Below are positions 1 to 42,402 of a stretch of DNA of 42,402 bases, one piece after another (positions within the stretch are counted from its first letter, which is position 1; every line of letters starts with the position of its first letter). The position numbers and the translations under genes are program-made. Source of the DNA: Pirellulales bacterium (GTDB taxonomy: Bacteria; Planctomycetota; Planctomycetia; Pirellulales; JAICIG01); the NCBI GenBank assembly GCA_035533075.1, contig DATLUO010000035.1:1-42402 (forward strand), given 5' to 3'. Under the pieces are notes generated by a model that ran no database searches, was not told the origin of the DNA, and saw only the letters and a list, made by a program, of their open reading frames with translations.

Positions 1-147
1 CAACGTTCCGACAACCCGGTCAACCAGCTCGGCATCCACGGTAGCCAGAAGCAGGCACGAATTGTAGCCGTCGGCCTGCACGACGACCGCAGGACGCTTT
101 TTGCCGCGAGCGCCGGAGGAATGCGGGAACCGAACGAGCACTGGCAT
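1..147 (-). CDS. MazF/PemK-like toxin, 5' part only
   Basis: The reverse strand reads from an ATG at 147 off the left edge of the window, giving about 49 residues. The start contains VLVRFPHSSG followed by GKKRPAVVVQADGYN, which resembles the N-terminal strand and the KRPxVVxQxDxYN signature of MazF/PemK-type endoribonuclease toxins. The preceding in-frame codons reach a stop without another start, so this ATG is the only good start. It lacks the usual short lead-in with Gly-Asp, so it may be trimmed. No antitoxin ORF is seen directly upstream, where palindromic repeats begin instead. It is partial; a solitary or decayed toxin is possible. Confidence 0.55.
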   Translation of the reverse strand, partial: MPVLVRFPHSSGARGKKRPAVVVQADGYNSCLLLATVDAELVDRVVGTL

Positions 148-207
148 TCCGATGTAAACTTTTATGGTTTAACATGTTATGTCGATCCAAACGGGCGGGT
201 GCCCTGT

Positions 208-429
208 CACGCCGACACGGCGTGCAAAATAAAGGCGACACGCGCGTGTCGCTTTTGTTTTGCGCGAGCGACTGGTTTTGGTTCCGGCCTTCGAGACGGC
301 GCAAAACAAAGGCGCCGCGCGCGCGGCGCCTTTACCGCGCACACGGGGCCGGTGGTGCGCGAGCGTCTCGACGCTCGATTCACGTGCCCGTCGCTTGTCT
401 ACGCGGCCCCGACGCGACACGCGTGTCGC
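208..429. repeat. Cluster of GC-rich palindromes (REP-like), in gene-free 148-561
   Basis: Several strong hairpins lie here. Arms CACGCCG/CGGCGTG span 208-224. An 18-bp perfect palindrome GCGACACGCGCGTGTCGC is at 235-252, inside a longer imperfect hairpin whose outer arms read GCAAAATAAAG and CTTTTGTTTTGC. A 26-bp perfect palindrome is at 308-333, and a 16-bp palindrome GCGACACGCGTGTCGC at 414-429. The first two large hairpins share the flank GCAAAAYAAAGGCG, so they look like diverged copies of one element. Open frames over this stretch come from the repeat and are not called as genes. Nothing else is seen in 430-561 except a small CACCC-TTT-GGGTG hairpin near 480. Confidence 0.75.
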
Positions 430-561
430 TTGCGCGCAGTCGAGGCCCGGACGCCGGCCCGGAGCGGGCGGGCTTGGTCACCCTTTGGGTGCTGAGATTT
501 GCGGCGGAGCGACGTGCTTTTTCCGACGTCGTGCTACAATAACCCAAAACGGGAACCTTTT

Positions 562-1293
562 ATGCCGCTGCGCGATCACTTTCGCCCACCCTTGGATGAC
601 GTGCATTCCTGGGATGAGCTCCACGGAATGTGGCCGGCGACGATCGTCCGCAAGCTCAACGAGATCCTTCCGCAGCCTTACTTTGCCGCGCCCGGGGTTC
701 ACCTCGGCACGCTTTATGAAATCGACGTCGGAACTTACCGCGATCCCGCGTCGGGGCCGGACGGCCCGCACGACGGCAACGGTGGGGTGGCCATCGCCGC
801 GTATGCGCCACCGAAGCCGACCCTGACGTTGGAGCCGCGGTTGCCGAACCAGGACGTGTACGAAGTCCGCATCTACGACAGCCGACGCAACCGGCGGTTG
901 GTGGCGGCCATGGAGATCGTCAGCCCGTCGAACAAAGACCGACCCGAGACGCGAGGCACCTTTGTGTCGAGGGCCGCCGCCTTGCTCAAGCACGATGTCT
1001 GCCTGTCGATCGTCGATGTCGAGACCACCGGCGATTTCAACTTGTATGCGGAGCTGCTGAGTTTTATGGAAAGCGTCGATCCGGCGTTGGGCGACGGACC
1101 GCCGGCCGTGTACGCGGCGACACTTCGCTTGCGCAACGAAGACCGCCGACGCCTGATGGATCTCTGGTATCATCCGCTGGCGGTCGGCCAAAGCCTGCCG
1201 TCGTTGCCCATCTGGCTCACGCCAACCTTCGCCATCTCGCTCGACCTGGAGGCCAACTACGAAGAGACTTGCCGCGCCCTGAGGATCGGATGA
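562..1293 (+). CDS. DUF4058 family protein
   Basis: A 243-residue protein beginning MPLRDHFRPPL, with DELHGMWPATIVRKLNEILP, a YFAAPGVHLG segment and a central EIVSPSNK motif. This is the pattern of DUF4058, a family common in planctomycetes and cyanobacteria with no established biochemical role. The EIVSPSNK stretch recalls PD-(D/E)xK-type cores, but I cannot show activity. The open frame extends upstream to 499, but ATG 562 gives the canonical N terminus. Its TGA overlaps the ATG of the next gene (ATGA at 1290-1293), so the two are probably translationally coupled, though nothing indicates a shared function. Confidence 0.85.
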   Translation: MPLRDHFRPPLDDVHSWDELHGMWPATIVRKLNEILPQPYFAAPGVHLGTLYEIDVGTYRDPASGPDGPHDGNGGVAIAAYAPPKPTLTLEPRLPNQDVYEVRIYDSRRNRRLVAAMEIVSPSNKDRPETRGTFVSRAAALLKHDVCLSIVDVETTGDFNLYAELLSFMESVDPALGDGPPAVYAATLRLRNEDRRRLMDLWYHPLAVGQSLPSLPIWLTPTFAISLDLEANYEETCRALRIG

Positions 1294-4200
1294 ACCGAAT
1301 CAAGCCGTGGCGCAGTGCTTTGGCGGCGCTGCTGATGGTTGCTTGCTGGTCGCCCCGCTGCTCCGCGGCGGTGGTTGTGTTCGCGAATCGCACGCCGAGA
1401 GAAGTCGAATTCATCCTGGTGGAGCAGGCGGAAGAACGCGCACTCAAGCTTGCGCCGGGCGAACTCGGGGCGTTCAGGACCGGCCCCGGAACCGGGTTCT
1501 GGTTCGCCGACGAACCGAACCACGGCTACCGCCTGCGCGGCGGCTGTGCCTACGTCTTTCTCCACAGCCGTCGTCTGGCCCGCCGCGAGCTGCACCGCAT
1601 CCAACTTGTCGGGGAAGACGTGGGGCTTGTCGGGGAAGACGTCGCGCCGGACGACGAAACCGAAACCGGGCCCGGTCCAGCCGAGGCGGCGAAGCCGAGC
1701 ATCGCGGGCAGCCCCGCCGAACAACGGCGCGCCGCGCGGATCGCGGTCAGGCTGGCTTGCGACGCCTCCGGGACGGACCAGCCCGATGTCTGGGAAGCGC
1801 GGCTGCGCGCCTGCCTGCGGGACGCTGCCCGCATCACGACGCGGCAGTGCGGCGTGACGTTCGAAGCGGTCGATTTCCAGCGGTGGCGACCGGACCGACC
1901 GCTGGCGGACGACGGCGAGGCGCTCCGCGATCTGCGTTCCGCGCTGCCGGCGCAGCCGGGCGAACTCGTCATCGGCTTCACCACGCGGCCCGATCGCGCA
2001 GCGCCTTGCGCCGGCCCGCCGGCGACCGCGCCGCTGGCCTCGCACCTGTTGATCCGCGAAGGTCCGCAACCGACGCCGCAACATGAGCGGCTGGAAGCGC
2101 TGTTGCACGCCTTGGGACATTACCTCGGCGCCGCGCACAGTCCCGAACCCGATTCCCTGATGCGCTCGGCCCTCGACCCGACACCCGCGCAGCCGCGTTC
2201 CGCCTTGCACTTCGATCCCGTCAACGCCCTCGCCATGGCGCTGGTCGCCGACGACTTGTCCCTGACAAAACCTCGAGCGCTGCCGGACCTCAGTCCCGGC
2301 GTGCGAACGCGGCTCGAAAGCATCTACGCGACGCTCTCGGAAGCGCTGCCGGCCGACCCCACGGCGGCAAGCTGGCTGCGGCTGCTGAAGCCCGCGGCGA
2401 GGGATGCGGCGGAACCGGCCATGCCGGCGGCGCGTCGCCAAGAGGAGCTTCCGCCTAGCGAGACGGAAAGCCCGCCCCCGCTCGAACCCCGCACGCCGGA
2501 ACCCGCGCGCGGCGTCTCCGACGAAGCTGCCGCGGCACCCGTCGAGCGCGCAGCGGACAAGCGCGCGGCAGATCTGGCCCGCGACGACCCGCTGGCGGCG
2601 AACGTCGCCCGTGAATCGCTCGACGAGCCAAGCTACGATTCCCAGCCTGCGCAACCGCTCGATCACCGCGTGCCGGACGAAAACCGGGCGGAGATACCGC
2701 GGGCGTTGGCGTTGGCGCTGCTCTTACTGGCCCTCCCGGCGGCGATGGTCGTTTGGAGACTTGCCGACCGCAACCCACATGGTGTCGGGGCAGACGACCC
2801 ATCCGCGTCGAACGGGCAGCCGTTGAAGGCGATCGATCGCGCGGGCTGGTGGGCCTACTTGGCCAGCGTGGCGATCGTCGGCGGATGGGTGACGCATGCG
2901 ATGCTTTCCGGCCAGCAGGCGGGGTTCAAGGCCGCGGCACTGCTGTTGTTCGCCGGAATGACCGTCATGACCGTAGCCCCGCTCTACCCGATGGCCGGAC
3001 CGTTGGTCTATCTCGTCTTATCGTACAGCCTGCAACGGGAAGACCCCGCGGCCGCCCGCATCGAGGACTCCGGGATCATGGGCTATTTGGTGTTGTTGGC
3101 AGTCGCCGCCTTGATCCTGCGATTGGTGCGTCAACGGCGCTGGCCGCGTCCGCCACGCGAGGCGGTCGTGTGGGCCTTGCTGGGCATGATGGCCTGGATT
3201 GGCGTGTCGGTGCTGAACGCCACGCTCGACGGCTTGCCGGTGACGCCGAACCTCGTTCATCGTGCGGCGCGGTTCGTGCAAGTGCTGGTCCTCTTCCTGG
3301 TGACGTTTTACGCCGGCGCCGGCCTGGCGGAGTTGCGGCTGACCACGCTCTTGCTGGCGTTGTCGCTCGTCGCCCGCGTCTACGTTTTCCACGCTCACGT
3401 CCGACTCGAGCAGAACCTGGCGATGGTGGCGGCGATGGTCTGCCCGCTGTTGTGGGTGACGGCCCAAACGGCGCCGGCCAGGCTGGCCATGCTCGGCTGT
3501 TACCTGCTGCTGGCGCACTTCGTTTGTCTGATCGGGTATATTCAGAACCGCGCGGCGATGGTGGCCCTGCCCGTTGCGGCGGCGGTGCTCTTGCTCTCGT
3601 CGCGGCATCGCACGCGCGCTCTCTTGCTGGCGGCGCCCGTGGCGGTCGCCTTGGCGGCGTGGCTGCCCAGCTCGGGCCTTCTGGACCGCTTCACGGGAAT
3701 CTATCAGCAAGGACAATTCCAAGAGAGCGCATACTATCGATTGCGGCTTTGGGGCGCCGGCTGGCACATGGCCCTCGACCACGCGGTTCTCGGCGTGGGG
3801 CCGGGCAATTTCGACCTGCTGGTTCAAAACTACGATCCAGATTTGCTGGCGATGGGCCCCCACAACGGCGTCGTGCAAATGGCGGCCGAAACCGGACTGG
3901 TGGGCGTGGCGCTTTATCTGGGGCTGATTCTGTCGGCCAGCCTACGGCTGGCCGCCACCGTCTGGCGATATCGCGACGACTGGCGAGGTTGTCTCGCCGG
4001 CGGCGTGCTCGCCGGCCTCGCCGCGCACGTGGTCACCGGACTGTTTCTCGAAAACCCGTCGTTGGCGGTCACCTATGTGCTGCTGGCCCAGGGTCTGACG
4101 TTGTCGGCCGTACCGGTGACACACGTCTACCGCGAGCGTCTTCGTCTACCGCTGCCCGACTTCTTGGCCCAGCCGCTGGCCGACTTTTCGTTGCGGTGGC

Positions 4201-5171
4201 CGCGCGTCGTATCGGGCATGCCCGTCGCCTGGCGAAGCCCGTCTCGATGCCGCCCGGCCGAAGGCGGCGTCGCCGGCGCAGCGCGGGAATCAGCATGGCC
4301 AAAGGCGGCAGGCGGAGCGTGGCTGCTGCTCGCCCTTTACGCGGCCTTGACGGTCGCCGGCTCCTTGACGCCTTTCTCCTTTCAGGCCGCGAGTGTCGAT
4401 GCGGCCCTGTCGATCTACGGGCGCGAGATGGGGCGGGCCATTGAGTTCAGCGACCGCGCCGACTGGTTGTCGAACGTGCTCTTGTTCGTGCCCCTTGGCT
4501 TCTTGGCCATGGCGGCCTGTTGTGGCGCGCGAAGGCGATTTGCCCGCCGCGCGGCCACGAGTTTCCTGGTTGTGATCGGTTGCCTGTTGTTCAGCGCCTC
4601 GATCGAGCTGGCCCAGGTCTGGTTCCCGTCGCGGACCGTCAATCCGAACGACGTGGCCGCGGAAACGTTGGGCGCGGCGCTGGGCGTCGTCGTTTTCCTC
4701 TTGGTCGGAGACCGGCTCGTGGCAATGGCATCGTCCGTGTTGGCCACGCGCAGGCCTTTATGCCGGAGCGAAAAGCTGCTCGCTTGCTACGCGGCGGCGG
4801 TGCTCGTCTATGCCGCCTGGCCGTTCGACTTCACCATCAGTCCCAGCGATCTGGCCGGCAAGTTGCGCGACGGCCGCCTGGACCTGGCCGATTGGTCGCG
4901 TCCCGGCTGGTTGTCGGTCTTCATGGCATCGCTGCTGCTGATGGCTCCCATCGGGTTCCTGCTGCGCACCGTCGCGACACCGCGCGGTCGGCCGGTGCGC
5001 GGCTGCGCGGCCGCGCTGGGCTGGGGATTGGCATGGTTACTGGCAATCGAGTTCTGCCGGCTACTGACATTGAGCCAATCCGTCGGCGTGCTGCACCTGG
5101 CGGGCGGAGCGGCGGGCATGGTGTGCGGTGCTTTCGCCTGGGCCGGCACCCGAGGCAAAGCAACGCCCTGA
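1290..5171 (+). CDS. Fusion: matrixin-like domain + O-antigen-ligase-like region + two VanZ-like modules
   Basis: About 1293 residues, starting at ATG 1290 (MNRIKPWRSALAALL), followed by a signal peptide ending near CSAA. Residues ~150-330 form a soluble domain with HALGHYLGAAH at H273/H277/H283. This fits the zinc-binding pattern HExxHxxGxxH of matrixin-type metallopeptidases, except that the catalytic Glu is Ala, so a non-peptidase role is likely. A Pro/Glu/Ala-rich linker leads to a membrane segment near residue 475. Residues ~520-950 are polytopic and carry GVGPGNFDLL and MGPHNGVVQMAAETGLVG, typical of the Wzy/WaaL O-antigen ligase family. The C terminus has a VanZ-like module (DWLSNVLLFVPLGFL, ELAQVWFPSRTVNPNDVAAE) and a more degenerate second copy (WPFDFTISPSDL, IEFCRLL). 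It probably polymerises or ligates surface glycan. A tandem LVGEDV duplication occurs near residue 110. Confidence 0.8.
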   Translation: MNRIKPWRSALAALLMVACWSPRCSAAVVVFANRTPREVEFILVEQAEERALKLAPGELGAFRTGPGTGFWFADEPNHGYRLRGGCAYVFLHSRRLARRELHRIQLVGEDVGLVGEDVAPDDETETGPGPAEAAKPSIAGSPAEQRRAARIAVRLACDASGTDQPDVWEARLRACLRDAARITTRQCGVTFEAVDFQRWRPDRPLADDGEALRDLRSALPAQPGELVIGFTTRPDRAAPCAGPPATAPLASHLLIREGPQPTPQHERLEALLHALGHYLGAAHSPEPDSLMRSALDPTPAQPRSALHFDPVNALAMALVADDLSLTKPRALPDLSPGVRTRLESIYATLSEALPADPTAASWLRLLKPAARDAAEPAMPAARRQEELPPSETESPPPLEPRTPEPARGVSDEAAAAPVERAADKRAADLARDDPLAANVARESLDEPSYDSQPAQPLDHRVPDENRAEIPRALALALLLLALPAAMVVWRLADRNPHGVGADDPSASNGQPLKAIDRAGWWAYLASVAIVGGWVTHAMLSGQQAGFKAAALLLFAGMTVMTVAPLYPMAGPLVYLVLSYSLQREDPAAARIEDSGIMGYLVLLAVAALILRLVRQRRWPRPPREAVVWALLGMMAWIGVSVLNATLDGLPVTPNLVHRAARFVQVLVLFLVTFYAGAGLAELRLTTLLLALSLVARVYVFHAHVRLEQNLAMVAAMVCPLLWVTAQTAPARLAMLGCYLLLAHFVCLIGYIQNRAAMVALPVAAAVLLLSSRHRTRALLLAAPVAVALAAWLPSSGLLDRFTGIYQQGQFQESAYYRLRLWGAGWHMALDHAVLGVGPGNFDLLVQNYDPDLLAMGPHNGVVQMAAETGLVGVALYLGLILSASLRLAATVWRYRDDWRGCLAGGVLAGLAAHVVTGLFLENPSLAVTYVLLAQGLTLSAVPVTHVYRERLRLPLPDFLAQPLADFSLRWPRVVSGMPVAWRSPSRCRPAEGGVAGAARESAWPKAAGGAWLLLALYAALTVAGSLTPFSFQAASVDAALSIYGREMGRAIEFSDRADWLSNVLLFVPLGFLAMAACCGARRRFARRAATSFLVVIGCLLFSASIELAQVWFPSRTVNPNDVAAETLGAALGVVVFLLVGDRLVAMASSVLATRRPLCRSEKLLACYAAAVLVYAAWPFDFTISPSDLAGKLRDGRLDLADWSRPGWLSVFMASLLLMAPIGFLLRTVATPRGRPVRGCAAALGWGLAWLLAIEFCRLLTLSQSVGVLHLAGGAAGMVCGAFAWAGTRGKATP

Positions 5172-5715
5172 CGGCGAGCGGCTACCAAAAGAGCTAAATT
5201 ACGCCTGTGCGCGTATCGACATGACCGATTTTGCGGCTATGATCTACTCCGGTCCAAGGGTGCCGCTACCTTGAGAAAGGGCAACCCCTTGACAAATGGA
5301 AACGGTCAACTAACTTGGGAAACTTAGTACGAATCGGCTTGTTGCGGCATCCTTGACTGACCGATGGATGCCCGGCAATGCCAGCGAAAGTCTTTGGTCG
5401 AATCGGCGAGTTTTCGCCGGCCGGTTGAAGCAAGTGCCGCCGACGGATTTTGGGAAAACGCTCCGCGTAAAACTTCTCGCTCTTGCCAGGGCGAAGAGTG
5501 GGTGCCTTTCCGGTCCGCGAGGCAGTGGGTGAAAGGTTCAACCTGCACCCCACGGGGACGGAGTCCGCGCCGGGCGCGGCAAATCATTCGCTCCTCCGTG
5601 GTAGACGCGCCAAATCTCGGTTCCCTTCTCTTCGTTTCAAGTCCGACAGACCGGCCGCCGTTTCACCGAGCTCGGCATCGGCTGTACGAATCTTTGTTCG
5701 TTATTTCCTCACTCC
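5172..5715 (+). other. Gene-free leader upstream of the exosortase operon
   Basis: This 544-nt stretch contains no convincing gene; the short open frames lack ribosome sites and recognisable motifs. It holds a promoter-like pair at 5216-5243, a TTGACA at 5289-5294 with only a poor -10 (TAACTT, 16-nt spacing), a small hairpin AAGGG-CAAC-CCCTT just before that TTGACA, and a hairpin CGGCGA-GTTT-TCGCCG at 5404-5419 without a U-tract. If transcription starts near 5250, the exosortase mRNA has a leader of about 465 nt, long enough for a structured regulatory RNA. I recognise no known riboswitch class in it. Confidence 0.4.
5216..5243 (+). promoter_or_regulatory. Candidate sigma-70-type promoter
   Basis: TCGACA at 5216-5221 and TATGAT at 5238-5243 are separated by 16 nt; each matches the consensus hexamer at five of six positions. 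It lies about 45 nt after the VanZ-fusion gene and faces the exosortase operon. The call rests on sequence match only. Confidence 0.4.
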
Positions 5716-6747
5716 ATGCGACGCCATCGCACACGTAAGGGCGCCAAGAACCGCGGCGCGGTCCATGCCGGTTTTAACGGGCACGGCGCCCACGGCGAAA
5801 GGGCCAGCAAGTCGGCGGCCGCCGTTGCGGCGGAGCAGCTCGACTCGTCGCCGTTTGTTTTCACCTGGCCGGTGCGGACCGCAATCGCCCTGTTGATCGC
5901 CCTTTTCGCCTGGTCCTATTGGCAGGTCCTGGGCGAACTGGTGACCGCCTGGAACCATCAGCCCGACTATTCGCACGGCTGGTTCGTCGTCCCGGTGGCC
6001 GGCTACCTGCTCTGGTCGCGCCGGGCAGACTTGCCCGGCCGCTCGCGGTCCTTTGCCTGGGGCGGCTTGCTGCTCGTCGGCCTGTCGCTGGCAGTGCGGA
6101 CCGCGGGCAGTGCTTTCTATATCGACGCCGTCGAGGCCTGGTCGATTCCGCTTTGGGTGGCGGGAGCGTTCTGGCTGTTGGGCGGCCGGCGGGTGTGCTG
6201 GTGGTCGTTGCCCGCGGTGGGATTTCTGGCCTTCATGATTCCCTTGCCCTTCCATGCCGAGCACCTGCTGAGCTATCCCTTGCAGCGCGTGGCCACGCGG
6301 GCAAGCTGCTGGTTGCTGCAGAGCCTGGCCCAGCCGGCCTTGCAGGAGGCCAACGTGGTGAGCATCGGCGAGGTGCGGCTGAACATTGTCGAAGCCTGCA
6401 GCGGACTGCGGATTTTTGTTTCCATCCTGGCGCTGGCCTATCTCTACGCCGCGCTGATCAAGAAGCCGTTGTGGACCAAGTGCGCGTTGTTCGTGGCGGT
6501 GGCCCCGGTGGCCGTGGCCGCCAACGCCTTGCGAATCACGCTCACCGGGCTGTTGCACGTGATGGTGTCGGGCGAGGCGGCGCATCGCTTTTCGCACGAC
6601 CTGGCCGGCTGGCTGATGCTGCCCATCGCGGCCGCGATGTTGGCCTTCGTGGTGTGGTATGTCGACAAGCTGGTGTTGCAGGTCGAAACATTGACCGCGG
6701 GCGACTTGCTCCGCGAGGGCGCCGCCAACCCAACGCCCGTAACTTAA
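5716..6747 (+). CDS. Exosortase (transpeptidase-like membrane protein)
   Basis: 343 residues with about eight membrane segments. The family signatures are all present: PDYSHGWFVVPVAGYLLW near the N terminus, IVEACSGLR carrying the catalytic Cys (C228), AANALRITLTG with the conserved Arg (R273), and HRFSHDLAGW with the conserved His (H294). Exosortases cleave and anchor proteins bearing a C-terminal PEP-CTERM-type signal and are typically encoded inside exopolysaccharide loci, as here. The first ~50 residues are basic and disordered and may not all be translated. It is the first gene after a long leader and is followed at 73 nt by the Wzc-like kinase. I cannot assign the subtype. No PEP-CTERM substrate is visible in the window. 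Confidence 0.9.
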   Translation: MRRHRTRKGAKNRGAVHAGFNGHGAHGERASKSAAAVAAEQLDSSPFVFTWPVRTAIALLIALFAWSYWQVLGELVTAWNHQPDYSHGWFVVPVAGYLLWSRRADLPGRSRSFAWGGLLLVGLSLAVRTAGSAFYIDAVEAWSIPLWVAGAFWLLGGRRVCWWSLPAVGFLAFMIPLPFHAEHLLSYPLQRVATRASCWLLQSLAQPALQEANVVSIGEVRLNIVEACSGLRIFVSILALAYLYAALIKKPLWTKCALFVAVAPVAVAANALRITLTGLLHVMVSGEAAHRFSHDLAGWLMLPIAAAMLAFVVWYVDKLVLQVETLTAGDLLREGAANPTPVT

Positions 6748-6820
6748 AACCAAGCGAGAAGCTACGCGGAGCGGCATTTTCGGCCTCAGCGGCCGCGGCC
6801 GACTCTCCGGCGAACAAACC

Positions 6821-9148
6821 ATGTCGAATCCTCTACTGCCAAATCGGATGCCGTCGGGCCCGGAACCAGACCGGTCGCCCATGACGGCCGAAGGCGGCGT
6901 CAAAATGATCACGGTGGCGGAAGTGCTCGCCGTGCTGCGCCGCTGGTGGTGGCAGTGTACGCTGGCGGGCATCGTGCTGGCGGCGGTGGCCGGCGGCGTG
7001 GTCTGGAGCACCTTCAAGCCGGTCTACGAAGGACTGGCGCTGTTGCTCATCAAGTCGGATCCCGAATACATCGCCTTTCCGCAACAGTCGAATTCCTACT
7101 CGTTCGCCTGGACGCAGTTGGAGACGCTGCGCAGCCCGATCGTTCTTTCTCGCGTGGCGGCGCAGCCGGAGATCGCCAGCCAGCCGGAGGCCAAGGAGAT
7201 CGGCGAGGTCGACCAGTGGCTGGCCAAGAAGCTGGACGTGCGTTTTGTGGGCCAGTCGGACTTGTGCCAGGTGACCTTTCGATCGGAGCGCCCCGAGGTG
7301 GCGGCGATGGTCGTCAACGCGGTGGTCGACGAATACTTGGCGCTGCACCAGGACCGCGAAGGCGAGCAAGCCGACCGCATCATCTCCTTGCTGGCCGATC
7401 AGCAGCGCGAGCGCCAGTCGGAGGTGGAAGGCCTGCGCGAACGCGTGCGAGCGTTGCTGAAAAAAACGACCGGGCGCGAGCCGCTCATGCTGCGCGGCGA
7501 GAGCAGCCTGATCATTCGCCAGAACCCGTTGGCCGACGCCGAAGATCGCCGCATCGCCGCCGAGGTGGAGTGCGAGGTGCTGTCGGCCCAGTTGAAGGTC
7601 TATCAAGAGGCTGTCGCCGCCGACAAGGTGGAGATTCCGCCCGAAGAGCTGCAACGGGCGTTGTTCGAGCATCCCGCGATCAATCATCTCAGCCAGCAAG
7701 TGGCCGGGCTCGAACAGTTGGTGGCGATGAGGAAGAATGCCGCCGCGCCTGGTTACAAAGACGCGCTTGTCAACAAGACCAAGGAGCTGCAGAAAGCGCG
7801 GGAAGTCCTTGAGACCCAAGTTGAAAAGCTGAAGCCCTCGGTGGCCAAGGAATTGGAGCGGCAGCTTTTGGCCGATCAAGTGGAAAAGATTCACGAGTTG
7901 CAGGTCAAGCTCGAAGTGCAAAAACGGATGATGGCCCAATGGGACGAGAAGGCGCAGAAGGAGCGCAAGGAGATGGAGAGCCACGGCAGCGAGCGGCTCG
8001 ACCTGCAGTTCGCCCAAGACGACTTGGAGCGCTCCGAGGAAGTCCACTCCCGAATTGCCGAGCGCATCGTGGCCTTGAAGACCGAAAAGGTCCGGCCCGC
8101 GCGGGCCACCAAGCAGCACGCGGCCAAGCCTCCCAAAGAGCCGGTCGAAAAAATCCCCTATCGCAAGCTCTTCATCGCCGGTTTCGGCGCGTTTTTCGTC
8201 CCCTTCGGCATCGCCTTCTTGTGGGAACGCCTGGCCCGCCGGGTTTCCGACGGCGAGCGCTTGTCCGCCGACGCCAACCTGCTGGTGCTCGGTGAAGTGG
8301 CCTCGTTGCCCACCCGGCGGATGACGGGCACGACGCATTCGGCCGGTTACGTCCGCGAACGGGTGACGTTCGAGGAGAGCGTCGATGCCTTGCGCGTCAC
8401 CTTGATGCACTTGCCCGAGGCCGAACGGCTGACCACGTTGCTCGTGACCAGCGCCGTCAGCGGCGAGGGAAAGACCAACTTGGCGGCGTCGCTCGCGATC
8501 AGCCTGGCCCGCGCGACCCACGCGCCGCTGTTGATCATCGACGGCGACATGCGCGACCCCGACGTACACGAGATCTTCGGCGTTTCGCTCCGTCCGGGGC
8601 TGGCCCAGGTGCTCGACGACACCTGCCCGCTGGAAACGGCGATTGTCAAGACGGAAATCGAACACGTCGATATGCTGCCGGCCGGCAAGTTGAAGAACAG
8701 TCCGCACTTCTTGCTTCGCAACGGAGCGTTCCAGTCGTTGCTGGCCGGCCTGCAGACGAAATACCGCTATGTGATCGTCGATTCGCCGCCCGTGCTCTCG
8801 GCCAGCGAAGCGGTGGTGCTGGCCCACGCCTGCGACGCCGTGCTGATCTGCTCGCGGTGCGACTACAGCCGCAGCTTTCATTTGCGCTCGGCCAAAGACC
8901 GGCTGGTAAGCGCCGGCGCCCGCGTGTTGGGCGCCGTCATCAGCGGAGTGCCCACCCGGTCGTGGGCCCAGCGTTACGGTGGCTATGGGTACGGCTGGGA
9001 ACGGTATGCCGAGTCGTTTCGGTCGTTCTATGCCGACGGCCAGCGGCTGACGCCCGAAATCGAGGATTTGCGGGACGGCATCGTGGGCGCGGACGACCCG
9101 CACGGTGCCGATGGCAACGGCAACGGTCCGATGAACGGTCACTCCTAG
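6821..9148 (+). CDS. Wzc-like chain-length regulator with tyrosine autokinase domain
   Basis: 775 residues. Residues ~30-65 hold the cytoplasmic entry and first membrane segment (RRWWWQCTLAGIVLAAVAGG). Then comes a Wzz-type periplasmic domain with long coiled-coil regions (~180-420, rich in Glu/Lys/Gln/Leu), and a second membrane segment near 450-470 (LFIAGFGAFFVPFGIAFLW). The C-terminal half is a BY-kinase: Walker A in VSGEGKTN (K551), Walker A' LLIIDGDMRDPD, Walker B YVIVDSPPVL. The tail has a Tyr cluster (RYGGYGYGWERY) that is the probable autophosphorylation site. In characterised systems such proteins control glycan polymerisation and export. The fused kinase is the proteobacterial-type arrangement. 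It probably forms an operon with the exosortase and the TPR gene. Confidence 0.9.
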   Translation: MSNPLLPNRMPSGPEPDRSPMTAEGGVKMITVAEVLAVLRRWWWQCTLAGIVLAAVAGGVVWSTFKPVYEGLALLLIKSDPEYIAFPQQSNSYSFAWTQLETLRSPIVLSRVAAQPEIASQPEAKEIGEVDQWLAKKLDVRFVGQSDLCQVTFRSERPEVAAMVVNAVVDEYLALHQDREGEQADRIISLLADQQRERQSEVEGLRERVRALLKKTTGREPLMLRGESSLIIRQNPLADAEDRRIAAEVECEVLSAQLKVYQEAVAADKVEIPPEELQRALFEHPAINHLSQQVAGLEQLVAMRKNAAAPGYKDALVNKTKELQKAREVLETQVEKLKPSVAKELERQLLADQVEKIHELQVKLEVQKRMMAQWDEKAQKERKEMESHGSERLDLQFAQDDLERSEEVHSRIAERIVALKTEKVRPARATKQHAAKPPKEPVEKIPYRKLFIAGFGAFFVPFGIAFLWERLARRVSDGERLSADANLLVLGEVASLPTRRMTGTTHSAGYVRERVTFEESVDALRVTLMHLPEAERLTTLLVTSAVSGEGKTNLAASLAISLARATHAPLLIIDGDMRDPDVHEIFGVSLRPGLAQVLDDTCPLETAIVKTEIEHVDMLPAGKLKNSPHFLLRNGAFQSLLAGLQTKYRYVIVDSPPVLSASEAVVLAHACDAVLICSRCDYSRSFHLRSAKDRLVSAGARVLGAVISGVPTRSWAQRYGGYGYGWERYAESFRSFYADGQRLTPEIEDLRDGIVGADDPHGADGNGNGPMNGHS

Positions 9149-9166
9149 GCGTCTGTTCGAAGTCAC

Positions 9167-12100
9167 GTGACTACCGACTCAAAAGTTGAAGTGCAGAAGC
9201 GGCTGAAAGCGACCGCCCCTCGACCCGCAACGGCTGCCAAGGCCCGGTCGGGCAAGCGCTGGGTGCTGAACTTTCGCCTGCTGGGCGTGACTGCCGCCGT
9301 GCTGGCGGTGGTCGCTCCGGCGCTTTATTTCTGGCACGCTTATCAGGTCGAGCGGAATGCGTCGGCGCTGCTGGCCCTGGCCGGCCGGCACGAAGAGCGC
9401 GACGAATGGATGGAAGCCGCCGAGGAGCTGCACCGCTACTTGCAGCTTCGCCCCGACGACCTGGAGGCCATCGTGCGGCGGGCCGAAGACTTCTATCGCG
9501 GGGCCAAGGCGCCCCTGCAGAAGGTCCGCGCCGTGCAGCTCTACGCCCTGGCCATCGCCTTGGCGCCCGACCGCGACGACTTGCAACGACGCCAAATGTC
9601 GTTGCGGCTGGAAACGGGCGACTATCGGGCAGCGGTCGAACAAGCGCGAAAGCTGCTGCAGAACACGCCCGACGACCCGGAAGCCCTTCGCGTGCGGGCG
9701 CTCGGACAGTACCACCAGTGGCGCTCCCGAAAAGTGGAGCCGCCGCAAACGATCATCGACGCCTTCCAGGCGGCGATCGCCAAGAATCCCAACGACAGCG
9801 AGTTGGCTACGACACTGGCCGTCTTTTACCGCGTCGACGTTCGGCCGTCCAAGGCGCTCGGCAAAGCCGAACTGGAGCAGAAGGCCGATGAGGCAATGGA
9901 CGCTCTGGTTGCCAGATCGGAGCAGAAGGCGGACGCCTTCCTGAACCGCTATCTCTACCGCCTGCAATTCAATCTCCCGGAAGCCGACGCCGATCTCGAC
10001 CAGGCCGTTCAGGCCGACGAGCCCAAAAAGACGTTGGGGGTCTGGCTGGCCGCCGGTCAGCGGGCCCTGAGCGCCCGCGACTACCAGCGGGCTGTGGAAC
10101 ATTTTCGCGACGCGGTCGAGCTTGAGCCCGCCGACCGACGCGGCCATCTCGGACTGGGCAACGCCTACAGTGCTCAAGGGAAGGACGAGCCGGCGGTCGG
10201 GGCCTGGCAAGAGGGCCTGGCCAAGACCGAGCCGAACGACATTGAGTTGCAGCTTCTGATTGCCGCGGCCGAAGTTCGACTGGAGCGCTGGAAGCAGGCG
10301 GAAACCGACCTGGCGCGCCTCGAGCGGCAACTCGCGCCGCTGACGGGACCGCAACAGGCCGAGCTGCAAGGAACGATTCATCTTTTGCGCGCCGACGCGG
10401 CCATCGGAAACAAGCGGTACGCTCAGGCGCTGGCCTCGTTGAAGCAATCGTTGAAGCTGCGTCAGGCCGGGGCCGAGTCGCTCAGGCGGGCCGCGTCGAT
10501 CGCCCAGGTCGAAACGCGGATGGCTCAATGTTACACGGCGTTGGGCCAGGCCGACCAGGCGGCGCTGGCCTATCAGCGGGCGGCTGATTTGCTGCCGCGC
10601 GACGCCGGTCCGCGGCTGTTGGCCGCCGTGGCCTGGGAAGCAGCAGGCCGCTTCGATGAAGCCGTCCGACAATACGACGAAACGCTGACGCTGAAGGGCA
10701 TCGCCTCGGGCGTCCGGGTGGCACTGGCCAATGCCGAATACCTCCGCCAGCTCACCACGCCGTCGGCCCAACGCAATTGGGAAAGGTTGAGCGCCGAACT
10801 GGCCCTGGCGAAAGCCGATTTCGCCGAGCGCGAAGTCGCAGAACCCGCCTTGCTGACGCTCGTCGACAGCGAGTATCAGGCGTTGAACGGGCTGGTCGAT
10901 CAGGTGGTCGAACGTGTGCAGGGCATCGAGGAAGCGTTGCTCGAAAACAAAGACCTTACACGGCGGCTCGCATTCGATTACGAGCGTTGGGAGCGATCGA
11001 ACGACGCCGACCGTTTGCTCGAGCGGTTCCGCACGGTCGCCAAAGACCCGCTCGACTACCGCTTGCTGGCCGCCGAAGTACAGTTCCGGCGAAACCGGCA
11101 CGACGAGGCGTTCCGCCTGCTCACCGATGTCTTGCCGACGACCTCCGGGGCGGCGCGCCGCGATGTGCAGTTCCGGCTGGCCGTGATGTATCTGGCCGAC
11201 GGCAAGGTGGAGCAGGCCCGGCCGTTGCTGGCAAGCCTGGCCGCCGATGACAAAGACGACCCGCGGCCGCTGCAGTTCCTGGCCGAGCTGGCCCTGCAAT
11301 CGGGCAACATCGAAGACGCCGTGACCTGCAATCGGGATCTGGAGGCACGTGAAGGCCCGGATGGAACCAACTGGCGCTACTATCGCGCCCAGCAACTGCT
11401 GGCCCAGGCCGGCAAGCTCGCCAAAGACGATTCGGCGGCCGCCAAAAAGCTGCTTCAGCAGGCCGTGGAGTTGCAGCAACAGGTGGAAACGCTCAGGCCC
11501 GGCTGGGCGCCAGGATACTTGCTGAAGGCCAGGCTGCTCGAAGCGGGGCTGGTGCGCGACGAGGCGACGGCCATTCAGGCCTACACGCAGGCCATTCGCC
11601 TGGGCTTGAAGTCGGTGCCGATCTATGACGCGCTGATCCTTCTGCTTTACCGCCAGAACCGGATTGCCGAAGCCGACGGCTACCTCAGCCAGTTGCGCGA
11701 TGCGAATCTCTTGCCCCAAGAAATGACCCCGCTCGCCATGGCCATCGACATTCGGCGAGGCAACGTCTCGAGCGCGATTGCGATGGCCCGCGAGCAGATC
11801 GCCAAAGAGCCGAACGACGCCGTGCGTCATTTGCGCTTGGGCATGCTGCTGGCCGGCGAGGCCAACCAGCGCGACGCGTCGGCAAAGGCCGAGGCCGCCG
11901 ACGAGGCGAAGCTGGCGGAAGCCGAAGTCGAACTGAAGCGGGCGCGAGATCTCGCGGCTGACGACTCGCGCAACTGGGCCGCCTTGCTGTCGTTTTACAT
12001 CAGTAGCCGGCAAACGGAAGCGGCGGCGAAGCTGCTCGACGAGGTCCAGCAAACCGAGTCGCTCACGGGCGATGTGAAGGCGTTCTTTCTGGCCCAAGGC

Positions 12101-13609
12101 TACGCGGCGCTCGGCGATCACGAGCAGGCGAAGTCGCACTATCTGGAAGCGATCGAGGCCGCGCCCGAGCGGGCCGCCGTACACAAGCAGGCGGGCACCT
12201 ACTTTTATACCCGAGACCGGCAGCTTGCCGAAAAATGCCTGCGCCGCGCGCACGACATCGACCCGAACGATCACGTCACGACGCGGTTGCTCGCCAACCT
12301 GCTGACCTCGACCGGCGAAACACAAGAGAACCTCGATACCGCCTGGAAGCTGCTCGGCGAGGGCCAGGCCGACGAGCTGATCGAGCCGGCCGACAAGCGC
12401 CTGCACGCGATCCTGTTGCTGAAACGCGGCGGCACAGACTACCGTCAGCACGCCCAGCAATTGCTCGAAGCGCTGGCCGGTGATTCCAAGCGGGCGGCGC
12501 CGATCGACCGTTTGCTGCTGGCCCGGCTCTACGAGGCCCAAGGCAAGATGGCCGAAGCCCGCGAACAGTTGAAGCTGCTGGTGAACATCGAGCGTCCCGC
12601 GCCCGAACATCTGGCGGCTTATATCGACAACCTGTTGCGCTCGGGACGGTCGGCCGAAGCCGCCGGCCGGCTCGACGAGTTGGCGCGGACCGAACCCGAA
12701 ACGAGCAGCTTGCGCACGCTGTCGTTGCGGGTGCGCTGGCTCAAGGACCAGGACCGGGCAACCGACATCGGGCCGCGAATCGAATCGTTCCTCGAAGATC
12801 GCCTGGCGGCCTTGCCCGAAAAACCGAAACAGGCCAAGGCGGTGGTCGCGGCCGCCGAGTTGTACGCCGCCGTCGGCATGGCCGAAGCGGCCGAGCAAAC
12901 GTATCGCCGGGCGATCGAAATCGATGCCTCGGCCACCCGCGATCTGGTGTCCTGGCTGAACAAACAGGGACGAACGAGCGAGGCCATTCGGCTCTGCCTG
13001 GAAATGGCCCAGAACGACTCGTCGCCGTTGCCGGCCATGTTGCTCAGCAACGTGCTGGCGGTGGGCAGGCCGACGGAAGAAGACGAGCGGGCCGCCGGGC
13101 CGGTTTTCGAGCGCGCCCTCGCAGAGCACGCCGACCAACCGGAGTTGCTGTTCAGCATGTCGATCAAATACCTGATGGACGGCCGCAACGACGAGGCGAT
13201 CGATCTGTTGCGCAAGACGCTCAAGTTGCGGCCGCGCCACTTGCCCGCCATGAACAACCTGGCGTTTATCCTGTCGCTCAAGCCCGATGGGCGCGAGGAA
13301 GCCGCCGACCTGATGGACCGTGCGATCGCGATCGCGGGCATGAATCCCGAGTTGCTCGATTCCAAAGGTTGGGTGCTGATGCAGCAGCACAAGCTGGCCG
13401 AGGCGCTGGACGCCTTCCAGGAAGCGCTGTCGAGCGCGCCCGGCGACGCGCGTTACCATTTCCATCTCGCGCTGACCTATCAGCTTCAGGGCAAGCTCGA
13501 GGCGGCACGCAAGTCGCTGGCGCAGGCGCGCCAAGGCGGTCTGGCTTCGGCCGTGCTGCCGCCCGACGAAAAGTCGGCCCTGACCAGGCTCGAAACGGCT
13601 TTGCAATGA
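9167..13609 (+). CDS. Giant membrane-anchored TPR protein
   Basis: 1480 residues from a GTG at 9167, 18 nt after the kinase gene; no better ATG occurs before the membrane segment. A basic N terminus precedes one transmembrane helix at ~36-57 (GVTAAVLAVVAPALYFW). The rest is helical repeats with many TPR-like units, such as DYQRAVEHFRDAVELEPADRRGHLGLGNAYSAQG, here given in parts: DYQRAVEHFRDAVELEP at ~305 and LRRAHDIDPNDHVTTRLLAN at ~1025. C-terminal TPRs are the clearest (DEAIDLLRKTLKLRPRHLPA, ~1345). Large TPR proteins are usual companions of exosortase loci (PrsT-like) and are thought to scaffold glycan or protein export across the envelope. The topology predicts a periplasmic repeat domain. 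No catalytic motif is visible. Confidence 0.85.
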   Translation: MTTDSKVEVQKRLKATAPRPATAAKARSGKRWVLNFRLLGVTAAVLAVVAPALYFWHAYQVERNASALLALAGRHEERDEWMEAAEELHRYLQLRPDDLEAIVRRAEDFYRGAKAPLQKVRAVQLYALAIALAPDRDDLQRRQMSLRLETGDYRAAVEQARKLLQNTPDDPEALRVRALGQYHQWRSRKVEPPQTIIDAFQAAIAKNPNDSELATTLAVFYRVDVRPSKALGKAELEQKADEAMDALVARSEQKADAFLNRYLYRLQFNLPEADADLDQAVQADEPKKTLGVWLAAGQRALSARDYQRAVEHFRDAVELEPADRRGHLGLGNAYSAQGKDEPAVGAWQEGLAKTEPNDIELQLLIAAAEVRLERWKQAETDLARLERQLAPLTGPQQAELQGTIHLLRADAAIGNKRYAQALASLKQSLKLRQAGAESLRRAASIAQVETRMAQCYTALGQADQAALAYQRAADLLPRDAGPRLLAAVAWEAAGRFDEAVRQYDETLTLKGIASGVRVALANAEYLRQLTTPSAQRNWERLSAELALAKADFAEREVAEPALLTLVDSEYQALNGLVDQVVERVQGIEEALLENKDLTRRLAFDYERWERSNDADRLLERFRTVAKDPLDYRLLAAEVQFRRNRHDEAFRLLTDVLPTTSGAARRDVQFRLAVMYLADGKVEQARPLLASLAADDKDDPRPLQFLAELALQSGNIEDAVTCNRDLEAREGPDGTNWRYYRAQQLLAQAGKLAKDDSAAAKKLLQQAVELQQQVETLRPGWAPGYLLKARLLEAGLVRDEATAIQAYTQAIRLGLKSVPIYDALILLLYRQNRIAEADGYLSQLRDANLLPQEMTPLAMAIDIRRGNVSSAIAMAREQIAKEPNDAVRHLRLGMLLAGEANQRDASAKAEAADEAKLAEAEVELKRARDLAADDSRNWAALLSFYISSRQTEAAAKLLDEVQQTESLTGDVKAFFLAQGYAALGDHEQAKSHYLEAIEAAPERAAVHKQAGTYFYTRDRQLAEKCLRRAHDIDPNDHVTTRLLANLLTSTGETQENLDTAWKLLGEGQADELIEPADKRLHAILLLKRGGTDYRQHAQQLLEALAGDSKRAAPIDRLLLARLYEAQGKMAEAREQLKLLVNIERPAPEHLAAYIDNLLRSGRSAEAAGRLDELARTEPETSSLRTLSLRVRWLKDQDRATDIGPRIESFLEDRLAALPEKPKQAKAVVAAAELYAAVGMAEAAEQTYRRAIEIDASATRDLVSWLNKQGRTSEAIRLCLEMAQNDSSPLPAMLLSNVLAVGRPTEEDERAAGPVFERALAEHADQPELLFSMSIKYLMDGRNDEAIDLLRKTLKLRPRHLPAMNNLAFILSLKPDGREEAADLMDRAIAIAGMNPELLDSKGWVLMQQHKLAEALDAFQEALSSAPGDARYHFHLALTYQLQGKLEAARKSLAQARQGGLASAVLPPDEKSALTRLETALQ

Positions 13610-13646
13610 ACCGGCGACCGCGGTCGCACCCCTGTTCCCAGCCGAC

Positions 13647-14336
13647 ATGAACTCAAACGCCTCGCACATGATGCTTCTCCCGCGCCGGCAAATTCCTTAC
13701 GTCTTGTTGATCGCGCTGACCATCGCCTCGGGCGCCGTTGCCGGGGCGTTTAACAACCGCTGGGGCACGCCGGCAAACTTGTCGGCGGCCGGCGAACGGG
13801 TTGCCAACTTTCCCAAACAGGTCGGTCCCTGGCGGCTGGAAACCGCGGAGCCGTTTATTCCCGTCGTGGCCGAGATGCTGGAATGCGCGGGAAGCCGGTC
13901 GTGTACCTATCGCCATCAGCAAACCGGCGCCGTGGTTCGCGTCGGCCTGCACGTCGGGCCGCCGGGACCGACGTCGGTCCATACGCCGGACGTTTGCTAC
14001 AGCAGTCAAGATTTTGAGCAAATCGGCCCGCGCACGCGGATCGAGCTGCTTTCGCCTGCCCGTGGCGGCGGCACGTTTTGGAAAGCCGATTTCCGCGCCC
14101 GCACCTTGCGCGGCGGGGCGATGCACGTGATCTACGGTTGGAGCACGGGCCACGGCTGGGTGGCGGCCGATCGGCCACGCTTCGAGTTTGTGGGTCATCG
14201 GCTGCTGTACAAGTTGCAGGCGGCCTCGGTTTACGACGAAGACAACGACGAGGACGGTCCGCCGGCCTATCAGCAGTTTTTGGAAGAGTTGCTGCCGCTG
14301 GTCGATGCCCAGATTCTGCGTGGGCCGTCGCGGTAA
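13647..14336 (+). CDS. EpsI-like exosortase-associated protein
   Basis: 229 residues with one N-terminal membrane segment (IPYVLLIALTIASGAVAGAF), then a domain containing FPKQVGPWRLE, a basic TYRHQQTGAVVRVGLHVG strand and the hallmark HTPDVCYSSQDFE. This matches the HxPxVC motif of the EpsI family, which is encoded beside or fused to exosortases. Its molecular role is not established, although the Cys/His motif is strongly conserved in the family. The acidic tail (DEDNDEDG) is unusual. It lies 37 nt after the TPR gene in the same direction, so it is almost certainly part of the exosortase operon. Confidence 0.85.
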   Translation: MNSNASHMMLLPRRQIPYVLLIALTIASGAVAGAFNNRWGTPANLSAAGERVANFPKQVGPWRLETAEPFIPVVAEMLECAGSRSCTYRHQQTGAVVRVGLHVGPPGPTSVHTPDVCYSSQDFEQIGPRTRIELLSPARGGGTFWKADFRARTLRGGAMHVIYGWSTGHGWVAADRPRFEFVGHRLLYKLQAASVYDEDNDEDGPPAYQQFLEELLPLVDAQILRGPSR

Positions 14337-14429
14337 GCACGCCGGCCGGTGGAAGTCGTCGCCAACACATCGTTCGCCCGTCCCTTTTTCCTTGCCTGTT
14401 TCCTTTAGAAAGCACGGGAGCCAGCATCC

Positions 14430-15338
14430 ATGAGTTACGCCCTTCGTAGTGAGGCGGTTGAGCGAGAATTGCTCGATCGCACAGCCGACAACGACGCTGG
14501 CGGGCGGCTTGCACCCACGGCCTACCTGTGCCGCAAGGGGGCGGTCGATCGCCTCGCGGCGTGGCTGCTGTTGGCCGCCGGCTGGCCGATCATTTTGGCG
14601 ACCATGCTCGTCGTCCGCCTGACTTCTCGCGGCCCCGCCGTTTTCCGGCAAACACGCGTCGGTCTTCACGGCCGCATCTTCGTGATGTACAAAATCCGCA
14701 CCATGCGGATCGATGCCGAAGCGGCCAGCGGCCCGGTCTGGACCCAACAGAACGATCCGCGGATCACGAGCGTCGGCCGTTGGATTCGCCGCCTGCACCT
14801 CGATGAGCTCCCGCAGCTCATCAACGTCGTCAAGGGCGAAATGGCACTCATCGGCCCCCGGCCCGAACGCCCTGAATTCACGCAAAAGCTCGCCCTCGAC
14901 GTTCCGGGCTATCTCGACCGGCTGCTGGTGCTTCCGGGTGTCACCGGCCTGGCCCAAATCAACCTGCCGCCCGATACCAATCTCGACAGCGTGCGGCGCA
15001 AACTGATTTTGGACCTGGCCTATGTTCGCGAGGGAAGCTTGTGGCTCGACCTGCGAATTTTCGCCTGCACGTGTGCCCGCTTGTTCGCGGTCAAGGGACC
15101 GCGCGTCACGCGTTTGTTCGGCCTGCAGCGAATCGCCTACCTGCCGGCCCCCGCGGCCTTTGACGCCGGGACGGCGACCATGGCCACGGACGACGAGTCG
15201 CCCACCGTCGACTTGGTTGCCGCCAGCCTGCTGGCCAAGACGAACGGCCATGTCCATCCAGCGGCCAACGGCCACAACGGACACGCCGGCCCCTGGTCGG
15301 ACGAAGTGCCCGCCGCCGCCCGCCGCCGCCCAAGATAA
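14430..15338 (+). CDS. Initiating sugar transferase (undecaprenyl-phosphate sugar-1-P transferase)
   Basis: 302 residues. One membrane hairpin at ~43-63 is followed by the bacterial sugar-transferase catalytic domain: FRQTRVGLHGRIFVMYKIRTM (in parts FRQTRVG and YKIRTM, 72-92), DPRITSVGRWIRR (109-121), the acidic LHLDELPQL (123-130), GEMALIGPRPE (~136-146) and LPGVTGLAQIN. Such enzymes transfer a sugar-1-phosphate from a UDP-sugar to undecaprenyl phosphate and so start glycan synthesis. The N-terminal multi-TM half found in WcaJ/WbaP is absent, making this the short catalytic form. The last ~60 residues (TNGHVHPAANGHNGHAG) are low complexity and probably disordered. It follows the EpsI gene by 93 nt. 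Confidence 0.92.
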   Translation: MSYALRSEAVERELLDRTADNDAGGRLAPTAYLCRKGAVDRLAAWLLLAAGWPIILATMLVVRLTSRGPAVFRQTRVGLHGRIFVMYKIRTMRIDAEAASGPVWTQQNDPRITSVGRWIRRLHLDELPQLINVVKGEMALIGPRPERPEFTQKLALDVPGYLDRLLVLPGVTGLAQINLPPDTNLDSVRRKLILDLAYVREGSLWLDLRIFACTCARLFAVKGPRVTRLFGLQRIAYLPAPAAFDAGTATMATDDESPTVDLVAASLLAKTNGHVHPAANGHNGHAGPWSDEVPAAARRRPR

Positions 15339-15344
15339 CAATTC

Positions 15345-15377
15345 ATCATTTGCATTTTGCAATTCGCCATTCCCCCC
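15345..15377. repeat. Degenerate heptamer array (ATTTGCA-like) before deacetylase
   Basis: The short gap before the deacetylase start reads as successive 7-mers ATTCATC, ATTTGCA, TTTTGCA, ATTCGCC, ATTCCCC. It is a decayed array related by reverse complement to the GCAAATT array at 31728. The last unit directly abuts the ATG at 15378. Confidence 0.45.
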
Positions 15378-16250
15378 ATGCTGCAAAACGCCTTCACCGT
15401 CGACGTGGAAGATTACTTCCAGGTCACCGCCTTCGAGCGGCACATCCGCCGCGACGACTGGTCGACGTTCGAAAGCCGGGTCGCCCGTGGCACCTATCGC
15501 CTGCTCGATCTGCTTGCCCGGCACAACACGCGGGCCACGTTCTACGTGCTGGGCTGGGTTGCCGAACGCTTCCCCGAACTGGTCCGCGAGATTCAATCGG
15601 CCGGGCACGAGCTCGGCTCGCACAGCTACTGGCACCGCTTGGTTTACCACCTGTCGCCCGACGAGTTCCGCGAGGATCTCGTCTTGTCGCTCCGCATTCT
15701 CGAAGGCATCACCGGTCAGGCCGTGGCGAACTATCGGGCACCCAGCTTTTCCATCACCCGCCGCTCGCTGTGGGCGCTGGACATCCTGGCCGAGCACGGC
15801 ATCACTTGCGATTCGAGCGTCTTTCCGATTCACCACGATCGCTACGGGGTGCCCGGCGCCCAGCGGCACATTCATCGCCTCGACACGCCGGCCGGCCCGC
15901 TGTGGGAGTTTCCGCCCTCGGTGTCGCGCGTGAGCGGCGTGAATTTGCCGGTGTCGGGCGGCGGCTATTTCCGGCTTTATCCATTGTCGCTGACGATCCG
16001 CTGCCTCGAACGAATCAACCATGCCGGGCGGCCGTTCATGTTTTATGTTCATCCCTGGGAAGTCGATCCCGGTCAGCCTCGTTTGCCGGCCGGCACGCGG
16101 CTCTCGCGACTGCGGCACCGCGTGAACCTGGCCTCGACCGAAGCCAAGCTCGACCGCCTGTTGGCCCGCTTCCGCTTCGGCCGTGTCTCGGACGTCATCG
16201 CTCAACACGCCCATGAGTCTGTAGGGAGCGCCCTCTGTGGCGCTCCGTGA
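15378..16250 (+). CDS. Exosortase-associated polysaccharide deacetylase (NodB fold, DUF3473)
   Basis: 290 residues from ATG 15378 (MLQNAFTVDVEDYFQVTAFE); a TTG seven codons earlier would start inside a repeat and is less likely. NodB-type motifs are present: TVDVEDYF with D9/D12, SHSYWH with metal-binding H82 and H86, and NYRAPSFSI. The C-terminal part (YFRLYPLSLTIRCLERIN, MFYVHPWEVDP) matches the extra domain of the deacetylase subfamily tied to exosortase/PEP-CTERM loci. It should remove N-acetyl groups from a surface polysaccharide. There is no signal peptide. The final residues (SVGSALCGAP) are encoded by a dispersed hairpin element, so the native C terminus has probably been replaced by repeat-derived sequence. 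Confidence 0.9.
   Translation: MLQNAFTVDVEDYFQVTAFERHIRRDDWSTFESRVARGTYRLLDLLARHNTRATFYVLGWVAERFPELVREIQSAGHELGSHSYWHRLVYHLSPDEFREDLVLSLRILEGITGQAVANYRAPSFSITRRSLWALDILAEHGITCDSSVFPIHHDRYGVPGAQRHIHRLDTPAGPLWEFPPSVSRVSGVNLPVSGGGYFRLYPLSLTIRCLERINHAGRPFMFYVHPWEVDPGQPRLPAGTRLSRLRHRVNLASTEAKLDRLLARFRFGRVSDVIAQHAHESVGSALCGAP
16218..16246. repeat. Dispersed hairpin element, copy A (translated at a gene end)
   Basis: GGAGCGCC-CTCTGT-GGCGCTCC at 16225-16246 forms an 8-bp perfect stem with a 6-nt loop. A second copy at 17446-17467 has the same loop and a compensatory base-pair change. It supplies the C-terminal codons of the deacetylase just before its stop. Confidence 0.75.
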
Positions 16251-16253
16251 ATT

Positions 16254-17525
16254 GTGAACCTGCTTTACCTCGTCCATCGACTGCCTTACCCGCCCGACCG
16301 GGGCGACCGCATTCGTTCTTGGCACCTGCTGCGGTTCTTGGCCGAGCATGCCCGAGTCGACGTGGCTTGCCTGGCCGACGAGCCGGTGACCGACGAACAG
16401 CGCCGGGCGCTGGCGGCCGTCTGCCGGCGCGTGGCCATCGTGCCGCTCGACCGCCGTGTTCGCTGGTTTCACGCCGCCCGCTCGTTGGCCCGCGGACGCT
16501 CGGCGACGGAGGGTCTGTTTCATTCGCGGCAGCTTGTGCGGACCCTGACCGACTGGGCGAGCGAAACGCGCTACAACCGCGTGGTGGCCTTCTGTTCGAG
16601 CATGGCTCCCTATCTCGACCTGCCGGCGTTGTCGGGCGTGGCGAAGTTCTGCGACCTGGTGGATGTCGACAGTCAGAAGTGGTTCGACTACGCCGCCACG
16701 GCCCGCGGCCTCAAACGCCGGCTGTTCGCGCTCGAAGGCCGCCGCGTGCGAAAGCTCGAAATGAATCTTGCTCATCAAACCGAAGCGCTCCTCGTCGTCA
16801 GCCAACCCGAAGCCGGGCTGCTGCATCGCTTTTGTCCGATGGCCAACGTGCATGCCATCGCCAACGGCGTCGATCTCGATTACTTCCACAATCCAAAATC
16901 CAAAATCCAAAATCCAAAATCTCTCGTGTTCGTCGGCGCTCTCGACTATCGGGCGAACATCGACGGCGTCACCTGGTTTTGCCGCCAGGTCTTGCCGCGC
17001 GTCCGTGCCCGTTATCCGCAAGCCGTCGTCTCGCTGGTCGGCCGCAATCCGCTCTCCGCCGTTCGCGAGCTGGCCTCGCTGCCGGGCGTCGAGCTGGTGG
17101 GCCAGGTGCCCGACATCCGGCCGTTCGTGGTCGCCGCCACCGTGGCCATCGCGCCCTTGCGAGTGGCCCGCGGCATCCAAAACAAGGTGCTGGAAGGAGC
17201 CGCCCTGGGCAAGCCGGTGATCTCCTCGAGCGCCGCCCTGGAGGGCTTCGACCTGGTTCCGGGCGAGCACGTTCTGCGGGCCGACACGCCCGACGAGTGG
17301 CTGGCCGCCATTTCGCTCTTGTTCGACGACCCCGCCGAGCGCGACCGCCTGGCCGCGGCCGGCCAGGCCTTTGTCGAAGAGCACCACACCTGGTCCGCCC
17401 GGCTCGCCCCGCTGGCGGACCTGCTCCGCCTCGATGCCTCTGTCGGGAACGCCCTCTGTGGCGTTCCGGAGCTTGCCACCCGCCGGGCGGAAGCTCTCGC
17501 CGTAGCGATGAACCCTGAACCCTGA
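16254..17525 (+). CDS. Exosortase-associated glycosyltransferase (GT4-like)
   Basis: 423 residues from GTG 16254, three nt after the deacetylase stop. The start MNLLYLVHRLPYPPDRGDRIR is split here as LYLVHRLPYPP and DRGDRIR. With IANGVDLDYF, LVFVGALDYRANIDGVTWF and PLRVARGIQNKVLEGAALGKP it matches the glycosyltransferase subfamily found in PEP-CTERM/exosortase loci. It should add a sugar to the growing glycan in the cytoplasm. Two oddities are visible. Residues 213-223 (NPKSKIQNPKS) are encoded by a heptanucleotide array inserted between the two Rossmann domains. The C terminus is repeat-derived, with SVGNALCGVPE from a hairpin element and MNPEP plus the stop codon from a GAACCCT array. One heptamer gained or lost at 16890 would frameshift the gene. 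Confidence 0.88.
   Translation: MNLLYLVHRLPYPPDRGDRIRSWHLLRFLAEHARVDVACLADEPVTDEQRRALAAVCRRVAIVPLDRRVRWFHAARSLARGRSATEGLFHSRQLVRTLTDWASETRYNRVVAFCSSMAPYLDLPALSGVAKFCDLVDVDSQKWFDYAATARGLKRRLFALEGRRVRKLEMNLAHQTEALLVVSQPEAGLLHRFCPMANVHAIANGVDLDYFHNPKSKIQNPKSLVFVGALDYRANIDGVTWFCRQVLPRVRARYPQAVVSLVGRNPLSAVRELASLPGVELVGQVPDIRPFVVAATVAIAPLRVARGIQNKVLEGAALGKPVISSSAALEGFDLVPGEHVLRADTPDEWLAAISLLFDDPAERDRLAAAGQAFVEEHHTWSARLAPLADLLRLDASVGNALCGVPELATRRAEALAVAMNPEP
16890..16921. repeat. Heptanucleotide array AATCCAA inside a glycosyltransferase
   Basis: About 4.4 perfect units of period 7. It is stop-free in all six frames and is translated as NPKSKIQNPKS. It lies in the inter-domain linker, so the present unit number keeps the frame open. 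Confidence 0.9.
17446..17467. repeat. Dispersed hairpin element, copy B (translated)
   Basis: GGAACGCC-CTCTGT-GGCGTTCC: an 8-bp perfect stem with the same loop as copy A at 16225-16246. The fourth stem pair differs (G-C in A, A-T in B), and both sides have changed. It encodes VGNALCGVP near the end of the glycosyltransferase. A GAACCCT pair follows at 17512-17525 and provides the TGA stop. Confidence 0.75.
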
Positions 17526-17543
17526 CCCCCGAACTCTCTCTTC

Positions 17544-18527
17544 GTGGCTCACGACATCACACTCGAACCGACCGACGAAACCGTAGGCCAGGCTTTCCCG
17601 CCTGACGCCGACGGCGGTGGCGCCACCGGCACGCTCACGCCTGCCGCTCGCCACGACCAAATCGAAAATCCAAAATCCATAATCCATAATGACTCCGACG
17701 ACGAGCTGCCCGTCACGATCATCGAGCGCAAGCCGGGCTGGAAGTTCGTCGATCTGGCCGAGCTGTGGCGTTATCGCGAGCTGCTCTATTTCCTTACTTG
17801 GCGCGACGTCAAGGTCCGCTACAAGCAGACCGTGCTCGGCGCCGCCTGGGCCGTGTTGCAGCCCTTCGCCACGATGGTCGTGTTCAGCCTGTTCCTGGGC
17901 CGCTTGGGCAACATGTCGAGCGGCGACCTGCCGTATCCGCTGTTCGCCTTCGCCGGGCTGTTGCCGTGGACCTTTTTCGCCACGGCCATTTCGCAGGCTG
18001 GCTCCAGCGTGGTGGGCAGCCAGAACCTGGTGACCAAGGTCTACTTTCCGCGGCTGTTCATTCCGATGGGTGCGGTGGCGGCCGCGCTGGTCGACCTGGC
18101 GGTGGCCTGCGGCATGCTGCTGGCCATGATGCTGTATTACGGGGTGATGCCCGGCTGGGGGCTGTTGTTGGCTCCTTTGCTGGTGATCGGGCTGACGGTG
18201 GCGGCGTTGGGCGTGGGGGTGATGTTGTCGGCCTTGACGGTGGCCTATCGCGACTTTCGTTATGTGGTTCCGTTCATGGTTCAGCTTTGGATGTTCGCCA
18301 CGCCGACCATCTACATGCAGGCCGACTCGGTGATCAGTCCCAAGTGGCACAGCCTGATGCCGTTCAACCCGGCGTTTGGTTTGATCCTCAATTTTCGCCA
18401 GGCGACGCTGGGCGGCCCGCTCGACCTGTGGGCCTTGGCGGTTTCGCTTTCGGTTTCGGTGTTGCTGTTGATCGGCGGCTGTTTGTATTTCCGCCGCGTC
18501 GAGCGCAGTTTCGCGGACATTATTTAG
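17544..18527 (+). CDS. Wzm-type ABC-2 polysaccharide export permease
   Basis: 327 residues from GTG 17544. Residues from ~57 on are a standard Wzm/TagG permease: ITIIERKPGWKF-like lead (here VTIIERKPGWKF), ELWRYRELLYFLTWRDVKVRYKQ in parts WRYRELL and RDVKVRYKQTVLGAAW, then six membrane segments ending FRRVERSFADII. It should export lipid-linked glycan across the inner membrane with an ATPase. The probable partner is encoded about 7.5 kb downstream at 26068. The N-terminal ~56 residues are abnormal: 14-33 (VGQAFPPDADGG) and 41-50 (ENPKSIIHND) are encoded by two dispersed repeats, and no other in-frame start precedes the conserved domain. The stop TAG is the first unit of a GGTTAGT array. Confidence 0.9.
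   Translation: MAHDITLEPTDETVGQAFPPDADGGGATGTLTPAARHDQIENPKSIIHNDSDDELPVTIIERKPGWKFVDLAELWRYRELLYFLTWRDVKVRYKQTVLGAAWAVLQPFATMVVFSLFLGRLGNMSSGDLPYPLFAFAGLLPWTFFATAISQAGSSVVGSQNLVTKVYFPRLFIPMGAVAAALVDLAVACGMLLAMMLYYGVMPGWGLLLAPLLVIGLTVAALGVGVMLSALTVAYRDFRYVVPFMVQLWMFATPTIYMQADSVISPKWHSLMPFNPAFGLILNFRQATLGGPLDLWALAVSLSVSVLLLIGGCLYFRRVERSFADII
17583..17691. repeat. Two repeat elements translated in the permease N terminus
   Basis: 17583-17607 is a hairpin element GTAGGCCAGGCTTTC..GCCTGACG, also present in variant form at 23985-24011 between genes. 17664-17691 is a heptamer series GAAAATC, CAAAATC, CATAATC, CATAATG related to the AATCCAA arrays. Both are read through in frame. Confidence 0.7.
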
Positions 18528-18597
18528 TGGTTAGTGGTTGGTGGTTAGTGGTTAGTGGTTAGTGGTTGGTGGTTAGGGGTTAGTGATTAGGGGTTGG
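18525..18597. repeat. GGTTAGT heptamer array starting at the permease stop codon
   Basis: About ten 7-nt units (TTAGTGG with TTGGTGG, TTAGGGG and TTAGTGA variants). The array begins with the TAG stop of the permease gene. TAG occurs in every unit, so the array closes all three forward frames. Confidence 0.9.
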
Positions 18598-18619
18598 CCT
18601 TCCCAGGCCGACAGGTCTT

Positions 18620-19173
18620 GAAAGTAGCAGGCACACTCCGCTGTGCCGTCCGCCGCGTTCGCGTGAAGGGTTGCAGTTGCGGAAAACAACGCCCGCTCTT
18701 CCATCTTTTTATTCGTAAGTCGTTTGTTTGTTGCTTGTTGCGTTGCTTGCTCGATTTGCCTGAAAACGCTTGCCGCAATAACCTGGACAGGGGGGTGCAA
18801 GTCCCAAGTCCCGGACCCCGGACCCCGTTTGAGTTTCTGTCAGTCATCTTGTAAAGCTTCGCCGAACCCGGTACGCAGGTGCCGTACACCAACCCGAAGC
18901 GCCAGCGAGGAACGTGAAAAAGGCGACAAAACCTCGCTTGCGCTTCGGGTTAGTGTGAAATGGGAACGGGTTCGGCGAAGCTTTACGTCATCTTTCTCTC
19001 CTTCGTTGGTTAGAGGTTGCCGAACTTGAACGCTTGCATTCTCGCACCGAACTGGCTTGGCATGTTCCACGGCTGCCGCAAATTTGCACCAGCCGCAAAA
19101 CACGGCATATTTTGCGTCTGACCTCAGTTACAAAGACCGGCGGACGGCACAGCGGAGTGTGCCTGCTACTTTC
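18620..19173. repeat. Triple nested inverted-repeat element (MITE-like), no transposase
   Basis: A 36-bp perfect inverted repeat bounds the element at 18620-18655 and 19138-19173. Inside it a 19-bp perfect inverted repeat GTAAAGCTTCGCCGAACCC lies at 18851-18869 with its complement at 18968-18986. Inside that, arms of 20 bp with one mismatch lie at 18891-18910 and 18932-18951; this innermost unit recurs at 37572-37627. The three pairs are almost concentric. A short heptamer run (AAGTCCC, AAGTCCC, GGACCCC, GGACCCC) is at 18799-18826. No convincing gene is present, and short open frames here are repeat translations. Non-autonomous mobile element or stacked repeat insertion are both possible. Confidence 0.75.
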
Positions 19174-19265
19174 AATCCGCAGCCTAACACCCGAGTGGCT
19201 CGGGTGGTTCGTGAAAAACACCACCTGAACGGGTTGCGAGCGTGCCAATTCGTAAAGTGTTTTGT

Positions 19266-19370
19266 GGCTAGTGGTTAGGGCAATGAGACCGTGGTTAGTG
19301 GTTAGTGGTTAGTGGATTGGTTAGTGGTTAGTGGTTAGTGGTTAGTGGTTAGGGGTTAGGGGTTAGGGGC
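19266..19370. repeat. GGTTAGT heptamer array
   Basis: A run of GGTTAGT units with GGTTAGG variants, interrupted near 19280-19290 and 19316. It lies between the nested inverted-repeat element and the GAACCCT array, in a gene-free stretch (18528-19532). Confidence 0.85.
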
Positions 19371-19390
19371 TGGCGACTTCCAAGTTCCCT

Positions 19391-19488
19391 GAACCCTGAA
19401 CCCTGAACCCTGAACCCTGAACCCCGAACCCTGAACCCTGAACCCTGAACCCTGAACCCCGAACCCTGAACCCTGAACCCTGAACCCT
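19391..19488. repeat. GAACCCT heptamer array with 5-unit higher-order period
   Basis: Fourteen exact 7-nt units. Units 5 and 10 are GAACCCC, the other twelve are GAACCCT, giving a 35-nt higher-order repeat. Each GAACCCT junction contains TGA, so all forward frames are closed. Confidence 0.95.
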
Positions 19489-19532
19489 TTCGCGGGTTTG
19501 TCGGGCAGCGGAGCCGGCGTTAAAATAGGTTT

Positions 19533-19796
19533 ATGAGCACGCCCTTGATCGAAGCGTTGGAACATGTCGAGTTGACGCCGGGCACGTATTGCTGCCATGT
19601 CAAGGGCCATTGGGTCGAGGTCCGCGTGCGTAAAGAGCAACCCCTGCTTGCCAAGCCCTTTGACGAGTCGGACGTCATGCTCGACCCCTGGTTTGAGTTG
19701 CCCGGCCTGAACGCGGTAGGCCGCTGTGAGGTTAAGGCCGGTATCGAATTGACAGTTGATCCCCCAGACGTCCCAAGCGAGTGGGCCGGCGATTGA
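19533..19796 (+). CDS. Small protein of unknown function (first of a two-gene pair)
   Basis: 87 residues from ATG 19533, beginning MSTPLIEALEHVELTPGTY. It is predicted to be soluble and mixed alpha/beta, with no membrane segment or catalytic motif I recognise. Features include CCHVKGHWVEVRVRKE and two acidic patches. The upstream sequence has no clear ribosome site, but the open frame has normal codon use for this DNA and overlaps the next gene by 16 nt, which supports a real coupled pair. It is isolated within a repeat-rich islet and is not obviously a glycan gene. The function is unknown. Confidence 0.55.
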   Translation: MSTPLIEALEHVELTPGTYCCHVKGHWVEVRVRKEQPLLAKPFDESDVMLDPWFELPGLNAVGRCEVKAGIELTVDPPDVPSEWAGD

Positions 19797-20299
19797 TCTA
19801 CCAATGTCCGGCCATAGATTCGGCGGTCGACCAGGGCGACATCGTTGACGGCTGCCCGCTGCTTGAGGTTGTGGCTTTTGACCCTGACAGCATCAAGCCG
19901 GCGCAGATCGGATACGCCGCCGCTCGGATCGTCGTGCTCACCCAAACTTGTGACCTTGCGAATCGAAAGACGACGCGGGTCTGCGCGGCGCGTGTGCTTG
20001 TTGCCCAAGAAATGGTCGATCAGCGGATCGTGAAGGAGGCCGAAGTCAGAGGGCCAATTCGCGCAGGCCGGGTTTTCGGCATGTATTACCTGCCGAAGGA
20101 CGTAGCGTTGGGCCTGCCGGAGGCGATCGTCGACTTGCGCCAGCTTCACACGGTTCGGCTCGACCTGCTGCAAGCCCTGGTTCGCAATGGCAAACGTCGC
20201 GCTCGCATTCAGCCGCTTTACCGCGAGCACCTCGCCAAGCATTTCGCCGACACCTACAGTCGCATCGGCCTGCCGGAGCCCTACGAAACGGATGCCTGA
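19781..20299 (+). CDS. Unknown protein with VLTQTCDL motif (second of the pair)
   Basis: 172 residues from GTG 19781 (MGRRLIYQCPAIDSAVDQGDIV); TTG 19793 is an alternative start. The distinctive segment is RIVVLTQTCDLANRKTTRV, a motif I associate with uncharacterised small bacterial proteins of mobile or accessory regions, without a known reaction. QGDIVDGCPLLEV near the N terminus and a basic helical C terminus (RNGKRRARIQPLYREHLAKH) are also visible. It overlaps the preceding small gene, so the two are likely co-translated and may form a complex. Flanking heptamer arrays and an intron suggest an acquired islet. Toxin, defence or phage-remnant roles are all possible and unproven. Confidence 0.6.
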   Translation: MGRRLIYQCPAIDSAVDQGDIVDGCPLLEVVAFDPDSIKPAQIGYAAARIVVLTQTCDLANRKTTRVCAARVLVAQEMVDQRIVKEAEVRGPIRAGRVFGMYYLPKDVALGLPEAIVDLRQLHTVRLDLLQALVRNGKRRARIQPLYREHLAKHFADTYSRIGLPEPYETDA

Positions 20300-20326
20300 A
20301 ATCCGCTCCTACGGCGTTTGCTTACT

Positions 20327-20394
20327 GAACCCTGAACCCTGAACCCTGAACCCTGAACCCTCGCCGGGACTTTGGACTTCGGACTTTGGACTTT
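20327..20394. repeat. GAACCCT x5 followed by GGACTTT x4
   Basis: Five perfect GAACCCT units at 20327-20361, a 5-nt joint, then GGACTTT, GGACTTC, GGACTTT, GGACTTT at 20367-20394. A CACGGAT-containing dispersed repeat follows at about 20402-20431. Two unrelated-looking heptamer families are placed back to back. Confidence 0.9.
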
Positions 20395-20437
20395 AATTCA
20401 GCCACGGATCGACCACCGAAAAAACACGGATAATTGA

Positions 20438-21077
20438 GTAGAGTAGGCGGGGAGGTTGGCCTCCCCGCCCCTCGTCAAACCGGACGGGCGGATTTCCCGC
20501 ATCCGGCTTTCCCAAGAAATTCAGCCTTGCGGCCTAGTTTCCACCTCGGTGCAGAGACGTTGTTCCGTAGCGGGGTTTGACCCCAAGCGGTTCTCCTTAC
20601 TTCTTGCAGAAACAGATTCTTGGTAGGGTCCCTTCGCTCCACCGGAATTACCCGGCTTCATCGCTACTACGAACCCATCCGACTCCCGGCGAGACCGGCC
20701 GGCGGTTATTTGTTCCCGTCGGTCGTTGGTTGCGAGGCTCCACGAGTCGTGAACCTTCTCGCCGGGTCTCCCAGGTTCCTGATTGATCTTTCGACGCCCG
20801 CCGTCCGCTCTCACTCCGGGGAACATCGGCCGCCGCACGCGCTTGTTACTTGGCGGCCGACACCGGGCTTCACCGTTTCTGGGCGGCTGGCCCTTCCCTT
20901 GTCGAATTAACGAAGCCGAAACCGGTTCACTTTCGTTACGGCTGACGTCTTCGCCTTTCCAGGCTCCAGCCGAGAGGTTGCCCTACTCGACTGCTGGATC
21001 GGCTACATGTCGAACGAGCAATTTCACATGGTCAGCTCCTTTCAGCTAACAAGATCAACCAAGCTTCCCTGGCGCAC
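20438..21077 (-). ncRNA. Group II intron without reverse transcriptase ORF
   Basis: On the minus strand a domain V-like hairpin occupies 20510-20471: AAGCCGGATGCGGG, GAAA-type loop, CCGCCCGTCCGGTTT, containing the AGC of the catalytic triad position. It is followed by a domain VI-like hairpin (GGGGAGGCCAACCTCCCC) and an end CCTACTCTAC. Upstream is a domain I-like stretch with AAGACGTCAGCCGTAACGAA and AACCGGTTTCGGCTT, and a 5' end GTGCG at 21077-21073, as in GUGYG intron starts. Open frames in the interior resemble the readthrough seen in the 5' ribozyme part of bacterial introns. The gap between the presumed domain III and domain V is too short for a maturase, so the intron-encoded protein is absent. 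Mobility would need a protein supplied in trans. Boundaries are approximate; the remaining 21078-21193 shows nothing recognisable. Confidence 0.7.
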
Positions 21078-21193
21078 CAGAAGAACTGCCGGACAGAAAA
21101 AGACCGACCACGCCACGCGCAACTGAACGAAAACTCTCCTTGTGGTTTACGGCGCCGGTAGCTCGGCGAGATATGTGAAGCGAACTCGCACAG

Positions 21194-22702
21194 ATGACCG
21201 GCAACGAATTACAACAAGATCGCTCGGCACGAATGTCGGACTTCGCGGTCGCGCGGCCGGCGATGATCGTCTGCTTGACGGTAAATGCACTGGTGCTGAT
21301 GTACGTTGCTGTCGAGCGGCCTGAGTACCTTGCAGACTACCGGCTCAATCCAAACCCAGACGCCAGGCACTACGTGCTTCTCGGTGAGAACCTCCTGACA
21401 ACCGGGCACTTCTCCCGCTGCAGTAGCCCGCCCTTCGTTCCAGATATTTTGCGGACTCCCGCCTATCCAGTCTTCGCTGGCGCCCTGAATATTCTCGGTG
21501 GCCCGCTGGCGATTTACCTGGTTCAAGCGCTGCTTGGCACAATTTCATGTCTGCTCGTCGTCAAGCTTGCCCGGCCTCAATTTGGCGATCGCGCCGCTCG
21601 CTGGGCAAGCATTCTTTTCGCGGGGGACCTGTTGCTTGCGATATCGAACTTCGAAGCGATGTCGGAACCTCTCTACCTGTTTCTTACACTCGCCGCGATC
21701 GTATGCCTGATTCCGGTCATCACAGCCGCTCGCAACAGTCCTCGATACCTCGGCCGCGTCGCATCGGGCGGGGCGCTGCTGGCCGCCGCCACGCTCACTC
21801 GCCCCGCAGGCTTTTACCTCCCGGTGGTCGTCGTTTGTTTGCTCGTCTTACGAGGTCTCTATACCCGAGCAGCCATGCGGGCAGTATTACAGTCAGCCGT
21901 GCTGGTTTTCGCGACCGGTATGCCCGTTGGAGCTTGGGTGGCGCGAAATGCCATAACATTCTCAGTGCCGCATCTGACCAATGCGGACGCCATCATGATC
22001 GTCTACTTTGCTGGCGCGGGCGCCTATCAGGTAGAACGTGGCCTGACGCTGGAGCAAGCGCAGGAGCAAATTGAAATGGAATACGCGTTACCGTCACCCC
22101 GAATGACGAATAATCACTGGATAAGCCCCCAGTCCGTGGCGGAAATGGATTCCGCGCTGCGGGCTGTGAAACGCGATATCTTAGCTAAATACCCTCGATC
22201 TTTGGTTATTTCGTCGCTTCTAGGGGCGATGAAGGCGACCGTATCACATAACCTGGCTTTTCTCGCGGCTGCCAGTGGATCGGAGTGGCACGCTCCGCGG
22301 ATTGCGTCGCTCCTGCGGGGTGAGCTCGCTTCGTTTGATCGCCTTCGCGAGAACCCAGCGCCGCTCGCGGTGGCCTTCATTTGGCAGATGCTCTACCTGA
22401 TTCCCGCAGTACCGCTTGCCGCGTTGGGCCTATTTATCGCGTTGCGCGACCCGTCTAACCGATGGACCGGCTTCGCGCTCGTAGGAATACTCGCGTACTT
22501 CTATCTCACGGTCGCCGTGGTAGGTGTGGAGGCATACTATCGCAGCCGCATCCCGCACATGCCTTACATCTACGCCTTTGCCGGATTGGCCCTGGCGAAG
22601 GCGCTTCCACGACCGCGCGATAACAGCAACCTAGACTCGACCGCCCGGCGTCGCCAAGTGATTACGTCATGCAGCATGGCGCCGCCAAGAGGAGAAAACT
22701 AA
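21194..22702 (+). CDS. Membrane glycosyltransferase, GT39/ArnT-like
   Basis: 502 residues with about ten membrane segments. The first loop contains NPDARHYVLLGENLLTTG, with the Asp typical of the acidic catalytic position in PMT/ArnT-like transferases, followed by DILRTPAYPVFAG, matching the RxPxYP pattern of this superfamily. Such proteins transfer a sugar from a polyprenyl-phosphate carrier to an acceptor on the outer face of the membrane. ATG 21194 is used; ATG 21233 is a possible alternative. It ends immediately before the GT2 gene (TAA then ATG), an enzyme type that makes polyprenyl-phosphate sugars, so the two probably act in sequence. Codon use looks slightly more AT-rich than in the exosortase core. 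Confidence 0.8.
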   Translation: MTGNELQQDRSARMSDFAVARPAMIVCLTVNALVLMYVAVERPEYLADYRLNPNPDARHYVLLGENLLTTGHFSRCSSPPFVPDILRTPAYPVFAGALNILGGPLAIYLVQALLGTISCLLVVKLARPQFGDRAARWASILFAGDLLLAISNFEAMSEPLYLFLTLAAIVCLIPVITAARNSPRYLGRVASGGALLAAATLTRPAGFYLPVVVVCLLVLRGLYTRAAMRAVLQSAVLVFATGMPVGAWVARNAITFSVPHLTNADAIMIVYFAGAGAYQVERGLTLEQAQEQIEMEYALPSPRMTNNHWISPQSVAEMDSALRAVKRDILAKYPRSLVISSLLGAMKATVSHNLAFLAAASGSEWHAPRIASLLRGELASFDRLRENPAPLAVAFIWQMLYLIPAVPLAALGLFIALRDPSNRWTGFALVGILAYFYLTVAVVGVEAYYRSRIPHMPYIYAFAGLALAKALPRPRDNSNLDSTARRRQVITSCSMAPPRGEN

Positions 22703-23974
22703 ATGGCGACAGCTCTCGCACACGAACTCGATCAACAGCCGGCATCGGTTGGCCACGAGCAGGCGCACGCCAGCTCAACGCGCCTCCCCGGGCTCACCGT
22801 TGTTATTCCGGCTCTCAACGAAGAGGAGAGTATTGGCAATACCGTGCGGCGATGCCTGAACGCCGTCCCCCAAATCATGGACGAGGGACACGTTCGCCAT
22901 GTTGAGGTAATCGTCGTCAGCGATGGGTCTACCGACCGCACGGTTGAGATTGCCCAAGAGCTGGCAGACAGCGAACCGCCGGTCTCGTTGATCATTTTTC
23001 CGCAGAACAAGGGATACGGCGCGGCCATCAAAGCCGGGTTTGAGCAAGGCACCGGCGAGCTCGTGGCGTTTCTCGATGCCGACGGCACCTGCGACCCCAC
23101 TTACTTTGCCGAAATGTGCCGCGTGTTGCAAGAGGAGTCGGCCGCCGTGGTGCTCGGCTCGCGCATGGGCGAGCGCAGCCAGATGCCCCGCATTCGTCGA
23201 ATCGGGAATCGAATCTACGCTTTCATGCTTGGCCTGCTGAGCGGCCGTGCGGTAGACGACACGGCGAGCGGAATGCGCGTCATTCGGCGAACGGCACTGC
23301 GACAGCTCTATCCACTACCCGATGGGCTGCACTTTACCCCCGCCATGAGCGCTCGCGCCCTGATGACCGGGCTGGACGTCGTGGAAATCCCCATGGACTA
23401 TGCGGAACGGGTCGGCCGCAGCAAACTCAGTGTGCTGCGCGACGGCGTGCGGTTCTTTCGTTCGATCCTGGAGGCGCTGTTGCTCTACCGCCCCGGACGG
23501 TTTTTCTCGCTAGGAGCGATTGTTTGCCTGGTCATCGGCCTGGCTTGGATTCTTTACCCCATAGAGTTCTACCTGCGAAACCAGCGCCTCGAAGAATGGA
23601 TGATTTACCGCGTCCTGTTGGCGTCGTTTCTGTTTACCTGTTCATTTGTGCTACAAACCGCGGGTAGCGTCGCCGACCGCCTGGTCTCTCTGCTGTGGAA
23701 ATCAAGCGCGAAAACGTTTTGGAGCCATCTGTCCGATAAGATAATTTCAAGACGCTGCCTTTACGGACTTTCCGCTGTGGCCCTTGTCAGCGGCACCGTT
23801 CTCGTCGCACCTGGGGTGTGGGAGTATGTGACCACCGCGCATGTCACCACGCACTGGTCCCGGGTGGTGGCCTGCCTGTTCCTCTACCAGTTGGCGATCA
23901 CCGGGGTGATCACCGCCGTCCAGCTCGACATTATCGCGCTCTGGAAAAGCCAGCTCGTCGCCCGCTCCAAATAA
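22703..23974 (+). CDS. GT2 glycosyltransferase, dolichyl/polyprenyl-phosphate type, with membrane tail
   Basis: 423 residues from ATG 22703, with a GGAG ribosome site at about 22690 and the previous stop directly adjacent. The GT-A domain has TVVIPALNEEESIGNTVRRC, the nucleotide-sugar acid VVSDGSTDRTVEIAQ, NKGYGAAIKAGFEQGTGE, FLDADGTCDP (DxD-like) and ARALMTGLDVVEIPMDYAER. From ~residue 255 there are four or five membrane segments, the layout of polyprenyl-phosphate glycosyltransferases. It probably loads a sugar onto undecaprenyl phosphate for the GT39-like protein encoded just upstream. The gene ends in normal sequence, and a dispersed hairpin element follows. Confidence 0.88.
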   Translation: MATALAHELDQQPASVGHEQAHASSTRLPGLTVVIPALNEEESIGNTVRRCLNAVPQIMDEGHVRHVEVIVVSDGSTDRTVEIAQELADSEPPVSLIIFPQNKGYGAAIKAGFEQGTGELVAFLDADGTCDPTYFAEMCRVLQEESAAVVLGSRMGERSQMPRIRRIGNRIYAFMLGLLSGRAVDDTASGMRVIRRTALRQLYPLPDGLHFTPAMSARALMTGLDVVEIPMDYAERVGRSKLSVLRDGVRFFRSILEALLLYRPGRFFSLGAIVCLVIGLAWILYPIEFYLRNQRLEEWMIYRVLLASFLFTCSFVLQTAGSVADRLVSLLWKSSAKTFWSHLSDKIISRRCLYGLSAVALVSGTVLVAPGVWEYVTTAHVTTHWSRVVACLFLYQLAITGVITAVQLDIIALWKSQLVARSK

Positions 23975-23984
23975 AGTCAGGGAC

Positions 23985-24011
23985 GTAGGTCAGGCTTTCC
24001 AGCCTCACGTC
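23985..24011. repeat. Dispersed GTAGGYCAGGCTTTCC hairpin element
   Basis: GTAGGTCAGGCTTTCCAGCC followed by TCACGTC forms the hairpin CAGGC-TTTCCA-GCCT. It is a variant of the element translated in the permease at 17583-17607. Here it sits in the 80-nt gap between two genes. Confidence 0.65.
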
Positions 24012-24054
24012 AATCGGCAGCAAAACCCACGCAACGCATCGCGACAAAAACACC

Positions 24055-24777
24055 GTGAACGAGTTCGACGCATACGTTGAAACTTACGACTGCGCGTGCC
24101 AGCGCGGCCTGAGCCTTACCGGCGAGGACCGCGACTATTACGCGCGGCGGCGCGTCGCGATCACGCGCACGCTATGCTCGGATCCCGCTGGGGTCCGCCA
24201 GATCATCGACTTCGGATGCGGACTAGGGCATACCGCGCCTCTGCTGCTTTCGGCCTTCCCAAACGCCAGCGTTCTCGGAATCGACAACTCGCGTGAAACG
24301 ATCGAACGTGCGTGCTTGGCTTACGGCAGCAAACGCGTCAGCTTCACATGCGATGACGGCGACTGGCCCGTAGCGGATGCCGACTTGATCTATTGCAACG
24401 GGGTGTTCCATCACATTCCCAAGGCCGATCGTCCGCCGGTCGTTGATCGGCTGCTGGCGAGTGTGCGGCCGGGCGGCGTGTTCGCCCTGTGGGAAAACAA
24501 CCCCTGGAATCCCGGTACGCGGTTGGTGATGAGACGAATTCCATTCGACCGCGATGCGATCACGCTGTCTTACCGCGAAGCCTCCGCACTGGTGCGGGAC
24601 GCGGGCTTTTGCGTCGACAAAGCCACGTTTCACTTTTATTTCCCTGCCCTATTGAACTTTCTTCGCTCGGCGGAGCCGTTGCTGTCCACAATTCCACTGG
24701 GCGGCCAATACTGCGTGCTCGCCCGTCGCCCAGTTTGCGCGCGCAGCGCGATGCATGAGCCGCTCGCGCTGGCGTGA
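24055..24777 (+). CDS. Class I SAM-dependent methyltransferase
   Basis: 240 residues from GTG 24055 (MNEFDAYVETYDCACQRGL). Motif I is IIDFGCGLGHTAPLL (~51-65), the acidic end of strand 2 is VLGIDNSRETIE, and the post-II/III region is LIYCNGVFHHIPKADR, followed by VRPGGVFALWENNPWNPGT. It resembles the small Rossmann methyltransferases of O-antigen clusters and probably methylates a sugar or lipid-linked intermediate; the substrate cannot be inferred. It overlaps nothing upstream, and its stop lies 10 nt before the O-ligase start, suggesting co-transcription. Confidence 0.88.
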   Translation: MNEFDAYVETYDCACQRGLSLTGEDRDYYARRRVAITRTLCSDPAGVRQIIDFGCGLGHTAPLLLSAFPNASVLGIDNSRETIERACLAYGSKRVSFTCDDGDWPVADADLIYCNGVFHHIPKADRPPVVDRLLASVRPGGVFALWENNPWNPGTRLVMRRIPFDRDAITLSYREASALVRDAGFCVDKATFHFYFPALLNFLRSAEPLLSTIPLGGQYCVLARRPVCARSAMHEPLALA

Positions 24778-24787
24778 TGCTTACCGC

Positions 24788-26071
24788 ATGAAGGGACTCA
24801 TCTTCACCTATGTCATGTGCTACGGCGGCTCCGTTGTGGCGCTCTTCAAGCCATGGTATGGGCTGTTGGTCTACGTGTGCTTCGCCATTATCAAGCCGAA
24901 CGCACTGTGGTATTGGGTGGTCCCGGAGGGGAACTTCAGCCGGATTGTGGCCATTGCGCTGCTTCTGGGCTGGTGCATGCGGGGCGCCTGGAACTGGAAC
25001 TTCGGTCGTGCTGGACTGCTGGTTGCTGCGGTGTCTTTCGCCGTCCTTTGGGCCGCGCTTCTGGTTCCCACATCCTACGATACTTCAAAGGCGTGGGGCT
25101 TCGTCGACGGACATTTGAAGATCCTGCTGCCGATCATCGTCGCTATGACCACGATTCGGTCAGTGAACCAAGTCAAACAATTGGCCTGGGTAATCGCACT
25201 CAGCCAGGGCTATGTTGCGTTGGAACTGAACCTGAGCTATTTTGGCGGCTTCAACCGCATGCAGGAGCTTGGTTTCGGCAGCCTTGACAACAATGGGTGC
25301 GCGATCACCATGAACGCGTGCGTTGGGCTCTGCTTCTTTCTGGGTTTGCACGCCGAGAAACTTTGGCAAAAAGGGGTGGCCTTCGCCTCGGCGCTCTTCA
25401 TTGCTCATGCCGTGATGCTCTCCTTTTCCCGCGGGGGACTGCTGGGCCTAATAGTAACCGGCCTGGTCAGCTTCTGGCTGATTCCCAAGCGGCCCGTCCA
25501 TTATCTCGCGTTCGCGATTGCCGTTGCCATCGGCCTGCGTCTCGCCGGAGCGCAGGTGCTGGAACGCTTCGGCACCGCATTTGTCGACGAGCGTGAGCGG
25601 GACCGGTCTGCCAGCCTGCGCCTTTTGCACTGGGACGCCTGCACCAAGTCGATGCTCAAGAACCCTTGGGGTGTTGGTCCGTTTCAATGGCCGCACACGG
25701 CCATGGAATATGGATTGCCAGAAATGGAGGCACACAGTTTCTGGTTCCAGACCGGGGCCGAGCTGGGCGTGCCGGGTTTGTTGGCCTTCGTTCTTTTCTA
25801 TCTCGGCTCGATATGGCGGCTCTGGCCACTGGCTCGGGGCAAATTGTCGGTGGCCGACCCGTGGCTGGTCAATCTGGCGCAAATGGTGATCGCGTCGCTG
25901 GTCGGGTTTTGCGTCTCCACGCAGTTCGTGAGCTCTCAGGGTGTGGAAACCCCCTTCTACGTCGCCCTGGTTGGTATGGGAACATTGAAACTCTACTCCC
26001 TTCAGTCGGCCGCTTTGCCGGTAAGGTGGCAACGAACGACAAGCTGGGCTCCTGCAACGAGGCCTGCATGA
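24788..26071 (+). CDS. O-glycosylation ligase / polymerase, exosortase-associated type
   Basis: 427 residues from ATG 24788, with ~11 membrane segments. The N terminus MKGLIFTYVMCYGGSVVALF and VYVCFAIIKPNALWYW match the putative O-glycosylation ligase family tied to exosortase systems. The Wzy_C-type region has SFSRGGLLGLI, NPWGVGPFQW and a periplasmic EMEAHSFWFQTGAELGVPG with the conserved His. It should transfer or polymerise lipid-linked glycan on the periplasmic side. It is the second ligase-like protein in the window, besides the much larger fusion at 1290. Its TGA overlaps the ATG of the Wzt-type ATPase gene (ATGA). Confidence 0.9.
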   Translation: MKGLIFTYVMCYGGSVVALFKPWYGLLVYVCFAIIKPNALWYWVVPEGNFSRIVAIALLLGWCMRGAWNWNFGRAGLLVAAVSFAVLWAALLVPTSYDTSKAWGFVDGHLKILLPIIVAMTTIRSVNQVKQLAWVIALSQGYVALELNLSYFGGFNRMQELGFGSLDNNGCAITMNACVGLCFFLGLHAEKLWQKGVAFASALFIAHAVMLSFSRGGLLGLIVTGLVSFWLIPKRPVHYLAFAIAVAIGLRLAGAQVLERFGTAFVDERERDRSASLRLLHWDACTKSMLKNPWGVGPFQWPHTAMEYGLPEMEAHSFWFQTGAELGVPGLLAFVLFYLGSIWRLWPLARGKLSVADPWLVNLAQMVIASLVGFCVSTQFVSSQGVETPFYVALVGMGTLKLYSLQSAALPVRWQRTTSWAPATRPA

Positions 26072-27351
26072 AACCCGCCATCCAAGTCGAAGGACTGTCG
26101 AAGAGCTACCGGATCTCGGGAGGGGACCGGGGCCAGTACCGCACGCTGCGCGAGTCGCTCACCGGCGCCGCGCTGGCTCCCTGGCACGGTTTCCGGCGGC
26201 TCGTCGGAAACGGGCCGCCGGCGCGCACCCAAAACGCGCAGACCGTGCGGGCGCTCGACGACGTCTCACTCGAGGTCCGGCCGGGCGAGGTGGTGGGGGT
26301 GATCGGCCGCAACGGGGCGGGCAAAAGCACGCTCTTGAAGATCATCAGCCGGGTCACGGAGCCGACGGCGGGCCGCGTCGCCTTGCGCGGCCGCTTGGCC
26401 AGCCTGCTTGAGGTCGGCACGGGCTTCCACGCCGAGCTTACGGGACGCGAGAACATCTACTTGAGCGGCGCGGTCCTCGGGATGTCGAAGCGCGACTTGG
26501 CGCGTCAGTTCGACGCCATCGTCGATTTCGCCGAGATCGGCGGCTATCTGGATACCCCGGTCAAGCGCTATTCCAGCGGCATGCTCGTGCGGCTGGCCTT
26601 CGCGGTCGCGGCACACCTGGAACCGGATATTCTGCTCTTGGACGAAGTGCTGGCCGTGGGCGACGCGGGCTTTCGCGCCAAGTGCATCCGCCGCATGAAG
26701 GAGCTGATTTCGTCGAACGTGGCCGTGCTCTTCGTCTCGCACCAGCGGAGCCAGATCGTCCAGGTCTGCCAGCGCTGCGTCGTACTGCACCAAGGGCGGC
26801 TGGTCTACTCGGGCAATCCGGAAGCGGCCTGGCAACAATACGTCGACACCCTGCAAGCGGCGCCGGCGACCGTCAACTTCGCGAGCGCCTGCCAGTCTGG
26901 CGGGCGGCTGCTTGGTCTGACGATCACCGACGCCGACGGGCGGGCGACGACAAGCGTCGCGGCGAACGAGCCGTTGTCGCTCACCGTCGCTTACCAACTC
27001 GACCGGCAAATCGATCGACTTGGCCTTGGAATCAACTTTCACCAGGGCAACGGCGACCTGCTTGCCGACTGGACCACGTTCGACTGCGGCGTTGAGATCC
27101 CTCGCCTCCCCGGCCGCCATTCTCTGCGGCTCGACCTTGAGGGCCTGCCGGTTTCGGGCGGTAGCTATCTCATCGGCGTGCGTCTCTATGACCTGCAAAG
27201 CGGCGATGCGCTTGACCGGCATTTCCAGAGATACCCACTCATGGTGAACGGGCCGGCCGATCAACATTTGATTTCGCTCCGCCAACGGTGGACGCATTCC
27301 ACCACCGAAATAAAACGGCGGCCTGCACAAACTGATCTGTTGGAGATATAG
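26068..27351 (+). CDS. Wzt-type ABC transporter ATPase with carbohydrate-binding C-terminal domain
   Basis: 427 residues from ATG 26068. The ATPase half has GVIGRNGAGKST (Walker A, ~77-88), the atypical signature RYSSGM usual for Wzt/TagH, LLLDEVLAVGDAG (Walker B and D-loop) and VLFVSHQ (H-loop). Residues ~275-415 form a beta-rich extension (LTVAYQLDRQIDRLGLGINF, SGGSYLIGVRLYDL) like the Wzt C-terminal domain, which in O-antigen exporters recognises the glycan's terminal cap. It therefore should drive and gate export through the permease encoded at 17544; the separation of the two genes is unusual, since they are normally adjacent. A capping methyltransferase could come from the neighbouring genes. 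Confidence 0.92.
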   Translation: MKPAIQVEGLSKSYRISGGDRGQYRTLRESLTGAALAPWHGFRRLVGNGPPARTQNAQTVRALDDVSLEVRPGEVVGVIGRNGAGKSTLLKIISRVTEPTAGRVALRGRLASLLEVGTGFHAELTGRENIYLSGAVLGMSKRDLARQFDAIVDFAEIGGYLDTPVKRYSSGMLVRLAFAVAAHLEPDILLLDEVLAVGDAGFRAKCIRRMKELISSNVAVLFVSHQRSQIVQVCQRCVVLHQGRLVYSGNPEAAWQQYVDTLQAAPATVNFASACQSGGRLLGLTITDADGRATTSVAANEPLSLTVAYQLDRQIDRLGLGINFHQGNGDLLADWTTFDCGVEIPRLPGRHSLRLDLEGLPVSGGSYLIGVRLYDLQSGDALDRHFQRYPLMVNGPADQHLISLRQRWTHSTTEIKRRPAQTDLLEI

Positions 27352-27355
27352 GAAT

Positions 27356-28402
27356 ATGGCCGAAACCTTTCTCGCGAGAAACGACGCGATCGATCTGCAG
27401 GGCACCAATGCGTTAACTGGAAATAAGCCGCCCGCAGGCGGATGCTCATCGCTCAAGGCCACCGGTTCGGCCACAGCCGGGCCGGCGTTTAAACAGCGCG
27501 CGGCACGCTTGGCGACGCGACTAGCTAGTTCGTATCTACAGAATAGGTACTGTCGTCTTGGCAAGCGACTGTTGTGGGACCGCCTCTGTGTTCCTCACTT
27601 GTCGTGGCGCCAAGACGATCTTGTCTGCCGGACGCAATTCGGCGCACGAATGTCCTCGCGGCCTTGCGAGTTCATCGAAAGCCGGATTCTCTTCTTCGGC
27701 GCCTGGGAACCGCGAATTACATCCCTGTTTCAGGAAATAATCAAGCCGGGAGATGTGGTCCTCGACGTCGGCGCGAATGTCGGATATTTCACGCTGCTGG
27801 CGTCGGCTTGCGTCGGCCGGCAGGGTCGTGTATACGCCGTGGAACCGAGTGACTCAATCCGGCGCCGTTTACTTCATAACCTCGAGCTTAACGGGACAGA
27901 CAACGTCACAGTCCTTCCCTGCGCCGCCTGGGACTGTTGCGGAGAAGCTACCTTTAGTCTCGCCACGCACAACGGTGGTGCGTCGTCGCTACGGCCACTG
28001 GAATCGCAATACGGTGCCGTTGAAGAGCATGTCAAACTCGCGCGGCTTGACGGGCTCATCCCGGCTGAGGATGCGTCACGCGTCCGCTTGATCAAACTCG
28101 ACATTGAAGGCGCCGAGTTGCACGCGTTGCGTGGGCTGTCCCGGCTATTTGATGTCAACCGCGAGGTGGCGATCGTTTCCGAGGTAAACCCACAGATGCT
28201 CAGAGAGCTTGGTGAGTCAGCAAGCAACCTGTGTAATTCGCTGACAGATCTTGGTTTCTCCGCGTACGCCATCGAGAACGACTACTCCGTCGAAGCTTAC
28301 CTCCGGCCACAAAGGGCTAAGCTGCCGCAACGGCTGGAGCGCGCTCCGACGGAAGCCGGTGAAGTGCTCTTCACGCGAGCAAGCATGCCTCCGCTCGGTT
28401 AA
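27356..28402 (+). CDS. FkbM-family methyltransferase
   Basis: 348 residues starting at ATG 27356, 5 nt after the Wzt gene. The first ~110 residues are poorly conserved and Ala-rich. The catalytic domain contains VVLDVGANVGYFTLLAS (~134-150), VYAVEPSDSIRRRLLHNLELN and LIKLDIEGAELHALRG (~244-259), the signatures of FkbM methyltransferases, which usually O-methylate sugars in surface polysaccharides. In Wzm/Wzt systems a terminal methyl group can act as a chain-length cap, so proximity to the Wzt gene is suggestive but not proof. Codon use is slightly less GC-biased than in the core operon. Confidence 0.88.
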   Translation: MAETFLARNDAIDLQGTNALTGNKPPAGGCSSLKATGSATAGPAFKQRAARLATRLASSYLQNRYCRLGKRLLWDRLCVPHLSWRQDDLVCRTQFGARMSSRPCEFIESRILFFGAWEPRITSLFQEIIKPGDVVLDVGANVGYFTLLASACVGRQGRVYAVEPSDSIRRRLLHNLELNGTDNVTVLPCAAWDCCGEATFSLATHNGGASSLRPLESQYGAVEEHVKLARLDGLIPAEDASRVRLIKLDIEGAELHALRGLSRLFDVNREVAIVSEVNPQMLRELGESASNLCNSLTDLGFSAYAIENDYSVEAYLRPQRAKLPQRLERAPTEAGEVLFTRASMPPLG

Positions 28403-28423
28403 TCGCTGTGAGTAGATACTGAT

Positions 28424-29194
28424 ATGGCTAGCGTCAAAGACTTGTTCGTGCGCACATTAAATCGTCCGTTGCGGCGATTTGGCGCCGAGATCGTTCCGGC
28501 GTGGCAGCGCCAGTGGTGGCGCTGTCCAAGCGCGTTTGAGCTCGGTGGACGGAACTTTTCGTACTTCTACCATTGTTATAACTGTGGCTGGCCACCGTAT
28601 GCCACGGAACGCTGCGCCGAGTTGGGATTAGCCGACGCATGGTTGAACGAGTTACACGACACAAATGAGCTGGTGGAAGTTGGCGCGGTAACGCCCTACT
28701 ATTGGCCCAGCCGCGTTAAGAATGTGGTCGACCCGTTTGACCCGCACAAACTTGTCACCTTGCGACTCTCGCTGTTCGACGTCGATTTCACGGGGAAAAC
28801 CGTCCTCTCCATTTCGACGCTCGAGCACGTCGGCTTGGCTGAATACGGCGGTGAGAAGTCGCCTGGGCAGGCCGTGCGGGCGCTACGAAAGATTCTCGAC
28901 GAGTCGCCCTGCTTCCTTTTGACCGTGCCCGTGGGTTACAACCCGGCTCTCGACGGGCTCTTTTTTGAAAACGCCAGCTCTGTTACCCGCGACGCACAAT
29001 TGCGATTCCTCGTTCGTACGGCAGATGGGCAGTGGCGTGAGGAAATCATCACGAGCGATGCACGCCGCCCTTACGACGCGCCAGGAGTCAACCACGGAAG
29101 ATCCGCCTCCGCGTTGGCGGTTTTGGAGCGCGGCGACCTGCTGAGATTGGGTCCTGTGGTTGGCGAAGCGGCGGGAGCGGTCTATGCCCGTTGA
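28424..29194 (+). CDS. Methyltransferase-like protein with degenerate SAM motif
   Basis: 256 residues from ATG 28424. The C-terminal two thirds resemble a Rossmann methyltransferase: NELVEVGAVTPYYW where motif I would be, VVDPFDPH, then VLSISTLEHVGLAEYGG and LLTVPVGYNP. The glycine-rich GxGxG is lacking, so SAM binding is uncertain. The N terminus has basic residues and FSYFYHCYNCGW with two Cys. The next gene starts inside its last codons (ATG 29184). It is probably a divergent glycan methyltransferase; a catalytically inactive partner of the FkbM protein is an alternative. Confidence 0.6.
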   Translation: MASVKDLFVRTLNRPLRRFGAEIVPAWQRQWWRCPSAFELGGRNFSYFYHCYNCGWPPYATERCAELGLADAWLNELHDTNELVEVGAVTPYYWPSRVKNVVDPFDPHKLVTLRLSLFDVDFTGKTVLSISTLEHVGLAEYGGEKSPGQAVRALRKILDESPCFLLTVPVGYNPALDGLFFENASSVTRDAQLRFLVRTADGQWREEIITSDARRPYDAPGVNHGRSASALAVLERGDLLRLGPVVGEAAGAVYAR

Positions 29195-29948
29195 CCGGCA
29201 ACTTTCCGCGCGGCCGATCTTCATCGTGGGGGCTCCGCGGTCTGGCACCACGCTCATGCGGTCGATTCTCGACGCGCACCCTGAGATCTTTTGCCCGGCT
29301 TGGGAGACGGGATTGTTCGTGCATTTCGACGAGATGCTCAATGGCGACCTGCTGAAGGTGATGCGTGTGGAAGGCCCACACTTTCCTTTATCGCGGGCCG
29401 ACGTGATCGACTGGGTTCGTCGCTCGGCGGAAGACATGATGGGATTGTTTGCCGCCAAGGCAGGCAAGCCGCGCTGGGCTGAGAAGACACCTGCACACGT
29501 CTACAACATGCGGCTCATTACCGAGGCGTTTCCCGAGTGTCAGTTTATTCACATGATTCGCGACGGCTACGAAGTCGTGCGGTCGCTGCAGAACATGCCC
29601 TGGGCGCCGCGGCAGATCCACTGGAGCACGAGCCGCTGGACGAGCAGCATTGCAGCGGGGCGCGAGTGCGGCGCGGAGTTGGGCGTCGCGCGATACGTTG
29701 AAGTGCGGTACGAAGACCTTACCAAGCGCGCCGAGCCGACCTTGCGGAAGGTCTGCGAATTTCTTGACGAGCCGTTCGCCGAGCAAATGCTGGCCTTCGA
29801 TCGCGCCGAGAACAACTCCTGGGGAGCCACGCAAAAGCCGCTGCAAGACAAGCCCGTGAACAAGCACCGGGATCTGGGACCGATGGAACGGCTGGTGTTC
29901 CGCCTCAAAGGCGGCAGGCTGCAGCGCGAATTAGGGTACGGTCGGTGA
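29184..29948 (+). CDS. Sulfotransferase family protein
   Basis: 254 residues from ATG 29184, preceded by GGGAG at a good ribosome-site distance; a TTG at 29160 is less likely. The PAPS 5'-phosphosulfate loop is FIVGAPRSGTTLMRSIL near the N terminus, and the 3'-phosphate site is HMIRDGYEVVRSL. WAEKTPAHVYNM is another family motif. It should transfer sulfate from PAPS to a hydroxyl of a sugar. Sulfated polysaccharides are common in marine and planctomycete surfaces, and a second sulfotransferase domain is encoded at 41350. It overlaps the preceding gene by 11 nt and the next by 4 nt. Confidence 0.88.
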   Translation: MPVDRQLSARPIFIVGAPRSGTTLMRSILDAHPEIFCPAWETGLFVHFDEMLNGDLLKVMRVEGPHFPLSRADVIDWVRRSAEDMMGLFAAKAGKPRWAEKTPAHVYNMRLITEAFPECQFIHMIRDGYEVVRSLQNMPWAPRQIHWSTSRWTSSIAAGRECGAELGVARYVEVRYEDLTKRAEPTLRKVCEFLDEPFAEQMLAFDRAENNSWGATQKPLQDKPVNKHRDLGPMERLVFRLKGGRLQRELGYGR

Positions 29949-31174
29949 AAGTCGGAATTTACCAGAGCTACTGGGGCGAGGTGGGCGGCGGCCAGCGCTA
30001 TCTGGCCGCCGTGGCCGAAGTGCTCGCGCGCAGCCACGACGTGGAGATCGTGCATCACTGCGACGAGTTCGATCCGTTGGCGACGGGCCAGGCGATGGAC
30101 GTCGATCTGGCGGCGATCGCCTTCCGCTATATCGAACCAGCGGAGCGGACAACACCGCAGAGTCGAAATCCGTGGATGCGGCTGCGCGAGGAGGCCGAGT
30201 GGTGCGCCGAGGTCAGCCAGCCCTACGACCTGTTCATCAACTGTGGCAATACCGTGCCGTTCTTCTGCCACGCCCCGCGGGGCGTCTTGATCACCTTCTT
30301 CCCGGAAACAAGCTGCGACCAGTTTCATGGGCGAGCGACGAAGGCCTGGCGCCGAAGGTCCCTGGCGCACAGGTTCGTCGCGCGGGCCTTTCACGGCGTT
30401 GAATGGCGTCGGCGGTTTGCGGGCTACCAGCAGGTGATGACCTGTTCGGAATACTCGCGGCGCTGGTTGGGGCAACTCTGGTCCGTCAAGGCCGACGTAC
30501 TCTACCCGCCGCTGCGGCGGGGCTTATCGCCAAAAGAGAAAGAGCCGCTGATTCTTTCCGTCGCGCGGTTTGACGGCGGCCGGCACAAGCGGCAGGACCT
30601 GCTCGTCGAGGCGTTCAAACGGCTCTGCGACGCGGGCGTCGCCGGCTGGCGCCTGGAACTTGTCGGCTCCGTGGCAAGAAACGATGCGGCGCGAACGTTT
30701 GTCGACTCGCTGCGCCGCTCGGCCGAGAACTATCCCGTCGACATCCAAGCCGACCTGTCCGCCGACGAATTGCGGCTGAGGCTCGAGCGCGCGGCCATGT
30801 TCTGGCACGCGATGGGTTACGGCGTGGACCGCAAGCACGAACCCGGTCGCCTGGAGCATTTCGGCATGGTGGCGACCGAGGCCATGGCCACCGGCTGCGT
30901 GCCCCTGCTGTTCGACGGCGGCGGTTTGCCCGAAAGCGTGTGCGATGGTCGCCACGGATTCCTATGGCAGGACGCCTCCGAGCTCGTCGCAAAAACGCGA
31001 CGGCTGATCGACGACGCCGAGTTGCGGTCTCGCCTGAGCGCGGCGTCGATCGGACGCGCCGCCGACTTTTCGCAAGAAAAATTCGAGGAGCGGTTGCGCG
31101 AGGTGTTGTCGCCGGTGTTGCGATTTCCGCGGGTCCGACGCGCCGCGGAGCGCTTGGCGAATGCGACGGCCTGA
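29945..31174 (+). CDS. GT4-like glycosyltransferase
   Basis: 409 residues from GTG 29945, overlapping the sulfotransferase stop (GTGA). The N-terminal domain begins MKVGIYQSYWGEVGGGQRYL with the acceptor-side Gly loop. The C-terminal Rossmann domain includes LILSVARFDGGRHKRQDLLVEAF and HFGMVATEAMATGCVPLLFD, with the Ex7E-type motif of retaining GT-B enzymes. A middle segment of ~90 residues (SRNPWMRLREEAEWCAEV) is specific to this protein. It acts in the cytoplasm; donor and acceptor cannot be predicted. It overlaps the next GT4 gene by 14 nt, indicating a tight sub-operon of sulfotransferase and two GTs. Confidence 0.88.
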   Translation: MKVGIYQSYWGEVGGGQRYLAAVAEVLARSHDVEIVHHCDEFDPLATGQAMDVDLAAIAFRYIEPAERTTPQSRNPWMRLREEAEWCAEVSQPYDLFINCGNTVPFFCHAPRGVLITFFPETSCDQFHGRATKAWRRRSLAHRFVARAFHGVEWRRRFAGYQQVMTCSEYSRRWLGQLWSVKADVLYPPLRRGLSPKEKEPLILSVARFDGGRHKRQDLLVEAFKRLCDAGVAGWRLELVGSVARNDAARTFVDSLRRSAENYPVDIQADLSADELRLRLERAAMFWHAMGYGVDRKHEPGRLEHFGMVATEAMATGCVPLLFDGGGLPESVCDGRHGFLWQDASELVAKTRRLIDDAELRSRLSAASIGRAADFSQEKFEERLREVLSPVLRFPRVRRAAERLANATA

Positions 31175-32600
31175 CAAGTTGCTGATCGTGGCCCATTCGC
31201 CTTTGCGGGGCGGGGCCGAATACTGTCTTGATACGACGTTGCGCAATCTCGACCGGAACAACTTCGACGCCACGGTGGTTTTTCCGTTCGAGGGGCCGAT
31301 GAGCCACGCGGCACGCGAATACGGTTACGACGTGCGTGCGACGCCGCTTTGCCATTGGCTGTACTTCGACAAAGACGCATGGTACTGGAAGAATTTGTTA
31401 GGGCGATCTTGGGCCAACGTGCTCCGGTTGCGGCGATTGATTCGCGAAGTCCGGGCTGACGTGGTCTACACCAATACGAGTGCGATCTTCGAAGCGGCGG
31501 TGGCGGCCAGGTTGGCCGGCGTGCCGCACGTCTGGCACGTCCACGAGGTGCTGGCCGAGGGCAACCGCATGCAACAGCTTTTGCCGCTGCCGGTGATGAA
31601 GCGATTGATTTACCGACTATCGGACCGGATCGTGTTTGAATCGCACTCGGCGCGCCGCGTGTTCGAAACTTCGACGCCCGCCGATAAATCGGTGGTGGTT
31701 TACAATAGCCTTCGGCTGACGGACGAGATTGCAAATTGCAAATTGCAAATTGCAAATTGCAAATCGGACGAGAATGCTGCCGCGAATCCAAAATCCAAAA
31801 TCCAAAATCCAAAATCCGACTGCCCTCACCTAGCCTCTCCCGAGGGGAGAGGGATTTTTGGCCTGGAGGCTGATGATCGCGTGATTGGTTTTGTGGGGCA
31901 GTTCATCGACCGCAAGAACCCGCTGCTGCTGCTCCGCGCGTTGGCGAAAGTGCGGGAAGTGCCGCGGCTTAAGTGCCTGTTTGCCGGAGAAGGACCGTTG
32001 GAAGGCGCGATGCGGGCAGCGATCGGCCGGTTGTGCCTGGGTGATATTTGCCGGATTGTCGGCTTTCAATCCGATGTGGCGCCGGTGATGCGAGCGATTG
32101 ACATCTTGGTGCTCTCGTCGCGGCAGGAATCGTTCGGACTGGTGTTGGTTGAGGCGGCCAGCCAGGGCAAGCCGGCCATCGCCTGCCAGTGCCAAGGCCC
32201 TGGGGAGATCATTGTCGATGGGGAGACGGGCTTACTCGTGCCGCAGGACGACGAGAACGCGATGGCGCGCGCGATCGAACGGATGTTCGCGGATGACGGC
32301 GTGCGGCGGCGGATGGGCGACGCGGGCAGGCGGCGGGCGTACGAGGAGTTTTGCCCGGTGAAAAACACGCGGAAGCTGGAGCAGGTGTTTATCGAGGTAA
32401 TTGAAGCGTCGCGGCGAGGCCGGCGTGAGCGCCGTAGCCCTCTCGCTCCGCGCGAGGAAAGCCTTCGTAGCCCGCTTGCTCCGCAAGCGGAAAGCCTTCG
32501 TAGCCCGCTTGCTCCGCAAGCGGATGGCGCGGGAGGATGGGCTTCCCAGCCCGTCTCGTCAGAACGTATCTCCGCTTCGACGAGGGATAGTAGCCACTGA
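31161..32600 (+). CDS. GT4 glycosyltransferase carrying repeat-encoded insertion and tail
   Basis: 479 residues from ATG 31161. It is a GT-B enzyme with LLIVAHSPLRGGAEYCL near the N terminus, PHVWHVHEVLAEGN, VIGFVGQFIDRKNPLLLLRA and ESFGLVLVEAASQGKPAIA (Ex7E). Three non-native parts stand out. Residues ~190-202 come from a GCAAATT array (IANCKLQIANCK), ~209-219 from an AATCCAA array (NPKSKIQNPKSK), and PHLASPEGRG from a palindromic element; all are placed in the inter-domain linker. The last ~55 residues consist largely of an 11-residue repeat (SPLAPQAESLR). Heptamer copy-number changes at 31728 or 31785 would truncate or restore the enzyme. Confidence 0.85.
   Translation: MRRPDKLLIVAHSPLRGGAEYCLDTTLRNLDRNNFDATVVFPFEGPMSHAAREYGYDVRATPLCHWLYFDKDAWYWKNLLGRSWANVLRLRRLIREVRADVVYTNTSAIFEAAVAARLAGVPHVWHVHEVLAEGNRMQQLLPLPVMKRLIYRLSDRIVFESHSARRVFETSTPADKSVVVYNSLRLTDEIANCKLQIANCKSDENAAANPKSKIQNPKSDCPHLASPEGRGIFGLEADDRVIGFVGQFIDRKNPLLLLRALAKVREVPRLKCLFAGEGPLEGAMRAAIGRLCLGDICRIVGFQSDVAPVMRAIDILVLSSRQESFGLVLVEAASQGKPAIACQCQGPGEIIVDGETGLLVPQDDENAMARAIERMFADDGVRRRMGDAGRRRAYEEFCPVKNTRKLEQVFIEVIEASRRGRRERRSPLAPREESLRSPLAPQAESLRSPLAPQADGAGGWASQPVSSERISASTRDSSH
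31728..31853. repeat. GCAAATT array, AATCCAA array and palindrome in one linker
   Basis: 31728-31764 holds about five GCAAATT units; 31785-31817 about 4.7 AATCCAA units; 31823-31853 is a CCCTCACC..CTCTCCCGAGGGGAGAG palindromic element. All three are translated in the glycosyltransferase. Neither heptamer family contains a stop in any frame. Confidence 0.9.
32435..32533. repeat. 33-nt tandem repeats encoding a C-terminal tail
   Basis: Three copies begin at 32435 (variant), 32468 and 32501, each containing a hairpin such as CCGCTTGCTCCGCAAGCGG. They encode the 11-residue unit SPLAPQAESLR. The period is a multiple of three, so copy-number change would preserve frame. Confidence 0.85.
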
Positions 32601-32603
32601 TTT

Positions 32604-32660
32604 TCACGGATGAAACACGGATAACGACAAATCCGTGTTTGATCGGTGTTCCATCCGTGG
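32604..32660. repeat. CACGGAT dispersed repeat between two GT genes
   Basis: TTTCACGGATGAAACACGGAT, given in part, is followed by ATCCGTG and CCATCCGTGG, forming CACGGAT/ATCCGTG hairpins. A related copy lies beside the group II intron at about 20402-20431. It fills the gap between the GT4 and GT2 genes. Confidence 0.6.
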
Positions 32661-32668
32661 CCTGTGGA

Positions 32669-33715
32669 ATGAATACCAAGAAACTTGTCAGCGTGGTCAT
32701 GCCCGTGTTCAACGGCCAGGCGTTTCTGGCCCAGGCCGTCGAGAGCGTGCTGGCACAGACCTACCAACCGATCGAATTGATCGCGGTCGACGATGGCTCG
32801 ACCGACGCCTCGGCCGACATCTTGGCAGGTTTTGGATCACGGATTCGCGTTATTCGCCAGCCGAACGCTGGCGTGTCGGCGGCGCGGAACGCGGGCATCG
32901 AGCAGGCGCGAGGCGAGCTGATCGCCTTTCTCGATCAGGACGACTGGTGGCAGCCGGAGAAAGTGGCGCGGCAGGTGGAGCTGTTTCAGACCGACGATCG
33001 GATCGGCCTGGTCCATACGGCGGTTGCCTGCTACGACGAGGCGCTCCAGCGCGAAGTAGGTCCGCAAGATCCGACTGCCCGCCCCGAAGACATGGTTGGC
33101 GACTGCCATGAATCGCTGCTGTTGGGCAATCCATTGGTGAACTCGAGCGCCATCGTCCGGCGATCGGCCCTCGACGGCGTGGGCGGACTGGACTTACAGA
33201 TTCGTGGCAACACGGTGCAAGACTACGACCTTTGGCTGAGGATGGCGAGGCGTTACCGCTTCGCGTATCTGCCCGACCGGCTGACCGTTTTTCGGCTGCA
33301 CGGCAAGCAGGGGCACCGCGACCGGCGGGCGATGCTCGGCGACGAGCTGGCCCTCCTCTTGCGAGAGCGGCGCGAAAACGAGTGGCGAGTGTCGAGTGCT
33401 GGCCGTCGGCGGTTGGCGGACCTGCACGATTCGCTGGCGACAGCTCATTTCGAGGCGGGAGACGCTTCGGAAGCACGGCGGCACTTCCGCACCGCGATGC
33501 GGATTGAACCGTCGCGCCGGCGCGTGGGTCGCTTCGGAGCGAGCTGCCTGCCGTATGCGGCGGTGTCGCGGATGCGAAGAGCGTGGCACTGGATGAAGGC
33601 AACCCCAAGTCCCCAATTCCAAGCCGCGACAGTTTCCACCCGCCCTCACCCTAGCCCTCTCCCGGAGGGAGAGGGGATCGCAGAACGGCACGGAGTCCGA
33701 TCCCTACAGACGTGA
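32669..33715 (+). CDS. GT2 family glycosyltransferase
   Basis: 348 residues from ATG 32669 (MNTKKLVSVVMPVFNG); the frame opens at a TTG 30 nt earlier, which is not needed. The GT-A domain shows AVDDGSTDASADIL, NAGVSAARNAGIEQARGELIAFLDQDDWW with its DxD-like DQDD (in parts), and NSSAIVRRSALDGVGGLD. C-terminal helices ~240-300 (DLHDSLATAHFEAGDASEARRHF, TPR-like, in parts) follow the catalytic domain. The tail RPHPSPLPEGEGIAE is encoded by a dispersed palindromic repeat, not by native sequence. It probably extends the glycan assembled by the neighbouring enzymes. Confidence 0.9.
   Translation: MNTKKLVSVVMPVFNGQAFLAQAVESVLAQTYQPIELIAVDDGSTDASADILAGFGSRIRVIRQPNAGVSAARNAGIEQARGELIAFLDQDDWWQPEKVARQVELFQTDDRIGLVHTAVACYDEALQREVGPQDPTARPEDMVGDCHESLLLGNPLVNSSAIVRRSALDGVGGLDLQIRGNTVQDYDLWLRMARRYRFAYLPDRLTVFRLHGKQGHRDRRAMLGDELALLLRERRENEWRVSSAGRRRLADLHDSLATAHFEAGDASEARRHFRTAMRIEPSRRRVGRFGASCLPYAAVSRMRRAWHWMKATPSPQFQAATVSTRPHPSPLPEGEGIAERHGVRSLQT
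33642..33676. repeat. CCCTCACCCTAGCCCTCTCCC palindrome element at a gene end
   Basis: The element pairs CCCTCTCC with GGAGAGGG and is translated as PHPSPLPEGEG at the end of the GT2 protein. Variants occur at 31823-31853 and 38756-38820. Confidence 0.75.
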
Positions 33716-34416
33716 TTCCATCGTCGCTGAACCCTGAACCCCGAACCCTGAACCCTCTTTTGAAATTGTCTCTCAAACGTCTGGCCGACCTGATCGCCAC
33801 CGCGCTGGTCTTGCCGGCCTGGCTGGCTTACCAAGTCGGCGCTTTGGCCATCGGCAAACAACAGGCATTTGCCGGTTGGTCGCAGGCGATGAGTTTGTTG
33901 CCTGGACTAAGCGGCGTCTATTTGCGAAGGGCATTTTACAAACTGACGCTGCCGCAGTGCGGCGACGGGGCCTGCGTCACCTTTGGCACGGTCATCTCAC
34001 ATCCGACTGCGCGCATCGGCTGCAATGTTTATGTCGGCGCCTTTTGCGTGTTGGGCGACGTAACCTTGGAAGACGACGTGCTGTTAGGCTCGCACGTCTC
34101 GATCATCAACGGCGGTGGGCAGCATGGCATCGACCGGCTCGGTATTCCGGTTCGCGAGCAACGGGGCAGCTTTCCGCGAGTGACAATCGGCCAAGACACG
34201 TGGATTGGCGACCGGGCCCTAGTGATGGCCGACGTCGGGGAACATTGCGTCGTGGCCGCCGGCGCCGTGGTGACGAAGCCGGTGGCCGATTACGCCATCG
34301 TCGCTGGCGTGCCGGCCAGGCCGATATCGAGCCGCGCGCGGGGCGAACTCGGCGACCCCGAGGCCAACCGGGCGGCCCAGCCGACGACTTCACGCGTTGC
34401 AGAGGAAGTAGCTTGA
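33712..34416 (+). CDS. Hexapeptide-repeat acyltransferase (WcaF/CysE-like)
   Basis: The frame opens with GTG 33712, overlapping the previous stop; TTG 33760 is an alternative start, and I am unsure which is used. The domain shows left-handed beta-helix repeats: VTFGTVISHPTARIGCNVYVG, HVSIINGGGQHG with the probable catalytic His, VTIGQDTWIGDRALVMADVG and VVAAGAVVTKPVADYAIVAGVPA (given in parts). It should O- or N-acetylate a sugar. With the GTG start, residues ~6-15 are encoded by a GAACCCT array in which the one unit that would place TGA in frame reads CGA. It is the last gene of the + strand block before a convergent gene. Confidence 0.85.
   Translation: MIPSSLNPEPRTLNPLLKLSLKRLADLIATALVLPAWLAYQVGALAIGKQQAFAGWSQAMSLLPGLSGVYLRRAFYKLTLPQCGDGACVTFGTVISHPTARIGCNVYVGAFCVLGDVTLEDDVLLGSHVSIINGGGQHGIDRLGIPVREQRGSFPRVTIGQDTWIGDRALVMADVGEHCVVAAGAVVTKPVADYAIVAGVPARPISSRARGELGDPEANRAAQPTTSRVAEEVA
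33728..33756. repeat. Four-unit TGAACCC array at the acyltransferase 5' end
   Basis: Units TGAACCC, TGAACCC, CGAACCC, TGAACCC. The third unit's CGA at 33742-33744 is exactly in the frame of the acyltransferase; a TGA there would stop the GTG-initiated frame. Confidence 0.85.
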
Positions 34417-34429
34417 GCGACCTCTCAAG
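34412..34429. terminator. Candidate terminator between convergent genes
   Basis: CTTGAG-CGACCT-CTCAAG forms a 6-bp stem in the 26-nt space between the acyltransferase and the convergent G8 gene. There is no U-tract, so this is only a weak candidate. Confidence 0.3.
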
Positions 34430-34442
34430 TGAACCGGGTCCG

Positions 34443-37115
34443 CTACAGATACTGAACACCATTGATGACGACACCGAGTGTGTCGGCACTCGTATCAAGC
34501 GTAAGGCTGAAGGAGTACGTCGCACTGGTGTTGATGGCTAGAGTCTTCAACACCGCGCCGTTTTTTTCGATATACAGCCCGTTCCCAGCAACGCCCACGT
34601 ACCAGGTCACCCCGGCGTCGATAATCGTGATGCATGCTTGCGTGGCGCCCTGTGACGACGTGCCTGTGACCTCAAGCGTCGAGCCCGAAGTCGACTGGGT
34701 AAGCGTGAAAGCCGACGTTACGCCGCCAACGACCTGGGAACTGCCGACGCTGTTTTGCGGAGCGGGCGGACCGACCGGCGCGTCGTATCCGACGAGCCAG
34801 GAATGAGGCATGCCATCGACGATTCGCGTCAGCAGGTTCCAACCAGGCTGGAGCGTGATCGGCGTTGCCTCCGTAACCACTCCTTCCGGCGTGTAGTACG
34901 ACACCGTGTAGGTTGGCGACGAGACCTTGACTTGGCTTTTGTAGGGGTTTAATCCGTACCAGAACGGCGCCGCTTGCGACTGTGAGCTGCCGATCTCACC
35001 CTCCATCGCCAGCCCGTACTGTCGCATCAACTGGGTGTTCGTCAAACCGATCAGGGCGTCGGGAATATTGGCATCGGACGTGGGAAACGGCACATCGTTC
35101 CCGCCTTGGTTAGCAAAGTACGCTTCTACCCCGTTGATGTAGACCTGCTGCGGCACAAAATCCGTGTTCGGGTCGGTGCTCTCATAGGTGCGTTGCGAAT
35201 CCCATTGGTATTGCAACCGAGCGTCAGGACCAAAAGCTACACCGGAATAAGACAGACTCCGGTTGGATGACGTGGTTGACGACTGTTGGGTGATCTCAAA
35301 TCCCGTGAGATCATCCCAGTAGCCGCCGCTAACGGTATTGTCGATCCCGGCGGCCGGTGAATTAGCGCCTAATGCAAACCCAACGACCTGATCGTTGAAT
35401 GCATTAACGCTCCCGGCATAGCTGCTGATGTTTACGCCGACTGACTTGGAGATGAATCCTGGTACAGCAGCCAACGATGAGTTTCGGATGGCTATACTCC
35501 CGGCCCACTGGCCAACGTTGACTCCTACCGTGACGTCCCAGGCTGTGAAGTCGTTGATGACCGACTGGGTTCCAGGTGCAAGCGGCATCGTGATTGGCAA
35601 ATGCAGAAACAATTCAACGCCGTCAGTCGATTCAGCGGCGATGTTGCCTGAAAAACCTGCCAAGGGAACGCTTTCCGTGTTTTGGCCGTTCCAGGCGGTA
35701 ATTTGCCCTAAACTTCCGGCATAGTCGAGGCCCTGGTTGAGAAACTGAAAACCAGTCGTATCGTCCAAGGCGATGTTATTGATCAGTGAGACGCTTGGCG
35801 ATTGCATCCAGAAGCCACTGCCCGTGAAGCCAAAGTCGTTGATGTTGTTCCGAGATGTGTTTACGAAGTAGTCAGTCCCATTGGCCACGCCTGTCGTTCG
35901 CACGGCTAAATTGGCGTTGAACGTGCCAATCTCGTTGCCGGCCTCGGTCACGAAGCCGGCGCCGTTGTTGTCAAACGCTACATTGTCTTCCATGTCTACG
36001 TTCGACGAGTGGTTGTCGTAGCCCCAGCCGGGGCTGCCCATTTCGAAGTTGCCGCTGACGAGAATCGGTGGATCGTTCTCGGACATGGTGGGCCAGTAGT
36101 CTCGATGGAAGTGTACGGCATAACGACCGACCACGTTTTTGGTGCCGTCGGGATTGGTCGCTCCCAAGGGCAATGATTTGTTCGTGCGGCCAAGGTTACA
36201 GAAGTCGGCGTTTTCAACGACCTCCTGGTCGGTGTGCATGAACATCACATGACCAAAGCGTTCGTAATCGGTGGTGTTCTGGCTCTGGAAAATCACGTTC
36301 CGCGCCTCGTCGGCTACGTACACGTTCTGGCCAGGGACAGTGGAGTGCGTAAACTGCAAGGGGCTGGCCAGCGTGACCGTGTCGCCGTTGATGGCTTGAA
36401 TCTTGATCTGCTCGTCTTGGTTGGCGGTGGGCGACGTGCCCGGAAGGAGCAGCGTATCGCCGGCTTTCCACCCCGTCGGAACCGAGCCCAGCGTGATGGA
36501 CGTGCTGCCGACGTTCGTGTTGTACGCTGTATCGTAGGGTGTGACGGTGGCTCCGACGATCGAGACCGTATTCATGGAGATCAGGCCGCGGGCCAACTGT
36601 TCCGGGTCGTTTGGCCAGGCTTGCGTCAACGTTCCCGTATCGGCAAAGGTCAGCTTGGCCGTCACGCCGGGTTGAATGGGGTTGGCGAGCGTGCCGATAT
36701 CGAGCTCGCCGCGGGGAATACCGTTGGCGTCTTCCGTTCCAACCACGATGGTGTCGACCAAGAGACTGGTGTTGACGTTGGTGGCGAATTGCAGCAGTCC
36801 GTTATCGAGGACCGATCGCAGCGCGCCGGGCTCTTGGCCGTCGACGGTGACGGCGATGCCATTGGGAATCCAGACGTTGTCGCCGTTGCCGGGCACTCGG
36901 CCGCCCCAAGTCGCCGGGTCGCTCCAGTTGCCGGATTTCACGGCGGTGTCGGAGATGGCGCTTTGTGGAATCAAATTGCCGAGATAGGCACACTCGGCGG
37001 CGTACGTCGGATTGGCATTGCAGACCACCGTGGGCGTGCAACGCAGTTCCAATTGCTCGAGACGCAATTCTTTTTTGGGGAACCGTTTTTTGGGGAACCG
37101 TTTTTTGGGGAACAT
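34443..37115 (-). CDS. G8-domain beta-helix surface protein with planctomycete N-terminal motif
   Basis: 890 residues on the minus strand from ATG 37115. The N terminus has a threefold KKRFP repeat, then LRLEQLELRCTPTVV, resembling the LExLExR-type motif at the start of many planctomycete extracellular proteins. Residues ~62-190 match a G8 domain (WSDPATWGGRVPGNGDNVWI), and the region to ~700 is a right-handed beta-helix with VGRYAVHFHRDYWP near 330, as in CEMIP/fibrocystin-like proteins, some of which bind or cleave hyaluronan. The last ~110 residues form a separate beta domain (CITIIDAGVTWYVGVAGNGL, TLGVVINGVQYL). It is Thr/Asn/Gly-rich and clearly secreted in character. It may bind or process the glycan made by this locus. 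Confidence 0.85.
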   Translation of the reverse strand: MFPKKRFPKKRFPKKELRLEQLELRCTPTVVCNANPTYAAECAYLGNLIPQSAISDTAVKSGNWSDPATWGGRVPGNGDNVWIPNGIAVTVDGQEPGALRSVLDNGLLQFATNVNTSLLVDTIVVGTEDANGIPRGELDIGTLANPIQPGVTAKLTFADTGTLTQAWPNDPEQLARGLISMNTVSIVGATVTPYDTAYNTNVGSTSITLGSVPTGWKAGDTLLLPGTSPTANQDEQIKIQAINGDTVTLASPLQFTHSTVPGQNVYVADEARNVIFQSQNTTDYERFGHVMFMHTDQEVVENADFCNLGRTNKSLPLGATNPDGTKNVVGRYAVHFHRDYWPTMSENDPPILVSGNFEMGSPGWGYDNHSSNVDMEDNVAFDNNGAGFVTEAGNEIGTFNANLAVRTTGVANGTDYFVNTSRNNINDFGFTGSGFWMQSPSVSLINNIALDDTTGFQFLNQGLDYAGSLGQITAWNGQNTESVPLAGFSGNIAAESTDGVELFLHLPITMPLAPGTQSVINDFTAWDVTVGVNVGQWAGSIAIRNSSLAAVPGFISKSVGVNISSYAGSVNAFNDQVVGFALGANSPAAGIDNTVSGGYWDDLTGFEITQQSSTTSSNRSLSYSGVAFGPDARLQYQWDSQRTYESTDPNTDFVPQQVYINGVEAYFANQGGNDVPFPTSDANIPDALIGLTNTQLMRQYGLAMEGEIGSSQSQAAPFWYGLNPYKSQVKVSSPTYTVSYYTPEGVVTEATPITLQPGWNLLTRIVDGMPHSWLVGYDAPVGPPAPQNSVGSSQVVGGVTSAFTLTQSTSGSTLEVTGTSSQGATQACITIIDAGVTWYVGVAGNGLYIEKNGAVLKTLAINTSATYSFSLTLDTSADTLGVVINGVQYL
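37071..37115 (-). repeat. 15-nt triplication encoding KKRFP x3
   Basis: Three tandem copies of TTTTTTGGGGAACCG (plus-strand reading) at 37071, 37086 and 37101; the third ends in the start codon. Expansion would stay in frame. Confidence 0.9.
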
Positions 37116-37325
37116 GGGCAGACCTCAAAACTTCCTGTTGGCCCCGATGTGACCAGGCTGGCTTCTGTTTGTTGCGAGAGGCGACGAGCGCCGCCATCGA
37201 AACTCTAACATAATTCCGCAGCGTGGGACGGCGGCGAGTCGCTTCGCAAAAGATATGCCGTGCAGCGATGTTTTTCGCTCGCAACCGTCAGTTAAAGCGT
37301 TGTCTAATGGGTTGCTCTTTTTGGA

Positions 37326-37557
37326 CCCCATCCGCCTTGTGCGGATGGTGAACGAGATGGTGAGCTAGAAAAAGTCCGGCCAAAAAACGCATGTCAAGGC
37401 CCCATCCAGCTTGCCTGGATGGTGAATAAGATTCCTTCAGCTACCACGATAGCCGCTAATCTCCTTCACCATCCGCACGAGGCGGATGGGGTCGCGATTT
37501 GCCGCGTTTTCTCGCCTAGCCCACCATCTCCTTCACCATCCAGGCAAGCTGGATGGG
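37326..37557. repeat. Four CCATCC hairpins, two per orientation; gene-free 37116-37683
   Basis: Four hairpins lie at 37329-37347 (CATCCGC/GCGGATG), 37403-37421 (CATCCAG/CTGGATG), 37470-37488 and 37538-37555. Copy 3 is the reverse complement of copy 1, and copy 4 of copy 2, including the flanks CCCC and GGTGAA. The rest of 37116-37683 holds the dispersed element at 37572-37627; 37116-37320 is the presumed promoter region of the G8 gene, without a clear -10/-35 pair. Confidence 0.85.
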
Positions 37558-37571
37558 GTCGAATGCACACC

Positions 37572-37627
37572 AACCCGAAGCGCCAGCGAGGTAAGTGCCC
37601 TGCGCGTCCTCGCTTGCGCTTCGGGTT
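37572..37627. repeat. Dispersed AACCCGAAGCGCCAGCGAGG inverted repeat
   Basis: The left arm at 37572-37591 and right arm ending 37627 match the innermost inverted repeat of the 18620-19173 element (18891-18951), with a different spacer. Short frames across it read like NPKRQRG and are not genes. Confidence 0.8.
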
Positions 37628-37683
37628 AGTGCGGGGCCATGATAATCCGGGCTGAGGCTGGGGAACCGCAAGCACAAGCATTC

Positions 37684-38958
37684 ATGAGTCTTCGCATCAC
37701 GAGCGTTTACATCTGGGTGGCGGTCTTGCTGGCCTGCGCGGAGTTGGCGCTGCAGTACCGCGCCCATCAGCGCGGTTGGGACGCGCCGCTGTTCCGCACG
37801 GCGGCCGCTTCGGCCGCCACCGCGCGGGAAAAACCGGCCCAGGAAAATCCCGCCCAGGAAAAACCGGTCCGGTATGGTCCGACGGCAGACTTCCCCTTCC
37901 GCAGTCAAATCGTCGCTCGAGAGCGCAGCGCGGATACACTGCGGCTATGGGTGGCGTCGGCCTCGCATGCCGAAGATATTTACCTGGGCGTCGAAGAGAC
38001 ATTTCCCGCTCAGACTGGTCGGTTGTTGAACACAATCGCCGCGGGAGGCCACTGGCAAGTGCTCAACGCCAGCCGGGCGGGCAACGTTATCGCCACCAAC
38101 AAGGCCGACTTGTCGAAGCTCGCTCGCGAGTGGCGGCCCAACGTCGTGCTGCTCTATCAGATGTCGATGGAAATCGTGGCTTTGTCACGGGAGCATCTCG
38201 GTGCCAACCGGCCGACGCGAAAAGCGCACGCCGACACGGGCCCGGTTGAACCGAGGCACGAAAGCGCGCTGGAAAGAGCGGCCGCCGAGACGACAACGTA
38301 TTCCACGCTGAAAGCAAATATCACGCCATGGATCGCCAGCCAACGGGTACACGCGGAAGATATCGGCCAGGCCGCCGAGCAGGATTTCGACCGGCGCGTG
38401 CGCGACTTCGTGAAGGCGGTGCGGGACGTGGGGGCGTCGCCCGTGCTCTGCACGTTCGGCACCAGCCACAGTCAAGACGACGCCGGGCGCTTGCCGTGGC
38501 CGGTGCGGCAGTTCATGTTGCGCTACAACCGCTATCTTTCGCCGGCGGGCTGGACGCGCGCGATCGCGCGGTTCAACGCCGCCCTTCGCCAGATTGCCGA
38601 GGAAGAAGGCGTGCCGCTGGTCGATTGCGAACGGGCGATGACGGGGCAGGCGCGATACTTTCGAGACTTTGTTCACTTCACGCCAGAAGGGCATCGGCGA
38701 GTCGCGGAACTGTTGAGCGAGAAGATATTGGAGCTGTCAGCCGATTCGAGAATCCCTCACCCTGGCCCGTATGGTAGCCCTCTCGCTCCGCGAGAGGAAA
38801 ACCCGGAGGCAGAGGGGCCGGGGGTCAGTGGTCGGTGGTCGGTGGCGAGCGGTCAGTTGCTCGAGGGCCACGTCCAGAATCCAAAATCCAAAATCGAAAA
38901 TCCAAAATCCCGTGACGGCCTGGGAAGGCCATCCTCCGGCGCGGGAGGGCACGAATGA
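37684..38958 (+). CDS. SGNH/GDSL-type hydrolase-like, AlgX/DltD-like partner of MBOAT
   Basis: 424 residues from ATG 37684 (MSLRITSVYIWVAVLLACAEL), which gives a signal anchor; the in-frame ATG 37639 would add sequence lying in the repeat-rich gap. The catalytic-block Ser lies in LWVASASHAEDIYL, and the C-terminal Asp/His pair is in YFRDFVHFTPEGHRRVAELL. SGNH proteins encoded next to an MBOAT usually receive the acyl group outside the membrane and transfer it to the glycan. The ATG of the MBOAT gene overlaps the stop (ATGA), supporting coupling. A 15-nt triplication encodes EKPAQENPAQEKP near residue 50. The last ~60 residues are repeat-derived. Confidence 0.8.
   Translation: MSLRITSVYIWVAVLLACAELALQYRAHQRGWDAPLFRTAAASAATAREKPAQENPAQEKPVRYGPTADFPFRSQIVARERSADTLRLWVASASHAEDIYLGVEETFPAQTGRLLNTIAAGGHWQVLNASRAGNVIATNKADLSKLAREWRPNVVLLYQMSMEIVALSREHLGANRPTRKAHADTGPVEPRHESALERAAAETTTYSTLKANITPWIASQRVHAEDIGQAAEQDFDRRVRDFVKAVRDVGASPVLCTFGTSHSQDDAGRLPWPVRQFMLRYNRYLSPAGWTRAIARFNAALRQIAEEEGVPLVDCERAMTGQARYFRDFVHFTPEGHRRVAELLSEKILELSADSRIPHPGPYGSPLAPREENPEAEGPGVSGRWSVASGQLLEGHVQNPKSKIENPKSRDGLGRPSSGAGGHE
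38756..38912. repeat. Palindrome, GGTCRGT heptamers and AATCCAA heptamers in a gene tail
   Basis: 38756-38820 is a CCCTCACCCTGG-type element with a CTCTCGCTCCGCGAGAG hairpin. 38823-38857 is five heptamers (GGTCAGT, GGTCGGT, GGTCGGT, GGCGAGC, GGTCAGT). 38878-38912 is about 4.7 AATCCAA-type units. All are read in frame as the C-terminal tail of the SGNH protein (SPLAPREE, GVSGRWSVASG, NPKSKIENPKS). Confidence 0.9.
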
Positions 38959-40355
38959 ACTTCAATTCGGCGGAGTTCATGGTGTTTCTCACGGTGGTGC
39001 TGGCGGCCTACGCCGCGGTCTTCCGCAGCGCCCGGCTGCGCGACGTGGTGCTGCTGTGCGCCAGCTACTTCTTCTACATGTCGTGGAACTGGAAGTACGC
39101 CGGGCTGATCGCGGCCTCGACGGTGGTCGATTACTGGATCAGCCTGCGGCTGCACGCCGAACAGCGGCCGCGCCTGCGGAAGGGGCTGTTGACGGTCAGC
39201 GTGTGCATGAACCTGGGCATCCTGGCCGTCTTCAAATACTACAATTTCTTCATCGACCTGGCGGGCGGGGCCACGGAGTTGTTCGGCACCGACATAAGTT
39301 GGCTGCGGCACAAGTTTCTGCTGCCGATCGGCATTTCGTTTTACACGTTCGAGACGCTCACCTACACGGTCGACGTTTATAAACGGGTGATCGCCCCCGA
39401 ACGCAATTTGATGAAGTTCGCGCTCTACCTGACGTTCTTTCCGCACCTCGTGGCCGGGCCGATCGTGCGAGCGGCCGATTTTTTGCCGCAGTTGCATCGC
39501 ACGCCGCCCGTCTCCGTCGATCGCTTCCAAAGCGGTATGTTTCTCGCCTTCCAGGGCTTGTTCAAGAAGGTGATTCTGGCCGACCTGCTGGCGGGGCTTG
39601 CGGTCGACGCAGTTTTTGCCGACCCGTTGCGGTTTTCGTCGTTCGATCTGCTGATGGCGCTCTATGGCTACGCGTTCCAGATCTACAACGACTTTTCGGG
39701 CTACACCGACATCGCCCGCGGCGTCTCGAAAATGTTCGGCTTCGAGCTGCCGGAGAATTTCAATCGCCCCTACTTGGCGGAGAACGTGCGCGACTTCTGG
39801 GGCCGGTGGCACATCTCGTTGTCGACGTGGCTGCGCGACTACTTGTACATCCCGCTGGGCGGCAGCCGTGGTACGGCGGCGCGCGTGCGGGCCAACTTGA
39901 TGATCACGATGCTGTTGGGCGGCCTGTGGCACGGGGCGGCGCTCAACTTTCTGTTCTGGGGCGGTTATCACGGCGCGCTGCTCTGCCTGGCACACGCGAT
40001 GCCGAAACGGGCCGCCGCGGCGACTCCGGCGGGCCGACTGGCGAACCGGTTCGTCTGCTTTCACTTGATCGTGGCGGGCTGGCTCTTGTTCCGGATCGGC
40101 ACTTGGGCAGGGTTGGTCGACTACGTGCAAGGGTTGGCGTCGTTTTCGGGCGGCAGCGCGCTGAGTCCGCTGTTCTATACCGTGCTGATGCTCTCCGCAG
40201 TGTGTCATCTCGCGCCGCAGGTTTGGTCGCCGGCGTTCACGGGTTGGTGGGTGCGGCGTCCGGCGTTCGTGCAGGCGGTCGCCTATGCGGGGCTGATTCT
40301 TGTTTTTTGCGGCAGCAGTCTGGGTACGCCGTCGTTCATCTACTTTCAGTTCTAG
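38955..40355 (+). CDS. MBOAT O-acyltransferase (AlgI-like)
   Basis: 466 residues, polytopic. MBOAT signatures include LCASYFFYMSWNWKYAGLI, FKYYNFF, LPIGISFYTFETLTYTVDVY (given in part), VAGPIVRAADFLPQL, NFNRPYLAENVRDFWGRWHISLSTWLRDYLYIPLGG (in parts NFNRPYLAENV and WGRWHISLSTWLRDY) and MLLGGLWHGAALNFLFWG with the catalytic His (H326). AlgI-type enzymes move an acetyl group across the inner membrane for O-acetylation of polysaccharide. The upstream SGNH gene overlaps by four nt and is the likely periplasmic partner. The length is normal for the family. Confidence 0.92.
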   Translation: MNFNSAEFMVFLTVVLAAYAAVFRSARLRDVVLLCASYFFYMSWNWKYAGLIAASTVVDYWISLRLHAEQRPRLRKGLLTVSVCMNLGILAVFKYYNFFIDLAGGATELFGTDISWLRHKFLLPIGISFYTFETLTYTVDVYKRVIAPERNLMKFALYLTFFPHLVAGPIVRAADFLPQLHRTPPVSVDRFQSGMFLAFQGLFKKVILADLLAGLAVDAVFADPLRFSSFDLLMALYGYAFQIYNDFSGYTDIARGVSKMFGFELPENFNRPYLAENVRDFWGRWHISLSTWLRDYLYIPLGGSRGTAARVRANLMITMLLGGLWHGAALNFLFWGGYHGALLCLAHAMPKRAAAATPAGRLANRFVCFHLIVAGWLLFRIGTWAGLVDYVQGLASFSGGSALSPLFYTVLMLSAVCHLAPQVWSPAFTGWWVRRPAFVQAVAYAGLILVFCGSSLGTPSFIYFQF

Positions 40356-40391
40356 TTCCAGCCAGAGACGCAACAACCGAGCGCGAATAAA

Positions 40392-42326
40392 ATGGGAATG
40401 CTTTCACAGACGGAACTGGATCCGCGACTTCGCGAACGCATTGATTCCGAACGCCGATACCATGACGAGCATTACCGGAGCACGTCGGAGGCGGTCGAGA
40501 TTTCGTTCGACCTGGCGACCGATCGGCGGCGGCGGCCACATAACCTTAGTTGGGCCCATTATGACACGCTGCTTGACTATTTCGCCCACAACCTTGCAGG
40601 GAAGCGAATCTTGGAGGTTGGCTGCGGTACGGGGAACGTCGCTCTCAACTTGGCGAAGCAGGGCGCGCTCGTTGACGCCTGCGACGTCAGCGAGGAGGCG
40701 ATCGCCATCTGCCGGCGCCGCGCGGAGCACCATCGACTAGAAGGCGTCAACTTTCGTGCGGTGTCGATGGAAGACATGGAGCTTCAAGAAGAGGGTTACG
40801 ACGCCGTAGTGGGGACGATGGTCCTTCATCACATCGACATTCCCAGCGCCGCGGACAAGATTTTTAGGCTGTTGAAGCCGCGCGGCCTAGGCGTGTTTGC
40901 CGAGTGGAAAGAATACCCGGGCCTCGACCGGGTTCGGCGGGCGGCGGTTTTGCGCGCCCTGTTTCCACCCGGAGGAGTAGAGGGCTATGCGACCGAGCAC
41001 GAGCGCAAGTTGTCGCCGAGTGATTTCAAAGCGATCCAGGCCCGCTTCCCCGACGTGGCGCTCGAGTATCGTTATTGCCTGTGCGGCAAGGTGCAATACT
41101 TTTCGCCCAAGTGGGCCGCCAAGCTGGAGCCTCTCGACTACCGTCTGCTGTGCATGCTGCCGGCGTTGCGCTGGTTTACCGACGGTGTTGTGATAAAGTT
41201 TACCAAGCCCCGACCGTCGAGCAGTCCGCGTCATGTAGCGGAATTCGTGAGAATTCCCGCTGAAGGGCGAAATGGCAGCCAGACTTCTCACGAAGTCGGC
41301 GACCGACCGTCGACGGCTCGTCGTTCGGACCGGCATGTCAAAGAAACACCAAACAGGCGTTTCGTCTTGCTCGCGGGCACGGCGCGGTCGGGCACGACGT
41401 GGCTAGGCAATATCCTGAACTCGTCGCCGCGGAGCGTGTATAGCCACGAGCCGCTGATGCGCTATGCCGATGGTGATCTGCAGCCACTCTTAACCCAAAT
41501 CAAAACAACGGGCAGGATTTCGCACGACGAACGCGAAGTGGTGCTCGACCATTGGAGCCGGGCCTATTTCGCCGTGCGGCGGCCGCCGTTCTTCAAAAAG
41601 GAGTATTCCGCCTGGCCGGCCCAGGCGCCGTGGGCGGCCTGGCTGACCGTTCGCGGCGTTGGCCGCGGCTACCGCGCGTTTCAATATCTGTTTTCGCCGG
41701 CCGATCATGTCCGATACGATCTGGTGGTCAAGCAAGGCGGACTGTCGGTACACGGACCGAACTTCGTGCGGGCACTCGTGCCCGACGCGCTGGTCGTCAT
41801 CCTGCGGCATCCCTGCGAGGTGATCGCCTCGGTGCGGCGGGGCCAGCGGCTCGGGCTGATGCGAAACCACAACCGCGAGCGCTGGTTCGACGACCATCTC
41901 GCCCTGGCGGAAGAGTTCGGCTATGGCCGCCGCGAAGTCGAGGCGATGTCCGACGCGGAGTTCGAGGCGCTCGATTGGCTGATCGAGAATTCGATTTACC
42001 AGAGGCTTGTCGACGACCATCCCAACGCGCAGCTCGTCGTGTACCGCGATCTATTCCGCGATCCAAAGGGTGTGACCGAAACGCTGTTCGAGGCGCTCGG
42101 CTGGGAGGTGACGAAGCAGACGCGGCGGTTCCTGCGCGACACCACCACCAGGCAGACCAGCCGGCTGACGTCGCTGGTGACGGCCAGCCACTCGTACTTT
42201 TCGGTCTATCGGCCGGGCAAAGAGAGCATCGATGCCTGGAGGCACGAGCTGAGCCGGCGCGAGCAAGAAGAGATCCTGGAGGTGGCGCGGCCGCTGCTGG
42301 AGCGGTATTGGCCGGTTGAGGAGTAG
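40392..42326 (+). CDS. Methyltransferase-sulfotransferase fusion
   Basis: 644 residues from ATG 40392. Residues ~60-180 are a class I methyltransferase: ILEVGCGTGNVALNLA, DACDVSEEAIAICRR, DAVVGTMVLHHIDIPS and LLKPRGLGVFAEWKEYPG. Residues ~322-644 are a sulfotransferase with the 5'-PAPS loop RFVLLAGTARSGTTWLGNIL and VVILRHPCEVIASVRRG as the 3'-phosphate site. The linker (~275-318) is encoded mostly by two hairpin elements at 41236-41297 and is probably disordered. Each half resembles an independent enzyme found elsewhere in this window, so the protein could methylate and sulfate the same glycan. Readthrough of two former genes via a repeat insertion is a reasonable origin. The TAG stop is the start of a heptamer array. 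Confidence 0.85.
   Translation: MGMLSQTELDPRLRERIDSERRYHDEHYRSTSEAVEISFDLATDRRRRPHNLSWAHYDTLLDYFAHNLAGKRILEVGCGTGNVALNLAKQGALVDACDVSEEAIAICRRRAEHHRLEGVNFRAVSMEDMELQEEGYDAVVGTMVLHHIDIPSAADKIFRLLKPRGLGVFAEWKEYPGLDRVRRAAVLRALFPPGGVEGYATEHERKLSPSDFKAIQARFPDVALEYRYCLCGKVQYFSPKWAAKLEPLDYRLLCMLPALRWFTDGVVIKFTKPRPSSSPRHVAEFVRIPAEGRNGSQTSHEVGDRPSTARRSDRHVKETPNRRFVLLAGTARSGTTWLGNILNSSPRSVYSHEPLMRYADGDLQPLLTQIKTTGRISHDEREVVLDHWSRAYFAVRRPPFFKKEYSAWPAQAPWAAWLTVRGVGRGYRAFQYLFSPADHVRYDLVVKQGGLSVHGPNFVRALVPDALVVILRHPCEVIASVRRGQRLGLMRNHNRERWFDDHLALAEEFGYGRREVEAMSDAEFEALDWLIENSIYQRLVDDHPNAQLVVYRDLFRDPKGVTETLFEALGWEVTKQTRRFLRDTTTRQTSRLTSLVTASHSYFSVYRPGKESIDAWRHELSRREQEEILEVARPLLERYWPVEE
41236..41297. repeat. 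Two hairpins forming the linker of the fusion gene
   Basis: AGCGGAATTC-GTGA-GAATTCCCGCT at about 41237-41261 (one bulge) and GACTTC-TCAC-GAAGTC at 41282-41297. The two loops, GTGA and TCAC, are reverse complements. Both are in frame and encode the region between the methyltransferase and sulfotransferase domains. Confidence 0.75.
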
Positions 42327-42402
42327 TGGTTAGTGGGTAGTGGTTAGTGGGTAGTGGTTAGTGGGGAGTGGGGAGTGGGGAGTGGGGAGTGGGGAGTGGG
42401 GA
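42324..42402. repeat. TAGTGGK / GAGTGGG heptamer array at the window end
   Basis: The array starts with the TAG stop of the fusion gene. Three alternations of TAGTGGT and TAGTGGG (14-nt higher-order period) are followed by six or more GAGTGGG units, running off the window. Confidence 0.95.

Follow-up and report, generated by a model that had tools for sequence, protein, structure and literature searches.

The closest described counterparts of the repeat reported here are the heptamers GGGAATC of Xanthomonas and GGGGA(C/T)T of Nostoc (PMC4692102). Like the AATCCAA repeat of our planctomycete genome, they occur genome-wide and mostly outside genes, favour about four units, and have their G-rich strand sense near stop codons and antisense near start codons. 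Inverted pairs of one polarity are frequent in Xanthomonas, and here all close pairs (22/22) are inverted and oriented TTGGATT...AATCCAA. The repeat differs from both in its unit, since TTGGATT has just two adjacent G, and in having several in-frame copies inside genes. Fixed-register ends are seen here. TTGGATT also fits the motif TDNGATT, repeats of which build the P6b stem-loop of the Nostoc trnL intron (PMC4476775), but that is a cyanobacterial group I intron, whereas the present repeat is dispersed over a planctomycete genome.

The E. coli K1 gene neuO likewise carries a heptamer array (AAGACTC) in a gene for a surface-sugar enzyme, and its full reading needs a fitting unit number (PMC13001214). 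Its repeats lie at the 5' end and form on and off alleles, with 3 to 53 repeats and most commonly 20, and 66% of the alleles in complete genomes are off; in our case the array lies in a mid-gene linker, has 4.6 units and belongs to a genome-wide dispersed repeat. The heptamer tandem repeats of H. influenzae hmw1A and hmw2A are also linked to surface traits, but they lie in the promoters upstream of the genes, with 13-38 copies that vary between strains (PMC2651432). Borg tandem repeats are genome-wide as well; where they fall within genes, the reading frame is preserved and disordered segments result (PMC9879509). The in-gene Borg units are divisible by three, whereas arrays of the 7-nt unit found here stay in frame through their total length or their flanks. 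A literature search found no publications on planctomycete heptamer repeats.

The DNA analysed here, called the window, is a stretch of 42,402 nucleotides. A sequence-only reading had proposed that an AATCCAA array in it, within an exosortase-type glycosyltransferase gene, is a phase-variation switch. The assignment of the gene holds: its product scores 425.4 bits against TIGR03087 (stp1, PEP-CTERM/XrtA glycosyltransferase), above the curated cut-off of 316.65, and the gene is part of an exosortase/EPS locus that also encodes an exosortase, a polysaccharide deacetylase of the XrtA system, a sugar transferase and a DUF3485 protein. The Pfam domain Glyco_trans_1_4 covers the C-terminal half, the AlphaFold model has a GT-B fold with a mean pLDDT of 90.5, and the Foldseek matches are GT4 enzymes. 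The array is equally real. It reads AATCCAAAATCCAAAATCCAAAATCCAAAATC, which is 32 nt or 4.6 perfect copies, and is translated in frame; its residues, 213-223, fall between the enzyme's two Rossmann domains, where the model places a coil joining the strands 199-201 and 223-227. The features of the window are collected in Table 1.

Table 1. Heptamer arrays in the window and the two glycosyltransferase genes that carry them in their linkers
Feature	Position	Strand	Basis
TIGR03087 (stp1) XrtA-system GT4 glycosyltransferase gene, GT-B fold	16254..17525	+	NCBIfam, Pfam, AlphaFold, Foldseek
(AATCCAA)4-AATC array, encodes NPKSKIQNPKS in the interdomain linker of stp1	16890..16921	+	sequence, AlphaFold model
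TGAACCC heptamer array, overlaps the stop codon of the stp1 gene	17509..17534	+	
Degenerate AATCCAA/AATCCAT array, 5'-proximal in the ABC-2 permease ORF 17544-18527	17659..17690	+	
Intergenic TTAGTGG heptamer array; different unit, same genome-wide phenomenon	18524..18597	.	
GTGGTTA and CCCTGAA heptamer arrays, intergenic	19291..19488	.	
CTGAACC and GGACTTT heptamer arrays, intergenic	20325..20394	.	
Second GT4 glycosyltransferase, heptamer arrays in the interdomain linker	31179..32600	+	Pfam; homologues without the insert
ATTGCAA x5.3 array, linker of the second GT4	31728..31764	+	
AATCCAA x4.7 array, linker of the second GT4	31785..31817	+	
AATCCAA/AATCGAA array, C-terminal tail of a GDSL-family protein (37684-38958)	38873..38910	+	

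The window holds many further heptamer arrays of several unit types, which the sequence-only reading had overlooked, among them the AATCCAA arrays at 17659-17690, 31785-31817 and 38873-38910. With up to two mismatches, the 14-mer AATCCAAAATCCAA has 14 matches in the window, where 0.2 are expected by chance. In the second GT4, Pfam annotates Glyco_transf_4 at residues 11-177 and Glycos_transf_1 at 226-386, and the linker between them holds a third, palindromic repeat besides its ATTGCAA and AATCCAA arrays. Two homologues align on either side of this linker with just 10-11 residues between, indicating a net gain of about 32 residues. As arrays are found in the linkers of two GT4 enzymes, GT4 interdomain linkers look like tolerant sites.

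The window also contains repeats of other kinds. Tandem repeats with periods of 33 and 15 nt occur at 32433-32524, 37071-37113 and 37827-37867. A palindromic repeat like GTAGGGAGCGCCCTCTGTGGCGCTCC, which resembles GTAG-tagged REP elements (PMC3733652), has two copies, at 16217-16247 where the deacetylase gene ends and at 17440-17470 in the glycosyltransferase's disordered C-terminal tail. In addition, open frames of 1565 and 1496 codons run antisense over the whole EPS gene block (13653-18350 and 9179-13669, both on the minus strand). Because the coding model picks the sense strand, these long frames are most likely a codon-usage effect.

The array in stp1 is one member of a dispersed repeat family with about 100 or more sites in the genome. 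Its 21-mer has 147 exact matches in the 8.5-Mb genome, and a reversed control has 0. Array statistics were taken from 1.18 Mb, mostly sampled regardless of arrays, to which stretches picked around arrays were added. A count of perfect arrays with a length of 21 nt or more gives 98 for period 7 and between 0 and 5 for each other period from 4 to 12, so that period 7 exceeds the neighbouring periods about twentyfold. As in dispersed STRR-like repeats, many short arrays of one heptamer are spread genome-wide. Within the family and order, just four of 97 genomes contain the 21-mer, led by this genome and the same-family genome G001 (11 matches), and over the phylum it is patchy (20/392 genomes). 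The reversed control 21-mer, made of AACCTAA repeats, has 15 matches in the phylum genome G107; this is a heptamer family distinct from AATCCAA, in a separate lineage.

Comparison with homologues shows that the repeat is not tied to the gene family. We aligned the linkers of 26 stp1 homologues by motif, the closest one found being 58% identical, and none of these 26 carries a heptamer array in the linker. The linker is 11-17 aa long in 23 of the homologues and 30-66 aa in the other three, with a median of 14 aa. The stp1 linker with its array has 13 aa, so the array gives the normal linker length of the family, and the repeat replaces the former linker at unchanged length.

Although 83% of the sample is coding, only 12 of the 98 period-7 arrays lie inside genes, which is a depletion; 74 are intergenic and 12 are at gene edges, with genes called by a home-made gene caller. 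Inside genes the AATCCAA copies are sense in 14 cases and antisense in none. AATCCAA is free of stops in all frames of both strands, and the bias would agree with NPKSKIQ being preferred to the hydrophobic LDFGFWI. All 14 arrays with coding sequence on both sides are in frame, a count from about a sixth of the genome that includes some single-copy unit types which may be ordinary coding sequence; under other settings the result ranges from 6/6 to 22/22. A simulation with inserted arrays recognised 92% of the out-of-frame copies and miscalled one per about 1,500, so at 92% detection power no out-of-frame allele was found among the 14. The hosts are linkers and tails of glycosyltransferases, TPR proteins, a kinase-WD40 protein and others. 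We therefore consider it about 80% probable that the stp1 array is a tolerated copy of a dispersed heptanucleotide cassette in a flexible linker and not an evolved switch.

In the TPR and kinase-WD40 genes of L119 (1879-13149) and L168 (17199-20000), several different heptamer arrays and other dispersed repeats lie in frame in turns and linkers. L103 (116-1483) is a 456-codon gene without a Pfam match, with an AATCCAA x5.9 array mid-gene, in a setting like the linker of a third glycosyltransferase.

If the array were a contingency locus, slipped-strand mispairing would change the unit number, so that the donor-binding domain is alternately read in frame or out of frame and a surface polysaccharide is switched on or off. 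On/off switching of stp1 by frame arithmetic is physically possible. The unit length, 7, does not divide by three, and a one-unit change does break the frame and destroy the C-terminal domain. The truncation that had been claimed follows in only one of the two wrong frames: loss of one unit or gain of two leads to a stop at about 17218 and a product of 319 or 326 aa, whereas gain of one or loss of two leaves the frame open almost to the normal stop and gives an untruncated product of 423 or 416 aa whose C-terminal half is scrambled. The gene lies in an exosortase/EPS locus, and the presence of arrays in the same linker of two GT4s of one polysaccharide locus, which a switch would also predict, counts against a tolerated copy. 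The same applies to the whole-unit differences among the copies of the family, from which it follows that the unit number does change over time. Heptamer switching is known from neuO (PMC13001214) and from the hmw promoters (PMC2651432), so a heptamer is not the unusual unit for a switch that it had been taken for.

Nevertheless, we regard a contingency locus as unlikely. The array has just 4.6 units, and published heptamer switches usually have more than ten. The 147 genome copies of the 21-mer are mostly outside genes, the in-gene copies are also found in TPR, kinase, VWA and AAA proteins, none of the 14 sampled coding arrays is out of frame, and the array is missing in all 26 homologues. 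The dispersed family also offers another origin for it. Furthermore, loss of three units, which keeps the frame, would leave a linker of 6 residues, below the length in every homologue (11-66 aa). An evolved switch is therefore not supported for this array, although low-rate slippage may occur at it.

The anatomy of the family bears on how the arrays arose. We read 98 distinct AATCCAA arrays with 2.6-5.9 copies, and their form is (AATCCAA)n-AAT(C) with n mostly 2-4. The start register is fixed, as 75 of the 98 begin exactly at AATCCAA (chi-square 325, 6 df), and 83 finish in AAAATC or AAAAT. The length distribution has peaks at 18, 24-25 and 31-32 nt, and the stp1 array is a 32-nt copy in the common register. 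In three other planctomycete families or genera, 19 of 24 arrays start at the identical register. A dispersed palindromic repeat, GGTGGGCCGGCGCTCGCAAGCTCGCTGGTCCCACC, often adjoins AATCCAA arrays (L008, L111, L121, L122, L143).

Plain slippage does not explain this fixed register. This is a difficulty for a local simple-sequence expansion, in which a chance near-repeat in the stp1 linker would have grown by polymerase slippage, independently of all other copies. According to work that PMC4679880 cites, no class of longer simple repeats is commoner than heptamers in many bacterial genomes, and slippage has been put forward to account for them. The linker length, being that of the homologues, means that no net insertion is visible in stp1. 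Independent slippage, however, predicts mixed registers and units, and identical starts and ends recur at unrelated sites and in other planctomycete families, so we judge a purely local origin very unlikely.

The placement of the arrays relative to genes could suggest a function in DNA or RNA. AATCCAA and other heptamer arrays are over-represented outside genes, near starts and stops, and in tandem gene pairs AATCCAA tends to be sense just 5' of starts and antisense just 3' of stops. The three inverted pairs that were tested all fold as strong hairpins. The arrays might then be regulatory elements that act by protein binding, as a hairpin or as a quadruplex-like structure near gene starts and ends, with the stp1 copy as one such site inside a gene. 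Published examples of similar placement are the heptamers of Xanthomonas and Nostoc (PMC4692102) and the Beggiatoaceae repeat TAACTGA (PMC4679880). However, the stp1 copy is single, has no RNA fold (0 kcal/mol) and lies mid-gene, 212 codons in, and the general placement could just as well result from gene avoidance. A regulatory role of the stp1 copy thus seems highly improbable.

For a tolerated copy of a dispersed repeat, we envisage the following course. Copies of the form (AATCCAA)n-AAT(C) would arise at many sites of the genome by a dispersal process, and selection would remove most of those that hit genes. The copies surviving in genes would be stop-free, sense and in frame, and placed in linkers, turns or tails. 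In stp1, the hydrophilic NPKSKIQNPKS would take the place of the ordinary interdomain spacer of an XrtA-system GT4 enzyme, which would thereby be produced at full length and probably be active. The array itself would be selectively neutral. The fixed register would be accounted for if cassettes with defined ends were dispersed first and inner units were gained or lost later.

More tentatively, the AATCCAA arrays in general may be fixed-end cassettes and not slippage products, written or moved by a templated or transposition-like activity common to planctomycete families, which would repeatedly rebuild the linkers of glycosyltransferases and other multidomain proteins; we consider this doubtful but worth stating. 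No clear association emerged between the arrays and RAYT transposases, the Y1 enzymes that move REP/REPIN elements: Y1_Tnp has 12 matches in the genome, and of the five whose surroundings were examined, one has an AATCCAA array in the sequence covered. Reverse transcriptase genes are present in the genome, and nothing connects them to the arrays.

A striking repeat inside a gene therefore needs to be judged against the repeat background of its own genome before it is labelled a phase switch. Moreover, given the fixed ends and one-way inverted pairs that planctomycete families share, comparing empty with filled sites would offer a test of how heptanucleotide repeats spread in bacteria.
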